A DNA stretch of 64,000 bases from a bacterium (lineage in GTDB: Bacteria > Joyebacterota > Joyebacteria > Joyebacterales > Joyebacteraceae), in contig JALGZD010000102.1 in assembly GCA_025782395.1 (NCBI GenBank), positions 1 through 64,000 on the forward strand, given 5' to 3'. The translations under genes were made by a program, and so were the position numbers. Below the pieces are notes generated by a model that worked only from the letters and a program-made list of their open reading frames with translations, had not been told where the DNA came from and ran no database searches. Shown here in pieces: positions 1-64,000 of this stretch. Positions within the stretch are counted from its first letter, which is position 1. The number at the start of each line of letters is the position of its first letter.

Positions 1-39
1 GTAGAACAGCCGTGGCTTGAACTCCTTGTGTCCTTGCAT
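1..39 (-). CDS. N-terminus of a possible IS1182-like transposase (cut by window edge)
   Basis: Only the first 13 codons lie in the window, reading MQGHKEFKPRLFY from an ATG at 37-39. A strong Shine-Dalgarno stretch (GGAGGGGG) sits about 8 bases upstream. The opening resembles from memory the start of IS1182/DDE-type transposases (MQGKK..LF..F), but 13 residues cannot prove this. A well-formed promoter lies just upstream at 66-94, so this is probably an expressed gene start rather than a decayed fragment. The rest lies outside the window. Confidence 0.4.
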   Translation of the reverse strand, partial: MQGHKEFKPRLFY

Positions 40-65
40 ATCAGAACCCCCTCCTGGCTGGCTGT

Positions 66-94
66 ATTGTAGCCTCCAGGAACGAGTTCGGCAA
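66..94 (-). promoter_or_regulatory. Sigma-70-type promoter for the left-edge gene
   Basis: Reading the minus strand, a -35 box TTGCCG (89-94) is followed by a 17-base spacer and a -10 box TACAAT (66-71). The start codon of the left-edge ORF lies about 27 bases downstream of the -10 box. Confidence 0.5.
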
Positions 95-271
95 CAGACC
101 CGTACATCGTGACCCACCCAGCCGGTTGAGGAAGCTGGTCTCTTTCGCGCTCACTAGCAATGCCCTTTCGCCCGGACCGCTCCCGTGTGCTATTCTTGCT
201 GCCCGGCGCTGTTCGCAGCCCTTTCCAGGCGCCTCGCGGACCGACATGGCCCCGGACGGAGAACCGCTGAC

Positions 272-1162
272 TTGCAGACATCACACCTGGGCGAGCTTCT
301 TTCCATAGCCGCTGCCGTCATATGGGCCGGCTCAGTAGTGCTGTTCCGGATGAGCGCACGTAGCCTTGGACCACTGGCGCTCAACTTCTTCAAGAATATC
401 GTTGCCACTCTGCTGCTTCTCGCGACCCTGGCCGTCCTCAGGCAGGAACTCGTCAGGGCGGTGCCTGTGCTCGACTATTGCATGCTGCTTGCCGCGGGCG
501 TCGTCGGGATCACGGTGGCCGACACCCTCTTTCTCAGAGGACTCAATCTGGTCGGGGCCGGCCGTTCACAGATCGTCAGCTCCTCATACAGCCCGTTCGT
601 TATCGCTCTCTCGTTCGTCTTTCTCGGCGAACGCCTGTCCCCCGGGGATCTCGCGGGAACCGCTTTCATTCTCTTCGGGATCGTTCTGTCCGCCCGCCGG
701 GTTTCGGCCAGCGAGGTCTCCCCGGCAGATATGCGAAAGGGCATCATCGTCTCAACGATTTCATTCGCACTCATGGCTCTTGGCGTCGTCCTCACGAAGC
801 CGGTCCTCGATCGCTCTCCTGTCCTGTGGGCCACCACGATCCGACTGCTAGGCGGAGTTGCAGGGCTGGTTCTGATCGCGATCGTCTCCCCGAAGCATCG
901 CTACCTGTGGCGTTCCCTGCGCCCATCACGGTCCTGGCGGATCACGATTCCCGCATCCGTCATGGGAGCCTACATAGCGATGCTCGTGTGGCTTGCAGGG
1001 ATGAAGTTCACGCAGGCCTCGACTGCCGCCATTCTGAACCAGCTCAGCGCCGTCTTTGTGCTCCCGATAGCCGCCGTCTTTCTGAAGGAACCCGTGACCA
1101 AACAGAAGCTGGGAGCCGTTGCGAGCGCGTTGGCCGGCGTTGTCCTTGTAACGTTTTTCTGA
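272..1162 (+). CDS. EamA/DMT-family transporter
   Basis: This is a roughly 296-residue inner-membrane protein with about ten hydrophobic segments in two repeated halves, the usual architecture of EamA (drug/metabolite transporter) proteins. The first half contains the GRSQIVSSSYSPFVIALSFVFLGE-type region and the second the ASTAAILNQLSAVFVLP region. In both, a small-residue helix precedes a conserved Pro and an acidic residue near LGE or LKE. The substrate cannot be told from sequence. I prefer the TTG at 272 because membrane segment 1 begins just after it and GGAG lies about 11 bases upstream. An in-frame GTG at 185 has no ribosome-binding site and would add about 29 non-membrane residues. 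The gene converges with the arfB-like gene. Confidence 0.8.
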   Translation: MQTSHLGELLSIAAAVIWAGSVVLFRMSARSLGPLALNFFKNIVATLLLLATLAVLRQELVRAVPVLDYCMLLAAGVVGITVADTLFLRGLNLVGAGRSQIVSSSYSPFVIALSFVFLGERLSPGDLAGTAFILFGIVLSARRVSASEVSPADMRKGIIVSTISFALMALGVVLTKPVLDRSPVLWATTIRLLGGVAGLVLIAIVSPKHRYLWRSLRPSRSWRITIPASVMGAYIAMLVWLAGMKFTQASTAAILNQLSAVFVLPIAAVFLKEPVTKQKLGAVASALAGVVLVTFF

Positions 1163-1217
1163 GAAGACTCCGCGATCCTCCCACGGACCATTCGTCCCAG
1201 CAGCTTCTCAAGCGCGT

Positions 1218-1637
1218 TCAGTCCGCCTCCACATCCTTTCTCAGCCGTTTCCTTTGCGACTTCTGCCGCTTCGCTTCCAGCCGTCGCTCCTTCGATGCGC
1301 GCGTCGGCGCGGTGGACCTTCTTCGTTTCCTTCGGCTTGCCGCCTTCTTCACAAGTGCCACGAACCTGTCGAGTGCATCCTGACGATTCCTCTCCTGCGT
1401 TCTGTAGCGTCTCGCGTCAATCACGAGCACGCCACGCCGCGAGACACGCTTCCCACCAAGACTGACGAGTCTTTCCTTCACCTCATCAGGAAGCGTCGCG
1501 GACGCCCGGATATCGAAGCGGAGCTGGACGGCCGTCGCAACCTTGTTGACGTTCTGACCGCCAGGGCCGGAGGCCCGAACGAACTCAAATCCAAGCTCCG
1601 AGTCATCTATCGAGATGTGATCGGTGATCCTCAGCAC
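1218..1637 (-). CDS. arfB: ArfB-type peptidyl-tRNA hydrolase (ribosome rescue)
   Basis: A 139-residue single-domain class-I release-factor-like protein. The catalytic GGQ lies at residues 26-28 in the context SGPGGQNVNK. There is no codon-recognition domain. The C-terminal tail (about 100-135) is rich in Arg and Lys, matching the ArfB/YaeJ tail that enters the empty mRNA channel of stalled ribosomes. Family knowledge says it hydrolyses peptidyl-tRNA on non-stop ribosomes. The start is a GTG at 1635-1637. It stands about 100 bases downstream of the permease gene and may share its transcript. Confidence 0.88.
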   Translation of the reverse strand: MLRITDHISIDDSELGFEFVRASGPGGQNVNKVATAVQLRFDIRASATLPDEVKERLVSLGGKRVSRRGVLVIDARRYRTQERNRQDALDRFVALVKKAASRRKRRRSTAPTRASKERRLEAKRQKSQRKRLRKDVEAD

Positions 1638-1738
1638 CGTGCCCCCGCTCTCCGCCGGCAGCGCTGTCGCCGGCCCCTGCCTCGCGCAGGACTCTCATAG
1701 CACTTCCTTTCCAGATGCGGCGTCCGCCGAGGCTGAGG

Positions 1739-2824
1739 CTATGGATCCTGCCCCTGCCGCTTCACTCCGATCGATCCGAGAACCCGGATGGGATCCCCGA
1801 GCACATCCTGGACATAGAGCATCTGGACCAGCACCACGATAACGACCACAAGCGGCGTTGCAAAGAGTACGCCCGCCGCTCCAAGCAGGACACCCATCAG
1901 TATCTGCGCGCTGATGAGCAGTGCGGGCGGTAGCGACACTGCTTTCTGGTCTATGAGCGGTGTGATGATGTAGTTCTCGAGAACCTGGACGATCGTGAAT
2001 ACCAGCACCACATAGAGCGCCTTCACCGGTTCATCAGTCAGCGCCACGAGTATCGCGGGTATGGCGCCTACTGCGGGTCCCACGTACGGCACAAACGTCG
2101 CCAACGCCGCGAAGAGACCCAGCGTGAGAGCCAGCGGGATGCCTGCGATAAGAAGCCCCACTATCGTGAGAACTCCGACGACCAGCATCGAGGCCAGTCG
2201 CCCCGCGATCCAGCGTCTGATCACATGGGTCAGCGCAACCACAACCTCCCCAGCTCTCGCACGCCGAGAGACCGGAAGAAGTCGCAGTGCTCCCTTCACA
2301 TACGTCTTCGGCGATGCGGCTACGTATATCCCGACCACGAGGATAATCACAAGATCGATGATGCCCGTAAACGCCCCTGACAACAGGCCCCTCATCGGAC
2401 GAAGCACCCCGCCCCCGAGCGCCAAGAGTTCCTTGGGCTCGATCGTCAGCGACAGGAGCTTTCGACTCCACTCGTATTCTCGAAGCGCTGCTCCCGCCTT
2501 TGAGACAGCGCTCGGGATCAGGTCCACGAATTCCGACAGTTGGGCTCCGACACGCGGCCCCAGTCCCCAAAGCAATGCCACCCCGAAGAAGAGAAGCCCC
2601 GCAACCGTCGCGCCGAGCACGAGGCTCCGTGGAAATGGTGTTCTCTCCGACACGAATGACGCAACGCCGTCGAGAAGAACAGCAAGCAGTAGACCGGCGA
2701 AAACCATCAGGAATACGTGCACAGCGCTGCCGAGAACGAAGAGGGTAAGCGCGACGATCACGACCAGGCTGATCGCGATGAGCACACGTCGGGTGAAATC
2801 ACCATGTGCAGGCATTCCGGTCAT
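1739..2824 (-). CDS. AI-2E family (PerM-like) membrane permease
   Basis: A 361-residue polytopic membrane protein with paired N-terminal helices, a soluble loop (about 90-150), and a hydrophobic C-terminal half. This half carries the family pattern of small and Pro residues around PYVGPAVGAIPAILVAL and a late LENYIITPLI segment. AI-2E family proteins include autoinducer-2 exporters and Na+/H+ antiporters, and the substrate is not predictable here. The ATG at 2824 overlaps the msrB stop as ATGA, so translation is probably coupled to msrB. Confidence 0.85.
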   Translation of the reverse strand: MTGMPAHGDFTRRVLIAISLVVIVALTLFVLGSAVHVFLMVFAGLLLAVLLDGVASFVSERTPFPRSLVLGATVAGLLFFGVALLWGLGPRVGAQLSEFVDLIPSAVSKAGAALREYEWSRKLLSLTIEPKELLALGGGVLRPMRGLLSGAFTGIIDLVIILVVGIYVAASPKTYVKGALRLLPVSRRARAGEVVVALTHVIRRWIAGRLASMLVVGVLTIVGLLIAGIPLALTLGLFAALATFVPYVGPAVGAIPAILVALTDEPVKALYVVLVFTIVQVLENYIITPLIDQKAVSLPPALLISAQILMGVLLGAAGVLFATPLVVVIVVLVQMLYVQDVLGDPIRVLGSIGVKRQGQDP

Positions 2825-3240
2825 CGGTCCTCCTTCGGGTTTTTACCTCTCTCATCAAGGACGATCGACAGGGAGTTGATGCAGTATCGCAGCCCGGTCG
2901 GCTGAGGCCCGTCCTCGAAAACGTGTCCCAGATGTGCACCGCAGCTCCGGCAAAGCACTTCAACCCGGAAGCGAAGTGAGTCTTCATCTTCGTCTGTCTT
3001 CACACTGTAGTCGTGAGCCGGCTTCCAGAAACTCGGCCACCCCGCGCCCGACTGGAACTTGTTCTCACCCCGGAAGAGCACCTCGCCGCAACAGACACAT
3101 CTGAATACCCCGTCACCCACGTAGCTGTCGTACTCACCACTGAACGGAGCCTCGGTCCCTCCCTCGCGCGTGATGTGGTAGACATCCGCATCCAGTTCTC
3201 GTCGCCATTCCTCTTTGCTCTTCCTCTTCTTCTCACTCAT
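2821..3240 (-). CDS. msrB: Peptide-methionine (R)-S-oxide reductase MsrB
   Basis: 139 residues, full length for MsrB. It reduces methionine-R-sulfoxide in damaged proteins. Zinc-binding cysteine pairs are visible at C48/C51 (CVCC region) and C97/C100 (CRSCGAHLGHVF). The catalytic cysteine is C120 in the signature RYCINS. The SGAGWPSF motif is at about 64-71. No signal peptide is present, so it is probably cytoplasmic. It lies downstream of a broken DsrE-like gene and overlaps the permease gene by four bases. Confidence 0.95.
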   Translation of the reverse strand: MSEKKRKSKEEWRRELDADVYHITREGGTEAPFSGEYDSYVGDGVFRCVCCGEVLFRGENKFQSGAGWPSFWKPAHDYSVKTDEDEDSLRFRVEVLCRSCGAHLGHVFEDGPQPTGLRYCINSLSIVLDERGKNPKEDR

Positions 3241-3263
3241 CCAGAGATACCTCGCAGGCGATC

Positions 3264-3511
3264 TCAGATAGTAACCACGGGCCCCGTTCCTGACAAAGCG
3301 GCAACGATATCCTGCATCGTTCCCACCCGACCGACCCTGAGTCTGTTCCCCAGTTTGAAGAACTCAACGCAGGTACCACACGCAACGAGATCTACTCCGG
3401 CTTTTCCTCTCTGCCGGCGAGCTTTCGAAAGAAGGAGGCAATGAGCATGGTGCCAAGCTCACGGTCCCCACTTCCCATCGTCTGATTGTTCACGACGAAC
3501 ACGGTTGCCAC
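3264..3511 (-). pseudogene. DsrE/YedF-like sulfur-relay protein, frameshifted with internal deletion
   Basis: A GTG at 3509-3511, eight bases after GGAG, starts VATVFVVNNQTMGSGDRELG and continues to a TAG at 3392-3394 after 39 codons. In another frame the sequence resumes as AGVDLVACGTCVEFFKLGNR and ends ..GPVVTI with a TGA at 3264-3266. Together these match the beginning and end of the DsrE-like C-terminal domain of YedF (compare the TMGxGDxELG and CGTC motifs). About 30-40 residues are missing in the middle and the frame is broken. The CxxC-type ACGTC is retained. A single sequencing error would not explain the missing segment, so I call it a pseudogene. Confidence 0.7.
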
Positions 3512-3583
3512 GCGCACGGCTCCTTTCCTGGTGCGGCTGACTTCTCTCGCTTCAGTCCTTCGTACAGCATCCCGACGACGGAT

Positions 3584-4585
3584 TCAAGTGGGCATCGCCT
3601 CGACCGGAGGTTCTTCCCGCACCGTTCTTCTGTACTCAATCCACGCTGGGACAGCCCTGAAGCCGAGCTCGAGATTGAGTCCGAACATCGGGTTGTTCTC
3701 TTCGTTGTCGGTCTCGATCACGTCCACTCCCCGGTCACGAGCGAACTCGACACCCCGCACTTTGAGCGCCGTCGCTATGCCGCGACGGCGATGCGTTCTG
3801 ACAACACCGGTGAGTCCCGTGTAGAGCTTCTTCGGATCGGCCTCGGAAAGCCAGACGCCGCTATGTCCCACGTAGCGCTCACCGTCCCGTGCGAACCAGT
3901 GCGCATCTGCGTCAAACGCAGGGTTTTCGAACCGCGTGCAGAAGTGCTCGAACGTCTCCTTCGTTGGAGGATCCGTGAACGGCACATCCTGGGAGAGCTC
4001 CCAATCGAGCTCGTAGTACGAGCGTTTCCAGTCCTTGTCAACCTGCGGGAGCTCGGAAAGGCGGAGTATCTTGATCTTCTGCTCATCCATCCGTGCGGAG
4101 AGACCGGCGAATCGCTCGAAGTCGAACTCCGCAATGCTGAGGCGCGACACGGCGTAGCGCATCACGGATTCGTACCCCCGACTCGTGATGAATCGCACAT
4201 ACTCCGGTTTGTCCTCACGCGTCCACCCCGTCAGCCAAATGGGGTTCCGAGGCTCAAGCTCGACCACCAAGAAATCGTGAAACCGGCTCCCGTATCCTCG
4301 TCTCTGAAATCCGGGGTGAACCTCAACCTCGACGTAGTACTTGCCCGGCTTGTGGCACCACGGCATCTCGCCGTAGGTGCCGACCGCCACAACATCCCCG
4401 TCCACCTCCCCTATGAAACGCTCCAGCACAAATCTACGATCTCTGTTTTCGTCCCTGTACCGGAACTGGCGCACCGATGTGCGCTCATCCGGCCAGAGCG
4501 CGTTGGTGATCCGGATCACTGCCTCGTAGTCGGCGTCACACCGTTCGAATGGACGAATCGTCATTGTTCCGTCTGGTCTCTTCAC
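3584..4585 (-). CDS. Two-domain GNAT acetyltransferase (copy 1)
   Basis: About 333 residues with two GNAT folds. The acetyl-CoA-binding R/Q-x-x-G-x-G/A motif is seen in the first domain (QRRGYGS, near residue 95) and the second (HRRRGIATAL, near 260). The last part (ETDNEENNPMFGLNLELGF) matches the other two copies. The acceptor substrate is unknown. The GTG at 4585 overlaps the stop of copy 2 as GTGA. An ATG seven codons later (4564) is an alternative start. Three homologous genes sit head to tail here, which indicates local duplication. Confidence 0.85.
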   Translation of the reverse strand: MKRPDGTMTIRPFERCDADYEAVIRITNALWPDERTSVRQFRYRDENRDRRFVLERFIGEVDGDVVAVGTYGEMPWCHKPGKYYVEVEVHPGFQRRGYGSRFHDFLVVELEPRNPIWLTGWTREDKPEYVRFITSRGYESVMRYAVSRLSIAEFDFERFAGLSARMDEQKIKILRLSELPQVDKDWKRSYYELDWELSQDVPFTDPPTKETFEHFCTRFENPAFDADAHWFARDGERYVGHSGVWLSEADPKKLYTGLTGVVRTHRRRGIATALKVRGVEFARDRGVDVIETDNEENNPMFGLNLELGFRAVPAWIEYRRTVREEPPVEAMPT

Positions 4586-5568
4586 GTGTGTGTCTCCGTG
4601 TTCTCCTGATTCAGTTCATTTGCGAAGCTGAGCCAGCCCGGCATCCGGCGGAACCCCAGCTTGACGTTCAGATCGTACATCGGGTTGTTCTCCTCATTGT
4701 CGGTGAGGAGGTAGCTGACGTTCCTGTGTCCGGCCAGCTCTATCGTGTGAACCTTGAGCTCCGTCGCGATCCCCTTCCGCCTGTGCGCTCTGAGCACGCC
4801 GGTCAGCCCCACATAGAGCCGGCTCTGGTCCGCGAGGGCCAACCAGAGGCTCGACATGCCTACATAGTCGTCCCCGTCCAGAGCAATGAACCACGACTCA
4901 GGAAGAAACGCGGGGTGATCGAACTGCTTGATCCACAGATCATATGGACGCCGTGTGAGCGGATCCGGCATTGGCACATCCTTCAGGATCTCCCAGACCA
5001 GATCGTAGAGTTTGCGTTTGTACTCAGGATCCGTCTTCGAAAGCTCAGCCACCGTGGCGATCGCGAGCCCGTGGGATTGGGCCCGCCCCCGGTACCCGGC
5101 AAAGACCTCCCAATCGAAGTCCGCGACATCCAGCCGCGACACCTCCTGCCTCTGCGTCTGTCTGAAGCCGCGCTTGGCCAAAAACCTGACGTACTCGTCC
5201 ATGTCCTCACGCGTATCCGTGGTGAGCTTCTGCGGACGGTTCTCGCACTTGGACAGAATCTCCACGATGTGATCGTAAAGGGATGAACCAATGCCCCGCC
5301 GCTGGTGATCCGGCAGCACCTGAATGTAGATAAAGTACTTGCCCGGCTTGTAGCTCCACGCGGGCTCACCGAATGATGCGTACGCCACGACCTTCCCCTT
5401 CTCTTCCCACATGAGACGTTGAAAATAGAACCTAGGGTCCCGGTTGGCGTCGTTCGCTCTCATTCCCTCAGTGCTCTCCAGATACTCGGGCCAGAGCATA
5501 TTGTGGATCTCCGCAACCGCTTCGTAGTCCGCGTCTGTCTTGCTGAAAGCTCGTATCAGTTGTGTCAT
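4582..5568 (-). CDS. Two-domain GNAT acetyltransferase (copy 2)
   Basis: About 328 residues, paralogous to its two neighbours. The CoA-binding loops are HQRRGIGSSLY (first domain) and HRRKGIATELK (second domain), and the C-terminal block ends LTDNEENNPMYDLNVKLGF. I chose the ATG at 5568 because GGAG lies seven bases upstream and the alignment with the other copies begins there (DADYEAV). The in-frame extension to 5628 would overlap the upstream gene. The gene starts 20 bases after copy 3 and overlaps copy 1 by four bases, so the three form one transcription unit. Confidence 0.85.
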   Translation of the reverse strand: MTQLIRAFSKTDADYEAVAEIHNMLWPEYLESTEGMRANDANRDPRFYFQRLMWEEKGKVVAYASFGEPAWSYKPGKYFIYIQVLPDHQRRGIGSSLYDHIVEILSKCENRPQKLTTDTREDMDEYVRFLAKRGFRQTQRQEVSRLDVADFDWEVFAGYRGRAQSHGLAIATVAELSKTDPEYKRKLYDLVWEILKDVPMPDPLTRRPYDLWIKQFDHPAFLPESWFIALDGDDYVGMSSLWLALADQSRLYVGLTGVLRAHRRKGIATELKVHTIELAGHRNVSYLLTDNEENNPMYDLNVKLGFRRMPGWLSFANELNQENTETHT

Positions 5569-5588
5569 GTCGTTCTCCGTTTCCATTA

Positions 5589-6557
5589 TCAGTTGTCGGC
5601 CGTCAGTGTCTTCTTGAAGCTCAACCACCCCGGTCGCGGCTTGAACCCGAGCTCCACGTTGAGACCGTACATCGGGTTACTCTCCTCGTTGTCGGTCTCA
5701 ATCACCCGGGCGCCGTACTCCTTTGCGAAGCGGATCCCTCGGACCTTGAGTCCTGTCGCGATACCTCTGCGCCGGTGACTTCTCACCACACCCGTCAGAC
5801 CTGTTCCCAGCCTGTCCGGAGCGGCCAGCCGCTTCGCGAGTTCGGTCATACCGACGTACGCCCCATCGTGTGTAGCGATGAACCAGGCGTCCGGCAGAAA
5901 CGAGGGACTCTCGAGCCACTTCAAGAACTGCTCGAACGGCTGCTTCGTGATCGGATCCGGCGACGGTACATCCTTCAGGAGTTCGTAAGTGAGCTCCCAC
6001 ATCTTCTCGCGAAGCTTGGGATCGATGCCCTCCAGCTCGGCGAATGTCCTGATCTCGACACCCTGTTCGAGCACCTTCTCTTCGGCTCCACGGAAACGCT
6101 CTTCATCGAAATCGGCAAGCGTGAGCCACGAGACCTCGTCCCGCATCGTCCGCTCATAGCCGCGTGACGTCAGGAAGCGAACTCCCTGCGGTTGATCCTC
6201 GCGCGCGTACGAAGTCAACATCGTTGGCTTGAGCTCCCGTCCGCTCAGAATTTCCACAGCGTGATCGTACAAGCTCGATCCGATTCCCCGTCTCTGTCGG
6301 TCCGGTAGAATCCTCACCTGGATGAAATACTTGCCTGGAATGTGATCCCACGACGACTCGCCGCATGACACGTAGCCCACAACCACCCCCTGGAGCTCGG
6401 TCACGAAGCGCTTGAACATGTACTTCCGATCCCGCGCGTCGTCCCAGTATCTCGTTCCTTCGATCGACGATGGCTCGTCAGGCCAGATGGCGTTCACGAG
6501 TGAGATCATGGCCTCATAGTCAGCGTCCGAATAGTCGAATTCTCGTATCGTCAACAT
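5589..6557 (-). CDS. Two-domain GNAT acetyltransferase (copy 3, first of operon)
   Basis: 322 residues with two GNAT modules: DRQRRGIGSSLY near residue 95 and HRRRGIATGLK near 260. It starts MLTIREFDYSDADYEAM and is the promoter-proximal member of the triplet. It follows a roughly 330-base untranslated leader and a promoter at 6895-6924. Two GNAT domains in one chain occur in mycothiol-synthase-like and aminoglycoside-acetyltransferase-like families, but nothing here fixes the substrate. Shared motifs across copies include a conserved early Trp-Pro (IWPDE/LWPE) and DNEE(S/N)NPM. Confidence 0.85.
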   Translation of the reverse strand: MLTIREFDYSDADYEAMISLVNAIWPDEPSSIEGTRYWDDARDRKYMFKRFVTELQGVVVGYVSCGESSWDHIPGKYFIQVRILPDRQRRGIGSSLYDHAVEILSGRELKPTMLTSYAREDQPQGVRFLTSRGYERTMRDEVSWLTLADFDEERFRGAEEKVLEQGVEIRTFAELEGIDPKLREKMWELTYELLKDVPSPDPITKQPFEQFLKWLESPSFLPDAWFIATHDGAYVGMTELAKRLAAPDRLGTGLTGVVRSHRRRGIATGLKVRGIRFAKEYGARVIETDNEESNPMYGLNVELGFKPRPGWLSFKKTLTADN

Positions 6558-6775
6558 CGTGTGCTCCTCATCACGGCGGTTGAACGCCGCGTCTGTTTCT
6601 GAATAGCAGTCATCACCTGTGTCCAGTCACCCAAGCCACGTGGGTAAAGGCGCAGGCAGAGTCACAGGCTCCGCCGAAAACCGTGATATCCTGATGTCGC
6701 TGGATCTACTGTCATACGAGAGGTGGCTCCCAGCGTCTGTCCGGGAACCCCAAGGCATCATCGGGATCTGAACAG
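6558..6775 (-). other. Long untranslated leader of the GNAT operon
   Basis: No gene is visible between the mini-ORF at 6776-6835 and the first GNAT start. The stretch contains short inverted repeats, for example a GCGGCG..CGCCGC-type hairpin near 6573-6591 and a CCACGTGG palindrome near 6636. I looked for T-box, cobalamin, glycine and c-di-GMP riboswitch core motifs and recognised none. It could be a structured regulatory RNA, or simply a long leader. Confidence 0.35.
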
Positions 6776-6835
6776 CTAGAGGGCTCGTCTCTCGAGGCGC
6801 GGCATCACACGGCTCGCCTGGCTAATGTCCGACAT
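6776..6835 (-). CDS. Possible 19-residue leader peptide upstream of the GNAT operon
   Basis: An ATG at 6833-6835 follows a strong Shine-Dalgarno (GGAGG, seven bases away) and encodes MSDISQASRVMPRLERRAL before a TAG. It lies about 50 bases downstream of a good promoter and about 220 bases before the first GNAT gene. There are four Arg codons and no run of one amino acid typical of classic attenuators. It could be a regulatory upstream ORF or a small protein. Evidence is limited to the ribosome-binding site and position. Confidence 0.4.
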   Translation of the reverse strand: MSDISQASRVMPRLERRAL

Positions 6836-6894
6836 CAAGCACCTCCTCTGCACTGCTGACCCTTGACGATTGAAGTATTTACACCTTGAAAGTG

Positions 6895-6924
6895 ATCATA
6901 TCGTTCTGTTGGAGCCGACGTCAA
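6895..6924 (-). promoter_or_regulatory. Sigma-70-type promoter for the GNAT operon
   Basis: On the minus strand, -35 TTGACG (6919-6924), an 18-base spacer and -10 TATGAT (6895-6900). This is among the best consensus matches found in the window. It lies just downstream of the pyk stop codon and drives the leader and GNAT triplet. Confidence 0.6.
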
Positions 6925-6964
6925 GCAGAAACGTTGAACACATTCCGGGTCGCGTCGTCCTGCT

Positions 6965-8377
6965 CTACGCGGTCACGACCTTGATGAGATTCGTTGTGCC
7001 CGGCACATACAGAGGGAGACCGGCCGTGATGACGAGCCGCTCGCCCTTCCGGACAAGGCCGGTCTCGAGCGCCACATGAACCACACGCTCCTCGATTGCG
7101 GCATCGCTATCACCGGGTTCGGCCATGACCGGAACCGTCCCCCAGACCAGCGCCAGCTGTCTATAGGTCTCCGGCCGGGGTGTCGGCGCGATCACCGGCT
7201 GTGCCGGTCTGTGTCGTGCCACGAGGCGTGTCGTGCTCCCCGTGTATGTGAAGGTGACTATCGCTGCGGCATCGAGCTCTCGCGCCATACTGCAAGCCGC
7301 GCGGGCCACCGATTCCTCCGGCTTGACGCCGCTCCCCTTGCTATACATGGATAACCATCGTTCGTGAGGAATGCCCTCTTCTGCGCTTTCGGCAATCCTG
7401 CTCATCATCCCCACTGCCTCAACCGGATAGCTCCCGATCGCGGTCTCCTCGGACAGCATGACGGCATCGCTTCCGTCGAGGATGGCGTTGGCGACGTCCG
7501 TTACTTCAGCTCTTGTCGGCCGCGGATTGCTCTGCATCGACATGAGCATCTGTGTCGCCGTGATCACCGGCTTCGCCGCCCAGTTGGCCTTCTCAATGAT
7601 CATCTTCTGGATGCCTGGAACCTGTTCGATCGGAACCTCGACGCCCAGGTCTCCCCTTGCCACCATTACGCCGTCCACCTCTGCGAGAATCGCGTCGAGT
7701 TCGACAAGAGCCTCGCGCTTCTCGATCTTTGCTATGACCGGGATCCGGCCGGACGCATCTCCCATGGCTTCCCGGACGACGCGTATGTCGCGTGCGCTTT
7801 TCACGAATGAGAGCGCCACATAGTCCACGCCCGCTGCGATCCCAAAAGCCAGATCGAGGCGGTCCTTGTCCGAGAAAGCCGAGGCGGATATGGAGCGTTC
7901 CGGAAGATTGATGCCTTTGCGAGCCCCCAGCGTACCACCGACCACGACCGTGCAGTCGATCGCCGTCCCGCTGACGCGCTCCACGCCGAGTTCGATGGCT
8001 CCGTCGCTGAGGAGGATCGTGTCTCCCGGAGCCACATCTGCAGGCAGCCCCGCATACGTGACGGAGACCTCTCCGGCGTCACCGGGCACATCAAGTGTAG
8101 TCAGGATGAAGGGCCGGCCTGGAGCAAGGATGACAGGACCGCTCGCCAGTGGCCCGGTTCGGATCTTGGGACCGGCCAAGTCCTGAAGGATAGCTATCGG
8201 GTGATTGAGATCGTGGCCCGCTTCACGGATGAAAGCAATGACGGCTCCGTGTTCCTCCTGCGTTCCGTGCGAGAAGTTGAGGCGGGCGACGTCCATGCCT
8301 GCGTCGATCAGCCTCCTGATACCCTCACGCGAATCGCTCGCCGGCCCGATCGTGCAGACTAGCCGCGTCCGTCTCAT
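6965..8377 (-). CDS. pyk: Pyruvate kinase
   Basis: 470 residues, typical of bacterial pyruvate kinase. It converts phosphoenolpyruvate and ADP to pyruvate and ATP in glycolysis. It begins MRRTRLVCTIGPAS with the conserved ARLNFSHG at about 32-39. The active-site block MVARGDLGVEVP and the ITATQMLMSM segment follow, with the B domain inserted around 70-170 and a C-terminal regulatory domain including FTYTGSTTRLVARHRP. No PEP-utilizer C-terminal extension is present. It lies about 90 bases downstream of the RNase G gene. Confidence 0.96.
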   Translation of the reverse strand: MRRTRLVCTIGPASDSREGIRRLIDAGMDVARLNFSHGTQEEHGAVIAFIREAGHDLNHPIAILQDLAGPKIRTGPLASGPVILAPGRPFILTTLDVPGDAGEVSVTYAGLPADVAPGDTILLSDGAIELGVERVSGTAIDCTVVVGGTLGARKGINLPERSISASAFSDKDRLDLAFGIAAGVDYVALSFVKSARDIRVVREAMGDASGRIPVIAKIEKREALVELDAILAEVDGVMVARGDLGVEVPIEQVPGIQKMIIEKANWAAKPVITATQMLMSMQSNPRPTRAEVTDVANAILDGSDAVMLSEETAIGSYPVEAVGMMSRIAESAEEGIPHERWLSMYSKGSGVKPEESVARAACSMARELDAAAIVTFTYTGSTTRLVARHRPAQPVIAPTPRPETYRQLALVWGTVPVMAEPGDSDAAIEERVVHVALETGLVRKGERLVITAGLPLYVPGTTNLIKVVTA

Positions 8378-8465
8378 CGGTCGTCTCTCTCCCCCGCCCG
8401 AGCTTCACAACGTTCGTGTTATCCGGCGATCCGGCCATCGCGGTCTCTCACAGCACCGGCTCCCT

Positions 8466-9998
8466 CTAGTCGCCCCTCACCTCGGAAACAAGTTCCCTGC
8501 CGGTCCTGCCGGATAGGATTCTGAATTCTTCCCTGACGAACTCATCGTTGTCTTTGATCTCGATCGCGCGCTTGGTCTCGCGCTCCAACCGACGGAGACG
8601 ACTGTCCTTCTCCGTAAGGATACGGACCGCGATCTCCGGAGAAACCTCCAGTTCGAGTCTTCTGTCACGTCTCCCCGTCACGATCCTCCGCACCGCTCTC
8701 TCGATGGTCAGCATAGTCACATCCAGCGACGGGACCTTGCCCGTGCCGTCGCAGCACGGACAGGGGTCGCTGTAGAGATGCAGAAGGGTCGGGCGCACAC
8801 GCTGCCGCGTCATGCGCACAAGGCCGAGCTCCCCTATCGGGAAGACCTTGCTCCGTGCGCGGTCTCTGGCCAGAACCTTCTTCAGCTCCTGTACGACCTT
8901 GTTCCGGTTGCTCTCCGGCTGCATGTCGATGAAGTCTATGACGATGATCCCGCCGATATCCCGAAGCCTGAGCTGCCTGCCGATCTCGCGCGCAGCCTCC
9001 ATATTCGTTCGGAGGATGGTCTCCTCCTGGTTCTTCTTCCCGGTGTAGCGACCGGTGTTGACATCGATCGAGATGAGGGCTTCGGTGTGGTCGATGACTA
9101 TGTAGCCGCCCTTCTTGAAGTAGACCTTGCGGCGAAACGTCTTCTCGATCTCGGCTTCGATGTCGGAAACATCGAAGATGGGCGTGCTGTCCTTGTGGAG
9201 TTCCAGTCGCGACTTGAGCTCCGGCGCAACCGCCCTGATGTAGGATGCGATTTCCTTGTAGCCCTTCCTTGAATCGATTATCAGACGGTCGACGTCGGAC
9301 GAAAAGATGTCCCGAACGAGACCGGCCGTGAGACCCATCTCTCTGTGGATGAGCGTTGGTGCCGTGGCCTTCTCGGCATCCGCATAGATGCGACGCCACA
9401 GTTTGGTGAGATACTTGGCGTCTCTCTTGATCTGGCGCTTGCTGGCTCCATCGGCAACCGTGCGGACGATGAAGCCCCCCCACGGCGGGCGAACTTCGCG
9501 CGCGATCTCTTTCAGACGCTTCCGCTCCTCAGGAGACTCGATCTTCCTTGAGACCCCGACAGCTCCTGAATAGGGCACGAGCACCATGAATCTCCCCGGG
9601 ATGGATATCTGCGTCGTAACCCGTGGCCCCTTGGTGCTGATCGGCTCCTTGGTAACCTGAACGAGGATCTCCTGGCCTTTCTTCAGGATATCCTGAATCG
9701 GTGCGCTCGGCGAATCCGGGCGTTTCCCATCCTCAACCTCGAGTCCGTCCGCACCCACGAGCGCCCCGACCATGTCACGCATGTCCGAGACGTGCAGGAA
9801 GGCACTCTTCTCCATCCCGATGTCGATGAACGCTGCCTGCATTCCCGGAAGAACGGCACCGACGCGACCTTTGTGGATGTCGCCTACGATCCGCCCGCCT
9901 TCCCCGGTCTCCGACATCAATTCGACAAGCTTGTGATCCTCCAGGATCGCTATCCTCGTCTCCGAGGGCGTGTCGTTGACTACGATTTCCTTGTACAC
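8466..9998 (-). CDS. rng: Ribonuclease E/G family endoribonuclease
   Basis: 510 residues, RNase G length, without the long RNase E C-terminal scaffold. It has an S1 RNA-binding domain with an insert at about 38-125, a 5'-sensor region, and the DNase I-like catalytic core. The metal-binding Asp residues are D312 (SIDVNTGR) and D355 (VIDFIDM). The zinc-link cysteines are in CPCCDGTG (413-420). It processes rRNA and turns over mRNA in the cytoplasm. Its neighbour, the radical SAM/DUF2344 gene, is a common genomic partner. A promoter at 10098-10126 gives a roughly 90-base 5' UTR. Confidence 0.95.
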   Translation of the reverse strand: MYKEIVVNDTPSETRIAILEDHKLVELMSETGEGGRIVGDIHKGRVGAVLPGMQAAFIDIGMEKSAFLHVSDMRDMVGALVGADGLEVEDGKRPDSPSAPIQDILKKGQEILVQVTKEPISTKGPRVTTQISIPGRFMVLVPYSGAVGVSRKIESPEERKRLKEIAREVRPPWGGFIVRTVADGASKRQIKRDAKYLTKLWRRIYADAEKATAPTLIHREMGLTAGLVRDIFSSDVDRLIIDSRKGYKEIASYIRAVAPELKSRLELHKDSTPIFDVSDIEAEIEKTFRRKVYFKKGGYIVIDHTEALISIDVNTGRYTGKKNQEETILRTNMEAAREIGRQLRLRDIGGIIVIDFIDMQPESNRNKVVQELKKVLARDRARSKVFPIGELGLVRMTRQRVRPTLLHLYSDPCPCCDGTGKVPSLDVTMLTIERAVRRIVTGRRDRRLELEVSPEIAVRILTEKDSRLRRLERETKRAIEIKDNDEFVREEFRILSGRTGRELVSEVRGD

Positions 9999-10097
9999 GT
10001 GTCTCCTGTCGTTATGTCCGATCTGCCCCGGCTTGAGGCAGCCGCTCTTGCGACTGCGTGCACCGGTGAGTGATCTCTCTTGCTGTTAACACTTCCT

Positions 10098-10126
10098 ATT
10101 GTAGTCGTTCAAGCCCCAGCCTTCAA
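10098..10126 (-). promoter_or_regulatory. Promoter for rng
   Basis: Minus-strand -35 TTGAAG (10121-10126), a 17-base spacer and -10 TACAAT (10098-10103). The predicted start near 10090 leaves about 90 bases of leader before the rng ATG at 9998. The box lies directly after the stop of the upstream radical SAM gene. Confidence 0.55.
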
Positions 10127-10136
10127 GCGCACGGGC

Positions 10137-12752
10137 TCAGAGCCCTTCAAACCCGGGACCATTCACGAAGCGGTTTCTCAAGAGCTCTGTCCTGTGTATG
10201 CGAGCCAAAGCCACGTTCTCTGCTCCATCACACAGGATGTCAAGCACATCTGCAGGCCGCATGGCGCCCTTCTTTCCCATCGCGAGCACCAGTCCCAGAA
10301 CCAATGGTTCCTCCTCAATCACATTCAGTTCCATGATCTGGTCAGCCGGTGTAACCATCTTCTTTTTCTTCCCCCGCCGCTCAACCTCAAGCTCTCGCGT
10401 TCGGCGAAGCGCGGCGATTCGGGTTTCGATCTCCGGGATCTTGAGACCTTCGAGACAGACCACGTCGCTCATAACGTAGCGTGCGGCCACAGCGTCCGCT
10501 GAGGCGGACGCTTGCGACTGAAGCCGCGAGACCAGGACGATGCGAAGCCCCACCGGCAGGCCCAACGACAGCCGCTTCCGGACCTCCTCGGCGCTACTCG
10601 GCTGCACCAGTTGGATATCGAAGATCTCGGCCTCGCCCGTCGTACCCACGGGAAGCGACGGTCCGAATGAGATCTTTGGATGCGGATTGAATCCGTGGGA
10701 GAAAGCGACTGCGAGTCCTGAGGCGGTCACGGCACGCGTGACGGCCCGGAGGATGTCCAGATGCGACAGGAATCTCAGTTCGCGCTCCTTCGCATAGCGG
10801 ATGCGCCACCTGTCTCCGCCTCCATTCTGTCCCTGCGGCTTCCTCGTCCGCCCACCGAACGGTGCTGGACGGTCTCGGTCCCCGGCAGACTCCGGTCGGG
10901 CACGCTCCGGTCTGGCAGGCATCTCCCGCGACGAACGCCCATCCTCACCACAGGCACCGCAATCGAAGCAGCCCGATTCACGACAGTCGGGGGTAACGAC
11001 GGCGTCCATTGCCTTCCTGCGCTCCGACAGGAGGAAGTCCTTCGATGGCCCACTCGAGATATGATCCCAGTAGAGGGGCACATCACCTTCGAGGGCCCGA
11101 GCGTATGAGCACGGATCAATGCCCGTACTCGCGAACGCGCGTTCCCAGATGCTGTTGTCGAATCTTTCGGTCCAAGCCTCGAGCCGAGCTCCCAGCCTGA
11201 AGGCAACCTCCACGACCGCGCCCAAACGCCTGTCCCCACGGGCAAAGACCCCTTCCAGAACGGACACATCCGGATCCCTGAACGAGTATTTGACGCCCTT
11301 GATACGCAGGAGCTGTCGAAGAAGCTCTTCCTTCGCCAGGATTTCGTCCCGGCTGTTCTGGGACTCCCACTGAAACGGCGTCCCTGCCTTGGGCACAAAC
11401 GGCGACACCGACACGTTGAGCTTCGCTCCCTTGTTGGCAGCTCGCGCAACCGAGCGGACGCGTTGCACAAGCGAGGCTATGGCACGGACATCTTCCTCCG
11501 TCTCAGTAGGAAGTCCGATCATGAAGTAGAGCTTGATGCGATTCCACCCCGACGAGAACGCGGCGTGCACTGTCTCCAGGATGCTTTCCTCACTCTCATT
11601 CTTGTTGATGACATCCCTCAGCCGCTCGGTACCTGCCTCCGGAGCGAACGTGAGCCCGGCCCGGCGCACCTTCCCGATTGCCGACGCAAGGTCGAGTCCG
11701 AAGCGATCCGCTCTCAGTGAGGGAAGAGCGATGCCGACACGGCGATCGAAAAGCTTTTCATTGAGAATCCCGACAAGCTCATTGAGTCCGGAGTAGTCCG
11801 ACGTCGAGAGGGACATGAGGGATATCTCGTCGTAGCCCGTGCACGCAAGGCCTTCTTCAGCGAGGGCAACAAGATCGTTCACGGGTCGTTCGCGAACCGG
11901 ACGGGTCACCATGCCGGCCTGACAGAAGCGACAGCCACGCGTACAGCCACGCATGATCTCGAGTGTGAGGCGGTCGTGAGCAGCCTCAGTGATGGGCACC
12001 ACGGGACAGATCGGGTGGCTCATCCCGTCGAGCGATCTTTCCACCCGCCTCGCGACGCGCTCGGGAGCTGCCGGGTTCACCGGACGTGTCGCCACGTAGC
12101 GGCCGTTTTCGTACTCAGCGTGGTAGAGGGAAGGAACGTAGATCCCGGGAAGCCCCGCCGCTCGCACAAGCGTCTCATCTCTCGAGACCCCGTCGGTGCG
12201 ACATGAGATCAGCAGGTCTGCCAGATCCAGAAGGCCGCTTTCACCGTCACCGATCGCCACGAGATCCACAAAGGCAGCCATCGGCTCCGAATTGAACGTG
12301 CAGGGACCTCCGGCAAGGATGAGAGGATCGCCATCCACGCGGTCGCTCGACCGCAGGGGGATTCCAGCGAGATCGATCATCGCAAGAATCGTCGTGTAGT
12401 GGAGCTCGTACTGAAGAGTGAAGCCGATGACGTCGAAGTCGCGCGCTGGTCGGTGGGTCTCCAGGGAGAAGAGCGGGATACCTTTCTCCCGCATCAGCTT
12501 CTCCATGTCCGTCCACGGAGCGAAGCAACGTTCTGCCGCTGTATCTTGCCTCCGATTCAGAATGTCATAAAGCACCCTGATTCCGAGGTGCGACATTCCG
12601 ATCTCGTACACATCCGGGAACGCAAACAGAAACTCCAGCTCCACGTTCCCTATCTTGCGCTTGGGGACATTTCTCTCCGCCCCGATATAGCGACTGGGCT
12701 TCGTGACCAGCGGCAGGACCTCGCGCTCGAGCCTCTCGTAGAGTTTGCTCAT
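10137..12752 (-). CDS. TIGR03960-type radical SAM protein fused to DUF2344 domain
   Basis: 871 residues. An N-terminal B12-binding-like region (FPDVYEIGMSHLGIRVLYD, from about 46) precedes a radical SAM core. Its [4Fe-4S] cysteines are C270, C274 and C277 in RGCTRGCRFCQAG. A low-complexity charged linker at about 610-645 then leads to a C-terminal DUF2344 (TIGR03936) domain beginning near RYAKERELRFLSHLDILRA. The function of this family is unestablished. Its frequent proximity to RNase G and ribosomal protein genes suggests a role in RNA or ribosome modification, which is inference. The linker includes a Cys-rich patch (CFDCGACGEDG) that might bind metal. Confidence 0.9.
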   Translation of the reverse strand: MSKLYERLEREVLPLVTKPSRYIGAERNVPKRKIGNVELEFLFAFPDVYEIGMSHLGIRVLYDILNRRQDTAAERCFAPWTDMEKLMREKGIPLFSLETHRPARDFDVIGFTLQYELHYTTILAMIDLAGIPLRSSDRVDGDPLILAGGPCTFNSEPMAAFVDLVAIGDGESGLLDLADLLISCRTDGVSRDETLVRAAGLPGIYVPSLYHAEYENGRYVATRPVNPAAPERVARRVERSLDGMSHPICPVVPITEAAHDRLTLEIMRGCTRGCRFCQAGMVTRPVRERPVNDLVALAEEGLACTGYDEISLMSLSTSDYSGLNELVGILNEKLFDRRVGIALPSLRADRFGLDLASAIGKVRRAGLTFAPEAGTERLRDVINKNESEESILETVHAAFSSGWNRIKLYFMIGLPTETEEDVRAIASLVQRVRSVARAANKGAKLNVSVSPFVPKAGTPFQWESQNSRDEILAKEELLRQLLRIKGVKYSFRDPDVSVLEGVFARGDRRLGAVVEVAFRLGARLEAWTERFDNSIWERAFASTGIDPCSYARALEGDVPLYWDHISSGPSKDFLLSERRKAMDAVVTPDCRESGCFDCGACGEDGRSSREMPARPERARPESAGDRDRPAPFGGRTRKPQGQNGGGDRWRIRYAKERELRFLSHLDILRAVTRAVTASGLAVAFSHGFNPHPKISFGPSLPVGTTGEAEIFDIQLVQPSSAEEVRKRLSLGLPVGLRIVLVSRLQSQASASADAVAARYVMSDVVCLEGLKIPEIETRIAALRRTRELEVERRGKKKKMVTPADQIMELNVIEEEPLVLGLVLAMGKKGAMRPADVLDILCDGAENVALARIHRTELLRNRFVNGPGFEGL

Positions 12753-12853
12753 GCGTTAGAACCTGTCCGGCGCGCCCACTGGGCGCTTCAGGAAGACGGT
12801 AGGCGGTCGGACGTGCTCGTTTGCCGGCACGACGGACCTTGACAACCGCGCTG

Positions 12854-13390
12854 CTATTTGGCCAGAGCGGCGCCGCGCTTCATCGCCTCCCTGTTCACAT
12901 TCATAATCTTGTCACCCTTGCCCTCGAGCATCACGTCGAGCGAATCGAGAAGCGCCTCGACGCTCACGGCTCCGAGTTTCTCGGCAAATGCCCCGAGCAT
13001 CACCATGTTGGCGGACCGAGTACTGCCGACCTCGTCGGCCACATCGTTCGCCGCAACTTTGAAGACCTTGACATCATCCCGCTCGACCTCGCGGTCGATC
13101 AGGGACGTGTTGTAGAAGATCCAACCGCCCGGTCGGACGGTCGGCTCGAACTTGTCCAGAGAAGGACCGTTCATGATGAGGATCACGTCCGGCTCTTCTA
13201 CCATCGGCGAGGCTATCTCGTTATCCGACACCACTACCGAGCAGTTAGCCGTCCCGCCGCGCATGGCCGCCCCATACTGCGGAAAAAACGTAGTGTGCTT
13301 CTCCTCTATCATGCCGGCCTGAGCCAGAAGCTTCCCCATGAGGACGACGCCCTGACCACCGAAGCCGGAACATCTTATCTTGCTCACCAT
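12854..13390 (-). CDS. korC: 2-oxoacid:ferredoxin oxidoreductase, gamma subunit
   Basis: 178 residues with the gamma-subunit opening KIRCSGFGGQGVVLMGKLLA and the QYGAAMRGGTANC motif. In 2-oxoglutarate or 2-oxoisovalerate:ferredoxin oxidoreductases this subunit completes the CoA-dependent oxidative decarboxylation complex. It is the last gene of the order ferredoxin, alpha, beta, gamma. The first codons are ATGGTGAGC, with GGGGAG upstream. Kor is preferred over Vor from general subunit appearance, with moderate certainty. Confidence 0.9.
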   Translation of the reverse strand: MVSKIRCSGFGGQGVVLMGKLLAQAGMIEEKHTTFFPQYGAAMRGGTANCSVVVSDNEIASPMVEEPDVILIMNGPSLDKFEPTVRPGGWIFYNTSLIDREVERDDVKVFKVAANDVADEVGSTRSANMVMLGAFAEKLGAVSVEALLDSLDVMLEGKGDKIMNVNREAMKRGAALAK

Positions 13391-13474
13391 TCGAAGTCTC
13401 CCCTATCGGCTGTGGCCGCCGCTTCAGATTTCTCTGCATTCGACCGCCGCCACTCGACCCATTGTTCCTCAGGT

Positions 13475-14221
13475 CTACCCTTCGGCGTCGCAGTCGCGGA
13501 ACACGCCGAGTTTGTAGTACTCGAGCATGTTCTCACGAAGCCACTTCAGCGCCTTCAGGGGCGTCATGCCCCAGTTGGTCGGGCACGGCGACACAATCTC
13601 GACGAAGCTGTAGCCCTTGCCTTCAAGCACATTGCTGTACGCTTTCTTGAGGTACTTCTTCGTTTTCAGGACGTTCTTCGGCGAATCAACGGAACCGCGG
13701 GCCATGAAAGCAACGCCCGGCAGGTCCTTCAGAAGCTCGCAGACACGAATCGGGTACCCCATGATCTCCGGATCCCGTCCGAGCTGGCACGTCATAGATG
13801 CCTGTCCGACGAGCGTCGTCGGCGCCATCTGGCCACCCGTCATACCGTAGATGGCGTTGTTGACAAACACAGTCACGAAGTCCTCGCCTCGATTCGCGGC
13901 GTGAATGGTCTCAGCGGTTCCGATCGCCGCGAGATCACCGTCGCCCTGATAGCAGATCACGAAGCTCTCCGGCCTTCCGCGCTTCATCCCGGTGGCCACC
14001 GCAGGAGCGCGACCGTGCGCCGCCGAAATGACATCGAAATTCCAGTACTTGTCGGCAAATACCGAACAACCCACCGGGGCGATCCCGATGGTGCGATCCC
14101 TGATACCGAACTCGTCAACGAGCTCAGCTACCAACCGGTGAGCGATGCCATGCCCGCAACCCGGGCAATAGAGCGTCTGCTCAGGCTTCATCGCCTCCGG
14201 CATAGTGAATATGCGTTCCAC
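13475..14221 (-). CDS. korB: 2-oxoacid:ferredoxin oxidoreductase, beta subunit (TPP-binding)
   Basis: 248 residues. The thiamine pyrophosphate/Mg motif runs from GDGDLAAIG to NNAIYGMTGGQ. The CPGCGHG near the N-terminus and the FSU-type VGCSVF segment supply cysteines seen in this family. It carries the catalytic cofactor for decarboxylation of the 2-oxoacid and works with the adjacent alpha, gamma and ferredoxin subunits. It starts 11 bases after the alpha-subunit stop. Confidence 0.93.
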   Translation of the reverse strand: MERIFTMPEAMKPEQTLYCPGCGHGIAHRLVAELVDEFGIRDRTIGIAPVGCSVFADKYWNFDVISAAHGRAPAVATGMKRGRPESFVICYQGDGDLAAIGTAETIHAANRGEDFVTVFVNNAIYGMTGGQMAPTTLVGQASMTCQLGRDPEIMGYPIRVCELLKDLPGVAFMARGSVDSPKNVLKTKKYLKKAYSNVLEGKGYSFVEIVSPCPTNWGMTPLKALKWLRENMLEYYKLGVFRDCDAEG

Positions 14222-14232
14222 AGACGTCCCTC

Positions 14233-15321
14233 CTAGAAGTTCCTGATGATCTCATCACCCTTCGAGCTCAGAATCGTCTTGATTTGATCGACAACTGCGG
14301 CCTCATCCGGAACACCACCTGCCGTTCTGCCGTGAAGGTGAACACGGCACGCGCCGCACGCCGCCAATCTGACGTCCTCCCACATCTGTCCGAGGCTCAT
14401 CTCGACGGCCAGCATATCGTCGACCTTCTCTGCGATCTCACGAATGCGCTTCTCGGGGAACGGCCACAGCGTGATCGGACGAAGGAGCCCGACCTTGATG
14501 CCTGCCGCCCGGGCCATCTCAATCGCCGACCTCGCGACTCTCGCAGATGTCCCATACGCGACCACGACGATATCGGCATCGTCCACAGCAGTCTCCTCGA
14601 ATCGCACCTCTTTCTCGACTATCTCCTCGTACTTCTTCTGAAGCTTGAAGTTGTGCTCCTCGAGTTCCCCTTCGCCGAGACGAACCGACGTTATCCAGAT
14701 GGGTTCCTGAGTAACAGCGTCACCGAGCCTCCACGCCTCCTTCGATGGAAGATCGCCTGGATCCTTGTAGTCGTGAAGAACAAGCGGCTCCATCATCTGC
14801 CCAAGAATGCCGTCCGTTGCGAGCATCACCGGAATGCGATATCTGTCCGCCAGATCGAAGCTGAGCATCGTGTAGTCGTACTGCTCCTGCACGTCGCTCG
14901 GAGCATAGACTATGACCCTGTAGTCACCGTGCCCGCCACCTCTTGTGCACTGGAAATAATCGGCCTGCGACGGCGCGATGTTACCGAGACCCGGGCCACC
15001 CCTCATTACGTTCACGTAGAAGACCGGCAGCTCGGCGCCGGCGACATACGAGATGCCTTCCTGCTTGAGGCTGATGCCGGGTCCTGACGATGATGTCATT
15101 GTCCGAACACCGACGGCGGCAGCGCCGAAACACATATTGATAGCCGCGATCTCGCTCTCGCTCTGGATGAAGACCCTGCCCTCTTCGAGCATTCTCTTCG
15201 ACATGTAGGCGGTGAGCTCGTTCTGCGGCGTGATGGGGTAACCGAAGTAGCACTGGCAGCCCGCCTGAACGGCGGCCTCACCAATGGCCTCGTTGCCCTT
15301 CATCAGTACCTTTTCACTCAT
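14233..15321 (-). CDS. korA: 2-oxoacid:ferredoxin oxidoreductase, alpha subunit
   Basis: About 362 residues from the ATG at 15321 (MSEKVLMKGNEAIGEAAVQA). The signature YFGYPITPQNEL and the TSSSGPGISLKQEGISY segment are typical alpha-subunit (KorA/VorB) sequences. The protein forms the substrate and CoA site with the beta subunit. A longer in-frame reading to 15645 crosses the ferredoxin gene and is not used. With the other three genes it could run oxidative or reductive TCA chemistry, and direction cannot be told here. Confidence 0.93.
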   Translation of the reverse strand: MSEKVLMKGNEAIGEAAVQAGCQCYFGYPITPQNELTAYMSKRMLEEGRVFIQSESEIAAINMCFGAAAVGVRTMTSSSGPGISLKQEGISYVAGAELPVFYVNVMRGGPGLGNIAPSQADYFQCTRGGGHGDYRVIVYAPSDVQEQYDYTMLSFDLADRYRIPVMLATDGILGQMMEPLVLHDYKDPGDLPSKEAWRLGDAVTQEPIWITSVRLGEGELEEHNFKLQKKYEEIVEKEVRFEETAVDDADIVVVAYGTSARVARSAIEMARAAGIKVGLLRPITLWPFPEKRIREIAEKVDDMLAVEMSLGQMWEDVRLAACGACRVHLHGRTAGGVPDEAAVVDQIKTILSSKGDEIIRNF

Positions 15322-15392
15322 GCCAAGCCCCTCTCGAAACGAGGTCTCCACAGGGCGACGCCTCTCAAGGAGACCGCCTCCCTGGAGACCAT

Positions 15393-15596
15393 CTATTTGA
15401 AGACCTCGATGACAAGATCCGGACACATGATCGCACAGAAGGCACACCCGGTGCACTTGTCCGGTTCGAAGATCTCGACAGCGCGGACCCCCATTCTGTT
15501 GAAACCCTCCTTGAGTCTGAGGATCCCCTGGGGACAGGCCTCGATGCAGAATTCGCAGCCTTTGCACCGATCGACGTCGATCTCTATTCTTGGCAC
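15393..15596 (-). CDS. korD: 2x[4Fe-4S] ferredoxin subunit of the oxidoreductase
   Basis: 67 residues with two CxxCxxCxxxCP cluster motifs: CKGCEFCIEACP (11-22) and CTGCAFCAIMCP (48-59). It passes electrons from the TPP subunit to external ferredoxin. The start is a GTG at 15594-15596, fixed by AAGGAGGT about ten bases upstream. It is the first gene of the korDABC unit. Confidence 0.94.
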   Translation of the reverse strand: MPRIEIDVDRCKGCEFCIEACPQGILRLKEGFNRMGVRAVEIFEPDKCTGCAFCAIMCPDLVIEVFK

Positions 15597-15668
15597 TCCT
15601 AACCTCCTTGATGCGTGGGTTAGACGTGATTCCCAGGTTTTTCAAAGCCGTAAGATGCTACCACACCC

Positions 15669-16232
15669 TCATGAGGGCTCCAAGGTCTTTTCCTCGCCCC
15701 AGGGAAAGGCCACGAGTGCGGTCTGCGAGTGGGGATTCGAAAGCAGGCCCGTTCCACGGTCTGATGCAACACCTATTTTTCGCATGAGTGCAAGAAGTCC
15801 CGGTTGCTCGCGCGAGGGCGCCTCAGCAAGGCGCACCCGCCACCGGATTCGTCGCGTCGCCTTCCTGAGTCCCGTGACGCCGATGCGCGAGCCCGCAGCG
15901 ATGGCGGCGAGGGATTCGGCGCCGTCACGGTCGCTCACAAGAATCGCAACTTCATCGTCATCCAGCCCGTCCCAGGCATGAGGCACGCTCGTCAGGGTGC
16001 TCCGATGCTTGTTGGGATTCAGAAACACGTTCGTACGCTTCACGATCTCCGTGACGACACGCAGCGCGGACTCCGGCCCGTCGGCCTCCACGTCGAGTTC
16101 CCATTGCACCTCGCGGGCCAGCCCGACAACCGAGTCCGCCATACCCATCTTGGTCTGCAGCGCCTCGAGCGCTGAGAGGGCCTCGTTATCCGTCACCTTG
16201 AGGGCGACCGTCAGAACGATTCGCTGTCTCAT
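15669..16232 (-). CDS. PurS-like FGAM synthase subunit with an extra C-terminal module
   Basis: 187 residues from the ATG at 16232, overlapping the purQ stop by four bases. Residues 1-80 fit the small PurS fold: a first strand RIVLTVALKV, a helix, strand EVQWELDVEAD and a second helix ending VFLNPNKHRSTL. In the three-part FGAM synthase, PurS bridges PurL and PurQ and channels ammonia. Known PurS proteins are about 80-90 residues. The remaining roughly 100 residues here look like a second alpha/beta module (RIRWRVRLAE..GLLALMRKIGV) that I do not recognise. Assignment rests on position and secondary-structure pattern, since sequence identity is low. Confidence 0.6.
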   Translation of the reverse strand: MRQRIVLTVALKVTDNEALSALEALQTKMGMADSVVGLAREVQWELDVEADGPESALRVVTEIVKRTNVFLNPNKHRSTLTSVPHAWDGLDDDEVAILVSDRDGAESLAAIAAGSRIGVTGLRKATRRIRWRVRLAEAPSREQPGLLALMRKIGVASDRGTGLLSNPHSQTALVAFPWGEEKTLEPS

Positions 16233-17080
16233 GCGTCCCCCCTCTTCCCGCGCAATCGCTCGGCTATGAACGCGCCCAGTGATTTGAAGACCTCTCCTCC
16301 GGGACCGGGCTCGGTCAGAATGCGACGACTGCCGGCAGCAGCGCGTCTCTCGGCACCCCAACGCCCGGGCAGAGATTCCGGAACCTGAGCCAGCCGCACA
16401 GCGCGCTCGGGGTGCGGCATCATCGCGACAGCATTCCCCGACGGGTTCGATACCGCCGCGATTCCGCGCGTCGATCCGTTCGGGTTGTACGGAAAGGCCG
16501 GCTCCGCCTCCCCCTTCAGCCCGGCGTACGTCATCACCACCTGGCCGTTATCGAACAGGCGATCGATCAATCCTTCTGTGGTCGTTACGAACCTCCCCTC
16601 CGCGTGCGCGGTCGGGATGGACGTGACGTCCCCTTTGCTCATCACGCACGTCACGCACGACGAGTCCGATTCGATCCTCAGATGGGTCCACCGGGTGTAG
16701 TAACCGTCCCTGTCCGGCATGATGTTGCGCGCAAGGCCCATCTCGACCTTTCCCGGTGTAATCCCGGGAACCATCCCCGACTCAAGGAGAATCTGGGCGC
16801 CGTTGCAGATTCCGATGATGGGCTTCCCAGCCTGCGCCTCATCGAACAGACAGTCCACAACTCGGTCCTTCGCAGCGATCGCCCCCGCTCGGACGCGATC
16901 CTGATAGGTGAATCCGCCGGGCAGAACGTATCCGTCGTACTCCACCAGACGCTCGTGCGATCCGTTCCACATGAAGATATCACAGTCCATCCCCCGGCTC
17001 TCCACGGCCCTTCTGGTCTCGTCCTCGCAGTTGACGCCGGGAAAGCGGATTACCGCGATTCTCGCCCTGGATTTCATCAT
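16229..17080 (-). CDS. purQ: Phosphoribosylformylglycinamidine synthase, glutaminase subunit PurQ
   Basis: About 283 residues, a class-I glutamine amidotransferase. The nucleophile Cys is in GICNGAQILLESG, the N-terminal IAVIRFPGVNCEDE is typical of PurQ, and the late HPERA supplies the catalytic His. It releases ammonia for FGAM synthesis. The start ATG at 17080 overlaps the purL stop (ATGA). The protein is longer than the usual 225-230 residues because of inserts and a Gly/Arg-rich segment near 240-265. Confidence 0.95.
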   Translation of the reverse strand: MMKSRARIAVIRFPGVNCEDETRRAVESRGMDCDIFMWNGSHERLVEYDGYVLPGGFTYQDRVRAGAIAAKDRVVDCLFDEAQAGKPIIGICNGAQILLESGMVPGITPGKVEMGLARNIMPDRDGYYTRWTHLRIESDSSCVTCVMSKGDVTSIPTAHAEGRFVTTTEGLIDRLFDNGQVVMTYAGLKGEAEPAFPYNPNGSTRGIAAVSNPSGNAVAMMPHPERAVRLAQVPESLPGRWGAERRAAAGSRRILTEPGPGGEVFKSLGAFIAERLRGKRGDA

Positions 17081-19512
17081 CGCATCGCCTCCGTCGCCCC
17101 GTCGGTCCACGGACGGGCAAGTTCCTCCACAGACAGCGTGAAGTCACCTCCAGCGATTCCAGTGAACGAGAGCCCAACGCCTGCCACGGTCGTGCCGACC
17201 CGGCTGTACCAGACACCCCGATCCTCCAGAACGTTCAGCAGACGATCCTCATCATCAGGCGCTACCTCCAGCAAGTACCCTCCCGCTTCCGAGAACAGCA
17301 ATACGAGATCGCGTTTGGCTTCCGACTCTCTCGTTCCGGCGAAGCCTGAGGGTCCCGTCTCTCCTGCGAGAGCAGCGGGTGATCCATCCAACCTCGGCAC
17401 GGAAATCCGCGCCCCGACACGACTATCCTCCGGCGATGTCAGAACCATTTCCGCTACGGCCACAGCAACCCCACCGTCGGAGATGTCGTGGCAGGATGCG
17501 GCCAGACCGCTCTCCGCGATGTCGGTAACGGCCGCCATCATATGCCTCTCGTCGTCGAAATCCACCTCCGGCACGGATGCTGTTGCATCGCCGGCAACGG
17601 TTCGCAGAACGGCGGATGCTCCAAGCTTCGCGCTCCGCCTCCCCAGCAGATAGATGGAGTTCCCTCCCGATTTGAATCCCATCGTCACGTGACGCGACAC
17701 ATCGACCAGACGGCCGACGCAGCAGACGATGGGAGACGGCAGTATGGCGCTTCCCCCCGAGGACTGGTTGTAGAAACTGACGTTTCCCGAGATCACGGGA
17801 ATCGGCTCGCCGCTATCCTTGAGGCCTATCCCCCGGGCCGCGTCTCCGATCCCTCGCACCGCTTCGACGAAATCATGGAAGACCTCAGGAACCTCCGGGT
17901 TGCCGAAATTGAGGCAATCGGTCAAAGCTATCGGGTGAGCACCCACGGCGGCCACGTTTCTCACCGATTCCGCGACCGCCACCGCACCGGCCTGATATGA
18001 ATCCACCGCTCCGTAGAACGGATTCCCGTCGCATGCCACAGCGACGCCGACGGCGGCGCCCGGTATCGGTGCGATCACGCCCGCATCCGCCTCTCCTGGA
18101 CGAACGATTGCGCAACCTTTGACCTCACACTCGTAGTGTCGGTAGACGTGTTCTCTTGATGCTACGTTGACCGACCCGAGGACATCCAGCAGCACGGCGC
18201 GCGGGTCGAGCCCGTCGGGAAGAACGTCCTCCTTGCAGACCGGCTCGCGCCCTCGGGACTCGCGCTTGTAGCAGACGCCTGTCGTGATCTGTTCCGTTGA
18301 GGCGTCACAGACGGTAGCACCTGCGTATTCGAGCACAAATCTGGCTTCCTGTATCACCTCCCCGATGACGGAAGCCCCGGATCCGTGGCAGATCTCCGGT
18401 AGCTCAAAGACCTCGTTGTAGATCCTGAGCACTTCAGGCGAGAGCTCCCTGGGAACGACGAGGCAGTAGCGCTCCTGCGTTTCCGAGCACGCTATCACCT
18501 CGGCCGGCAGATTACTCTCGGCCACGATCACTCTGGAAAGATCGATCCTGACGCCCAGCCCCGCGGCGGCGCCCAGTTCGGATGTTGCACACGCGATCCC
18601 GCCGGCGCCAAGATCCTTGAATCCGATCACGGCTCCCGAGTCGCGGACAAGCTTGAGGACTTCCCTCGTAGCGACGGCCAGCATTCTCTTGAGAAAGGGA
18701 TCCGGCACCTGAACTGCGTACTTGTCGTCCAGCGCCCGCTCTTCATCGAGGATTCTTGACGCGAAGGTGGCCCCGCCGAACCCGGAGGGATCCGTCGGTT
18801 TGCCGACGAGGATCACGTCGTAGTCTGAGTCCTTCGCTTCGAGGGGAATGCGGCTTCGGACGATCTCATCCTCGGCAACCAGACCGAGTGCCACAACATT
18901 GACGAGACAGTTCTCGTCAAATGAGGAATCGAAATAGACGTCACCGCCGAGATTCGGAACACCCAGCGCGTTGGCATACTGCCAGATACCCTCCACGACA
19001 CCGTGCACGATCTCCCTCGTCCGCTCACCATTCTCACCCATGGGATCACCGAAACGCAGGGGATCCAGCACGCCCACGACGTCCGCCCCCATGCAGTAGA
19101 CGTCCCTCACGATGCCGCCGATACCGGTGGCAGCGCCCTCATTCGGAACTACCTGGGAAGGATGGTTGTGGCTCTCGTGGGCGATCGCGATGCAGTAGCT
19201 CTTCCCGTTCACCGTGGCGAGGCGAACGATCCCGGCGTCCTCACCCGGTCCCAGCACGACGCCCGTTCCCTCAGTAGGAAGGTATTCGCCAAGCACTTCG
19301 CGGCTGCTCTTGTACGAACAGTGCTCGCTCCACATCGTGTTGAAGATGTTGCCTTCCACAACCGTGGGGTCGCGACCGAGAAGGGCCGCGACGCGACGCG
19401 CCTCACCGATTGTGAAGCTCAGTCCCGCGTGCGCCAGTCGGCGCAGAAGCTCATCGTCCTTGACGCCGAGTACTCTGATGACAGAAACAGAGGGCGCCGT
19501 CACCGCGCTCAA
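17077..19512 (-). CDS. purL: Phosphoribosylformylglycinamidine synthase subunit PurL
   Basis: 811 residues, the small PurL type that needs PurQ and PurS. The motif NTMWSEHCSYKSSR is at about 57-70, with repeated AIRS-like ATP-binding halves (KDLGAGGIACATSELG; CHDISDGGVAVAVAEM). The reaction converts FGAR to FGAM in de novo purine synthesis. The chosen start is a TTG at 19510-19512. GGAGG lies seven bases upstream, inside the end of htrA, and the TTG overlaps the htrA TGA. A GTG three codons later is too far from that site. Confidence 0.95.
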   Translation of the reverse strand: MSAVTAPSVSVIRVLGVKDDELLRRLAHAGLSFTIGEARRVAALLGRDPTVVEGNIFNTMWSEHCSYKSSREVLGEYLPTEGTGVVLGPGEDAGIVRLATVNGKSYCIAIAHESHNHPSQVVPNEGAATGIGGIVRDVYCMGADVVGVLDPLRFGDPMGENGERTREIVHGVVEGIWQYANALGVPNLGGDVYFDSSFDENCLVNVVALGLVAEDEIVRSRIPLEAKDSDYDVILVGKPTDPSGFGGATFASRILDEERALDDKYAVQVPDPFLKRMLAVATREVLKLVRDSGAVIGFKDLGAGGIACATSELGAAAGLGVRIDLSRVIVAESNLPAEVIACSETQERYCLVVPRELSPEVLRIYNEVFELPEICHGSGASVIGEVIQEARFVLEYAGATVCDASTEQITTGVCYKRESRGREPVCKEDVLPDGLDPRAVLLDVLGSVNVASREHVYRHYECEVKGCAIVRPGEADAGVIAPIPGAAVGVAVACDGNPFYGAVDSYQAGAVAVAESVRNVAAVGAHPIALTDCLNFGNPEVPEVFHDFVEAVRGIGDAARGIGLKDSGEPIPVISGNVSFYNQSSGGSAILPSPIVCCVGRLVDVSRHVTMGFKSGGNSIYLLGRRSAKLGASAVLRTVAGDATASVPEVDFDDERHMMAAVTDIAESGLAASCHDISDGGVAVAVAEMVLTSPEDSRVGARISVPRLDGSPAALAGETGPSGFAGTRESEAKRDLVLLFSEAGGYLLEVAPDDEDRLLNVLEDRGVWYSRVGTTVAGVGLSFTGIAGGDFTLSVEELARPWTDGATEAMR

Positions 19513-20639
19513 CCAGGGACCTCCTCCAGCTTGATGTTCAGTTCCCGAGTGCGGCCCCTGCGGATCGCCGTCACCGTAATCGCGTCACCGACCTTTGCGG
19601 CGAACGTCGCCCTCCGGACCTCGGCCGCGTTTGACACGGCAACACCATTCACAGCGATGATCACGTCACCCGGCCTGAGGCCCGCGCGATCGGCGGGGCT
19701 CTCCGGTTCCACCGCAGCCACAAGTGTTCCGTCAGCACCGGCCAGATCGAGAGCGCGTGCGACGAGCGGCGTCACGTTCACAAGCCCCATTCCGATCCAG
19801 ATATCCCTGACCCTGCCGTAGCGAACCAGCTCGTCTACAAGGACGCGCGCCGTATTGATCGGAATCGCAAAGCTCATCCCGAAGTACGCGCCGTCCTCCG
19901 ATGAGAGCGTGAATGTGCTGATACCGATGACCTCACCACTGCTGTTCACCAGAGGGCCTCCAGAGTTACCACGATTGATCGCCGCATCAGTCTGGATCAT
20001 GTCCTTGTACACTGCCGACGTACCCGACGGCTGGATGTCTCTGTGGAGGGCGCTGACCACGCCGGCGGTCACCGTCGGCTCTGCGTCGTTCAGGATATAT
20101 CCAAACGGATTCCCGATGGCCACTACCCATTCCCCGATCAGAACACCGTCCGAGTCTCCCAGCGGCGCTGTCGGAAGATCGTTCCCATCAATCTTGACGA
20201 CCGCAAGATCGTAGCGCTGGTCCGCACCCACAACGGTTCCGTCGAACTCCCGGCCATCCCGCAACACGACCTTGACTTCGCTGCCGCCCCGCACAACATG
20301 GTCGTTCGTGAGAATGTAACCGTCCGAGTCGATGATGAACCCCGACCCTACGTCGTATCTTCCTCTGTACACCCTGTCAGGATAGTAGCCTCGGAAGAAG
20401 CGTTCAAAGAGACCATCGTCCGGAAACGGGCTGTTCCGGACGAGGTGTGACTTTACCGCGCTTATGGAGACCGTAGCAGGCCCTACCCGCTCGGCCGCTG
20501 ATACGATGGCCGTGCGTCTCGATTCTCCTGGACCTTGTTCGGCCCCAAGCCTCGACCGCAGCGAGTTGACGGACACAACCAGCCCGCTCGTCACTCCAGC
20601 AAGAACGAACACAAGGGCAAGGATGATCACTCTTGTCAT
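19509..20639 (-). CDS. HtrA/DegP-like S1C serine protease with PDZ domain
   Basis: About 376 residues. An N-terminal hydrophobic signal or anchor (IILALVFVLAGVTSGLVV) directs it to the envelope. The trypsin-like triad is visible as His in YILTNDHVV, Asp in YDLAVVKID and Ser in RGNSGGPL. One PDZ domain follows (about 275-370, GLRPGDVIIAVNGVAV). Such proteases degrade or refold damaged periplasmic proteins. The start ATG at 20639 begins the signal. Longer in-frame readings run into the upstream aldolase gene. It overlaps purL, an unrelated function, by TTGA. Confidence 0.92.
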   Translation of the reverse strand: MTRVIILALVFVLAGVTSGLVVSVNSLRSRLGAEQGPGESRRTAIVSAAERVGPATVSISAVKSHLVRNSPFPDDGLFERFFRGYYPDRVYRGRYDVGSGFIIDSDGYILTNDHVVRGGSEVKVVLRDGREFDGTVVGADQRYDLAVVKIDGNDLPTAPLGDSDGVLIGEWVVAIGNPFGYILNDAEPTVTAGVVSALHRDIQPSGTSAVYKDMIQTDAAINRGNSGGPLVNSSGEVIGISTFTLSSEDGAYFGMSFAIPINTARVLVDELVRYGRVRDIWIGMGLVNVTPLVARALDLAGADGTLVAAVEPESPADRAGLRPGDVIIAVNGVAVSNAAEVRRATFAAKVGDAITVTAIRRGRTRELNIKLEEVPG

Positions 20640-20652
20640 TCTCGCGTCCAGC

Positions 20653-21309
20653 TCAACCTCCCTGGCGCTCCCTGACCTTCTCCCAGTCCGCCAGGAACGC
20701 ATCGATTCCCTTGTCGGTGAGGGGGTGATTGAACATTTTCTCGAAGACCGCGTGCGGAATCGTAGCAATGTGCGCGCCCGCAATGAGGGATTCAACGACG
20801 TGAAGCGGATGTCTCACGCTCGCGACAATCACCTCGGTGTCGAAGCAGTAGTTGTCGTAGATCGTGAGGATCTCGCGCACGAGATCCATTCCAACCTGCC
20901 CTGCGTCGTCCAGCCGTCCGATGAACGGACTGACGAAAGAGGCCCCCGCCTTCGCTGCGATGAACGCCTGGTTGGCTGAAAAAACGAGTGTGCAGTTCGT
21001 GCGAATCCCCAGACCAGCGAGCTCACGGATCGCCTTCGATCCCTCTTTCGTCATCGGGATCTTCACGACGACATTCTCGTGGATCCTGGCAAGCTCCGTC
21101 GCCTCCGCGACCATACCGGCGCTGTTGAGACTCACTACCTCAGCGCTGACCGGACCGTCGACAACCTCGCATATCTCGCGAATGATGTCTTCGAACTTGC
21201 CCTCGACGCGCGATATCAGAGTCGGATTCGTCGTAACACCGTCAACCAGACCGGATGCCGCCGCCTCTCGGATATCCTCAATGTTCGCCGTGTCCAGAAA
21301 TATCTTCAC
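20653..21309 (-). CDS. Transaldolase / fructose-6-phosphate aldolase family protein
   Basis: About 218 residues, the short TalC/FSA type. It opens with [21 protein letters not shown] follows, and the Schiff-base lysine is in VKIPMTKEG (about residue 85). Either transaldolase or fructose-6-phosphate aldolase activity is possible, and sequence alone does not separate them. The start is a GTG at 21307-21309 with GGGAGG upstream. It overlaps the end of truA by 32 bases. Confidence 0.92.
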
Positions 21310-22066
21310 TCTGCGCCTCCCCCCCGTATTCGATTCGCTCCAGGTAGAGGCCCCATGGTGGAACTGTGGGACCCCCCCGGCCGCGGTCACGAGCATCGAT
21401 GATCTCAGGGACGCTCCCGGCCGAGATCCTTCCTCTGCCGACTTCGACCAGAGTCCCTACGATTGAACGAACCATGCCGCGCAGGAACCTGTCGGCTTCG
21501 ATTCTAAGAACCAGCATCCCTCCATGTTCAGAAAACCATTCTAGCGAAATAGCGTCGATACGGCAACGGTGATGCTTCGGTTCGCTCCCCGTGAGGCAGA
21601 AAGACGAGCAGTCGATCACCCCGTCGAACGGCTCGAGTGCCGCCTCCATTGCATCCCTGTCCAGAGCCCCCTTCACAAACCAGCGGCGCCCGCGCCAGAT
21701 GGGGCTCTCTCTGAACCCCATGAGATAGAGGTACGATCTTGACACCGCATCGAAACGGGCATTGAAATCCGCCCCGACATCCTCCGCGGAGACGATGAGA
21801 ACGTCCTCATTGAGCCTGGCGTTCAGCGCCGTCTGCAGCTTCTCAGTGGGGAGCGTCAGGTCCGTCTCCACATGGGCAACCTGGCCCAGCGCGTGGACTC
21901 CGGCATCCGTTCGACCCGCCCCGTGCACCCGAACATCGAGCCCCGCAAGAGCCGAGAACGCGGCCTCAAGATCGCCCTGGACGGTCCGCACGCCGGGCTG
22001 CACCTGCCAGCCCGAGAAACCGGAGCCATCGTACTCGATCGTCAACTTGACTTTCCGTGCACTCAT
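21278..22066 (-). CDS. truA: tRNA pseudouridine synthase A
   Basis: 262 residues. The catalytic Asp is in the conserved [14 protein letters not shown] (about 50-63), and the N-terminal [19 protein letters not shown] is characteristic. It converts uridines 38-40 of the tRNA anticodon stem to pseudouridine. The late [19 protein letters not shown] motif confirms TruA. It is flanked by ecfT upstream and the aldolase gene downstream in one tight unit. Confidence 0.95.
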
Positions 22067-22093
22067 CTTCGGTCGTTCTCCCAGCTACGCTCC

Positions 22094-22894
22094 TCAGAAC
22101 CACCGGGGCACGGCAAGCGTTGCCCCCGCCACCACTACCAGAAGGGCAATGGCCAACCCGTCCCGCCGCTGGAGCTTCAATTCGACATACTTCGTCCTTC
22201 CCAGCGCACCACGGTAGCACCTCGCGTCCATGGCGAGGGCCAGCTCGTCCGCTCTTCTGAATGCGCTCGCGAAGAGCGGTATGAGTATCGGGACCGCGCT
22301 TCTGGCTCTCGCGACAGCTCCGCCTTCAAAGCTCACCCCGCGCCCTATCTGGGCCTTCATTATCCTCCCCGCCTCATCCAGAAGAGTCGGAATGAACCTC
22401 AGCGCAATCACTGAGATCATAGCCAGCTCATGAACCGGAAGACCGATGGAGCCGAGTGGCTTCAAGAGCTTCTCAAGACCGTCGCCCAGATCCACCGGCG
22501 ACGTTGTCGCGGTCAGAAGCGTGGCGATCGTGACCATGAGCCCTACGCGCCAGGCGAAGATCCCTCCCATAACCAGGCCCTCACGAGTGAACCACGGGAT
22601 CGAGGCCACGAGCGGGGCGCCGTCGGTCAGAAGAGCGTGCATCACGAAGATCACGATCAGAAGCCACTTGAGCGACCCGAGGTTTCTGAAAAGGAAACCA
22701 AGTGGCAGACGCGATGCCACTGCCACCATGAGCATCGTCAACGTCAGGATCGCGTACGCACTCCACCCCTGGACCGCGATGACTATCACAAGGAGGGCAA
22801 AGGCACCCGTCATCTTCACCCTCGGGTCGAGGCTATGAACGGGCGACTTGGTGGATACGAACCGGCCTAGTGTGAGATCGTTCAGTAGTCCCAT
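22094..22894 (-). CDS. ecfT: ECF transporter transmembrane component EcfT
   Basis: About 266 residues with several hydrophobic helices. The C-terminal coupling segment (RADELALAMDARCYRG) is the EcfT signature that contacts the EcfA ATPases. The early SPVHSLDPRVKM is also typical. EcfT joins the EcfA1/A2 pair and a substrate-binding S component for vitamin or metal uptake. Neither EcfA nor an S component is present in this window. The ATG at 22894 has GGAG ten bases upstream. The gene overlaps nothing and follows asd by 24 bases. Confidence 0.85.
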   Translation of the reverse strand: MGLLNDLTLGRFVSTKSPVHSLDPRVKMTGAFALLVIVIAVQGWSAYAILTLTMLMVAVASRLPLGFLFRNLGSLKWLLIVIFVMHALLTDGAPLVASIPWFTREGLVMGGIFAWRVGLMVTIATLLTATTSPVDLGDGLEKLLKPLGSIGLPVHELAMISVIALRFIPTLLDEAGRIMKAQIGRGVSFEGGAVARARSAVPILIPLFASAFRRADELALAMDARCYRGALGRTKYVELKLQRRDGLAIALLVVVAGATLAVPRWF

Positions 22895-22918
22895 CTGAGA
22901 ACCGCTCCACAACAGGAA

Positions 22919-23935
22919 TCAGCTGGATGACTGGTCGAGGAGAAGCTCGGCAATCTGGACGGCATTGAGCGCTGCCCCCTTGCGGAGATTGTCGGCGACT
23001 ACCCACATCCAAAGGCCATTGGTAACAGAAGTGTCGCGGCGGATTCGCCCGACCCACGTCTCATCGGTTCCGGACGACGACAGTTGTGTCGGGTAGATGG
23101 CGTCGGACGGATCGTCCAGGACCTTGATCCCCGGAGAGTCGCCGAGAACCCGCCTGGCCTCCTCAGGAGAAAGCTCGCTCTCAAGCTCAACACAGAGCGC
23201 CAACGCGTGAGAGCGAAAGACCGGCACGCGCACGCACGTCGCCGCAACCGGCAGTTCGGGCAGATCGAGGATCTTCCGCGTCTCGAGGACCATCTTGGTC
23301 TCCTCGCGCGTGTTCCCGTCTCCGTCGATCGCATCGATGTGAGGTATGCAGTTGAAGGCGATCTGATGTGGATAGACGCGCGAGATGACCGGCTGGCCGG
23401 CCAGCACTGATCGGGACTGCTCACTGAGCTCCTCGATGGCAGCCTTCCCGGTTCCCGAGACCGACTGATACGTGGAGACGACAACGCGCTTGATTCCCAC
23501 CGTGTCCTGGAGCGGCTTCAGAACAAGCACCATCTGGATCGTGGAGCAGTTTGGATTGGCAATGATGCCCGACTGCTGATTGACAGCCCTGGCGTTCACC
23601 TCAGGAACCACCAGAGGGACATCATCTTCCATTCGAAACGCTCGGCTGTTATCTATCGCTACAGCACCGCCAGCCACGGCGAGCGGTACGAACTCTCGGG
23701 AGACAGAGGCTCCAGTCGCGAAGAGGACTATGTCCAGCCCCAGAAGAGCATCTGCCGTAAGCTCCTGCACGGGGACATCCCGTGTACCGAACGGAACCGA
23801 GCGAGCGTCTCCCCGATCCGAGGCCATCGCCCTCACCGATTCCGCGGGGAACGCGCGCTCGCTGATTACGGCCAGCATTTCCAGACCGACGGCACCGGTG
23901 GCGCCCGCGACCCCAACCCTCACTGGTTGCTTCAC
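22919..23935 (-). CDS. asd: Aspartate-semialdehyde dehydrogenase
   Basis: About 338 residues. The Rossmann motif VGVAGATGAVG lies at the N-terminus and the catalytic Cys is in NPNCSTIQMV (about 130). It reduces aspartyl phosphate to aspartate semialdehyde for lysine, threonine, methionine and diaminopimelate. I chose the GTG at 23935, which follows AAGGGG by five bases. A GTG at 23950 lacks a site. It is the first gene of the asd-ecfT-truA-aldolase-htrA-pur run. Confidence 0.95.
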   Translation of the reverse strand: MKQPVRVGVAGATGAVGLEMLAVISERAFPAESVRAMASDRGDARSVPFGTRDVPVQELTADALLGLDIVLFATGASVSREFVPLAVAGGAVAIDNSRAFRMEDDVPLVVPEVNARAVNQQSGIIANPNCSTIQMVLVLKPLQDTVGIKRVVVSTYQSVSGTGKAAIEELSEQSRSVLAGQPVISRVYPHQIAFNCIPHIDAIDGDGNTREETKMVLETRKILDLPELPVAATCVRVPVFRSHALALCVELESELSPEEARRVLGDSPGIKVLDDPSDAIYPTQLSSSGTDETWVGRIRRDTSVTNGLWMWVVADNLRKGAALNAVQIAELLLDQSSS

Positions 23936-24010
23936 CTGTTCCCCTTCCACCGCTGGTGTCTTCTATTTGCTCTTCTGCCGCTGGTGTCGTCTGCGGTGCA
24001 GATCTCCACG

Positions 24011-24859
24011 TCAGATCGCTTCCAGCGCTCCGGCCGGCAGCCATCCTTCGAGATCTGTCCCCGAAACCGAGACCCGGGTCCAGTCGCCTCTCTGCTCCGA
24101 AAGCCTGACCTTCGCACCCTCGTGCAGCCGGAACTCCAAGATGAACTCCTCACCCGGACCGGTCCTTGCGCCCGTCTCTTCCACAATGATGACGGCCTCA
24201 CGCACTGCGTGAAGACGGTAGACCTTCGTGCCCGCCGCAATTCCCACGAGAACGAGCACTGTCAGAAGACCGAGCGACACTCCGAGCGGCCATCCCGCCA
24301 TCCCACCACGAACGATTCCAATGATAATCGTGATGATCACCAATCCGTAGAGAAGACTTGCAAGCATAACGAGCATCGCAGGATCGACTTCGGACCATAT
24401 TCCTTCGAGAACGCCGCCAAGACCACCCGTCGCCACGCGTCCCTGGCGGTCGGCGAGCGCCGCCCTGATGAATTCAAGGTTCGCTCGCGCGTCTGAGTGC
24501 CCCGGTGCGATTCTGAGTCCTCGCTCGTAGCTGATAACTGCGTGCCCCACATCTCCGGACTTGTAGCAGGTGTTACCGAGATTATAGAGAACATCGGCGC
24601 CTCCGAACCCATTCTCGACGAGTTCTTCATACGCTGCCCTGGCCTCGGCGAATTCACCTTCAGAATAGAGCGCGTTCGCGGCGCGGAAGATCTCGGTGGC
24701 GCCTGAGCTGCCCAGCATTTCGGCCGCGGGAGCCGGTTCTCTACCCGCCAACAGCACCAAGGCGATCACCATCGGTACCAACCCCAGCACGGCAAGCGCC
24801 GCCCCGGAGGTAAGCGAGAGCGAACTCATCCATGGTGGCACTCGAACAGCTCGCTTCAT
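24011..24859 (-). CDS. BatE-like protein (TPR plus SH3)
   Basis: 282 residues. An N-terminal hydrophobic segment (about 18-40) is followed by TPR repeats (about 55-125, DVLYNLGNTCYKSGDVGHAV). Two membrane helices follow (about 155-205), then an SH3-like domain (ARTGPGEEFILEF..GWLP). This order matches BatE of the aerotolerance operon. The ATG overlaps the BatD stop by ATGA, so it is the last member of the moxR/bat cluster. The molecular role of Bat proteins is not settled. Confidence 0.82.
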   Translation of the reverse strand: MKRAVRVPPWMSSLSLTSGAALAVLGLVPMVIALVLLAGREPAPAAEMLGSSGATEIFRAANALYSEGEFAEARAAYEELVENGFGGADVLYNLGNTCYKSGDVGHAVISYERGLRIAPGHSDARANLEFIRAALADRQGRVATGGLGGVLEGIWSEVDPAMLVMLASLLYGLVIITIIIGIVRGGMAGWPLGVSLGLLTVLVLVGIAAGTKVYRLHAVREAVIIVEETGARTGPGEEFILEFRLHEGAKVRLSEQRGDWTRVSVSGTDLEGWLPAGALEAI

Positions 24860-26688
24860 CTGCGCCTCCTCGCCCGGAGTCTCTCGATACCCCTGATGCA
24901 GATGCCGGTCTCCTCAACGATCTCGGCCGTTGTGAGCGAAGCGTCCGAACCCGCGAACCTGCTCAGATCACAAGCCGATAGAAGAGAGACCACACGGTCG
25001 GCCAGTGCCGCATCCGCGCCTGCTTCCGTCAGTGCTGCTCTGAGCTGATCGGATCTCATTCCTCGTGCGGCAACCCCCAAGCGATCCCCAATGAAATCGA
25101 CCGTGAGCCGCGCCACGCTGGAGCACGTTCCAGCGTGATCCCCCGCAGCGGAGGCCGCGTCTGCGATCTTCAGCTGACGGCGGACACGCGCCGGGGCTTT
25201 GAGGAAGCGCTCGAGGCCGCTGTCCTGCGAGAGGCGTCTCCTCCTGCTCTTCCACACCCAGACCATCACAAGGGACAGAAGCGGGAGAAGCTGCGAGAGC
25301 AGGAAAGCAGGCCGCAGGTACAGCGGACGCGACACTCTCCGCAAGGATCCGGCCGGCTCCCTGATGTACCGGATGTCCGCACCGACTCTCGATATCACGG
25401 CCCCCACCGTTCCCGTCACCTGTTCATCGATCGTGGTCCGCGGAGTCACTTTGAGCACGATGTCGTCTGTTCCCACGACATCGTAGCGGCCCCGGCCAGG
25501 ATCAAAATACGCCAGTTCAACGCCGGGAATCGTGAGAGCTCCGGCCCACTGTGGAACACACACGTACTCAAACGTTCTGACGCCGCCCACGACGCCGTTC
25601 TTCTTCGTGATTTTGGTCGAGCTTCCCGATTCGTACATCTTGAACCCGGGAAGATCGTCCGGCACCGGCGCCGGAATTGTCCGCACGTTCCCGGTTCCGC
25701 CCAGAGTCACCAGGAGCGTCACGGGCTTGAGCTCCTGCACCTCTTGCACATCCACCGACGCTTCCATCGTGTAGCGTCCAACAGCACCCCGAAATCCCTG
25801 AGCACGCCCTGCTGACGGAAGGGGCAGAATCTCGATCGTAATGGGTTTCGTGCGAAGAGTCCTTTTCTCGCCCCGTGTTCTGAAAAAGGTGAACGGGACT
25901 CCCTCGCCGTAGTAGCTCAGGTGCGCCTCTCCGACGGTCGCAGTCCCGACCGCAGCGCCGAAAAGCGCAGTTCGTATCTCGGTTACCTGGTACCGCTTGC
26001 CGGCGACTATCTCGACATACTCTTCAGGCGGCGGCAGATCTTCCGTCCAGAATCCGGTCAGATCCGGGCTCTCGTACCGCGGACTGCGCACATTTACTCT
26101 CCTGTAGTACTTGAACGAGAGCGTGATCTGTTCGTCCACGTACGCCTCGGTCTTGTCGACAGCCATCGTAACGAATATATCGTCTGAAGCAGCTGTCCGG
26201 TTCCCTGTGGATTCCCTCACCTCCATCTCGCCGCCCGCCTGGCTCGATTGCCCTTCGACAACGTCTATCTCGATCGGCCTCGAGCTGTAGACTGCACCGT
26301 CAACTTCTACCTCCACGGGACCGAGCACGAAGCTCCCCGTCTCTCTGGGGAGCAAACTGTAGTTCCACTGCTTAGAGCTCGTTATCCGCCCGTTTACTAT
26401 GCTCATATTGCTCGAGGTTCCCGAGGAGTAGACTGTGAACTGATCCGTGATCCGACCGAGCTCCGGCGCGGGGACGTTCATCGCTCCCTCTACGGCCACG
26501 CTCAGCGTGAAGGTCTCGTTGAGAGAAACCACCGAGCTGCTCACGTTCGCAGTCACGGTGATGCCCGCCGCCTCTGCCGCCGGCGGAACCAGTGCAAGGA
26601 AAGCCATGACACCGATCAGGAGCGCGAGTCGTCCTCGCGGCCGTGATCGCCTGCACGAAGTCCTGCACCGTCTACCAGTCCTTGTCAA
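24856..26688 (-). CDS. BatD-like oxygen-tolerance protein
   Basis: About 610 residues. A signal peptide (LALLIGVMAFLALVPPAAEA) is followed by Ig-like beta domains with repeated VGEAHL and LGPVEVEVDG-type strands. A membrane helix lies near 460-480 and a cytoplasmic helical C-terminus (AASAAGDHAGTCSSVARL) ends the protein. No ATG precedes the signal in frame. I use the TTG at 26688, which overlaps the BatC end by 17 bases. A GTG at 26739 with GGGGAG upstream would add 17 basic residues and is possible. BatD proteins are thought to act in the envelope with VWA partners. Confidence 0.8.
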   Translation of the reverse strand: MTRTGRRCRTSCRRSRPRGRLALLIGVMAFLALVPPAAEAAGITVTANVSSSVVSLNETFTLSVAVEGAMNVPAPELGRITDQFTVYSSGTSSNMSIVNGRITSSKQWNYSLLPRETGSFVLGPVEVEVDGAVYSSRPIEIDVVEGQSSQAGGEMEVRESTGNRTAASDDIFVTMAVDKTEAYVDEQITLSFKYYRRVNVRSPRYESPDLTGFWTEDLPPPEEYVEIVAGKRYQVTEIRTALFGAAVGTATVGEAHLSYYGEGVPFTFFRTRGEKRTLRTKPITIEILPLPSAGRAQGFRGAVGRYTMEASVDVQEVQELKPVTLLVTLGGTGNVRTIPAPVPDDLPGFKMYESGSSTKITKKNGVVGGVRTFEYVCVPQWAGALTIPGVELAYFDPGRGRYDVVGTDDIVLKVTPRTTIDEQVTGTVGAVISRVGADIRYIREPAGSLRRVSRPLYLRPAFLLSQLLPLLSLVMVWVWKSRRRRLSQDSGLERFLKAPARVRRQLKIADAASAAGDHAGTCSSVARLTVDFIGDRLGVAARGMRSDQLRAALTEAGADAALADRVVSLLSACDLSRFAGSDASLTTAEIVEETGICIRGIERLRARRRR

Positions 26689-27616
26689 CCTTTTCTCTCT
26701 TCCTCGCTCTGGCCGCTCTGAGCTCCGCCAGGAGCTCACGCTCTCCCCTGTCTATCGCATCCAGCAGTCGCTCAGCATCCTCCTGCGACATCGCGGTCTC
26801 GTCCTGCTCACCCTCACCCTGCGGCGAGGCGGATGCCTTCTCCTGTTGATCCTCTTCACTCCCGCTCTCATTCTCCTCACCGGACCGGTCGTCGCGGTCC
26901 TGCTCGCCTCCTTCATTCTGTTCCCGATCTTCATCGTTCTGCTTCTCTTGGGAGTCCTCGCCCTCCCGTTTCTCGTCCTGCTGCTTCTGATCCTCCCCCG
27001 ACTCATCCCTCTTCTCTTCGCTCTGATCGTCTCCCTGCTTCTGATCGTCCCCTTGCTTCTGATCGTCTCCCTGCTCCTGATCACTCTGCTGCCGGTTCTC
27101 ACGTTCGTTGAGCAGCGCAAGCGCAACCTCAAGATTGTACTTCGCGTCGAGGTCGTCAGCGTTCCTTCTGAGCGACTGTTTGAACAGCTCCATCGCGGCC
27201 TTGAGGTCGCCTGCACTGAGCTGTGCGTTGCCGGCGTTGTAGTACGACAATGCACTCAGGTCATCGTCGAACGACGCCGCGGCGTTCAGATACTCTCGCA
27301 GCGCCGAGTCAAACTCCTCCATTCGGAACAGTGCGTTGCCGGCGTTGAAAGCCAGCTCCTCGAGTTCGGGAGCCACAACCTGGCCGCTCCGGTATTCTGT
27401 CAGTGCTTCATCGTACTCGTTGGCGCGATAGTGCGCATTGCCTCTCCTGTTCCGCGCACCCGGCGTGTCGCCGAAACCTGTCAGAAACGGAAAACTCACG
27501 AGCGCAAGGAAGACAATGGCAGCTCGCTGGAGCGTGAGTCCGTGGACCCACCGCCTACCGCCCGCCACCGGCGGTGAAGACACGCGCCGCCTCTGTTCCG
27601 CGCTCGTGCTACTCAT
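26672..27616 (-). CDS. BatC-like TPR protein with acidic Gln-rich tail
   Basis: About 314 residues from the ATG at 27616. A signal segment (AAIVFLALVSFPFLTGF) is followed by TPR repeats (about 55-160, NAGNALFRMEEFDSAL). A long Asp/Glu/Gln/Lys low-complexity stretch then covers about 170-270. Within it the unit QGDDQK is repeated three times (18-base repeat near 27040-27095). The TPR part suggests partner binding. The acidic tail is probably disordered. It overlaps batB by eight bases. Confidence 0.8.
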   Translation of the reverse strand: MSSTSAEQRRRVSSPPVAGGRRWVHGLTLQRAAIVFLALVSFPFLTGFGDTPGARNRRGNAHYRANEYDEALTEYRSGQVVAPELEELAFNAGNALFRMEEFDSALREYLNAAASFDDDLSALSYYNAGNAQLSAGDLKAAMELFKQSLRRNADDLDAKYNLEVALALLNERENRQQSDQEQGDDQKQGDDQKQGDDQSEEKRDESGEDQKQQDEKREGEDSQEKQNDEDREQNEGGEQDRDDRSGEENESGSEEDQQEKASASPQGEGEQDETAMSQEDAERLLDAIDRGERELLAELRAARARKREKVDKDW

Positions 27617-28625
27617 CACGTTTCTTCCTCCGTGTGGGAAGAAACGAAGCCAGAGAGATAAGCACGATCGCAGCAGCGAGCGGAATCTGAAATCGCTCTT
27701 CATAGTAGGCAAGCATCCTCGATTCGAGGTCTCCCTGCTCCATCCTCGAGAGATCCTCCGCGATGGCGACCAGTTCCCGTTCCCCATCCGTCGCCCTGAA
27801 GTACCTTCCTCCGCCGGCTGAAGCGACATCCATGAGCGTCGGCTCGTCCAGCCGCGACATCACGATCTGCCCGGACCGATCCCGCTTGTAGCCACCGCCC
27901 TCGTCGGGCGGCACCGGGATAGGCTCGCCGGACGTCGAACCAAGCCCGATCGCGTAGATGCGAATGCCGGCCTCTGCGGCCTCTCTCGCTGCCGCCACAG
28001 GATCGCTATCGTGGTTCTCACCGTCGGTGAAGACGACCAGAACCTTCGAGCGGTCGGGCCTGCTCGATAGCGCCTTGGTCGCCTCCCGGATTGCCCCGGC
28101 AAGATCCGTCCCCGGGGTCGGAATCACGCCCGGCTCCACGGCCGAAAGTAGCATTGAGGCAGCACCGTAGTCCAGAGTCAACGGGCACTGCGTGAAGGCG
28201 GAGCCCGCGAAGATGATGACACCGACCCGGTCGCCGTCCAAGAGGCCCACGAGCGAGAGCGCCTCACGCCTTGCCTTCTCCAGGCGGTTCGGACGCAGGT
28301 CCTCTGCCCGCATGGACGAAGACACGTCGAGGGCCAGCATGAGGTCGACTCCGCGTCTCTTGGCAATCCCGACGCGAGTTCCGATCTGCGGCCTCCCCGC
28401 CGCGACGCCCAGGGCGAGCACCCCGAGCACGAGAAGGACGAGTTTCCCTCTGACAAGCGTCCGCGACGCACCCGGAGAGAGTCTCGCGAACAGATCCCGT
28501 TCAGCAAACGCCAGCTCCGCGCGTACGCGTCTTCGCTGCATCACCCACGCGATGATCACGGCGCAGAAAGTGGGCACAAGAAGCAGCCAGACAAGCAGTG
28601 TCTCAGTCGGAACAGCGAACCGCAT
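27609..28625 (-). CDS. BatB-like VWA-domain membrane protein
   Basis: 338 residues. Two N-terminal membrane helices, a VWA domain and a C-terminal helix before a basic tail (PTRRKKRDE). The MIDAS metal site is DVSSSM (near residue 96), with the later FTDGENHDSD. It lies in the moxR operon next to a second VWA protein with the same layout. Paired VWA proteins are normal for Bat operons. Confidence 0.88.
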   Translation of the reverse strand: MRFAVPTETLLVWLLLVPTFCAVIIAWVMQRRRVRAELAFAERDLFARLSPGASRTLVRGKLVLLVLGVLALGVAAGRPQIGTRVGIAKRRGVDLMLALDVSSSMRAEDLRPNRLEKARREALSLVGLLDGDRVGVIIFAGSAFTQCPLTLDYGAASMLLSAVEPGVIPTPGTDLAGAIREATKALSSRPDRSKVLVVFTDGENHDSDPVAAAREAAEAGIRIYAIGLGSTSGEPIPVPPDEGGGYKRDRSGQIVMSRLDEPTLMDVASAGGGRYFRATDGERELVAIAEDLSRMEQGDLESRMLAYYEERFQIPLAAAIVLISLASFLPTRRKKRDE

Positions 28626-28638
28626 AGTTCTTCTCTCT

Positions 28639-29634
28639 CTATGGCAATCTTCGCAGGAATGTCGCCGACAGGAACATGTCCAGAAGCAACAACACCAACC
28701 CCAACACTATCAGGCGGGGTCCCAGCTCGGTATACGTTGTGAAATGCTTGACCTCTATCTTCGTCTTCTCAAGTTCGTCTATTGTCCGGTAGACCTCAGC
28801 GAGCATCCCCTCGGTCTTTGCTCTGAAATAGGTCCCACCGGTGATATCCGCTATCTCTGCCAGGGTCTCCTCATCGATGTCTGTGGGCGCGTTCACGTAC
28901 CGCTTTCCCCAGACCGGATCATACACGGGGATCGGGCCTCCCTCAGGACTCCCCACCGCAACAGCATATACCTTGATACCGAGCGCCTTTGCCGCCTGTG
29001 CGGCGGTGATCGGGTCTATCTCACCGGCGTTGTTCCTCCCGTCCGTCAGAAGGATGATGACTCTGCTGTCGGCGTCGCTTTTCCGGAGCCTGTTCGTCGC
29101 GGTCGCGACGCCAAGCCCTATCGCCGTGCTCTCCTCATCGATCATCCCGATCTCGACAGACCCCAGAAGCTCAAGGAGAACGCGGTGATCAAGCGTCAGT
29201 GGACACTGGGTAAAGCTCCGGCTCGCGAACACGACCATGCCGATCCTGTCTGAAACGCGTCCCTCCACGAAATCCGCTACCACTTCCTTGGCCACTGCGA
29301 GTCGATTTCGGGGCTTGAAGTCCTCGGTTTTCATGCTCCCGGACACATCCACGGCAAGCATTATGTCGATACCCTCGGTCAGCACTGACTCCGTGCCACT
29401 CCCTGTCTGGGGGCGTGCGAGCGCCAGGAGCAGGGTAACCAGCACGAGCGCCCTCAGAGCTGTCCTTGCGTGTCGCTTCCAGGACGCGCCACGACCCGCC
29501 ACCGTCCTCACCAGATCAACCAGTGGATAGCTGATCGCGGCGCTCATCCGCCGACCGAACCGCAGCGACACGAAGAGGTAGAAGCCGACAAGCAGCAGGA
29601 GCCAAAGAAGCTGGGGATTCGCAAACCTGAACAT
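28639..29634 (-). CDS. BatA-like VWA-domain membrane protein
   Basis: About 331 residues from the ATG at 29634 (MFRFANPQLLWLLLLVG). The N-terminal hairpin of membrane helices is followed by a VWA domain with MIDAS residues DVSGSM (near 92) and LLTDGRNNAGEIDP. A C-terminal membrane helix ends the protein. It starts four bases after the upstream gene. An insert around 225-245 (YDPVWGKRYVNAPTDIDEE) is typical of BatA. Confidence 0.88.
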   Translation of the reverse strand: MFRFANPQLLWLLLLVGFYLFVSLRFGRRMSAAISYPLVDLVRTVAGRGASWKRHARTALRALVLVTLLLALARPQTGSGTESVLTEGIDIMLAVDVSGSMKTEDFKPRNRLAVAKEVVADFVEGRVSDRIGMVVFASRSFTQCPLTLDHRVLLELLGSVEIGMIDEESTAIGLGVATATNRLRKSDADSRVIILLTDGRNNAGEIDPITAAQAAKALGIKVYAVAVGSPEGGPIPVYDPVWGKRYVNAPTDIDEETLAEIADITGGTYFRAKTEGMLAEVYRTIDELEKTKIEVKHFTTYTELGPRLIVLGLVLLLLDMFLSATFLRRLP

Positions 29635-29638
29635 GCGC

Positions 29639-30730
29639 CTACTCCTCCCCCCCAAGGTCACTCAGTCCAGGGTCACTCAGTCCAACGTCACTCAGTCCAA
29701 CGTCACTCAGTTCGCGGAACCGCGTCCGCTCCACGAACGCCCTGACCGCGACGAGATCGTCGTGAGCGCGTTCGCTTGTCGGCATGTGACGCGCGAATTT
29801 CGACAGGTCGGCATAACCCAGAAGATCCACCGTCCGCGCCACATCACACTCAGCAAGATCCGCGACGCACATCGCCGAAGCCAGTTCCTTCGTCGTCATG
29901 TCGATCGCGTTTACAGAGAAGCGATCCAGAATGTAGCGCCTGAGCACATCAGTGAGAACAAGGTAGAACCGCGACAGCTCGCCCTGTCCGATGAGGTCGT
30001 CGCGCTCGAGTTCGCCAAGACGCGCAAGAGCAGCAAGGTGCGCCGCCGCTCTCCTGACCTCCGGCTCCGTCTCCGATTCACGATCCACGTTCCTTCTCGA
30101 TCTGAGCCGGCGTCTGAGATGCAACAGCCCGACGAGCACGGCTGCGACCAATCCGGCAATCACGACAGCCGGCCAGATCCGCCGCTTGAGCTCGAGCGGC
30201 GGCTTGATATCTCTGGCAGTCGGGCCCTGCTCGAGTTCCTCGGGAGAAATGACGCTCTCTATGGTCACGATCAGCGTGTCCGTATAAACGCTTGCCGTAT
30301 CACCTTCCGGCGATACATAGCGAAAAGCCAGGGCGGGAACTCTGAGATCGCCTGTCTCGAATGCCGTCAGCACGTACTGCCGCTGCTCGATGACGGCGCC
30401 GCCATGTTCATCTGTTGCGTGAATCATGACGTCGAGGACTTCAAACGGCGCGATCTCGCCCGCGACCCTGGGAAAGGCCAGCGCACCATCGTAGTCACGC
30501 ACAGCGGTCAGTGTGAGAATGAGCCGGTCACCTACGGTGGCCCGCGCCGGAGAGATGCTCGCCCTGACCTCCAGGATCGTGTCTCCAGCCACGGTCGCAC
30601 GAACCACGCTCTCCACGACGAGGGTAGCGTCATCCGGTCCCCGCTCGTCAGCCAGCGCTTCATCGAGCGTGATGAGAGGAGCTGCGGCCGCGAGCACAAA
30701 CACGGCCAGCGCGACTGCCTTTGCGATCAT
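29639..30730 (-). CDS. BatD/DUF4381-like membrane protein with LSDVG repeat tail
   Basis: About 363 residues. A signal peptide (KAVALAVFVLAAAAPLITL) is followed by a beta-rich extracytoplasmic domain. A membrane helix (WPAVVIAGLVAAVLVGLL) follows near 190, then a cytoplasmic helical domain (RYILDRFSVNAIDMTTKELA) like those in BatD or DUF4381 proteins. The C-terminus ends in four five-residue LSD-x-G repeats encoded by a 15-base tandem repeat. The ATG at 30730 starts the signal. An earlier in-frame start at 30757 adds nine residues. It sits between DUF58 and batA. Confidence 0.75.
   Translation of the reverse strand: MIAKAVALAVFVLAAAAPLITLDEALADERGPDDATLVVESVVRATVAGDTILEVRASISPARATVGDRLILTLTAVRDYDGALAFPRVAGEIAPFEVLDVMIHATDEHGGAVIEQRQYVLTAFETGDLRVPALAFRYVSPEGDTASVYTDTLIVTIESVISPEELEQGPTARDIKPPLELKRRIWPAVVIAGLVAAVLVGLLHLRRRLRSRRNVDRESETEPEVRRAAAHLAALARLGELERDDLIGQGELSRFYLVLTDVLRRYILDRFSVNAIDMTTKELASAMCVADLAECDVARTVDLLGYADLSKFARHMPTSERAHDDLVAVRAFVERTRFRELSDVGLSDVGLSDPGLSDLGGEE
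29657..29716. repeat. 15-bp tandem repeat, 4 copies, inside a 3' coding end
   Basis: Four copies of a 15-base unit containing GTCACTCAG start at 29657, 29672, 29687 and 29702. Because 15 is a multiple of three, the repeats stay in frame and encode LSDVG-type units at the very C-terminus of the BatD/DUF4381-like protein. Confidence 0.95.
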
Positions 30731-30775
30731 GTGTCCCGACCTCTCCCGCATGCGCATCTCCAGACATCGCCCTGC

Positions 30776-31675
30776 TCACCCGCGAGCACCCACCCGCGAA
30801 CCTGCTCTTCTTGCCCGCGCTCTGAAGAAACGCTCGAGCGGTTCGGCATACGGCTCGTCGGTACTGACACTGATCGAGTCTATCCCCAGCCGCTTCAGAA
30901 GCTGGTCCTCTTCCGCAAGCTGCCGCATCCTCTCCTCGGCGAAGCGAGCACGAAAACGCCTGCTCGACGCGTCCACCTCGAACAGCTGCCCCGTCTCGGG
31001 ATCAACAAGCGCGACCGTGCCCACACGCGGCAGTTCCTGCTCACGCGGATCGCTTACCCGCACTGCTATAAGATCGTACCGCCGCCCAGCCACCGCAAGC
31101 GCGCGCTCCGCCCCCGTGGTCAGGAGATCACTGACGAGAAAGACAACCGCGTGACGACGCACGGTGCTCGACAGGTAATCGATCGCCTGAGGAATGTCTG
31201 TCCCACGGCCTTCCGGCTTGAAATAGAGAAGCTCGCGAATAACCCTGAGCACGTGCCGTCGCCCCTTCTGTGGCGGCACGAACTTCTCGATCCGATCAGA
31301 GAAGATGACAAGACCGACGCGATCGTTGTTCCTGACGGCCGAGAATGCAAGAACCGCGCAGAGCTCGGTGGCCAGCTCCGACTTGAACCGGGAGACCGAA
31401 CCGAACCGTCCCGATGCGCTCGCATCGACGACGAACATGACGGTCAGCTCACGCTCCTCATCAAACTTCTTCACGTACGGGTGCCCCATACGCGCGGTCA
31501 CGTTCCAGTCGATCGAGCGGATGTCGTCCCCGGGCAGGTACTCGCGCACCTCCGCGAATTCCATGCCCCTTCCTTTGAAGACGCTGTGGTATTCACCGGA
31601 GAAGACGTCGTCTACAAGACGCTTCGTCCGGATCTCGATCCGGCGGATCTTCTTGAGTATCTCTCGTGGAATCAT
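30776..31675 (-). CDS. DUF58 domain protein (MoxR partner)
   Basis: About 299 residues from the ATG at 31675. It carries the DUF58 signature (VFKGRGMEFAEVREYLPGDD and IDWNVTARMGHPYVKKF) followed by a VWA-like fold with DASASG. DUF58 proteins are always found with MoxR ATPases and are thought to be their clients or adaptors. The order moxR-DUF58-(BatD/DUF4381-like)-batA-batB-batC-batD-batE is as expected for a full operon. Confidence 0.92.
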   Translation of the reverse strand: MIPREILKKIRRIEIRTKRLVDDVFSGEYHSVFKGRGMEFAEVREYLPGDDIRSIDWNVTARMGHPYVKKFDEERELTVMFVVDASASGRFGSVSRFKSELATELCAVLAFSAVRNNDRVGLVIFSDRIEKFVPPQKGRRHVLRVIRELLYFKPEGRGTDIPQAIDYLSSTVRRHAVVFLVSDLLTTGAERALAVAGRRYDLIAVRVSDPREQELPRVGTVALVDPETGQLFEVDASSRRFRARFAEERMRQLAEEDQLLKRLGIDSISVSTDEPYAEPLERFFRARARRAGSRVGARG

Positions 31676-31723
31676 GGCATCAGGAGAGCACCTGGGCACC
31701 TTGACACTGCCCGGGACCCTCTG

Positions 31724-32758
31724 CTAGGGCACCTCGATATCGTCCAGAATTCTCTGCACTATGTCCTCGGACGTAAGTTCCTCGGCCTCGGCCTCGTACG
31801 TGATGATGACCCTGTGCCTGAGGACATCCATGGCGATGGCCTTGATGTCCTCGGGAGTCACATACGCTCGCCTCTCCAGGAACGCATGCGCCCGCGCGGC
31901 CGCGATCAGGTAGATCGAAGCCCTCGGTGAAGCTCCGTATGCAATGAGGTCGTCGAGATCCAGCCCGTGCCCGGACGGTTCGCGTGTCGCGAACACGATG
32001 TCGAGAATGTACTGCTTGATCTTGTCGTCTACGTAGATCTCCCTCACGAGTTCGCGGGCCTTGAGGATCGTCTCTGGGGAAACAACGGGTGAGGCCACCG
32101 GTTCCTTTCCCTTCGACATGCGCTCCATGATCTCGAGCTCCTCGTCCCTCGATGGATATCCGACCCTGAGCTTGAGCATGAAGCGATCTACCTGCGCCTC
32201 CGGAAGCGGATAAGTCCCCTCCTGCTCGATCGGGTTCTGCGTCGCCAGTACAAGAAACGGGGCATCGAGCGGGAATGTTTCGCTGCCTATGGTGACCTGC
32301 CGCTCCTGCATGGCTTCCAGAAGGGCGCTCTGAACTTTCGCCGGCGCCCTGTTGATCTCATCCGCGAGAATGAGATTGGAGAAGATGGGCCCCTTCTTTG
32401 TCGTGAATTCGCCTGTGTCCTGCGTGTAGACCATCGTGCCGATCAGATCCGCCGGCAGGAGATCGGGGGTGAACTGGATTCTCTGAAAGCTCGTATCGAT
32501 GGCCCGCGAAAGGGTTCTCACGGCCAGCGTCTTCGCAAGCCCTGGAACTCCCTCGATGAGCACGTGCCCGTCGGCCAGAAGACCGATGAGAAGGCGCTCC
32601 ACCATGTACGACTGCCCAACTATGACCTTGTCTATCTCGCCCACGAGCGTGACCACGAATTCGCTCTCTCGCTCTATCCGCTCCCCGATGGCTTTGATGT
32701 CGGCGTACAACTCGATTCCTCCTCCCGGATCTCTCTCCAAAAAGCTCTCAATGGCCAT
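31724..32758 (-). CDS. MoxR-family AAA+ ATPase
   Basis: About 344 residues from the ATG at 32758 (MAIESFLERD). Walker A is GVPGLAKT, Walker B is ILADEINRAP, and sensor-type residues appear in LATQNPIEQEGTYPLPEAQ. MoxR proteins are chaperone-like ATPases that activate VWA-containing partners, here very likely the DUF58 and Bat proteins encoded downstream. It is the first gene of the operon, and a four-copy 31-bp repeat lies before it. Confidence 0.94.
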   Translation of the reverse strand: MAIESFLERDPGGGIELYADIKAIGERIERESEFVVTLVGEIDKVIVGQSYMVERLLIGLLADGHVLIEGVPGLAKTLAVRTLSRAIDTSFQRIQFTPDLLPADLIGTMVYTQDTGEFTTKKGPIFSNLILADEINRAPAKVQSALLEAMQERQVTIGSETFPLDAPFLVLATQNPIEQEGTYPLPEAQVDRFMLKLRVGYPSRDEELEIMERMSKGKEPVASPVVSPETILKARELVREIYVDDKIKQYILDIVFATREPSGHGLDLDDLIAYGASPRASIYLIAAARAHAFLERRAYVTPEDIKAIAMDVLRHRVIITYEAEAEELTSEDIVQRILDDIEVP

Positions 32759-32827
32759 TAGATATGACAAGACTCCGTTTCGTTTAACCGACCGGTAGAT
32801 CGGAAGACGGCTGCACTATCCGGGTAT

Positions 32828-32951
32828 CTGCTGGAACTCCGTGGCGCCATCTGGACAGCTGCTGGAACTCCGTGGCACCACCCGGACAGCTGCTGGAACT
32901 CCGTGGCACCACCCGGACAGCTGCTAGAACTCCGTGGCACCCGTGAACATG
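32828..32951. repeat. 31-bp tandem repeat, 4 copies, copied from the pmbA 3' end
   Basis: Units begin at 32828, 32859, 32890 and 32921, each containing GGAACTCCGTGGC. Copies 2 and 3 are identical, copies 1 and 4 are slightly diverged. Copy 4 includes the last codons and stop of the PmbA gene (stop at 32924-32926), so the array looks like an outward duplication of the gene end. Nothing else is visible between moxR and pmbA. Confidence 0.95.
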
Positions 32952-34276
32952 AAACGCCGGATGAGCATCGCCGGGCTTGTCACCGAACCGACCGCGCCCC
33001 ACGACGCCCCTACCACCTCGCGCTCCCGTGTCATCGCGTCGACGTTCGAAAACGCCCGCATCATGCTGTCCGTCCACCGGAGGTTCTTCACGGGTCGCAC
33101 TATCTTTCCGCCTTCAATGAGGAAGGTGCCGGCCCGCGTCATGCCGGTAAAGAGCGCTTGCCTCGTGTCGAGAAGTCCGTTGACGTAGTGGAAGCTCGTC
33201 ACAAGGAGCCCACGGTCGACCATGGAAATGAGCTCATCTTCCGTCTTGTCGCCCGGTTCGATGAAGAGATTCCTCGGTCCGGGACCACCTCGGAAAGCCG
33301 CCGTCCCGGCGTGCCCGGTCGATTCGACGCCGTCCTTGACTGCGGTGAGAGTGTCGTACACGGGAGACACGGCAACACCTCGCTCAATGATGGTCACCGG
33401 CTTCTTCGGAACTCCCTCGTAGTCGAAAGGCACGGGGACACCGGCTGGATCAAAACCGTCGTCACGGATCGTGATATTGTCACCCATCACCTTCTCGCCG
33501 AAACGCCCGGCCATGAACGAGAAGCCCTCCTGTACCTGCTTTGCGCCGAACGCCGTGAAGCTGAGCCAGCTCATAACCTCTGCTACGGCCTTGGGTGAGA
33601 TGATGACATCGAACGGCCCGTAGTCGACGGCAACGGGATCGGCTCCAGCCACGCACTTGTCGACGGCTCGCCTGGCCGTCGCCTCGACATCGATCCCCTC
33701 GATCCCTTTCGCGTAAGCCACCGCAGTGCCGGCAACGCCGTCATCATCGGTTGCGTACACCGAGAGAAACGCATCGGTTCCGTAGTACTCCTGGTCCGTC
33801 CCCGAACTGTTCATAACAGCGAAGCGGAAATCGCTGACCCGGTAGGCGCCGGACACCGTGGTGCCCTTCTCTGCGGCGATCGCCACTGTGCGATTCACAG
33901 CCTCCGCCCTCGCCGAGGGCGACATCAAAGCCGTCGCTTCGGAGTACGTATCCGCCTCGGGCGCCCTCGCGGATTTCCGAAACCCGGGGAAGTCGGGATC
34001 CTCAGGACTCGCCTGAGCGACCTCCGTCGCCTGCTTCACCGCATCTGCGAGCGCCGCTCCCTCCAGCCGGTTCGTGCCCGCGACTCCCGTACGCTTGCCG
34101 ACAGCCACTCGCACGATGACGGAGCAGTCCTCTTCGCTGACGTTCTGGTGAATCAGGGATCCTGCGAACCGCGTCAGTCTGTTCGTGCCGCAATGCGCGA
34201 CCAGCTCTGTCTCGTCGGCGGGAGAACTCGCGAGCACTTCCTTCAGGAGTGCGTCCAGTCGTCCTCTGTCGATCAT
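32924..34276 (-). CDS. pmbA: PmbA/TldE-like subunit of the TldD/TldE protease
   Basis: 450 residues. It shares the TldD fold but lacks an HExxxH motif, as expected for the TldE/PmbA partner. Conserved segments include RVAVGKRTGVAGTN and the C-terminal EGGKIVRPVKNLRWTDS. TldD/TldE cleaves modified peptides and some antitoxins in the cytoplasm. The ATG at 34276 overlaps the TldD stop by four bases. Its 3' end is part of the 31-bp array. Confidence 0.9.
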   Translation of the reverse strand: MIDRGRLDALLKEVLASSPADETELVAHCGTNRLTRFAGSLIHQNVSEEDCSVIVRVAVGKRTGVAGTNRLEGAALADAVKQATEVAQASPEDPDFPGFRKSARAPEADTYSEATALMSPSARAEAVNRTVAIAAEKGTTVSGAYRVSDFRFAVMNSSGTDQEYYGTDAFLSVYATDDDGVAGTAVAYAKGIEGIDVEATARRAVDKCVAGADPVAVDYGPFDVIISPKAVAEVMSWLSFTAFGAKQVQEGFSFMAGRFGEKVMGDNITIRDDGFDPAGVPVPFDYEGVPKKPVTIIERGVAVSPVYDTLTAVKDGVESTGHAGTAAFRGGPGPRNLFIEPGDKTEDELISMVDRGLLVTSFHYVNGLLDTRQALFTGMTRAGTFLIEGGKIVRPVKNLRWTDSMMRAFSNVDAMTREREVVGASWGAVGSVTSPAMLIRRFMFTGATEF

Positions 34277-35718
34277 CGCTTGCCTCCCACCTGAACGTTG
34301 CGGAAACGCGCCGGGGACACGCCGTGTCCGACGTGTGCAGTCTGTCCGGGCTCACCCTTGCCGCAACTGGGAATGCCCCAGATGTGCCATTCCTCCGGGC
34401 CGGCTACGGCATCGCAGCCTCCCCAGAACTCAGGCGTGATACCCGTATAGACAGGGTTCTTGAGCATCCGTACCCGTTTGCCGTGCTTGATCTCCCAGGC
34501 TACCTCGCAACCGAACTGAAAGTTGATCCGCCTCTGGTCGATGCTCCAGCTCTTGTTCGAATCCACGAAGATGCCGTCCTCAGTGTCGGCGATGAGATCT
34601 TCCAGAGTGCCCTCACCGGGCATGAGATTGATGTTGGTCATCCGCACGAGCGGGATCCTGTTCCAGCCGCTTGCTCTCATCGTGCCGTTGCTGGTCAGTC
34701 CGATCCGCGGCGCGGTCTCGCGACTCGTCAGATAGCCCATGAAGATGCCCTCTCGCACGATATCCGTCCGCTGGGCTGCTACCCCCTCGTCGTCGTACCC
34801 GAACGATCCGAGCCCACCTTCGCACGTCGCGTCGGCGATCAGGTTTACGAGCTTCGAGCCGTACTTGAACGAGCCCAGTTTCTCCGTTGTAAGAAAGCTG
34901 GTCCCGGCGTACGACGCCTCCGTGCCGAACACGCGGTCGAGTTCGATCGGATGCCCACAGGACTCGTGCACCTGAAGAGCGAGTTGAGTGCCGCCAATGA
35001 TGAGTGTCGTGTTGACGGCGGGGCATTCGTCCGCGTTCAGAAGCTCAAGAGCTTCCGTCCCCACATGCTCTGAGTTCTCCACGAGACGAAGCGAACGAGT
35101 GAACTCGAAACCGCGCGTGGCATAGTCGCCACGGAAGCTCGCCGGGTAGGAGCGTGTCTGCCTCTCACCCGCACCGTTGATGGCCGTTGCCGATATCCCT
35201 CCGCCTGACTCGACGATCGTCTGGTCTATTGAACTCCCCTCGGTATCCACGAAGAGCTTCTCAGTTCTGAAGTTCATGATGGACGCCGTCGCCAACTTGA
35301 CGCCGTCTGTCCGGCTCATACCCTCGCACGCCCCGGAGAGGATCTCGATTTTCTCTGCGAGTGGGACCTCAAACGGATCCTCGCGGTATCCGCTGACGTA
35401 CGTGTCGACCGCCGGCGGTCTCTTGTCCAGCGTGATCCTGGGCTTTCCGACTGTCCCACTGGCCTCGGCGATCGCAAGCGCCTGCTCCGCGATCTCCGAG
35501 ACCTTCTCTCCGGTCAGTTCGGAGCTTGATGCGAAACCCCATGCTCCGCCCTTGAGTACACGGATACCGAAACCCTCCGACTCCGTCGTTGAGGCCGTCT
35601 CGAGCGTCCCGTTCTTCATCACGAGAGTCTCGCTCAGGCCCCGGACTCTTCTGGCGTCAGCGTAGTCGACGCCCCTCTGTCTGAGCTCGTCCATAGCTTG
35701 TTTCAGGAGATCCTTCAC
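34273..35718 (-). CDS. tldD: TldD metalloprotease subunit
   Basis: About 481 residues. The zinc motif HESCGH lies at 251-256 (HExxxH). The C-terminal half holds EGGLGSFGYDDEG and GYLTSRETAPRIG. It forms a heterodimer with the adjacent PmbA-like protein. The start is a GTG at 35718 with AGGAGG about eight bases upstream. A longer reading would overlap trxB. The gene follows trxB by 13 bases. Confidence 0.93.
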   Translation of the reverse strand: MKDLLKQAMDELRQRGVDYADARRVRGLSETLVMKNGTLETASTTESEGFGIRVLKGGAWGFASSSELTGEKVSEIAEQALAIAEASGTVGKPRITLDKRPPAVDTYVSGYREDPFEVPLAEKIEILSGACEGMSRTDGVKLATASIMNFRTEKLFVDTEGSSIDQTIVESGGGISATAINGAGERQTRSYPASFRGDYATRGFEFTRSLRLVENSEHVGTEALELLNADECPAVNTTLIIGGTQLALQVHESCGHPIELDRVFGTEASYAGTSFLTTEKLGSFKYGSKLVNLIADATCEGGLGSFGYDDEGVAAQRTDIVREGIFMGYLTSRETAPRIGLTSNGTMRASGWNRIPLVRMTNINLMPGEGTLEDLIADTEDGIFVDSNKSWSIDQRRINFQFGCEVAWEIKHGKRVRMLKNPVYTGITPEFWGGCDAVAGPEEWHIWGIPSCGKGEPGQTAHVGHGVSPARFRNVQVGGKR

Positions 35719-35731
35719 GCCTGCGCCCCTC

Positions 35732-36655
35732 CTACCATTTGTTGCTATCAAGAAAACGCTCTGCCTCGTATGCCGCCGTCGCGCCGTCACCAATGGCGGT
35801 AGCAACCTGGCGCAACGGCTTTGCGCGACAGTCCCCGGCCGCGAACACGCCGCGTACCCTGGTCTTCATCTCGTCGTTCGTCACAAGGAATCCTTGGTCG
35901 TCCTTCTCGAGGAGCTCGCCCAGGAACTCCGTCTTCGGCTTGAGACCCACGAACAGAAAGACACCAGGCACTTCCAGAACCCTTGGCTCCCCATCGCCGA
36001 CCGGCTTGAGATTCAGTCTCTCCACCCCCTTGAAGCTGCCCTCGATGCTCTCCACGACGTGACTGCAGATGCACTCTATCCTGTCATGGTTCATCACTCG
36101 CTCGGCGAGCACAGGCACTGCCCGGAACTCGTCCCGGCGATGGATGATATGAACCTTGCTTGCGATGCCGGAAAGATAGAGCGCTTCCTGGAGCGCGCTG
36201 TCGCCACCGCCGATGACGGCGACTTCCTGGCCCTTGTAGAACGGACCGTCGCAGGTCGCGCAATAGGAGACACCGCGCCCCATGAACTCTTCCTCACCCG
36301 GCACCCCCAGCTTCTGATAACCGGTGCCGGTAGCCACGATGACGGTCCCTGCCTCATATCTCTCGGAGCGACCGATCACGATCAGCCCGTTCTCTGCGGC
36401 CTCGATCGCGCTCACCGAGTCGGTGACCAGCTCGGCCCCGAACTCCGCCATCTGCTTCTGCATTCTCTCGGTGAGCGCGGCACCGCTCTCTGCCGCAACT
36501 CCGGGGTAGTTCTCGATGAGATGGGTCATGGCCACCTGCCCACCAGGCATCGCTTCTTCCAGCACCACCGTCTTGAGATTGAACCTGCCCGCGTAGATGC
36601 CGGCCGTGAGACCGGCAGGTCCCGCGCCGATCACCACGAGATCGTACTTGCGCAT
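35732..36655 (-). CDS. trxB: Thioredoxin reductase
   Basis: About 307 residues from the ATG at 36655. The FAD-binding motif is VVIGAGPAGLTAGIYAG. The redox pair is CATC in SYCATCDGPFY (near 135). The NADPH motif is VIGGGDSALQEALYL. It reduces thioredoxin using NADPH. The gene is upstream of tldD and likely transcribed from a promoter in the 36656-36908 gap. Confidence 0.95.
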   Translation of the reverse strand: MRKYDLVVIGAGPAGLTAGIYAGRFNLKTVVLEEAMPGGQVAMTHLIENYPGVAAESGAALTERMQKQMAEFGAELVTDSVSAIEAAENGLIVIGRSERYEAGTVIVATGTGYQKLGVPGEEEFMGRGVSYCATCDGPFYKGQEVAVIGGGDSALQEALYLSGIASKVHIIHRRDEFRAVPVLAERVMNHDRIECICSHVVESIEGSFKGVERLNLKPVGDGEPRVLEVPGVFLFVGLKPKTEFLGELLEKDDQGFLVTNDEMKTRVRGVFAAGDCRAKPLRQVATAIGDGATAAYEAERFLDSNKW

Positions 36656-36701
36656 GTAGGGCCTCCCACGCAGTCGCCCAGGAAGAACACGCTGAATCGA
36701 G

Positions 36702-36730
36702 AGTATAGCGCGCCGCGTGTTCCCCCACCA
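36702..36730 (-). promoter_or_regulatory. Weak candidate promoter for trxB
   Basis: A -10 box TATACT is seen on the minus strand at 36702-36707. The hexamer 17 bases upstream (TGGTGG, 36725-36730) is a poor -35, so only the -10 element is convincing. Confidence 0.25.
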
Positions 36731-36822
36731 GATGCTTTCTCGAAGCACGCTACCCGCGTCTGTCAAGAGCAGGGGACCCCGAGAACGGCCCTTTCGCAAG
36801 CGACGAGGAAGCTGCTTGTGCA

Positions 36823-36850
36823 TTGAAGCGATAGTCATGTATGCTATGCT
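36823..36850 (+). promoter_or_regulatory. Promoter for the beta-helix protein
   Basis: -35 TTGAAG (36823-36828), a 16-base spacer and an extended -10 TGC-TATGCT (hexamer at 36845-36850). The start codon follows about 60 bases downstream. Confidence 0.5.
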
Positions 36851-36908
36851 GTGTGGTATCGGCAAAGTGGCGTGTGTAGCGTTTGGCCTTAGCACACAGG
36901 AGAGACGA

Positions 36909-38015
36909 ATGAGACTAGCTACAGTCATGCTCGTATTGGCACTGGCTCTCACTCTCGCGATCACGTGCAGCGCGACGATCATCAATGTCAGTCCCGGCGG
37001 ATCCATCCAGGCGGCGATCACGTCCGCCTCGCCGCGCGACACGGTACTCATGGCGAACGGGTACTACACCGAATCGGGAATCCAGATGAAGGCCGGCGTC
37101 ACTCTCACGAGTGCCGGCGGAGACACATCGTCCGTCATCATCGACGCCATCCCGGCATGCGCCTGCGTCCTCTACATTGTGGACTGCGGCGACACCACCC
37201 ATCTCAGTGGCTTTACCTTGTCCACCGGATTCGGAACCAACGGCGGCGGGATTATGATGAGCAACTCGTCTCCCGTGATCGAGAACGTACGCGTCTTCGG
37301 CTGCATGGCGGACCACGGAGCAGGCATCTACCTCACAAACTCATCCCCCACACTCACCAACTGCCTTCTCGACCAGAACCTAGCCTTTGTCAACGGAGGC
37401 AATCTGGCCTGCTTCAGTGGATCAGATCCCGATGTCGTTGACTGCACCATGATGCACGGCACGGCGGGCGAGAGAGGCTCCTCCCTCTTCTGCGACGACT
37501 CATCCCCCACGATCACTGAGACCAGCGTGTGTGCCGGCAGCGCGTCGGGTCTGGGCGATGGCATCTTCTGTACGAACGGCGCAGCTCCGACGCTCACCAA
37601 TGTCACGTTCATGGAGTGCCAGTCGCTCAATGACGGCCAATGCGTCTACCTTGAGCTGTCCGCCGCCCCAACGTTCCTGAACTGCTGTTTCACCAGCAGT
37701 GGTCTCCTGGCACCCAGTCTGGTACACGGCGCCGACGCCTCCATAGCACCCACGTTCTCGAACTGCAATGTCTGGGGTTTCAACTCGCCACCGCTGTACA
37801 GCGGAACGATTCCCAACCAGACGGGTTCCGACTACAACATCAACGCCGACCCGCTCTACTGCAGCAACACGTACTGCGACGCGTGGGTCGACGCGGCCTC
37901 ACCTCACCTCCCGGAGAACAACGACGCCGGCCTGTTGATCGGCCGCTACGGAGAGGGATGTGACTCACCGGTCGAAGCGATCAGCTGGGGTGCGATTAAG
38001 GCAATGTACAGGTAG
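36909..38015 (+). CDS. Secreted right-handed beta-helix, Cys-rich protein
   Basis: 368 residues from the ATG at 36909. A signal peptide (VMLVLALALTLAITCSA) precedes repeated strand-turn units (SNSSPVIENVRV; TNSSPTLTNCLL; NGAAPTLTNVTF). These are typical of parallel beta-helix proteins in the PbH1/pectin-lyase-like superfamily. I count about 18 cysteines in the mature chain, many in NC, DC or FC positions at coil turns. Disulfides would be expected outside the cell. No polysaccharide-lyase active site is apparent. The C-terminus reads VEAISWGAIKAMYR, possibly a recurring tail in related proteins, from memory and not verified. It is the only plus-strand gene between 1162 and 59673. Confidence 0.8.
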   Translation: MRLATVMLVLALALTLAITCSATIINVSPGGSIQAAITSASPRDTVLMANGYYTESGIQMKAGVTLTSAGGDTSSVIIDAIPACACVLYIVDCGDTTHLSGFTLSTGFGTNGGGIMMSNSSPVIENVRVFGCMADHGAGIYLTNSSPTLTNCLLDQNLAFVNGGNLACFSGSDPDVVDCTMMHGTAGERGSSLFCDDSSPTITETSVCAGSASGLGDGIFCTNGAAPTLTNVTFMECQSLNDGQCVYLELSAAPTFLNCCFTSSGLLAPSLVHGADASIAPTFSNCNVWGFNSPPLYSGTIPNQTGSDYNINADPLYCSNTYCDAWVDAASPHLPENNDAGLLIGRYGEGCDSPVEAISWGAIKAMYR

Positions 38016-38057
38016 CGCGCTGGAGCCGGCGCTTCATTGTGGTGAATCCGGTTGGCG

Positions 38058-38092
38058 GCGCCGGGTATGGCGCTACGCGCCATACCCGGCGC
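38058..38092. terminator. Hairpin after the beta-helix gene (15-bp perfect stem)
   Basis: A perfect 15-base inverted repeat (38058-38072 and 38078-38092) with a five-base loop lies between convergent genes. No T-run follows, but the stem is very stable and could act on both strands. Confidence 0.55.
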
Positions 38093-38101
38093 ACACAGCG
38101 C

Positions 38102-38128
38102 GAGAGGGGCCCCACTGGGGCCCCTCTC
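38102..38128. terminator. Second hairpin between convergent genes (12-bp stem)
   Basis: GAGAGGGGCCCC and its complement flank a three-base loop. Short pyrimidine-rich sequence (TTCAT) follows on the plus side. It sits ten bases after the first hairpin and probably ends transcription from one or both directions. Confidence 0.6.
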
Positions 38129-38247
38129 TTCATAGGGACTTCGCTCATGCTGTGTCCCATACGATCCCTGTACCTACGATGCTCTTGAGATCGATCTGCC
38201 CGCCGACGGCGACAAGGGATGCGTCTGCGACGACCGCGCCGTCGAGT

Positions 38248-39468
38248 CTACGAAATGATGGTCGGAGTTATCTTGATGATCAGATCCGACGTCTTCACCG
38301 AGTTCTTCACGTGCTTGAAGAGATAGCCGATAATCGGGATATCGCCCAGAAACGGCACCTTGATATCCTCGGTGCTTGTGTCTTCATTCAGAAGCCCCGC
38401 AATAATGAAGGTCTGCCCGTCTCTAACGCGAACCTGCGTGGATGTCCGCCGCTCCTTGGTCCACGGGATCTCTTCGTTCGGCCCCTTCCAGCCTACAATG
38501 CTGCTGACGTTCGGTTCCACGAGAACCGTGATGTGGCCATCGCCCGTCGCTCTCGGCGTGACGCTGACCGTAACGCCGACCTTCTCTCGCTCAACCGTCA
38601 CTTCCACGGCGCCGGCGGACGACACGCCCGAGACGGTATACGGAATGACATCGCCGATGTGAATCTCAGCCTGACGGTTGTTCAGCGTTGCGAGCTGTGA
38701 GCGGCTCAGGATTCGTGCTTTCCCCTCTCCCTCCAGGAAGTCGATGGCCATTTCCAGAGTCTGAGCCTGCCGCGCGATGTCGTCGACGTCGAAGTGAACC
38801 ACATCCCATAGCATTTCCTCTGGAAGCCCGTCGGGCGCGGACGGTTCCGGCGAGCCTTCCGCAAACAACACGGTCTGGCTCATCAGCTTGGACCAGTCGA
38901 TGCCGTATTCCATCAGATCATCCGTCGTTACCTCTATGACCTCGGTCACCAGCATGATCTGAGCGGGCGGGACATCCAGTTTCTTCACAACGCGACGGAT
39001 CTGCTCGATCTTGCCGGGCGACGCCACCACGATCAGGCGGTTGCCCCCGGGATCGGTCGACGCGCTCTCCGCTATCTCGCCGATCAGCGGTTCGAGCTCA
39101 TGCGCATCGGCGAACATGATGTCGAGCACATATGAGTCGAGACCCGTCTCCTCCGCAAGAGTCTCGGCATCTCCGACGAGAATCGAGTCCCCTATCCTCT
39201 CGTAGGCAAGACCGGCGGCCCTGACAACGAGATCGAGCGCCTCGTCGATCGGAGTGTTCCTGATATGTACCGAGACGACTTTCCCCTCTACGGCCGGACT
39301 GGTCACGATGTTGAGGCCACTCTTGTCGGCAAGAATGGCGAGAACATCCGTGAGTGCGGTCTCCCTGGCGCTCACCGACACGGTGGTTTCTTCAGGTTGT
39401 GCTGACACCGCTGGTGCGAGCGTGAAGACCAGTAGAACCCCTGTGATGATTGTCGCGTAAAACCTCAT
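38248..39468 (-). CDS. pilQ: Type IV pilus secretin PilQ (short form)
   Basis: About 406 residues from the ATG at 39468. A signal peptide (VLLVFTLAPAVSA) is followed by STN/N1-like domains (about 30-165). The secretin barrel domain ends in VPFLGDIPIIGYLFK, the secretin signature. It forms the outer-membrane pilus channel. It lacks the N-terminal AMIN domains of many PilQ proteins. It is the last gene of the pil operon and converges on the two hairpins. Confidence 0.92.
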   Translation of the reverse strand: MRFYATIITGVLLVFTLAPAVSAQPEETTVSVSARETALTDVLAILADKSGLNIVTSPAVEGKVVSVHIRNTPIDEALDLVVRAAGLAYERIGDSILVGDAETLAEETGLDSYVLDIMFADAHELEPLIGEIAESASTDPGGNRLIVVASPGKIEQIRRVVKKLDVPPAQIMLVTEVIEVTTDDLMEYGIDWSKLMSQTVLFAEGSPEPSAPDGLPEEMLWDVVHFDVDDIARQAQTLEMAIDFLEGEGKARILSRSQLATLNNRQAEIHIGDVIPYTVSGVSSAGAVEVTVEREKVGVTVSVTPRATGDGHITVLVEPNVSSIVGWKGPNEEIPWTKERRTSTQVRVRDGQTFIIAGLLNEDTSTEDIKVPFLGDIPIIGYLFKHVKNSVKTSDLIIKITPTIIS

Positions 39469-39487
39469 CTTCTGTGTTCCCCCTGTC

Positions 39488-39982
39488 TCACTTGCCCGGT
39501 GGATACGAGTACGTCCGGGTGGTTCCATCGTAGTCAATGATCACACCGCCGCTCGTAATCTCCGTTACCTTGCCGCCATTCACGGTGTCTCCTACTCTCA
39601 CGCTGATGCTGCGGCCTCTGGCTTCGACGATTGCCATCGGATTGCTGTCGATTACTAGAGCAGTTACCACAACTGTGGGACGACTCGGCTTGGACGAAGC
39701 GGACGATCCGGATCTGGGCGTGCTTCTCTTCTTCTCTTTCGGGACCATCGGATCGCGAGCCGTAACCGTCTCATCTGTCTTCTCAACATCTGTCCGGACG
39801 CTCCTGAGATCCTCCAGGAGTTCCGACAGGTTTTCCCCCTCGACATCCATCCCCATCCGTTCCTCGTTCACGAGCTTCCCTATCTTGCCCGAGATACCGA
39901 GGCTCCTGGCAGCAACCCCCGCACCTATGTAGATGGTGCTTACGGTGGCTACGATCATGATTACTACGTGATGGGTCTTCAT
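39488..39982 (-). CDS. PilP-like pilus assembly protein
   Basis: 164 residues. One N-terminal membrane helix (HVVIMIVATVSTIYIGAGVAA), a Pro/Ser/Lys linker, and a small beta domain (VEARGRSISVRVGDTVNGGKVTEI..IIDYDGTTRTY) resembling the HR domain of PilP/GspC. No lipobox Cys follows the leader, unlike classic PilP. The position between pilO and pilQ supports a PilP role in linking the inner-membrane platform to the secretin. Confidence 0.75.
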   Translation of the reverse strand: MKTHHVVIMIVATVSTIYIGAGVAARSLGISGKIGKLVNEERMGMDVEGENLSELLEDLRSVRTDVEKTDETVTARDPMVPKEKKRSTPRSGSSASSKPSRPTVVVTALVIDSNPMAIVEARGRSISVRVGDTVNGGKVTEITSGGVIIDYDGTTRTYSYPPGK

Positions 39983-40025
39983 GGTGATTCCATCCCCCGA
40001 TCCTCCGGTCAAATCCGGTCGCGAT

Positions 40026-40535
40026 TCAGTAGCCCGTAACTGTGAAGTTCAGGAGCGTGCGGTGGCCCTTTCCTGCCGCGATCACTCGATTCGATCTCAC
40101 GTCCAGAGAAGTCATAGTAACGATCTCCGGCACGCCTTCGAGGTACTCAAGAAACTGCGCGATTGCTTCGTAGTTCCCTCCGAATTCAACCAGATATGAT
40201 CTCTCGCGGTAGTCACCGACTGCCAGCCTGTCGCTCTTCGGCTCGAGCTGAATGAGCAGCAGACCGAGCCTGGCCATCTCAGCACTGACACTTGCGAGGA
40301 AGTGCTGGTCGGCCGACATGTCCCCGCCGAGCTTCTCCGGCAGGTAGATGTGGGCTTCGTCAAGATCCAACTCGGTATTCAGGATCTCCGAGAGAGCTAT
40401 TTCAGCTCGGGCGATGTCACCGGTCAGCGAGATCATTGCCCTCCACCGCGGCCTCTGAACCGCCACGTTCAGCACGATCACAAGACCGAGTACGATGAGG
40501 GGAATCGCGATGCCTATTCTGTCACGCGTCGACAT
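40026..40535 (-). CDS. pilO: Pilus assembly protein PilO
   Basis: 169 residues with an N-terminal membrane helix (IGIAIPLIVLGLVIVLNVAV), a coiled coil (about 35-70) and a ferredoxin-like domain (YLVEFGGNYEAIAQFLEYLE). PilO pairs with PilN in the inner-membrane alignment complex. It overlaps the pilN end by 14 bases. Confidence 0.88.
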   Translation of the reverse strand: MSTRDRIGIAIPLIVLGLVIVLNVAVQRPRWRAMISLTGDIARAEIALSEILNTELDLDEAHIYLPEKLGGDMSADQHFLASVSAEMARLGLLLIQLEPKSDRLAVGDYRERSYLVEFGGNYEAIAQFLEYLEGVPEIVTMTSLDVRSNRVIAAGKGHRTLLNFTVTGY

Positions 40536-41151
40536 AGTGCACCTCTGATGCTATCGGGCCTTGAAGAGGCAGGATCACCTCAAAGGACAGACCCTCCATG
40601 AGTGTGTCATCGACATCACCTTCCCACCGCATCGTCGCCAGCCTGACATCCCGGAAGTACCGGCTCAGCTCCGCATCACCCCGCAGCTCATCCATGAAGC
40701 TCATGAGCTCAGTGACGCTCTCGTCGCGACCCTTCGCCTTGACGATGCCGAATATGTGGAATGCCCCCGCAGCCCCGGTTTCATTGAGCACGGAGGCCTC
40801 GGTCAACGAGAGCCGCATATACCATGTATCAGGCGGCGCAAGTTCCCCGACCCGGCGAAGCATACTGCTCCATGGGACCAGCGCCGCCCGATCCTTGAGA
40901 AGCAACAGTTCGTCTGCGGTGACGCCGGCGCCTTCCTCGGTTGCCACCTCGAAGGCTCGCTCAACGTTCTCCAGACGAGCTTGCGCAACATCAAGACCCT
41001 TCCCGGTAGACCGGAGCGCCTGCGCGTAGATCAGGAGCATTGCGAAACTCACACCTGCGAGCAGGACGATTGTGCCAAGGGAACGCGCACTGGCGGCGGC
41101 TTCGCGACGTCGCTCTCTGCCGAGACGGTAGATATTGAGTTCAAACAGCAC
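40522..41151 (-). CDS. pilN: Pilus assembly protein PilN
   Basis: 209 residues. The cytoplasmic N-terminal motif FELNIYRLGRERR (PilM-binding N-I-x-L-like) precedes a membrane helix (about 28-47) and a periplasmic ferredoxin-like domain. It starts three bases after the pilM stop and overlaps pilO. PilN anchors PilM to the membrane. Confidence 0.87.
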   Translation of the reverse strand: MLFELNIYRLGRERRREAAASARSLGTIVLLAGVSFAMLLIYAQALRSTGKGLDVAQARLENVERAFEVATEEGAGVTADELLLLKDRAALVPWSSMLRRVGELAPPDTWYMRLSLTEASVLNETGAAGAFHIFGIVKAKGRDESVTELMSFMDELRGDAELSRYFRDVRLATMRWEGDVDDTLMEGLSFEVILPLQGPIASEVHYVDA

Positions 41152-41154
41152 GCT

Positions 41155-42096
41155 CTACCTCCTCCTTGCCAGTCCCATGGCCAACGCGAACCTCGGGCTC
41201 TGCGCCCTCAGTTCACTCATATCAACATCACCAGACGCGACCGATCCCAGCGGATCCAACAGCCTCACATCGACTCCGAGTTCATCCTCAAACCGCTCCC
41301 GAATGAACTCGTCGAGCGCCCGTCCTCCAGAGAGGTAGACGGCCTCGATCCCCTTCTTCCCGGTCTCGTTGTTGTAGAATGCCAGAGAGAAGCGGACCTC
41401 CGTCAAGACGTGCTCCAGCCATGTGTCTTCTTTGTCGCCTATTGGAATCGATCGAGAGAGAAGCAGGCCCCTCGAGGCGTACACCGACAGATGAGCGAAC
41501 GACCGCCCCAGCTCCAGCACAGCCACCGCGCCCCCGTTCAGGAGTCCCTCAGCATCGACTTCGTTGAGAAGCGCCAGAGTCGTGAGATCGACCACGGCCG
41601 GCTCCGCACCCGCTTCGGCAAGGAGCCGTACACGCTCATCCACCATCCCCTCCTGCGCAGCGGCAAGCAGAACGTGCATGCTGTCCTCATGGCTGGATTC
41701 GTCGCGTGCCAGGCGCGCACATGCGATGTCCGCCCCAACCGCGTCAAACGGGATGTGTTTTCTTGCCTCCCACATCGCCGACTCGTTGAGTTCGCTGTCC
41801 TTCATCTTTGGGAATTTCACATGCTTCACACTGACGCTGGTTCCGCCAACGGAACTCACTATCGTCCCCGCCTTCTGCGGCTCAATCCCTAACCCGACAA
41901 AGGCTCTGGTGATCGCGCTGACAGTGGCCATCCTCGCATCGTTCTCCGTAACGTCGGATTTTCCGACGCCCTGGATCTCCGCAATGGCCGCACCAAGGAG
42001 CTCACTCGCACCTCGCCCGTGCGCAAGGCGAACCGCCTTCACGCTGGAACTCCCCACATCAACGGCCGTAACAATGCCCCTCGAGCCGGTGAACAT
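41155..42096 (-). CDS. pilM: Pilus assembly ATPase-like protein PilM
   Basis: 313 residues, an actin/FtsA-like fold. The first phosphate loop is VDVGSSSVKAVRL and a later VLELGRSFAHLSVY is the second. YLSGGRALDEFI forms the adenosine motif. PilM is the cytoplasmic ring component that recruits PilN. It starts 21 bases after the minor pilin. Confidence 0.9.
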   Translation of the reverse strand: MFTGSRGIVTAVDVGSSSVKAVRLAHGRGASELLGAAIAEIQGVGKSDVTENDARMATVSAITRAFVGLGIEPQKAGTIVSSVGGTSVSVKHVKFPKMKDSELNESAMWEARKHIPFDAVGADIACARLARDESSHEDSMHVLLAAAQEGMVDERVRLLAEAGAEPAVVDLTTLALLNEVDAEGLLNGGAVAVLELGRSFAHLSVYASRGLLLSRSIPIGDKEDTWLEHVLTEVRFSLAFYNNETGKKGIEAVYLSGGRALDEFIRERFEDELGVDVRLLDPLGSVASGDVDMSELRAQSPRFALAMGLARRR

Positions 42097-42117
42097 GTTT
42101 CCCCCTTGCGCTTGACG

Positions 42118-42576
42118 TCAGCCCCGGTTGCGACAGACGGCAACCGCTTCGATGCTGATACCCTGATCGTCCTCAGAGAGGCCAGTGGTTCCCATGTCGT
42201 CCTCAAGCCTCACCCTGATGATCAGCTTCTTCTGATCCGGGGAGGCGAAACTCAGACTACTGATGCGATCGAGCAGCACAACGCCTGACTGATTCCTGAG
42301 CTCTGTTCCGGCGAACGAGTAGACGTTCATGAGACTGTCTGCTCCACCAGTGCGCCTGTAGACCCTCACACTCGTCCCTGGATTGCTGACAATGACGCTG
42401 CTGCCCTCGCGAATCTCGTCCATCATTCCCTCTACGATCAGGCTCGCTTCGCGCTGCACGTTCAGCCTGGCCGCAGCGTGATCCCAGGTCTCGATCGAGT
42501 TCACATACATCCCGACCCCTGCCAGGATGATGAATCCAGCCAGGAGAGAACCTATCATCACCTCAGCGAGCGTCAT
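42118..42576 (-). CDS. Minor (pseudo)pilin lacking its own in-frame leader
   Basis: 152 residues. The N-terminal hydrophobic helix begins MTLAEVMIGSLLAGFIIL, with Glu at the +5-equivalent position of type IV pilins. The usual short leader ending in Gly is missing, so Met replaces the +1 residue and the prepilin peptidase site is absent. The start codon and ribosome-binding site (AGGGGAG) lie inside the 38-bp repeat. A leader-like peptide ending KTGPRG is encoded just upstream in another frame. The rest is PilW-like in general shape. Function in pilus priming is inferred from the operon. Confidence 0.75.
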   Translation of the reverse strand: MTLAEVMIGSLLAGFIILAGVGMYVNSIETWDHAAARLNVQREASLIVEGMMDEIREGSSVIVSNPGTSVRVYRRTGGADSLMNVYSFAGTELRNQSGVVLLDRISSLSFASPDQKKLIIRVRLEDDMGTTGLSEDDQGISIEAVAVCRNRG

Positions 42577-42614
42577 TGGTCGACTCCCCTGGGCCCTGTC
42601 TTGGTGAGCGTCAT
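42573..42614 (-). CDS. Mini-ORF 3 of the leader cascade
   Basis: Encodes MTLTKTGPRGVDQ and stops at a TGA (42573-42575) that overlaps the minor pilin ATG (42574-42576) as ATGA. Identical to the second mini-ORF. Preceded by AGGGGAG. Whether it is translated is unknown. Confidence 0.4.
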   Translation of the reverse strand: MTLTKTGPRGVDQ

Positions 42615-42652
42615 TGGTCGACTCCCCTGGGCCCTGTCTTGGTGAGCGTCAT
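42611..42652 (-). CDS. Mini-ORF 2 of the leader cascade
   Basis: Encodes MTLTKTGPRGVDQ and stops at a TGA overlapping the next ATG as ATGA. It lies in the middle 38-bp unit, with the same ribosome-binding site spacing as the pilin start. Confidence 0.4.
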   Translation of the reverse strand: MTLTKTGPRGVDQ

Positions 42653-42702
42653 TGGTCGACTCCCCTGGGTCCTGTCTTTGTAAGCGTCATCCGAGATCCC
42701 AT
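42649..42702 (-). CDS. Mini-ORF 1: prepilin-leader-like peptide coupled to the upstream pilin
   Basis: Its ATG (42700-42702) overlaps the TAA of the upstream pilin gene as TAATG. It reads MGSRMTLTKTGPRGVDQ and ends at a TGA overlapping mini-ORF 2. The first 14 residues, basic and ending RG, look like a type IV prepilin leader, but the frame then closes rather than entering a pilin helix. Confidence 0.45.
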   Translation of the reverse strand: MGSRMTLTKTGPRGVDQ

Positions 42703-43172
42703 TACTGAGAAACAAGCGTCGCGAGCCATACGTGATCTCTCGGTCCGATCCTCGGCCACTCGACCGACACTCGCAGGATCTTGCACCTCGTGGTCACTCC
42801 TCCGCTTGGCCACGTGGTGTCTGCGACGGTCCATGTCATGTTCCCGATCAGATCGTCTTGCGTATCCGCAGTGCCCCTGTCGTCCATCAGCACGGACGGG
42901 TCGTTCGTCGGGTGATTGCCCACCGTCATGTTTAGACTCGTCCAGTCGGCATCTGCACCCTGTGAGCCGTAGCCGGCGTACATAAGTTCCTCCATCTTGA
43001 GCTCGGCCAGCTTAAGAGCCATCCGTCTCTCTCCGCCGGTCTCAACGAGCAGTCGCCCGCTGAACAGCATCTGATAGAGAAAGATGATGACTATGGAGAA
43101 GATGACCAGCGCGACCATGTTCTCCATGAGGCTGAAGCCTCGCTCATTCTGAACTACTCTGCACAAGTTCAC
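42702..43172 (-). CDS. Minor pilin (PilV-like)
   Basis: About 156 residues from a GTG at 43172, with GGAGG four bases upstream. The prepilin cleavage site is intact: QNERG|FSLMENMVALVIFSIVI, with Glu at +5. The body has few hydrophobic segments beyond the helix, as in PilV/GspI-type minor pilins. It sits between the major pilin and the leader-less minor pilin. The TAA at its end overlaps mini-ORF 1. Confidence 0.85.
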   Translation of the reverse strand: MNLCRVVQNERGFSLMENMVALVIFSIVIIFLYQMLFSGRLLVETGGERRMALKLAELKMEELMYAGYGSQGADADWTSLNMTVGNHPTNDPSVLMDDRGTADTQDDLIGNMTWTVADTTWPSGGVTTRCKILRVSVEWPRIGPRDHVWLATLVSQ

Positions 43173-43256
43173 GGCCTCCGTTTCCTCACATGTCTCGGAC
43201 CATCTCGAATGGGAAGGTGCCTGGGCCGCCACGTGACGGCCCAGGCAGCCTGACTA

Positions 43257-43676
43257 CTACCAGTTCGTCTCCGCAAAGGAGCCCGTTCCGGGATCGCCGT
43301 TGGCGCCGACAGCGCCGGTCTGCGTCCACTCGATGTAGGCGCCGGCCGGAGCCCATGTACCGTTCTCCGTAGCCTTGGCCATGTATCCCGTGGCCGCGAG
43401 GTTCGACAGCGAGTACGTGAAGTACTGGGCGTTACCGACATCCTCAGTCGCAAGGAACTTGTCGAGGCTTCCACCCGCGTACGTTCCGTTCTTCTGGAAG
43501 TAGACCTTTGCACCGCTATTGATCGCGTCAATGATGGCGTAGGCCTCTGTCTTCTTGCCTTCCTTGATGTAGTTCATGTAGACGGGCACACCGATACCGG
43601 CGAGCACCATGACGATAATGACGACTACCATGAGCTCCATCAGGGTAAAACCCTTCTGGTTCCTGAGCTTGAACAT
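43257..43676 (-). CDS. pilA: Major type IV pilin-like protein
   Basis: 139 residues with a nine-residue leader MFKLRNQKG cleaved before FTLMELMVVVIIV, the class-IVa prepilin pattern. The start is fixed by AGGAGG about seven bases before the ATG at 43676. An in-frame ATG at 43724 would add 16 residues and has no site. The C-terminal part is Gly/Ala/Thr-rich. It is the probable fibre subunit of the apparatus encoded around it. Confidence 0.88.
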   Translation of the reverse strand: MFKLRNQKGFTLMELMVVVIIVMVLAGIGVPVYMNYIKEGKKTEAYAIIDAINSGAKVYFQKNGTYAGGSLDKFLATEDVGNAQYFTYSLSNLAATGYMAKATENGTWAPAGAYIEWTQTGAVGANGDPGTGSFAETNW

Positions 43677-43703
43677 CGTTTTACCTCCTAAAGACTGCGC
43701 TTC

Positions 43704-43743
43704 TGCCTGTTCTGCCTCTCCCATGCCTATTCTGCCTCTCCCA
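43704..43743. repeat. 20-bp tandem repeat, 2 copies, upstream of the pilin gene
   Basis: Two copies begin at 43704 and 43724 and differ at one base. On the minus strand each contains ATGGGAGAGG. The upstream one opens a five-codon frame closed by TAG, the downstream one is in frame with the pilin. Confidence 0.9.
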
Positions 43744-43848
43744 TCTGCCCCACCGTGCCTATGCTCGCGGCAGGTCTCCTGATTCTCTCTATACCTTCCT
43801 CCTTCGTTGGATTGCCTTAGCTAGTTGTCCTCTTGTCTGGAAAGACCA

Positions 43849-45081
43849 CTAGTGACTGCCTCGCCTCAGCGCCTGGCCCATGGTGAAGATCGGCAAGAAC
43901 GTCGCGACCACGACAAGCGCGACCATTCCCCCCACTATCACGATCATGGCCGGCTCGATCATTGACGCGATCGTATGGATCGCTGCCGCGCTCTGGTCGT
44001 CGTAGTAATCTGCGATCTCTGTCAGCATTTCACTCAATGATCCTGTCTCCTCACCCGTCGCCACCATCTGGATGACTATTTCAGGAAAGACACTGGCTTC
44101 CTTGAATGCGGCGGACAGGTTCGAGCCCCGCGATATCATCTCGCTCATGCGATCTGCTGCATCCGTAATCACGCTGCTTCCCGCTGTTCCCCCGGCAAGC
44201 CTGAGAGCTTCCATGATGGGAAGACCACTTTCCACAAGAACGCCGAGAGTCCGCAGGAACTTCGCCAGCACGATCTTCCTGATGACTCCGCCGACCGCTG
44301 GCAGGCGCATCAGCATGGTGTCCAGGAGCAATCGCCCGGACTTACTGCGTCCGACTGCCTTCCACGCCACAACCAGGCTCGTTGCCACCAACGCCACAAG
44401 CCAGAGCTTCGACACGGCCAGATTGCTGATGTTGATCACCGTCTGGGTCAGCACCGGCAGATCCATCCCAAGCTTCGAATAGACAGAGGACATCATCGGG
44501 ATGATCTTGAGAAAAATGACGGCAGAACTCACTATCACGAAGGCGATCATAAAGATCGGATAGGCCGTCGCCGATTTCACCCTGCGCTTGATATCCTCCA
44601 CACGATCGAGATACTCGGCGAGCTGTCGCATGATGGTATCGAGGTTGCCGCTCTCTTCTCCGGCCCGGACCAGGTTGATGTAGAGCTCCGAGAATGTCTC
44701 CCGGTGTCGTGCCAGGGCGCCGGAGAACGTTTCGCCGGCCGACACCTCATCCGCCACGAGCTTCAGCGAAGAGGAGAGAGCCGCGTCCGTGCCGTCCTTG
44801 GAAAGCGCGTGGAGAGCGCGAACCAGCGGAAGCCCGGCTCGGAGCATCGTAGCAAGCTGACGAGTCACAAGCGACACGTTGGCCGCTTTCGCCTTCTTCG
44901 TGAAGAACGAGCCGCCATCGAGCAGTTTGCTTCCTATTCTTTCGCCGCCGCGCCTGATGGAAAGGACGACGAGACCCCGAGCATGGAGAATGTCGGCGGC
45001 CGCCTGAGCGGATTCGGCACTCAGAACGCTTGACATTCTTGCGCCTCCAGCACTTCTGGCGACATACTCGAAATCAGCCAC
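43849..45081 (-). CDS. pilC: Pilus inner-membrane platform protein PilC
   Basis: 410 residues with two GspF domains, each with LAxxLxxxGxPLxxAL-like helices (TMLRAGLPLVRALHAL; LGVLVESGLPIMEALRL), and three membrane segments. The N-terminal FEYVARSAGG and the late VATGEETGSLSEML are conserved. It is the rotor or platform for the extension ATPase. It follows pilB by 12 bases. Confidence 0.94.
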   Translation of the reverse strand: MADFEYVARSAGGARMSSVLSAESAQAAADILHARGLVVLSIRRGGERIGSKLLDGGSFFTKKAKAANVSLVTRQLATMLRAGLPLVRALHALSKDGTDAALSSSLKLVADEVSAGETFSGALARHRETFSELYINLVRAGEESGNLDTIMRQLAEYLDRVEDIKRRVKSATAYPIFMIAFVIVSSAVIFLKIIPMMSSVYSKLGMDLPVLTQTVINISNLAVSKLWLVALVATSLVVAWKAVGRSKSGRLLLDTMLMRLPAVGGVIRKIVLAKFLRTLGVLVESGLPIMEALRLAGGTAGSSVITDAADRMSEMISRGSNLSAAFKEASVFPEIVIQMVATGEETGSLSEMLTEIADYYDDQSAAAIHTIASMIEPAMIVIVGGMVALVVVATFLPIFTMGQALRRGSH

Positions 45082-45093
45082 AGTTCTTCTCCT

Positions 45094-46851
45094 CTACTCG
45101 ATCACGGCGCTCAATGCTTCCTCGAGCGTCGTCATACCATCTCTCACCTTCGCGAACGCGCTCTCCCTCAGCGATCTCATTCCCTGTTTGATGGCCAGGG
45201 CTCTGACCTCATCCGCTGATGCGTGATTGAGCACCAACCGTGTGGTCTCCGGTGTGCTTGGCATAAACTCATAGACTCCGATTCGCCCTCTGTAGCCACG
45301 CCCGCTGCAGTGCTTGCAGCCCGTGCCCCGGTAGAACGTCGCGCCTTCGAGCTCGCCGTTCTTCAGCGATGCCCTGACGGCCGCATCCGGTTCGTACGGC
45401 TCCTTGCACTTCTCGCACACCCTACGGATCAGCCTCTGCGCCATCACCATGTGGACTGAACTTGTCACGAGATACGGCTCTATCCCCATGTCGACCAGCC
45501 GAGTCAGCGTACAAGGCGCATCGTTCGCGTGCACCGTGCTCAGGACAAGATGTCCGGTCAGCGCCGCCCTCACGGCAAGTTCTGCAGTTTCCAGATCCCT
45601 GATCTCACCGATCATGACGATGTCCGGATCCTGCCGGAGTAGTGCCCTGAGTCCACGCGCAAAGGTCATTCCAGCCTTGTTGTTGATGGAGACTTGATTG
45701 ATGCGGTTCAGGTAGTATTCGACCGGATCTTCGAGAGTCGTGATGTTCTTTCCCTTGCGGTCGAGCTCGCTCAGACCACCGTATAGTGTGGTCGTCTTGC
45801 CGGAACCTGTGGGACCACTTATCAGCACCATCCCGAAGGGCCGCGAGAGTCCCTTCCGGAAGCGCGCCAGAGTGTCATCCTCAAAACCCAGCTGACCGAG
45901 ATCGGCTGAGAACGTCGACCGGTCCAGAAGCCTCATCGCCACCTTTTCGCCGTGCACTGTTGGAAGAGATGAAACCCTGACATCGACGCTCCGTTTCTCG
46001 ATGCGAATAGTGAAACGACCGTCCAACGGAATCCGCCGCTCCGCCACGTTCATGTCCGAGAGGATCTTGATCCGAACGACGATGGCCTCACTGAACTGCT
46101 TCGGGGGAGTCAGAGCGTCGTAGAGGGTTCCGTCCACTCGATAGCGAACGACCACTCTGTCCTCAGTCGGTTCGATATGTATGTCCGTGGCGCGTTCGGT
46201 GATCGCCTGCCCGAGGATCAGATCGACCAAACGGATGATGGGCGCGTCTTCGGCCTTGTTTATCAGCTCCTGTTCACTGAAATCTCTGCCCGAGGTCTCG
46301 TCGATGCCAAGCTCGATTCTGGCTCCGTCGACCGCATTCGCTATGTCCCGGCCCGCCGTAGCAAACCTGTAGGCCGTGGCAAGAGCCGCATCTATGTCGG
46401 CGGCCCGGCCCACCTGGACAACGACATCCAGACCCGTGGCAACCCGGATATCGTCGATGGCCACCATGTCGAGAGGATCCGCTATCGCGACCGTGAGAGT
46501 CATCCCGTCACGGCTCACGGCGAGGGCGTGGTATCTTCTGGCCATGTGTTCGGGAATCAGCAGCGTCGTTTCCGGCTCTGCGGATATCGCATCAGGCGCA
46601 TAGAACACACTGAGATTGAGCTGTGAGGCAAGGGCGCTGACTATGTCTACTTCTGACACGCGCCCCAGGTTGATGAGTGTCTCGCCGAGTCGCTCTCCCG
46701 TCGCCTTCTGGCGATCCAGCGCTTCGATGAGACTCTTCTCGTCTATCACCCCGGCCGACACAAGCACATCACCAAGACGCTTCTTGCTGAACAAGAGGTC
46801 TTTTGCCCTACCCGTCTGCATCGCTTCGCTCTTCATGTCTTCTTCTTCCAT
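45094..46851 (-). CDS. pilB: Pilus extension ATPase PilB
   Basis: 585 residues from the ATG at 46851. An N-terminal MshEN domain (about 20-165, RLGDVLVSAGVIDEKSL), which can bind c-di-GMP, precedes the GspE ATPase. Walker A is SGPTGSGKTTTLYG and Walker B is MIGEIRDLETAE. The zinc cysteines are CEKC and CKHC near the C-terminus. It powers pilus extension. No retraction ATPase (PilT) is in the window. Confidence 0.95.
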   Translation of the reverse strand: MEEEDMKSEAMQTGRAKDLLFSKKRLGDVLVSAGVIDEKSLIEALDRQKATGERLGETLINLGRVSEVDIVSALASQLNLSVFYAPDAISAEPETTLLIPEHMARRYHALAVSRDGMTLTVAIADPLDMVAIDDIRVATGLDVVVQVGRAADIDAALATAYRFATAGRDIANAVDGARIELGIDETSGRDFSEQELINKAEDAPIIRLVDLILGQAITERATDIHIEPTEDRVVVRYRVDGTLYDALTPPKQFSEAIVVRIKILSDMNVAERRIPLDGRFTIRIEKRSVDVRVSSLPTVHGEKVAMRLLDRSTFSADLGQLGFEDDTLARFRKGLSRPFGMVLISGPTGSGKTTTLYGGLSELDRKGKNITTLEDPVEYYLNRINQVSINNKAGMTFARGLRALLRQDPDIVMIGEIRDLETAELAVRAALTGHLVLSTVHANDAPCTLTRLVDMGIEPYLVTSSVHMVMAQRLIRRVCEKCKEPYEPDAAVRASLKNGELEGATFYRGTGCKHCSGRGYRGRIGVYEFMPSTPETTRLVLNHASADEVRALAIKQGMRSLRESAFAKVRDGMTTLEEALSAVIE

Positions 46852-46867
46852 CACGGTCTTCCCGCTC

Positions 46868-48244
46868 CTAGGCGGAGGGCAGAACCTCATTCCAACGGCT
46901 GATGAGATAGCAGCCCGTCTCAGGGTAAAAGGGTGGCGCCTCATTCCCCATGCGCGTGTCGTGGTGGTACTGTCTGCTGTACCCGTGCATGAAATGTCCG
47001 CCAAACCAGGATATGCTGACCAGCCCGGAGTGACTCTGAGTAATCGACCCGTAGACGATGAGATCGCCCCTCGGGCCGCCGCTGAAGGGGGCCTCAGCCC
47101 CAAACGAGTTCCGCAACGCCATCATTGCCGCGTGAATCTCGCAGTCGTTGTTATTTGCCGTCGTCTTTGCGACGACGATGTTCTCTCTCGCGATGAGTCC
47201 CAGCATGTCGTCACAGCCCGGGTCCGGACCGCTTCCCGGGGTCGAGTCCAGGTAGAGCACATCGTCCCGAATGAAGATGTTCCCCGCGCTCCCGATCGTC
47301 AGCCGACCGTCCAGCGTGCCTTCCAGCCAGATCATTTCCTCGGCCCAGACAAGACCGTTCAGGGTTGCCAGGTTCACGTCGCTCCAACCGCTGTAGACGT
47401 AGTGATGCCCCTGCCTCCCGTACGAGCGATAGCTCAAGAAGCCGTTCGCTCCGTTTCGCGCCAAGATGATCTCATATCGAGCTTTCGAGCCGTTCAGGTT
47501 CCCGAGCAGAAGTCCACCCGATTGCGCCGCACTGCGGAGAGCCGCGCGAAGCTTGTTACGGTTCGGGACAGGGATCCTGTCGACACTGACTTCGTAGCCC
47601 TTCTCGAAGGTCGGTCGACTCCAGGGGAACATCAGGATCCTGGGTGCGCATGTCGTGACCTTGTCTCCGAACCACGGATCTCCGTTGATGTATATCCAGC
47701 GGTTGCAGTGCACCAGCCCGTCAAGATTGTCGTTCGTCGTGAACCAGCTTAAGAACCTCGAGTGGTCGGCAAACCACAGGTACTTCGCGAATGTCTCCTT
47801 GCTGATCGTCGCGTGTATCTCGCTCTTGACGCCGTTGACTTCACCTATCGACACGACGGCGTACTTCGCGAACGACGGACCCACACCACCGACGCTTGTG
47901 AATGTGCTCGTGTACTCCCCGTCACCGAGCGCCTCCGCTGTGAAGCTCCCGCTCACCGGGTACTGCGGTGGAGTTCGATTCATCTTCGCGGTAAGGTATG
48001 CCTTGGTCCGCTGCAGCCCGGCTTCCGCCAAATAGAAAGCCTTGGCTTCCTCAGCCTGGTACGTCACGAGATCGTGTTCGGCAGTACCGAGGATGAACAG
48101 CGCGCATCCAATCAGCAACACTGCCGTCATGAAAGCCATCACGGCGATGAGCGATGCTCCTCGCTCTCCTCTGCCGATCCTGCGAAGCCGCCCGGGTCCG
48201 TCCTGCCTGAAACCCAGGAACGCCGCGATAAGAAGATCCTTCAT
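46868..48244 (-). CDS. PilX/DUF4900-like pilus-associated protein
   Basis: 458 residues from the ATG at 48244, first gene of the pilus operon. An N-terminal segment ERGASLIAVMAFMTAVLLIG resembles a pilin-type helix, followed by FYLAEAGLQRTKAYLT as in PilX N-domains. A large beta-rich part with Gly, Asn and several Cys follows. I do not recognise a full-length homologue. Its operon place suggests a minor pilin or surface-exposed tip protein. The start is chosen as the ATG inside the long reading frame, preceded by GGTGAACTG. Confidence 0.7.
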   Translation of the reverse strand: MKDLLIAAFLGFRQDGPGRLRRIGRGERGASLIAVMAFMTAVLLIGCALFILGTAEHDLVTYQAEEAKAFYLAEAGLQRTKAYLTAKMNRTPPQYPVSGSFTAEALGDGEYTSTFTSVGGVGPSFAKYAVVSIGEVNGVKSEIHATISKETFAKYLWFADHSRFLSWFTTNDNLDGLVHCNRWIYINGDPWFGDKVTTCAPRILMFPWSRPTFEKGYEVSVDRIPVPNRNKLRAALRSAAQSGGLLLGNLNGSKARYEIILARNGANGFLSYRSYGRQGHHYVYSGWSDVNLATLNGLVWAEEMIWLEGTLDGRLTIGSAGNIFIRDDVLYLDSTPGSGPDPGCDDMLGLIARENIVVAKTTANNNDCEIHAAMMALRNSFGAEAPFSGGPRGDLIVYGSITQSHSGLVSISWFGGHFMHGYSRQYHHDTRMGNEAPPFYPETGCYLISRWNEVLPSA

Positions 48245-48314
48245 CAGTTCACCCTCCATGCACCAACCCGGGGCCACCGTGCCCCCACGCACGGCTCTCC
48301 CCGCTGCGATACCG

Positions 48315-48330
48315 AGCAAGTCTCATGCCA
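48315..48330 (-). promoter_or_regulatory. Sigma-54 (RpoN) promoter of the pilus operon
   Basis: Minus-strand TGGCATGAGACTTGCT matches the -24/-12 consensus (TGGCAyGrnnnTTGCw) with GG and GC separated by exactly ten bases. It lies about 70 bases before the first gene start (48244). Many type IV pilin genes are under RpoN and the PilR activator. Neither regulator is in this window. Confidence 0.65.
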
Positions 48331-48522
48331 CAGCGGATCAGGTGGGCTATTCGCTGAATCCGGCTAATTACGGAGCGTTTGACCGTTCGACTGACCCGCC
48401 GGACTATTCCCGGAAGCGCAGAACAAGGCGACATCGCATCGATTGCGTTGTGCAAGGGAGGTTTGGAGTGAATGCGGTTCGGGAATGTGCAGGAGGGATG
48501 GTTCAGCACTGGGACGGAGAAC

Positions 48523-50154
48523 CTACGCGCGTGCCCGCAGTCGCTGTACGAAGGCAAGCGTGAGGCCCACAGCACTCGCCGCAAGCGCCAGCCATGCGAT
48601 GAGATCGCCGTGGCGCGTGTAGAAGGTGGTCTCAGTCACTATTGGTAGATCAGCCACCAGGAAGCCCCGTGCGAAGATCTCGCTTCTGGCAGTGACCCGC
48701 CCGTACGGGTCCGCGAAGAGCGACACCCCGCTGTTCGCGCTCCTTGCCAGACTCCTCCGGTTCTCGACACACCGCATCACCGCCATCGAGGCGTGCTGGA
48801 ACGGCATCGATGATCGACCGTACCAGACGTCGTTGGTGACGTTGACAAGAAGCTGGGCCCCGTCGCCGACGAAATCCCGCACGAGTCCCGGGAAGATCGA
48901 TTCGTAGCAGATCAGCGTGGAGAACCGAGCTCGCTCGGTGGCAAAGACAGTGCGCTCCCCCCCCGGCTTGAAGCCGGCCTGTCCCAGATCGATACGCTTG
49001 AGAAACGGGAAAGCGCTCTTGAACGGAAGCACCTCGCCGAACGGCACGAGGTGGATCTTGTCGTACTTCGCGAGTCCATTGCCCGCGTTCACACTGAGTT
49101 CATGCATCGGCCGGACAAGAAGCACTGAGTTGAAGTAGCAGTACTCCTCCGGGGAGTCACCGACGCGATCGGGGAAACCCGTGAGTATGGCTGCCCCCGT
49201 CTCGTCTGCAAGAGCCATGATGGCCACGAGATGAGCGGGATCCTTGAGAAGATAGCTTGGAGCAGCGGTCTCCGGCCAGACAACAAGATCCGGCTTCTCC
49301 TCAGCGGCCTCCCGCGTCAGAGCGTACAGGACCTCGAAACTGACCTCACGATAGGCCGGATCCCACTTGCGCTTGCCGGCAATGTTCGGCTGGATGACCG
49401 CGACACGCATTGTCTTCCCCATCGGTCCGACGGAACCCGCCTCGTGCTCGATTGATCCTGCCGGCCCGGCCAAGCGCAGGACAAGTGTGCCGTGCGCGAT
49501 CGGAATCAGAATGACCAACGCTAACGCCGCCGCCAGCACCCAGATACGCTTCAGTAACTGCCTGCGCTTCAGGTCGCTGCCGCCCAGCCTCAGAACCGTC
49601 GCCAGTCCCTCAGAAACAAGCACGTTCGCAAGCGCGATCCAGACAGTCACTCCAAAAAGCCCGGTCACCGATGCGAACTGAATGCTCCCCGGAATACCAA
49701 CGACCGAGTAACCCAGGTTCCCCCAGGTGAATCCGAGCACGAAGAGCGAGCGCACGTATTCGCAGGCGGTCCACACGAGCGGGTAGACCACAATGCGCGA
49801 CCACGAGGTCCGCTGCGTGATCAACCGCGCTCCAGCTGAGAAGAGACCCCAGTAGAAGGCCTGAAGGCATACCAGAAGGAGCAGCGGCCCCGCCATGAGA
49901 ACGGGGTTGTCCACCTCATTCGACGAGAGAAAGACAAGCCAATAGAGAAGAGCAGAAAAGAACGCCAGGCCGGAGATGAAACCCGGACGGAAAGCACGCC
50001 AGAACCCGCCCGGCTTCTCGCTCCTCATCACGAGAAACAGTGGAACAAGCCCGACGAATGCGAGCGGAAAGAGATCCACCGGGGGGAATGCGAGCGCAAG
50101 CGCCACCCCCCCGAGAATGAGAAGAACCGGATTTCTCCCCTTCGCAGCGCTCAT
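48523..50154 (-). CDS. lnt: Apolipoprotein N-acyltransferase
   Basis: 543 residues. N-terminal membrane helices (about 8-200) precede a nitrilase-like periplasmic domain. The Glu-Lys-Cys triad is visible in VVWPETAAPS, KYDKIHLVPFGE and LICYESIFPG. It adds the third acyl chain to lipoproteins at the inner membrane, so the organism is likely diderm. A GTG at 50157 overlapping the apgM stop is an alternative start, the ATG at 50154 is preferred. Confidence 0.94.
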   Translation of the reverse strand: MSAAKGRNPVLLILGGVALALAFPPVDLFPLAFVGLVPLFLVMRSEKPGGFWRAFRPGFISGLAFFSALLYWLVFLSSNEVDNPVLMAGPLLLLVCLQAFYWGLFSAGARLITQRTSWSRIVVYPLVWTACEYVRSLFVLGFTWGNLGYSVVGIPGSIQFASVTGLFGVTVWIALANVLVSEGLATVLRLGGSDLKRRQLLKRIWVLAAALALVILIPIAHGTLVLRLAGPAGSIEHEAGSVGPMGKTMRVAVIQPNIAGKRKWDPAYREVSFEVLYALTREAAEEKPDLVVWPETAAPSYLLKDPAHLVAIMALADETGAAILTGFPDRVGDSPEEYCYFNSVLLVRPMHELSVNAGNGLAKYDKIHLVPFGEVLPFKSAFPFLKRIDLGQAGFKPGGERTVFATERARFSTLICYESIFPGLVRDFVGDGAQLLVNVTNDVWYGRSSMPFQHASMAVMRCVENRRSLARSANSGVSLFADPYGRVTARSEIFARGFLVADLPIVTETTFYTRHGDLIAWLALAASAVGLTLAFVQRLRARA

Positions 50155-50156
50155 CA

Positions 50157-51368
50157 CTAGGCCCCGAACTTCGCGAGACGTCCCGCATGCGCGAGCATGA
50201 GAGGCATCAGATCGACGCCGCGGATGACGCCGAGGGCTCCCCCAAGACAGCTCGTTTCACCGAAGCTCTCACTTGGATCGCGCCGGCAGTTCCGGGACTT
50301 GAGCAGCACAGGCACCGGGTGCCAGCTGTGGGATGCGAGCAAGGACGGCGTCGAGTGGTCCCCGGTCACCAGGAGTACATCCGTGGCGACATCGACGACG
50401 CCCGGGATAATCGTGTCGAACTGCTCGGTCGCTGCCACCTTGCCTGGGAAATCGCCGTTCTCTCCCGTCGAGTCCGTGTACTTGAAATGCATGAAGAAGA
50501 AATCGTACTCTTCGTAGTGTTCCCTCAAGAGCTTCGTCATCTCCTCAAGCGTGTCCGGCACCGGGAGGACGTTCATTCCGACCAGACCGGCGACGCCTCG
50601 GTACATCGGGTATTGGGCTATGGCGGCTGCCCGCAGCTTGTATCGCTCTTCGAACGTCGGGATCGCCTCGCGCGTTGCGATTCCCCTCAGTGTGATCGCG
50701 TTCGCCCTCGGCTCGTCTCTCAGGAGTTCACGCGCACGACCTACGAATGTGTTGAGAAGCTCCGCCGTCCGCTCCTCTTCCTTTGTCTCACCGCGCACAT
50801 CGAGTGGAGGAACACCTGTGGCCTGCGGGTCTGTGTCGTTCAGCCCTCCTGCGAGCCCCTCGGCTCTCAGCACAAGAACGGCACGATGCTCCTTGACCGG
50901 ACGAAAGAACAACTCGACTCCCGGCAACTCAATCGCATTCAATCTCGCGGAGAGCTCGGCGCACTTGTCCGTCGGAATACGCCCGGCCCGTCTGTCGGCT
51001 ATCATCCCGGCCCCGTCCACGGTCGCGAAGTTGATTCTGGCAGCAACGTCGCCTTGTCTCAGATCGAAATCAATCCCCATGGCCTCCAGCACACCCCGGC
51101 CGATGAGATACTCAACCGGGTCGTAGCCGAAGAGTGCCATGTGAGCAGGCCCGCTTCCCGGTGTGATTCCGGGCGCGATCGGCACATGGAGTCCCGTGAC
51201 ACCCTCCTTCGCGAGGGCATCCAGATTCGGGGTTTTCGCAGACTCGAGTTCGGTCAATCCCGTCTCAGGGTGCGGCAGCCCGCCCAGTCCGTCGGCCACC
51301 AGCAGCACGATCTTCCCGCCGGAAGCGGTTGCGATCGCGTCGGGCAACCCAGGGGTTCTCTCGTGCAT
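50157..51368 (-). CDS. apgM: Archaeal-type 2,3-bisphosphoglycerate-independent phosphoglycerate mutase
   Basis: About 403 residues from the ATG at 51368. Alkaline-phosphatase superfamily pattern: VADGLGG near the start, TPNLDALA following, and the metal site GDHSTPSLLASHSWH near 330. It interconverts 3- and 2-phosphoglycerate in glycolysis. It is followed by lnt with a TAGTG overlap. Confidence 0.93.
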   Translation of the reverse strand: MHERTPGLPDAIATASGGKIVLLVADGLGGLPHPETGLTELESAKTPNLDALAKEGVTGLHVPIAPGITPGSGPAHMALFGYDPVEYLIGRGVLEAMGIDFDLRQGDVAARINFATVDGAGMIADRRAGRIPTDKCAELSARLNAIELPGVELFFRPVKEHRAVLVLRAEGLAGGLNDTDPQATGVPPLDVRGETKEEERTAELLNTFVGRARELLRDEPRANAITLRGIATREAIPTFEERYKLRAAAIAQYPMYRGVAGLVGMNVLPVPDTLEEMTKLLREHYEEYDFFFMHFKYTDSTGENGDFPGKVAATEQFDTIIPGVVDVATDVLLVTGDHSTPSLLASHSWHPVPVLLKSRNCRRDPSESFGETSCLGGALGVIRGVDLMPLMLAHAGRLAKFGA

Positions 51369-51394
51369 CCGTTCCTCCTTCGAGTTCGCTTCAC

Positions 51395-52522
51395 CTATGA
51401 AAGAAATGCTTCGGACTCGTACTTCTCCTGAAACGCGCGCCTCCACTCGCCGAAGTTCCCGGCGATTATGGCCCGCCGCATCTCAGCCATCATCTTCACA
51501 TAGAACGTGAGACTATGAAGGCTTGCCAGCCGCCCGGCCAGACCCTCCCCAGCGTTGAAAAGATGACGGATGTAGCTCCTCGAGAAGTTCCTGCACGCAT
51601 AGCAGTCGCAGTCCGGATCAAGTGGTCGCTCGTCACGCGCGTAGGCGGCGTTCTTTACCACGAGCCTCCCACGCGATGTGAACACGTTTCCCTTGCGTGC
51701 GTTTCTCGTCGGCATCACGCAGTCGAACATGTCGATGCCCTGGGCAACGGAACCAATGATATCCTCCGGAAAGCCCTGACCCATGAAGTAGCGGGGCCGG
51801 TCGGCCGGGAGCTCCTTCACGACCACGTCTATCATCTCCCGCATCGCGGACGTCGGCTCGCCGACTGCCAGCCCCCCGATGGCATACCCCGGGAAGTCCA
51901 TCTCCCTGAGCGCCGACGCCGATACCTTTCTGAGCTCGGCGTAGGTGGCACCCTGGACAATGCCGAAAAGCGTCTGCTCCCGCGGGTCGGCACGCCACTC
52001 CTTGAGCGCTCTTTCCGCCCAACGAAGAGTCAACTCGTGCGAGGTCTTCGCATCCTCGAAGCTCGCGGGGTAGGCCACACATTCGTCCAGGACCATGATG
52101 ATGTCCGCCCCGATCGAACGCTGAAGATGCACGTTGTCCTCAGGCGACATGAAGTGCCTGGAGCCGTCCAGGTGGGACTGGAATTCAAGGCCCTCCTCGC
52201 GAACGCGGTTCAGGTGCCCCAAGCTGAAGACCTGGAATCCGCCGCTGTCCGTGAGAATGGCTCGGTTCCACCCCATGAACTTGTGGAGTCCCCCGGCCTG
52301 CTCAATGGTCTCCGGTCCGGGGCGGAAATAGAGGTGGTAGGCGTTCGCCAGGATGATGCGCGCTCCTGTCGCCTTGACATCCAGAGGTGACAGCGTCTTC
52401 ACGGTGGCTTGCGTCCCTACGGGCATGAAGACCGGGGTCTCAACGACGGCGTGCGGCGTCACGATCTCGCCGGCTCTGGCCCCCGTCTCCGCATCCTCAG
52501 CTACCACCCTGAACTCGAACAT
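51395..52522 (-). CDS. tgt: Queuine tRNA-ribosyltransferase
   Basis: 375 residues. The active-site Asp is in LTDSGGFQVFSL and the nucleophile Asp in DMFDCVMPTRNARKG. The zinc ligands are in CDCYACRNFSRSYIRHL. It inserts preQ1 in tRNA. GGAGGGG lies five bases upstream of the ATG at 52522. It completes a queA-tgt pair in the order queH, queA, tgt. Confidence 0.96.
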   Translation of the reverse strand: MFEFRVVAEDAETGARAGEIVTPHAVVETPVFMPVGTQATVKTLSPLDVKATGARIILANAYHLYFRPGPETIEQAGGLHKFMGWNRAILTDSGGFQVFSLGHLNRVREEGLEFQSHLDGSRHFMSPEDNVHLQRSIGADIIMVLDECVAYPASFEDAKTSHELTLRWAERALKEWRADPREQTLFGIVQGATYAELRKVSASALREMDFPGYAIGGLAVGEPTSAMREMIDVVVKELPADRPRYFMGQGFPEDIIGSVAQGIDMFDCVMPTRNARKGNVFTSRGRLVVKNAAYARDERPLDPDCDCYACRNFSRSYIRHLFNAGEGLAGRLASLHSLTFYVKMMAEMRRAIIAGNFGEWRRAFQEKYESEAFLS

Positions 52523-52535
52523 CGCCCCTCCACAA

Positions 52536-52655
52536 GAGCAGCAGCATCACATGACAGCAGCATCAGAGCACCGGTATCGCGTCACCGTAGATTCAGAGCA
52601 GCAGCATCACATGACAGCAGCATCAGAGCACCAGCATCGCGTCACCGTAGCTATA
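52536..52655. repeat. 60-bp tandem repeat, 2 copies, copied from the queA 3' end
   Basis: Copy 2 (52596-52655) holds the last ten codons and stop of queA. Copy 1 (52536-52595) sits between queA and tgt with a few differences and repeats those codons, followed by another TGA at 52563-52565. Since 60 is a multiple of three, the frame matches queA, so copy 1 is a second, untranslated gene tail. Confidence 0.95.
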
Positions 52656-53654
52656 GAAGCGGTACTTCCGCTCGACGGCCGTCCTGTACGCCGCCATGAC
52701 GCCTTCGTACCCTCCAAACGCCGTCACAAGCATCAGCAGTGTCGATTTGGGAAGATGGAAATTCGTGATGAGCGCGTCGACGCAGCGGAACCGGTAGCCC
52801 GTGCGGATGAATAAGCTGGTGCTCCCGGCGGCAGTCACTATCTTGCCGGCGTCGTCCGCAACCGATTCGAGCACGCGAACGCTCGTGGTCCCGACAGCCA
52901 CGACTTTCCCTCCGTCCTCACGCGCCGTATTGATGAGCGCGGCCGTCTCATCGGAGATCTCGAAGCGTTCCTGGTCCATCTCGTGGTCCTCGGGATCGTC
53001 GCTCGAGACAGGCCGGAACGTTCCCAGCCCGACGTGCAGAATCACCGGAGCGATCCCGATCCCTCGGTTCGCGAGCTCGTCGAGGATCTCATCAGTGAAG
53101 TGAAGACCTGCGGTCGGAGCCGCCACTGCTCCTCTCACCCGCGCGTAGACGGTCTGATAGCGTTCCCGATCTAGCGGCGCGGGCGTGCGTTCGATGTAGG
53201 GTGGGAGCGGAATCTGCCCCAAGGCCGCGGTCACGAGATCCAGATCCCCGTCGGCCACAAGCTCGACGATGCGCTTCCCGGCCGGCAGGACCTCCAGCAC
53301 ACGTGCCTCCAAGAGACCGCCACCAAAGATGAGAACGGCTCCCTCCCTGATACCGGCTCCAGGACGAACGAGCACTTCCCAGCGGCATAGCCCGGTCTCC
53401 TTCAGGAGGAACATCTCGGCCTTGCCGCCCGTGGCCTTCTTCTCCCCGATGAATCGGGCCGGGATGACCTCACTCTCGTTCACCACCAGGATGTCACCGG
53501 GTGTGAGGTACTCCAGGATGTCCCTGAAGAGGCGATGTTCCATCTCACCGGTGTCGCGCCTGAGCACCAGCAGGCGGGATTCGTCCCGTCGCGCGCTCGG
53601 GTACTGCGCGATGAACTCACGCGGCAGCTCGTAGTCGAAATCGCTCGTCTTCAT
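52623..53654 (-). CDS. queA: S-adenosylmethionine:tRNA ribosyltransferase-isomerase
   Basis: 343 residues from the ATG at 53654 (KTSDFDYELPREFIAQYP, typical QueA start). It transfers the ribosyl unit of SAM to preQ1-tRNA to make epoxyqueuosine. Characteristic segments include AAPTAGLHFTDEIL and LHVGLGTFRPV. The next gene, queH, starts two bases upstream. The tail of the gene is in the 60-bp repeat. Confidence 0.95.
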   Translation of the reverse strand: MKTSDFDYELPREFIAQYPSARRDESRLLVLRRDTGEMEHRLFRDILEYLTPGDILVVNESEVIPARFIGEKKATGGKAEMFLLKETGLCRWEVLVRPGAGIREGAVLIFGGGLLEARVLEVLPAGKRIVELVADGDLDLVTAALGQIPLPPYIERTPAPLDRERYQTVYARVRGAVAAPTAGLHFTDEILDELANRGIGIAPVILHVGLGTFRPVSSDDPEDHEMDQERFEISDETAALINTAREDGGKVVAVGTTSVRVLESVADDAGKIVTAAGSTSLFIRTGYRFRCVDALITNFHLPKSTLLMLVTAFGGYEGVMAAYRTAVERKYRFYSYGDAMLVL

Positions 53655-53656
53655 CG

Positions 53657-54184
53657 TCAATCTCTGTATCGCTCCCACTCGCTGTAGACACACCCGCAAT
53701 ACTGCTGACGGTAGTGACCCATCTCCCTGGAGGCCCGGACCCCATCCATCACAAGCGGTCTGTAGTCCGCGTAGAGAAAACGCACGCCGTGTCTTCGCGC
53801 CGCTTCCTCCCCAGCGGCGCGAACGGCATCGTGGTCCTGGTGCGTGCTCACAAGCATCGACGAGGTGAAGGCGTCGTAGTCCAGCTCCGCGGCCAGCTTC
53901 GCGATCCTGTCAAGACGCATCCGGTAGCAGATGGGGCAGCGCGTCTCTTCGTGACCCACCACGGCCCTCAGGAACTCCACAAGCCCGTACGGGTCTTCCC
54001 GAACGATCTCGATACCGAGTTCAGCGGCAACCGAGCGCGCTGCCTCGCGTCGCTTTTCAAACTCCCGGAACGGATGAATGTTGGGATTCGTGAAGGCCCC
54101 GTCTACGTGATGCCCCGCGATCAGAAGCTCGCGGATCGGCACGATTGCACATGGGCCACAACAGATGTGAAGGAGTATGCGCAT
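53657..54184 (-). CDS. queH: Epoxyqueuosine reductase QueH
   Basis: 175 residues of the DUF208/QueH family. Cysteine motifs HICCGPC (near 7-13), CPICY (near 95) and CGCVYS near the C-terminus match the metal- and cluster-binding residues described for QueH. It is the non-QueG route that reduces epoxyqueuosine to queuosine. With queA and tgt adjacent, all post-preQ1 steps are here. Confidence 0.88.
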   Translation of the reverse strand: MRILLHICCGPCAIVPIRELLIAGHHVDGAFTNPNIHPFREFEKRREAARSVAAELGIEIVREDPYGLVEFLRAVVGHEETRCPICYRMRLDRIAKLAAELDYDAFTSSMLVSTHQDHDAVRAAGEEAARRHGVRFLYADYRPLVMDGVRASREMGHYRQQYCGCVYSEWERYRD

Positions 54185-54280
54185 ACAGGTTTAGAGGCGC
54201 CGCCTTTCTCCTTTCGCCGTCGCAAGTTCTCCACCGAGGGCGCGGTGTCTGAGCAGAGCGAAAAGCAGAAGGCGGAGCTT

Positions 54281-55312
54281 CTAGAGCAGTCTGCCTTGTT
54301 CGTCGTCGCTACCGGCGAGCCCGAAGTACTGGTAGGCCGCCCGCGTCGCCTCGCGGCCGCGCGACGTTCGCTTGAGGAAACCTTCCTGGATCAGAAACGG
54401 CTCGTAGATCTCCTCGATTGTGTCTGCTTCCTCGCCGACCGCCACCGCCAGGCTCTTGACCCCCACAGGACCACCGTCGAAGCGATGAATCACCGCCTCC
54501 ATGATCCGCCGATCCATTTCATCCAGACCGCGCGCGTCCACCTCGAGTCTCAGGAGCGATTCGTGCGCGACCTTTGCCGTCACGCGGCCATCGCCCATCA
54601 CATCAGCGAAATCCCGCACGCGCCTCAGAAGACGGTTCGCGATCCGCGGTGTTCCCCGGGACCGCTTTGCCAGTTCCATCGCTCCATCGTCGTCTATGGA
54701 AACGCCGAGAATCCGCGCGGACCGCTTCACGATCCGGGCAAGCTCAGCAGGATCGTAGTAGTTCAGTCTCAGCGACATGCCGAAGCGCGATCTTAGGGGA
54801 GACGTCAGTAGCCCGGCGCGCGTCGTGGCGCCTACGAGGGTGAAATGCTCAAGGTTGAGCTTGACGCTCCTGGCCGACGGTCCCTTGTCGAGAAGGATAT
54901 CAACTGAGAAACCCTCCATCGCGGGGTACAGGTACTCCTCCACGACATTAGATAAACGGTGGATTTCGTCGATGAAGAGCACGTCACCTCGCTTCAGATT
55001 TGTGAGGATGCCGGTGAGATCGTACGCACGCTCGATGACCGGACCAGATGTGACAACCAGATCGCAACCCATCTCGTGCGCGATGATGTGCGCGAGCGTC
55101 GTCTTCCCCAGCCCGGGAGGACCGGAGAAAAGGCAGTGGTCGAGCGGTTCCCCTCGCTTGCGCGCGGCCTCGATGAAGACCCCTAGATTGCTCTTGAGCG
55201 AATCCTGCCCGACGAACTCAGCAAACCCGGGCGGCCTGAGCTGCGTCTCGAAACGCACATCATCGGTGGAAAGCGCAGGAGCGGTCACCCTTTCGCCGGA
55301 CATGCTGATCAC
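54281..55312 (-). CDS. ruvB: Holliday junction branch migration ATPase RuvB
   Basis: 343 residues. Walker A is [13 protein letters not shown], Walker B is LFIDEIHRL, sensor 1 is [10 protein letters not shown], and the C-terminal winged helix ends the protein. It drives branch migration with RuvA. The start is ATG at 55312, or the nearby ATG at 55303. It follows ruvA by three bases. Confidence 0.96.
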
Positions 55313-55315
55313 CCC

Positions 55316-55903
55316 CTACTTCCTGAGCGCCCGTTTGACTAGCTCCTCTACCGACAGCCCGTCGCCACCATTGCGTCGCGCCGCGAGCACCGACTCGCGC
55401 GCCTTCGCCCTCGGAATCCCGAGCGAAACGAGCGCCATCACTGCATCACCGACCTCTTCACGCACCTCCGGGCCCCCTCCTCCGATGAGGAAGACATCCA
55501 TGCCGGAGAACTTCTCCTTGAGCTCGACCACCAGTCGCTGTGCCGTTTTCCTTCCTATGCCCTTGACGCTCGTGAGAAGTCCCAGGTCTTCGTCCACGAC
55601 CGCGCGGTGAAACATCTCCGGAGAAAGCCCGGAGAGAACGGCCAGACCCAGCTTGGGACCGATGCCACTTACGCTGATAAGTTCGAGGAAGATGGCCCGC
55701 TCACCTTCACTCGAAAAACCGAACAGATCAAGCGCGTCTTCACGAACGTGCGTGTGCGTGAAGACATGGACCTTCTCCCCGATTTGTCCGATCAGACGGA
55801 AAGTCGAGAGCGGGATGAAGGCGTGATAACCGACTCCACCGACGTCGACGACGATGTCCGCCGGGCTCTTTCTAAGAAGCGTTCCGTCGAGTTCAGCGAT
55901 CAT
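55316..55903 (-). CDS. ruvA: Holliday junction DNA-binding protein RuvA
   Basis: 195 residues. N-terminal OB fold, then helix-hairpin-helix motifs (SVSGIGPKLGLAVLSG and SVKGIGRKTAQRLVVEL), then a short C-terminal domain (SLGIPRAKARESVLAA). It targets RuvB to junctions. Confidence 0.95.
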   Translation of the reverse strand: MIAELDGTLLRKSPADIVVDVGGVGYHAFIPLSTFRLIGQIGEKVHVFTHTHVREDALDLFGFSSEGERAIFLELISVSGIGPKLGLAVLSGLSPEMFHRAVVDEDLGLLTSVKGIGRKTAQRLVVELKEKFSGMDVFLIGGGGPEVREEVGDAVMALVSLGIPRAKARESVLAARRNGGDGLSVEELVKRALRK

Positions 55904-55975
55904 GTCCGGAGGCTCCGTCCGTTCCGTGAGCCGGCGATCTTCGCAGACGGCCGTCTCAATCTCCAGCGCGGCCGA

Positions 55976-56473
55976 TCATCGCACGGGTGCACCGCTCATC
56001 CTGTGTATGTGACAGACGGCCACGGCGAGCGCGTCCGCCTCATCGGCCTCTAACGTTCCCTGTTCGAGCCCAAGAAGGCGACTCACCATCGAGGCCACCT
56101 GATCTTTGGACGCCGCTCCGCTCCCGACGACGGACTGCTTCACAGCTCGAGGAGCGTACTCGTGGACGGGCAGTCCGGATTGAGCAGCCGCGAGGAGAAT
56201 CACGCCCCTCGCGTGTCCAAGCTTGAGCACCGATTTCACGTTCTTCGCGTAGAAAAGATCTTCGACAGCCACCATGTCGGGGTGGTGCGCCTCTATCTGC
56301 CGGATGACTTCAGAGTGGATGTGCTGTAGACGTTCTGAGAGTGGTCTCTCCGAAGAGACTCGGGTGATCCCTGACGAGACCGCCCTCATTCGCCCGTTTT
56401 CAAGAGCGACCACGCCGAACCCGGTCACGACGCTCCCCGGGTCGATACCCAGAACAATGACGTTCTCGGCCAC
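55976..56473 (-). CDS. ruvC: Holliday junction resolvase RuvC
   Basis: 165 residues from the GTG at 56473, with AGGTGG upstream. Acidic active-site residues sit in GIDPGSVVTGFG, VAVEDLFYAKNV and ADEADALAVAVCH. The reading frame continues upstream to 56617 without a good start site. It cuts Holliday junctions made by homologous recombination. A roughly 70-base gap precedes ruvA. Confidence 0.93.
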   Translation of the reverse strand: MAENVIVLGIDPGSVVTGFGVVALENGRMRAVSSGITRVSSERPLSERLQHIHSEVIRQIEAHHPDMVAVEDLFYAKNVKSVLKLGHARGVILLAAAQSGLPVHEYAPRAVKQSVVGSGAASKDQVASMVSRLLGLEQGTLEADEADALAVAVCHIHRMSGAPVR

Positions 56474-56546
56474 GTCGCCACCTCTCGTCTCAGGGACGTT
56501 TATCCTGTCTCGAGCAACCTCCGCCCGAGGATCGCCCCACGCGTGA

Positions 56547-57302
56547 CTACTCCTCGTTCTTGAGGGCCTCGAGCACGTTATCCGGAATGTCAAAATTCGC
56601 CGAGACGTGCTGAACATCGTCGTTCTCTTCCAGCGCCTCGATCAGCCTGAGGACCTTGCTCGCATCATTCTTGTCGAGTTTGACCGTCGTGCCGGGAATG
56701 CGCGTTATCTCTGCGTGGGCAACCGCTACTTCGGCTGTGCTGAGCGCGTCCCGCACGGCGATGAAGTCCTTCGGGTCGGCCGTGATCTCAAAGACGTCTC
56801 CTTCCATAGAGATGTCCTCCGCACCAGCCTCGAGCGCGATCTCCATGATCCGGTCCTCGTCGTTTCCCTCAACCGGGACCGCGATTATGCCCTTCTGTGA
56901 GAAATTCCAGGCCACACTCCCTGTGTCACCGAGATGACCGTCTCTCTTGACGAGCGTGTGGCGAATCTCTCCGACCGTACGGTTCCTGTTGTCCGTGAGA
57001 CAGTCTATGATCAGGGCCACACCCGCCGGGCCGTATGCCTCGTAGATGACATCCTCGTACGTCACGCCCTCTATCTGCCCCGAGCCTTTCTTGACCGCCT
57101 TGTCGATCTTGTCGTTGGGCATGTTGGCGTCGCGGGCGGCCTGAATGGCTGCCCGGAGTCGGATGTTGATGTTCATGTCCGCGCCGCCCTGACGTGCCGC
57201 TACCTCGATCAGACGGGCGTGCTTGTTGAAGATCCTGCCACGCTTCGCATCCGTGGCCGCCTTCTTGTGCTTGATGCTCGCCCACTTGGAATGTCCTGAC
57301 AT
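56547..57302 (-). CDS. yebC: YebC/PmpR family protein
   Basis: 251 residues from the ATG at 57302 (SGHSKWASIKHKKAATDAKRG, the YebC start). Family members act as transcription factors or, for some, as ribosome-associated factors helping proline-rich translation. Here it sits before ruvC, a common neighbour pair. Confidence 0.95.
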   Translation of the reverse strand: MSGHSKWASIKHKKAATDAKRGRIFNKHARLIEVAARQGGADMNINIRLRAAIQAARDANMPNDKIDKAVKKGSGQIEGVTYEDVIYEAYGPAGVALIIDCLTDNRNRTVGEIRHTLVKRDGHLGDTGSVAWNFSQKGIIAVPVEGNDEDRIMEIALEAGAEDISMEGDVFEITADPKDFIAVRDALSTAEVAVAHAEITRIPGTTVKLDKNDASKVLRLIEALEENDDVQHVSANFDIPDNVLEALKNEE

Positions 57303-57355
57303 ATGTTCCTCCCCCCAGAGAAGCCCTGGCACTGCGCGCGTCTCCCAGCACCCAG

Positions 57356-59437
57356 CTACTCATCGTCGTCCTGCACCTCGGACGCAGCAACGACCTTCGC
57401 CTGTACATCGGCCGGCGTTTCCGCGTAGTGGGAGAACTCCATCTCGAAGAAACCGCGACCCTGAGTGATCGATCTGAGGTGCGTCGAGTACTTGTATAGC
57501 TCTGCCAGCGGAACCAGGGCCTGAACGACCTGGTAACGCCCCTGCTGGCCGGTCTCGCGGATTCTCCCGCGGCGCGATGAGACGTCGCTCATGACGTCAC
57601 CGAGGTACTCCTCCGGAACGCCGACCTTGATAAGGTAGACGGGTTCGAGCAGCACTCCATGCGCATCGGCCACTGCCGTCCTGAATCCGATGGAACCGGC
57701 CATTTTGAACGCCATCTCTGAGGAGTCGACCGAGTGGTACTTCCCGTCATAGACAGCAACCTTGACATCAACCATGGGGTAGCCCGCTACAACACCCTTT
57801 CGCATCCGCTCGATGACGCCCTTCTCGACCGCCGGGATAAACTTCGAAGGAATCGAGCCTCCGACGATCTCGTTGAGGAACTCGAATCCGGCGCCACGTT
57901 CGTTCGGCTCGAGGCGCAACCAGCACACCCCGAATTGGCCGCGTCCACCACTCTGCTTCTTGTGTTTCCCTTCGGCCTTCGACGTCTTGCGGATCGTCTC
58001 GCGATACGCGATCCTGGGCTTCTCCATCTCGACCTCGACCCCGAACTTGTCCTTGAGCTTCTCCACCATCACGTCAAGGTGAAGATCCCCAAGTCCGCTG
58101 ACGATCGTCTGCTTCAGAACCGCGTCGTGCCGAATCGTGAAGGTAGGATCCTCTTCGTGGAGCTTCTGGAGCCCCGCGTTTGCCTTCTCCTCGTCACCTT
58201 TCGTTTTCACCTTGAGCGCAACCGAGAGCACAGGATTCGGGAACTCGATCGGACGAATGAGAACGGGATCCGACTTGGTGCAGAGCGTGTCGTTTGTGTG
58301 GGTGTGCTTAAGCTTCACCACGGCGCCGATGTCACCTGCGGACAAGGCTTCAATATCCTTGCGTTCTCGCCCGACCATCGAGTAGATGGTGCCCATCCGC
58401 TCGCCGTCGTCGCACGTTGCGTTGAAGACGTCGTTGCCCGAGCTCACGCTACCCGCATAGACGCGGAAAAACGAAAGCTCGCCTACATGCTGCTCGGCAA
58501 CGGTCTTGAAGACCAGCGCCGTGAACGGCGCATTGCTCGTTGCGGGGCGCGTTTCTTCCTCTTCGCTGCCCGGCTTGGTTACGGCAATCTCAGGTGTGTC
58601 GGCAGGTGAAGGCATGAGAGACCCGATCAGGTTCATGAGCGGCTCGACACCCGCGTTTGAGGTGGCGGCCGTTGCCACAACCGGGACTATGGAGACCGAT
58701 GCGATTCCCGCCCTGAGCCCCTCTCTGATCTCGTCGCTCGTCAGCGCTTCGTCGCCGAAGAACTTCTCCATCAACGCCTCATCCGACTCCGCCGCGGCCT
58801 CGATGAGCTGGTTCCTCAGCTCGGCAACCTCGTCGGCCATGTCAGCCGGCACATCTTCCTTGGCGTACTTCCCGGATCCATCGTATATGTAGGCCTTCTC
58901 CTCGATGAGGTTGACGACTCCCTTGAATCCGTCGGCAGCACCGATCGGAATCGTCACCGGGATCAGGCGCACTCCCACCGCGCTCGAAAGCTCATCGATG
59001 CACTTTCCGTAGTCGGCATGCTCCTTGTCCATCTTGTTAATGCAGACCAGGCGCGGCCGCTCCAGCCTGTCCAGGAACTGCCAGACCAGCTCAGTCCCCA
59101 CTTCCACGCCCGCAGGCGCAGCGACGAGCACCACCGCCGAGTCCGCCACACGTATGCCGCTTCTGACATCACCGTAGAAATCCGCGTATCCAGGGCAGTC
59201 CAGGATATTAATCTTGGTACCGTTCCAGGTGCAGTTGCCGATCCCCAGATTGATGGTGATCTCACGTTTCTTCTCGTTCTCCGAGTAATCCAGTGCGGCG
59301 GAGCCGTCATCTACGTTCCCCATCCTCGAGATGGCTCCGCTCAGAAACAGCATAGATTCGGCGAGCATGGTCTTACCGGCGTCGCCGTGTGCCACAAGGG
59401 CTATGTTCCGTATCTTGTCGGGAGATGGAGACTTCAT
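57356..59437 (-). CDS. EF-G-like GTPase (paralogue with altered G3 motif)
   Basis: 693 residues from the ATG at 59437. G1 is AHGDAGKT. G3 is DCPGYADF, where canonical EF-G has DTPGHVDF, so the catalytic His is Tyr. G4 is NKMDKE. Domains II to V follow (RGQFGVCWLRLEP in domain IV). This pattern fits the FusA2-like EF-G paralogue group, not the housekeeping factor. Its role may be in ribosome rescue, stress or recycling. A promoter lies at 59506-59534. Confidence 0.88.
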   Translation of the reverse strand: MKSPSPDKIRNIALVAHGDAGKTMLAESMLFLSGAISRMGNVDDGSAALDYSENEKKREITINLGIGNCTWNGTKINILDCPGYADFYGDVRSGIRVADSAVVLVAAPAGVEVGTELVWQFLDRLERPRLVCINKMDKEHADYGKCIDELSSAVGVRLIPVTIPIGAADGFKGVVNLIEEKAYIYDGSGKYAKEDVPADMADEVAELRNQLIEAAAESDEALMEKFFGDEALTSDEIREGLRAGIASVSIVPVVATAATSNAGVEPLMNLIGSLMPSPADTPEIAVTKPGSEEEETRPATSNAPFTALVFKTVAEQHVGELSFFRVYAGSVSSGNDVFNATCDDGERMGTIYSMVGRERKDIEALSAGDIGAVVKLKHTHTNDTLCTKSDPVLIRPIEFPNPVLSVALKVKTKGDEEKANAGLQKLHEEDPTFTIRHDAVLKQTIVSGLGDLHLDVMVEKLKDKFGVEVEMEKPRIAYRETIRKTSKAEGKHKKQSGGRGQFGVCWLRLEPNERGAGFEFLNEIVGGSIPSKFIPAVEKGVIERMRKGVVAGYPMVDVKVAVYDGKYHSVDSSEMAFKMAGSIGFRTAVADAHGVLLEPVYLIKVGVPEEYLGDVMSDVSSRRGRIRETGQQGRYQVVQALVPLAELYKYSTHLRSITQGRGFFEMEFSHYAETPADVQAKVVAASEVQDDDE

Positions 59438-59505
59438 CTTTGTCCTTCCGGGCCGAGCCCTCGTCGCTGTCAGTAGTCTTATCACCGCTGCGTATCAAAC
59501 ATAAG

Positions 59506-59534
59506 AAACTACCAGCCCAAAGGCGCTTCGTCAA
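59506..59534 (-). promoter_or_regulatory. Promoter for the EF-G-like gene
   Basis: Minus-strand -35 TTGACG (59529-59534), 17-base spacer, -10 TAGTTT (59506-59511) with an upstream TGG giving an extended -10. It is back to back with the ppiD promoter. Confidence 0.55.
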
Positions 59535-59555
59535 CCTGAAACTGCGACATTCCCC

Positions 59556-59584
59556 TTGTCATTGTCCCTCTCGCGTGCTAGCTT
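59556..59584 (+). promoter_or_regulatory. Promoter for the PpiD-like gene
   Basis: -35 TTGTCA (59556-59561), a 17-base spacer, and extended -10 TGC-TAGCTT (hexamer 59579-59584). The predicted start near 59591 leaves about 80 bases to the ATG at 59673. Confidence 0.5.
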
Positions 59585-59672
59585 TATGTGTTCGGAACAG
59601 ATTCGGCTTCAACGAGCTGTCTCTACATTCATACAGTCGGTTGAACACACGGTCAATGGGGGGCACTGCCAG

Positions 59673-61502
59673 ATGCTTGGGGCGCTTCGGTCAAATACGA
59701 AAATAGTTCTGTGGATAGTCGTCGTAGGCTTTGTCGGCTTTATCTTCGCGGGATGGGGCAAAGGCGGTCCGCAGTCAGGACAGAGCCCCACAGAGAGAGG
59801 CGTCATAGGCACGGTCGATGGCGTCTCCATCAGCTATCAGGATTTCATCGAATCATACAGACAGCGTGCCACATCGTACGCAGAGCGATCCGGGTCCGAG
59901 ATCTCCGAGTCGACGAGGGAGTCGATACGCAAGGAGACCTGGGACAGCTTCGTCGCTGAGATCCTCATCCAGAACGAGATCGAGCGCCTTGGTATCGACG
60001 TACCCAACGATCAGGTCTTCGAACTGCTTTGGAACAATCCACCGGAGTCCGTCTATCGCTCGGCCTCGTTCCAGGACGAGAACGGCAACTTCGACTTCGG
60101 CGTCTACCACCGAGAGATCCAGATGCATCCCGAACGTTGGGAAGGCGTCGCGACCATGTACCGTGAGACCCTCAAGCGACAGCTCCTGCAGCAGGAGATC
60201 CAGGCGGCCGCTCTTGTCACCGACAATGAGCTGTGGACGGCATTCGTTGCCCAGAATGAGAAGGTCCGGGCTTCATACATTGAGATCAACCCAAGAGCAG
60301 TAGACACGTCCGACCTCCTCCCGACCGACGATGAAGCGAGAGCCTATTTCCACCAGCACCGCGCCGAGTACGAGCGGCCGGAGATGGTCATCCTCAACTA
60401 CGTCAGCTTCCCCAAGACTCCGAGTGCACTCGACGAGCAGGACATAGAGCTGCGCCTCGAGGACATTGCCAACGCTGTGCGTGACGGCGAGGACTTCGCC
60501 GAGATGGCCAAGACCTACTCCGAGGGTCCGAGCGGACCCGACGGCGGCGACCTCGGCTGGTTCGGACGCGGGGCCATGGTTCCGGAGTTCGAAGAGACGG
60601 CGTTCAGCCTAGATGTCGGTGAAATCAGCGATCCCGTCAAGACGCAGTTCGGATACCACATCGTCATGGTGGACGACAAGCGCGGGAAGGACGATGACGC
60701 AGAGGTATCGGCGCGCCACATCCTGATGAAGCTGAGGGCCAGTGAGGAGACCCTGGTTGAACTCGAGGACAGCTGCTCAGCGATCGCGGTGCAGGCCAAG
60801 TCCGATGGCCTCGCGGTGGCGGCGGAGTCGGCAGGCGTTGAGATGAGCGCCACTCCACCGTTCGCCAACGACAGGTTCATTCCCAGGATCGGAAACGTCC
60901 GCCCGGCAGTCGTGTTTGCCTTTGACAACGAGGTCGATACCGTCTTCGGTCCGTACTCAACGCCCGAAGCGTACTACGTGTTCGAGATCGCCGAGAGGAT
61001 TCCCCAGAACCTTCCGACCTACGATGAACTCACCGAAGAGGCGGAAGCTTCCGGGAGAGACCATCCGGCGCAGGTCGCACTGATCTACGAACGCCAGAAG
61101 GACCGAGCATCCACCCTGGCCGCCGACGTGGCGGCCGCAGCAGCGTCCGGGGCCACACTGAACGAGGCAGCGGTTCGGTACGAACAAGATGTGAAATCCA
61201 CCAACATCTTCAGCCGCACGGACTACGTCCCGACCATCGGCCGCGTAAATGGATTCATCGGTGCGAGCTTCGGCCTTACTCCGGGACAGACGAGCGGCGT
61301 CGTCACCGTCGACGATCCGACAAGGTACTATGTCATTCGGGTCGAGGAGAAAGTCGCTGCCAGCCAGCAGCTGTTTGCCGAACAGCGGGATGATCTCAGG
61401 ATGCAGCTGGTGCAGAACAAGCGTATGCAACTCTTCGCGGCTTGGCTCGAGGGACTCAGGAGTCGCGCCGAGATCGACGACTATCGCGACATGTACCTCT
61501 AG
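59673..61502 (+). CDS. PpiD/SurA-like peptidyl-prolyl isomerase chaperone
   Basis: 609 residues from the ATG at 59673, with GGGGGG nine bases upstream. One N-terminal membrane anchor ([19 protein letters not shown]) is followed by a SurA_N-like helical domain (about 40-210). A parvulin PPIase domain then runs about 225-345 ([29 protein letters not shown]), followed by a further C-terminal region. It likely helps fold exported or outer-membrane proteins. It converges on, and overlaps by four bases, the LytR_C gene. Confidence 0.9.
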
Positions 61503-61927
61503 TCGAGAAAGCGCTCGTAGTCCTTCCCGACTATCACCACCACATCTTCCAGGGGCGTCTCCTGGATCTGTTGGATGACGTTCCCGGTCTTCACATTCCT
61601 GGCGACGTTCAGGGCGCTACCCATGTCGCCCGCTCTGTCGACGACAATCGTCTCGCTGTAGTCGAAGGCGTCGGCGTTGCGGTAGTCGACAACGTCGAAC
61701 CCGAGCGCCCTCAGCTGCCTGGCCGCTTTCTGGCCTACTCCACTTACGCCGCAGCCGTTCAGAACCAGCACGGTGACGGGTCTTTCCCGTGATGCCCGCG
61801 GGGCAAAGAGGCCATAGATACTGAACCCCAGGTAGATGATGCCTGCCATCAGCACCAGCACGACGGCGCTGTAGAGCACCGAAGCCCGGCTCTTCTTTCG
61901 CCCGCGTTTGCCTCTCTGGGTCGCCAA
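61499..61927 (-). CDS. LytR C-terminal domain protein
   Basis: 142 residues. A basic N-terminus, one membrane helix (about 15-36) and a LytR_C domain ([22 protein letters not shown]) with a Cys. The fold is common in envelope proteins, and its exact role here is unknown. It overlaps the converging chaperone gene and starts three bases after the HIT gene. Confidence 0.8.
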
Positions 61928-61930
61928 CCT

Positions 61931-62413
61931 CTACTCCCCGTCCAGATGGCCCAATAGACGTGCGAATGTCTCATCCAGAAGCTCAGGGAGCACCCTCGTC
62001 CGGCCGACGACGGGCATGAAGTTGGTGTCCCCTTCCCAGCGCGGAACGATGTGGACGTGCGCGTGGCCCGGCACACCCGCCCCCGCGCAGTGACCCATGT
62101 TGATCCCGATATTCATGCCCTGAGGATCATACGCTCGCATGAGAACGGCCTCGGCCCCGGCAACCGTCTCCACAAGATCGGCACGCTCCGACCGGCTGAG
62201 CTCGTTCAGAGACGCGGCGTGCCGGAAAGGCGCGATCATGAGATGCCCATTGTTGTAAGGATAGGCATTCAACATGATGAACGAGTGCTCCGATCTCAGC
62301 AGGATGAAGTTCTTCCTGTCGTCGTTCTCCGCCGGCTTGTCACAGAAGATGCAACCATCAACCTTGTCCGACATGAGGTACTCCATCCTCCAGGGCGCCC
62401 ACAGCCTGTCCAT
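61931..62413 (-). CDS. HIT family nucleotide-binding protein
   Basis: 160 residues. The histidine triad is HAHVHIVPRW near residue 105. A zinc-like CIFCDKP lies near 23-29. HIT proteins hydrolyse or transfer nucleotides (Ap4A phosphorylase or Hint-like). The opening MDRLWAPWRMEYL is typical of one bacterial branch. The ATG overlaps the panC TAA as TAATG. Confidence 0.93.
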   Translation of the reverse strand: MDRLWAPWRMEYLMSDKVDGCIFCDKPAENDDRKNFILLRSEHSFIMLNAYPYNNGHLMIAPFRHAASLNELSRSERADLVETVAGAEAVLMRAYDPQGMNIGINMGHCAGAGVPGHAHVHIVPRWEGDTNFMPVVGRTRVLPELLDETFARLLGHLDGE

Positions 62414-63261
62414 TACTCTGCTCCGAGAATAACGTTGTCTATGAGGCGTGTCTTCCCGACAAACACCGCCAGTGCCAGCATGACGCCTTCCCCGGCATCG
62501 TCCACATCCTCGAGCGTGCGCGCATCAACCGCGGCTATGTATTGTATATCAGTGGTCTCTTTGGCCTCGATCATCTCTCGCATCTCCGAGACGATTCGCT
62601 CGACGTTCCTCTCCCCCGCGCCGTACCGGCTCACTGCATGCTTGAGCGACTCGAAGAGAACGACCGCGTCGCGTCTCTCGCCCCCGGAGAGATACGCGTT
62701 CCGGGAACTCATGGCGAGCCCGTCGGGCTCCCTGACAATCGGCGACCTGACGATCTCAACGCCCATCTCGAGGTCGGCAACCATCCGCTCGATGACTGCG
62801 ACCTGCTGGCCGTCCTTCTGTCCGAAGACGGCAAGATGAGGTCTCACTATGCTGAAGAGCTTCGCGACCACCGTGCAGACGCCGTCGAAATGCCCGGGGC
62901 GAAAGGCTCCGCAGAGCCTCTCGGTCAGACCGGAGACACAGACCCGCGTCGCGCTGCTCGCGGGATACATGTCATCGACCTCGGGCGCGAAGATGATGTC
63001 ACAACCAGCCGCCTGAGCCAGCTCGCTGTCCCGTTCGAGATCCCTGGGGTAGGTGTCGAAATCCTCGGATGGCCCAAACTGCGTCGGGTTGACGAAAATG
63101 CTCACGACGACGACGTTCGCTCGCGCATCCGCCTGCCGTATGAGACTCAGATGGCCTTCGTGCAGAGCCCCCATCGTAGGAACGAGAGCGACCGTGCGGC
63201 CCCCTCGTCTGAGGGATCCGGCCGCTCGCTTCATCTCGACGATGGAGGTCACAGTCTCCAC
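62413..63261 (-). CDS. panC: Pantothenate synthetase
   Basis: 282 residues. The nucleotidyltransferase motif is PTMGALHEGHLSL (near residue 29), followed by VVVSIFVNPTQFGPSED. It joins pantoate and beta-alanine to make pantothenate, using ATP. It is downstream of panB by ten bases. Confidence 0.96.
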   Translation of the reverse strand: METVTSIVEMKRAAGSLRRGGRTVALVPTMGALHEGHLSLIRQADARANVVVVSIFVNPTQFGPSEDFDTYPRDLERDSELAQAAGCDIIFAPEVDDMYPASSATRVCVSGLTERLCGAFRPGHFDGVCTVVAKLFSIVRPHLAVFGQKDGQQVAVIERMVADLEMGVEIVRSPIVREPDGLAMSSRNAYLSGGERRDAVVLFESLKHAVSRYGAGERNVERIVSEMREMIEAKETTDIQYIAAVDARTLEDVDDAGEGVMLALAVFVGKTRLIDNVILGAE

Positions 63262-63271
63262 GGCACGTTCC

Positions 63272-64000
63272 TCAGTAGCACTCTTCGTCGCTCGGATAGC
63301 TTCCCGATTTCACATCCGCCACGTAGCGTCCCACAGCATCCTCGACGACCGATCCCGCATCCGCGTAGATCCGCACGAACCTGGCCGGTCGCCCCTCCGT
63401 GTACTCCAGGATATCATTCACGACCAGCACCTGCCCGTCGCAGTCCGGACCGGCTCCGATACCGATAGTGGGGATAGAAAGCATCTCCGTGATCCGGCGG
63501 CCCAGTTCACGGGGCATCGCCTCCAACACGACCGAGAAACACCCGGCCTCCTCGACGGCGCGCGCGTCGCGGAGCAGGCTGTCCCTTGCCTCCTCGTCCT
63601 TCCCCTGAACGCGATAGCCTCCGAACTCGTGAACCGACTGCGGGGTCAATCCTATGTGACCCATCACCGGGATGCCGGCGTCGACGACAGCACGGAGCTT
63701 GTCGGCAACCCTCACTCCGCCCTCAAGCTTCACGGCCTGTGCCCCACCGTCCTTGACGAAACGGCCGGCCGCCCTCACGGCGTCCCCAACGTCCGCCTGA
63801 TACGACATGAAAGGCAGATCACCGACCACAAGGGCCCGCGACTTCGCGCGAACGACCGCAGCCGTCAGCATCACCATCTCATCGACGGTCACGGGAAGCG
63901 TGCTTTCGTGACCGAGTACGACCATCGCTGCCGAGTCGCCGACCAGGATGATGTCGACTCCAGCTCCGTCGATGATCCTAGCCGTCATATAATCGTAGGC
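63272..64000 (-). CDS. panB: Ketopantoate hydroxymethyltransferase (5' end cut by window)
   Basis: At least 242 residues, missing about 20 from the N-terminus. The active-site segment ILVGDSAAMVVLGHESTLPV and GHIGLTPQS identify PanB. It makes ketopantoate from 2-oxoisovalerate. It continues beyond the right edge as ..AYDYMTARIIDGAG. PanB and PanC form one pantothenate unit. Confidence 0.95.
   Translation of the reverse strand, partial: AYDYMTARIIDGAGVDIILVGDSAAMVVLGHESTLPVTVDEMVMLTAAVVRAKSRALVVGDLPFMSYQADVGDAVRAAGRFVKDGGAQAVKLEGGVRVADKLRAVVDAGIPVMGHIGLTPQSVHEFGGYRVQGKDEEARDSLLRDARAVEEAGCFSVVLEAMPRELGRRITEMLSIPTIGIGAGPDCDGQVLVVNDILEYTEGRPARFVRIYADAGSVVEDAVGRYVADVKSGSYPSDEECY

Follow-up and report, generated by a model that had tools for sequence, protein, structure and literature searches.

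Organization of the minor-pilin locus

The window analyzed here is a stretch of 64,000 nucleotides from a bacterial genome of 2.9 Mb. The whole arrangement described below lies on its minus strand, which the first-pass annotation did not state, and consists of an array of short repeats (42690-42577) with a PilV-like gene on its upstream side and a minor-pilin gene on its downstream side. From upstream to downstream, the features are:

43257..47103, minus strand: upstream pilus genes, namely a ComP/PilA-type pilin, PilC (T2SSF) and PilB (T2SSE)
42702..43232, minus strand: PilV/GspI-like prepilin gene with an ordinary leader in its sequence, NERG before FSLMEN (Pfam N_methyl, 9.7e-8)
42577..42690, minus strand: three 38-bp tandem units, ATGACGCTYACMAAGACAGGRCCCAGGGGAGTCGACCA; copies 2 and 3 are identical and copy 1 differs at 3 third-codon positions
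42649..42702, minus strand: mini-ORF 1, MGSRMTLTKTGPRGVDQ, in the slot of the presumed ancestral leader
42660-42663 and 42622-42625, minus strand: GGAG copies ahead of the ATGs of mini-ORF 2 and mini-ORF 3
42611..42652, minus strand: mini-ORF 2, MTLTKTGPRGVDQ; its start overlaps the mini-ORF 1 stop (ATGA)
42573..42614, minus strand: mini-ORF 3, MTLTKTGPRGVDQ; its stop overlaps the pilin start (ATGA)
42584..42587, minus strand: GGAG, the putative Shine-Dalgarno (SD) site of the pilin, spaced 7 nt from its ATG
42118..42576, minus strand: leaderless minor pilin, start MTLAEVMIGSLL; Met1 corresponds to mature residue +1 and Glu5 is kept
41155..42096, minus strand: PilM, the next gene of the pilus operon (Pfam PilM_2, 1.5e-27)
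38248..41151, minus strand: downstream pilus genes, three ORFs assigned to PilN/O/P by position and then the secretin
38248-39537, minus strand: secretin (Pfam Secretin, 1.4e-45)

The cluster, with PilB, PilC, a ComP/PilA-type pilin, the PilV-like protein, the minor pilin, PilM, genes in the N/O/P positions and a secretin, looks like a full type IV pilus operon. Based on its position and on weak profile matches, the minor pilin is probably of the PilW/GspJ type. It has no Pfam match, and sequence and fold searches of the PDB for a GspJ/PilW match returned nothing significant. Its predicted structure (pLDDT 80) shows a long N-terminal helix followed by strands.

Read along the minus strand, the PilV-like gene is followed by TAATG, mini-ORF 1, ATGA, mini-ORF 2, ATGA, mini-ORF 3, ATGA and the pilin. 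TRF reports a 38-bp x 3.2 array at 42568-42690 with 96% matches, and together with the minus-strand sequence this bears out the three tandem units and the TAATG and ATGA overlaps that the first-pass annotation had described. At the first junction the TAA of the PilV-like gene (42704-42702) shares its last A with the ATG of mini-ORF 1 (42702). Each unit contains GGAG, 7 nt and an ATG, and AGGGGAG stands ahead of the ATGs of mini-ORF 2, mini-ORF 3 and the pilin. A 24-mer core of the unit occurs three times in the window and in none of 100 shuffles. The ATGA overlap is less remarkable when taken alone, since a start codon followed by Thr (ATG ACN) always contains a TGA in the +1 frame. No ribosome-binding site precedes the first ATG (42702; duplex of -0.3 kcal/mol), which would therefore be usable only through coupling from the PilV-like gene, unless the start is the second Met of mini-ORF 1 (42690), where the duplex reaches -7.0 kcal/mol.

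Other repeats were also seen in the window. At 43704-43744 (minus strand) a 20-bp sequence is present twice in the 5' region of the ComP/PilA-type pilin gene, and its first copy reads ATG GGA GAG GCA GAA TAG (MGEAE*), a short ORF just upstream of the pilin start MFKLRNQKG (~43676). A 31-bp x 3.7 tandem repeat with 95% match (CTGCTGGAACTCCGTGGCACCACCCGGACAG) is found at 32828-32941 and its period is not a multiple of 3, while a 30/60-bp tandem repeat of the AGAGCACCAGCATCGCGTCACCGTAGAATC type at 52535-52650 has a period that is a multiple of 3 and is perhaps coding.

A minor pilin without a leader in seven species

Twenty genomes of the phylum, all from one family, were compared, and an orthologue of the pilin lies between the PilV-like gene and PilM in 14 of them. 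The window species (G000) belongs to a genus of five species (g1; G000-G004), and its congeners are four Candidatus Eisenbacteria MAGs. All four begin the pilin at MTL[S/A]EVM with no in-frame leader. In four other genera (g2, g4, g6, and g8) an in-frame, Gly-ending leader stands directly before M/F/L-T-x-x-E; examples are MSVGRLRKLMRDSRG before MTITEV, MTKRLRMHGSVTGGRLATNAG before MTMVEV and MIRHLATSRTQGG before FTITEL. Since these leaders end right before this motif, the ATG of the leaderless gene should correspond to mature residue +1, and a start at the Met aligned with this residue is found in the five g1 species, in G010 (genus g7) and in G012 (genus g3). The lack of a leader, which had been noticed at one locus, thus holds in seven species of three genera. 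The first-pass annotation had also proposed that homologues without a leader would speak against a lost one, and here the answer is split: the leader is absent in the congeners and in two other genera and fused to the pilin in four others, which is the distribution that leader loss predicts.

The pilin ATG is preceded by an in-frame stop at a distance of 12 nt in G004 and of 21 nt in G010, and no start codon lies between. Even with CTG, ATT, ATC and ATA included, no in-frame upstream start codon was found in L001, G004 and G010. A start further upstream was also rejected for the remaining leaderless genes, where the candidates yield no conserved leader. In all seven leaderless genes GGAG or GAGG stands exactly 7 nt ahead of the ATG, as it does for 0.9% of the ATGs in the window. 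With duplex energies of -6.4 to -8.1 kcal/mol, where the background has a median of -4.5, the SDs of the g1 genes are of no more than moderate strength, and the predicted RNA pairing of the SDs is mixed. The 16S tail with the anti-SD was sought in six MAGs and gave no match, so the rRNA was probably not binned.

Other properties of a type IV pilin are retained. Thr2 and Glu5 are invariant in 14/14 orthologues, the hydrophobic N-terminal helix is present (residues 3-54 of the predicted structure), and leader-bearing orthologues in four genera share the same synteny within the pilus operon; the leader itself (class III signal peptide) is missing, in seven species. Among g1 species the dN/dS of the pilin is 0.085-0.38, and it is lower over the first 30 codons in every pair. 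The pilin is under purifying selection in this genus, and a dead gene was rejected on the low dN/dS.

A tree was built from the pilin together with PilM and the PilV-like protein, and in it a 98/98 branch (97/96 when the pilin is left out) separates all leaderless species from the others, so one loss suffices. Leaders are general among pilins and the paralogues have them too, so it makes sense to assume loss rather than gain. The same genomes also encode a prepilin peptidase and pilins that have an ordinary leader. Paralogous copies of the pilin family with an ordinary Gly-ending leader (L002, L022, L023, and similar) follow a DUF4900-like gene, and the copy in the window species (contig C128) lies ~1 kb from the prepilin peptidase gene. 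A search of open-licence papers found no report of a leaderless pilin. In our view, the conserved leaderless pilin that starts at mature residue +1 is both firmer and more interesting than the array in front of it.

The mini-ORF as a probable former leader

In the leadered genera the leader starts at the stop of the PilV-like gene or at most 4 nt from it. The mini-ORF start overlaps this stop in four of the five g1 species and in g7, and the ATGA junction onto the pilin start is also present in G001, G002, G003, and G010. The single-copy mini-ORFs of g1 are MGVRMTFIRTGSRGVGQ and MGLKMWFIRTGSSGVEQ. The G002 mini-ORF ends in TCCAGGGGA, followed by GTCGGCCA (8 nt) and ATGACA, and the g8 leader ends in TCCAGAGGA, followed by ATGACG; the two have the same Ser-Arg-Gly, with 8 nt extra and the frame lost in G002, and the likeness is matched by 1.5% of shuffles. 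It is weak for G001 (8% of shuffles) and for the window species (13%). The mini-ORF is out of frame with the pilin by 8 nt in four g1 species and by 1 nt in G004.

Leader-like endings of the mini-ORFs are RTGSRG and KTGPRG, and the mini-ORFs of G003 and G004 do not end in RG. The first ATG is missing in G003 and the g3 species (G012, L016) has no mini-ORF, so the element is not strictly conserved. The g7 orthologue (L053) is leaderless and has no array; a basic mini-ORF of 21 amino acids starting with TTG overlaps the stop of its PilV-like gene and ends as ATGA on the pilin start. An array is also absent from the leaderless orthologue in g3. The first-pass annotation had compared the mini-ORF to a prepilin leader, and this likeness stands: the mini-ORF reads leader-like and occupies the slot of the orthologues' in-frame leader. 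We infer from these sequences, with moderate confidence, that the mini-ORF is a severed leader. Should the loss date back to the split between g1 and g3/g7, survival of the leader-like stub would need selection, or else a separate, later loss in g1.

Copy number and growth of the array

The number of full units differs among the g1 species: three in the window species, two plus a partial copy in G003, one in G002, one in G001, and none in G004. The two species with arrays are non-sisters in either tree (the order of g1 species is poorly resolved), and array copies are most similar within their own species; this calls for two expansions, or one expansion with homogenisation and losses. In the single-copy G002, ATGACCTTC and ATGACACTC lie 38 bp apart and form a ready seed for duplication in the observed register. 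The growth by tandem duplication that had been proposed at the outset is thus supported by a relative that carries ATGAC..TC at a distance of 38 bp. The variability in copy number suggested with it is found between species, while a phase switch in the classical form is unlikely, since added units leave the pilin's own SD and start unaltered. Although 38 is not a multiple of 3, a duplication does not break the pilin because each unit has its own SD and ATG.

Copies of the same array differ at five sites in all, each of them a third codon position of the mini-ORF (0.004 by chance), which suggests that the mini-ORFs are translated. Between species the mini-ORF codons show a mixed pattern without consistent constraint. 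The unit was found only at this locus in the G000 genome and at no convincing second site in the four congeners, and a dispersed or mobile repeat was rejected on this basis.

A possible route from leader to coupled cistron

One explanation, which we regard as probable, is that the leader was severed by a frameshift, that the start moved to Met+1, and that the stub became a coupled mini-cistron which was later duplicated. The leader of an Eisenbacteria type IV minor pilin would have been put out of frame, with 8 nt separating the Gly-1 and Met+1 codons in g1 (GTCGACCA in the window species), and the cleavable leader would have been lost. Translation would now begin at Met+1, the first residue of the mature pilin, with the former Arg-Gly codons (AGG GGA G) serving as the pilin Shine-Dalgarno 7 nt upstream. 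The old leader would persist as a mini-ORF that begins on the stop of the PilV-like gene (TAATG or TGATG) and ends on the pilin start (ATGA). Ribosomes that finish the PilV-like gene could reinitiate on the mini-ORF and pass from ATGA to ATGA until they reach the pilin by termination-reinitiation, and ribosomes that load anew at the internal SDs might raise pilin output further. Pilin output would thereby be tied to that of the PilV-like protein, presumably its partner in a pilus tip complex. The stretch from the second Met of the leader to the pilin Met would then have been duplicated (38 bp) in two species, that of the window and one other, and the pilin would stay translatable because this stretch carries a complete SD and ATG. 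Initiation at Met+1, the coupling of the PilV-like gene, mini-ORFs and pilin, and any effect of unit number on pilin dose are what we infer from the arrangement of the sequence. A stronger version, which we hold to be rather doubtful, is that the minor subunit is made directly in its mature form and bypasses the prepilin peptidase, while the leader is kept as a translated, coupled cistron whose copy number sets the dose.

Another option is that the array arose by neutral slippage between ATGACNNTC repeats 38 bp apart and has no regulatory role, with the pilin initiated at its own SD. The unit numbers among the five g1 species follow no apparent conserved value, the G003 array is kept despite the loss of its first ATG, the pilin does have an SD of its own, and the seed repeat is already present in the single-copy G002. 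Against it, the differences between copies of an array all sit at third codon positions of the mini-ORFs, and most species retain the stop/start overlap at either end. We consider this option unlikely, yet a serious contender. Much less credence is given to an assembly artefact or a decaying gene, in which indel errors or pseudogenisation removed the leader and the repeat was mis-assembled. All the genomes are metagenome assemblies and short tandem repeats are prone to miscounting. Yet the lack of a leader recurs in seven separately binned species of three genera, the arrays of two species lie inside contigs of 93 and 85 kb, and, at ~100-125 bp, these arrays are near or below the k-mers named for the congener contigs (117-141). 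The dN/dS well below 1 also stands against decay, and we find this account scarcely credible.

Programmed frameshifting or bypassing might instead join the mini-ORF to the pilin, so that an ordinary prepilin is still made. The leader-like endings of the mini-ORFs, placed on the pilin start, would fit such a process, but its offset would have to differ among species (8 nt in four, 1 nt in G004). A -1 shift at the stop gives RG-VDQ-MTLAEV, which places Glu at +8 against the invariant +5, and with three units a shift would read through the last unit only. Moreover, the G003 and G004 mini-ORFs lack the RG ending and g3 has no mini-ORF to join. A leader-pilin fusion by frameshifting was rejected on the unlike offsets and the wrong Glu spacing, and we give this possibility very little weight.

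Type IV pilins are by convention defined through their cleaved leader, on which motif-based programs for finding pilins depend. A conserved leaderless pilin with Glu5 intact may offer a natural test of how far membrane insertion and pilus assembly rely on the leader, on its cleavage and on N-methylation. Under the severed-leader explanation, the locus also suggests a plausible route by which a signal peptide turns into a regulatory mini-cistron and Arg-Gly codons into a ribosome-binding site, and it shows how a mini-cistron can multiply without harming the gene behind it.

Comparison with known systems

The Eisenbacteria pilin resembles minor pilins of the PilW/GspJ kind in its place after a PilV/GspI-like gene, in an operon of the pilB-C-A-V-(W)-M-N-O-P-Q type, and in its hydrophobic alpha1 with Thr2 and Glu5. 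It differs from them by the missing leader peptide and by the lack of a Pfam or significant PDB match. A partial precedent may be ComGF of Bacillus subtilis, which is encoded in a type IV filament operon and resembles pilins but is not known to have a clear site for prepilin peptidase. Nor is ComGF known to start exactly at mature residue +1 or to have a duplicated mini-ORF upstream. The leader of type IV pilins has been described as having, invariably, Gly or Ala as its last residue ahead of the hydrophobic stretch (PMC10191384).

For tandem coupled mini-ORFs, the search of open-licence papers found no report. Among known systems, the unit resembles the mycobacterial interspersed repetitive units (MIRUs), short repeated units within operons whose small ORF is coupled to the next gene at a -4 nt (ATGA-type) overlap and which can gain copies at little cost to the host gene (PMC12548453). 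The ORF of the Eisenbacteria unit has the same -4 nt overlap at its ATGA junctions. However, MIRUs are dispersed and appear mobile, whereas this unit is confined to one locus, has a shorter length of 38 bp and seems to descend from the leader of the gene it precedes; since it is not dispersed, we do not file it as a MIRU. The arrangement also recalls the leader cistrons of the synthetic bicistronic design (BCD), in which a short first cistron with an embedded second SD ends on the start of the next gene and delivers ribosomes to it (PMC12548453, PMC5995908). Here, too, the stop of the mini-ORF overlaps the downstream start, at all three junctions of the window and in G001, G002, G003, and G010, and the putative pilin SD lies inside the short ORF, with GGAG at -11 to -8 in 7/7 leaderless genes. 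Unlike the BCD cistrons, the Eisenbacteria element is natural, lies within an operon and is present in up to three tandem copies, with a coupling that is still putative.
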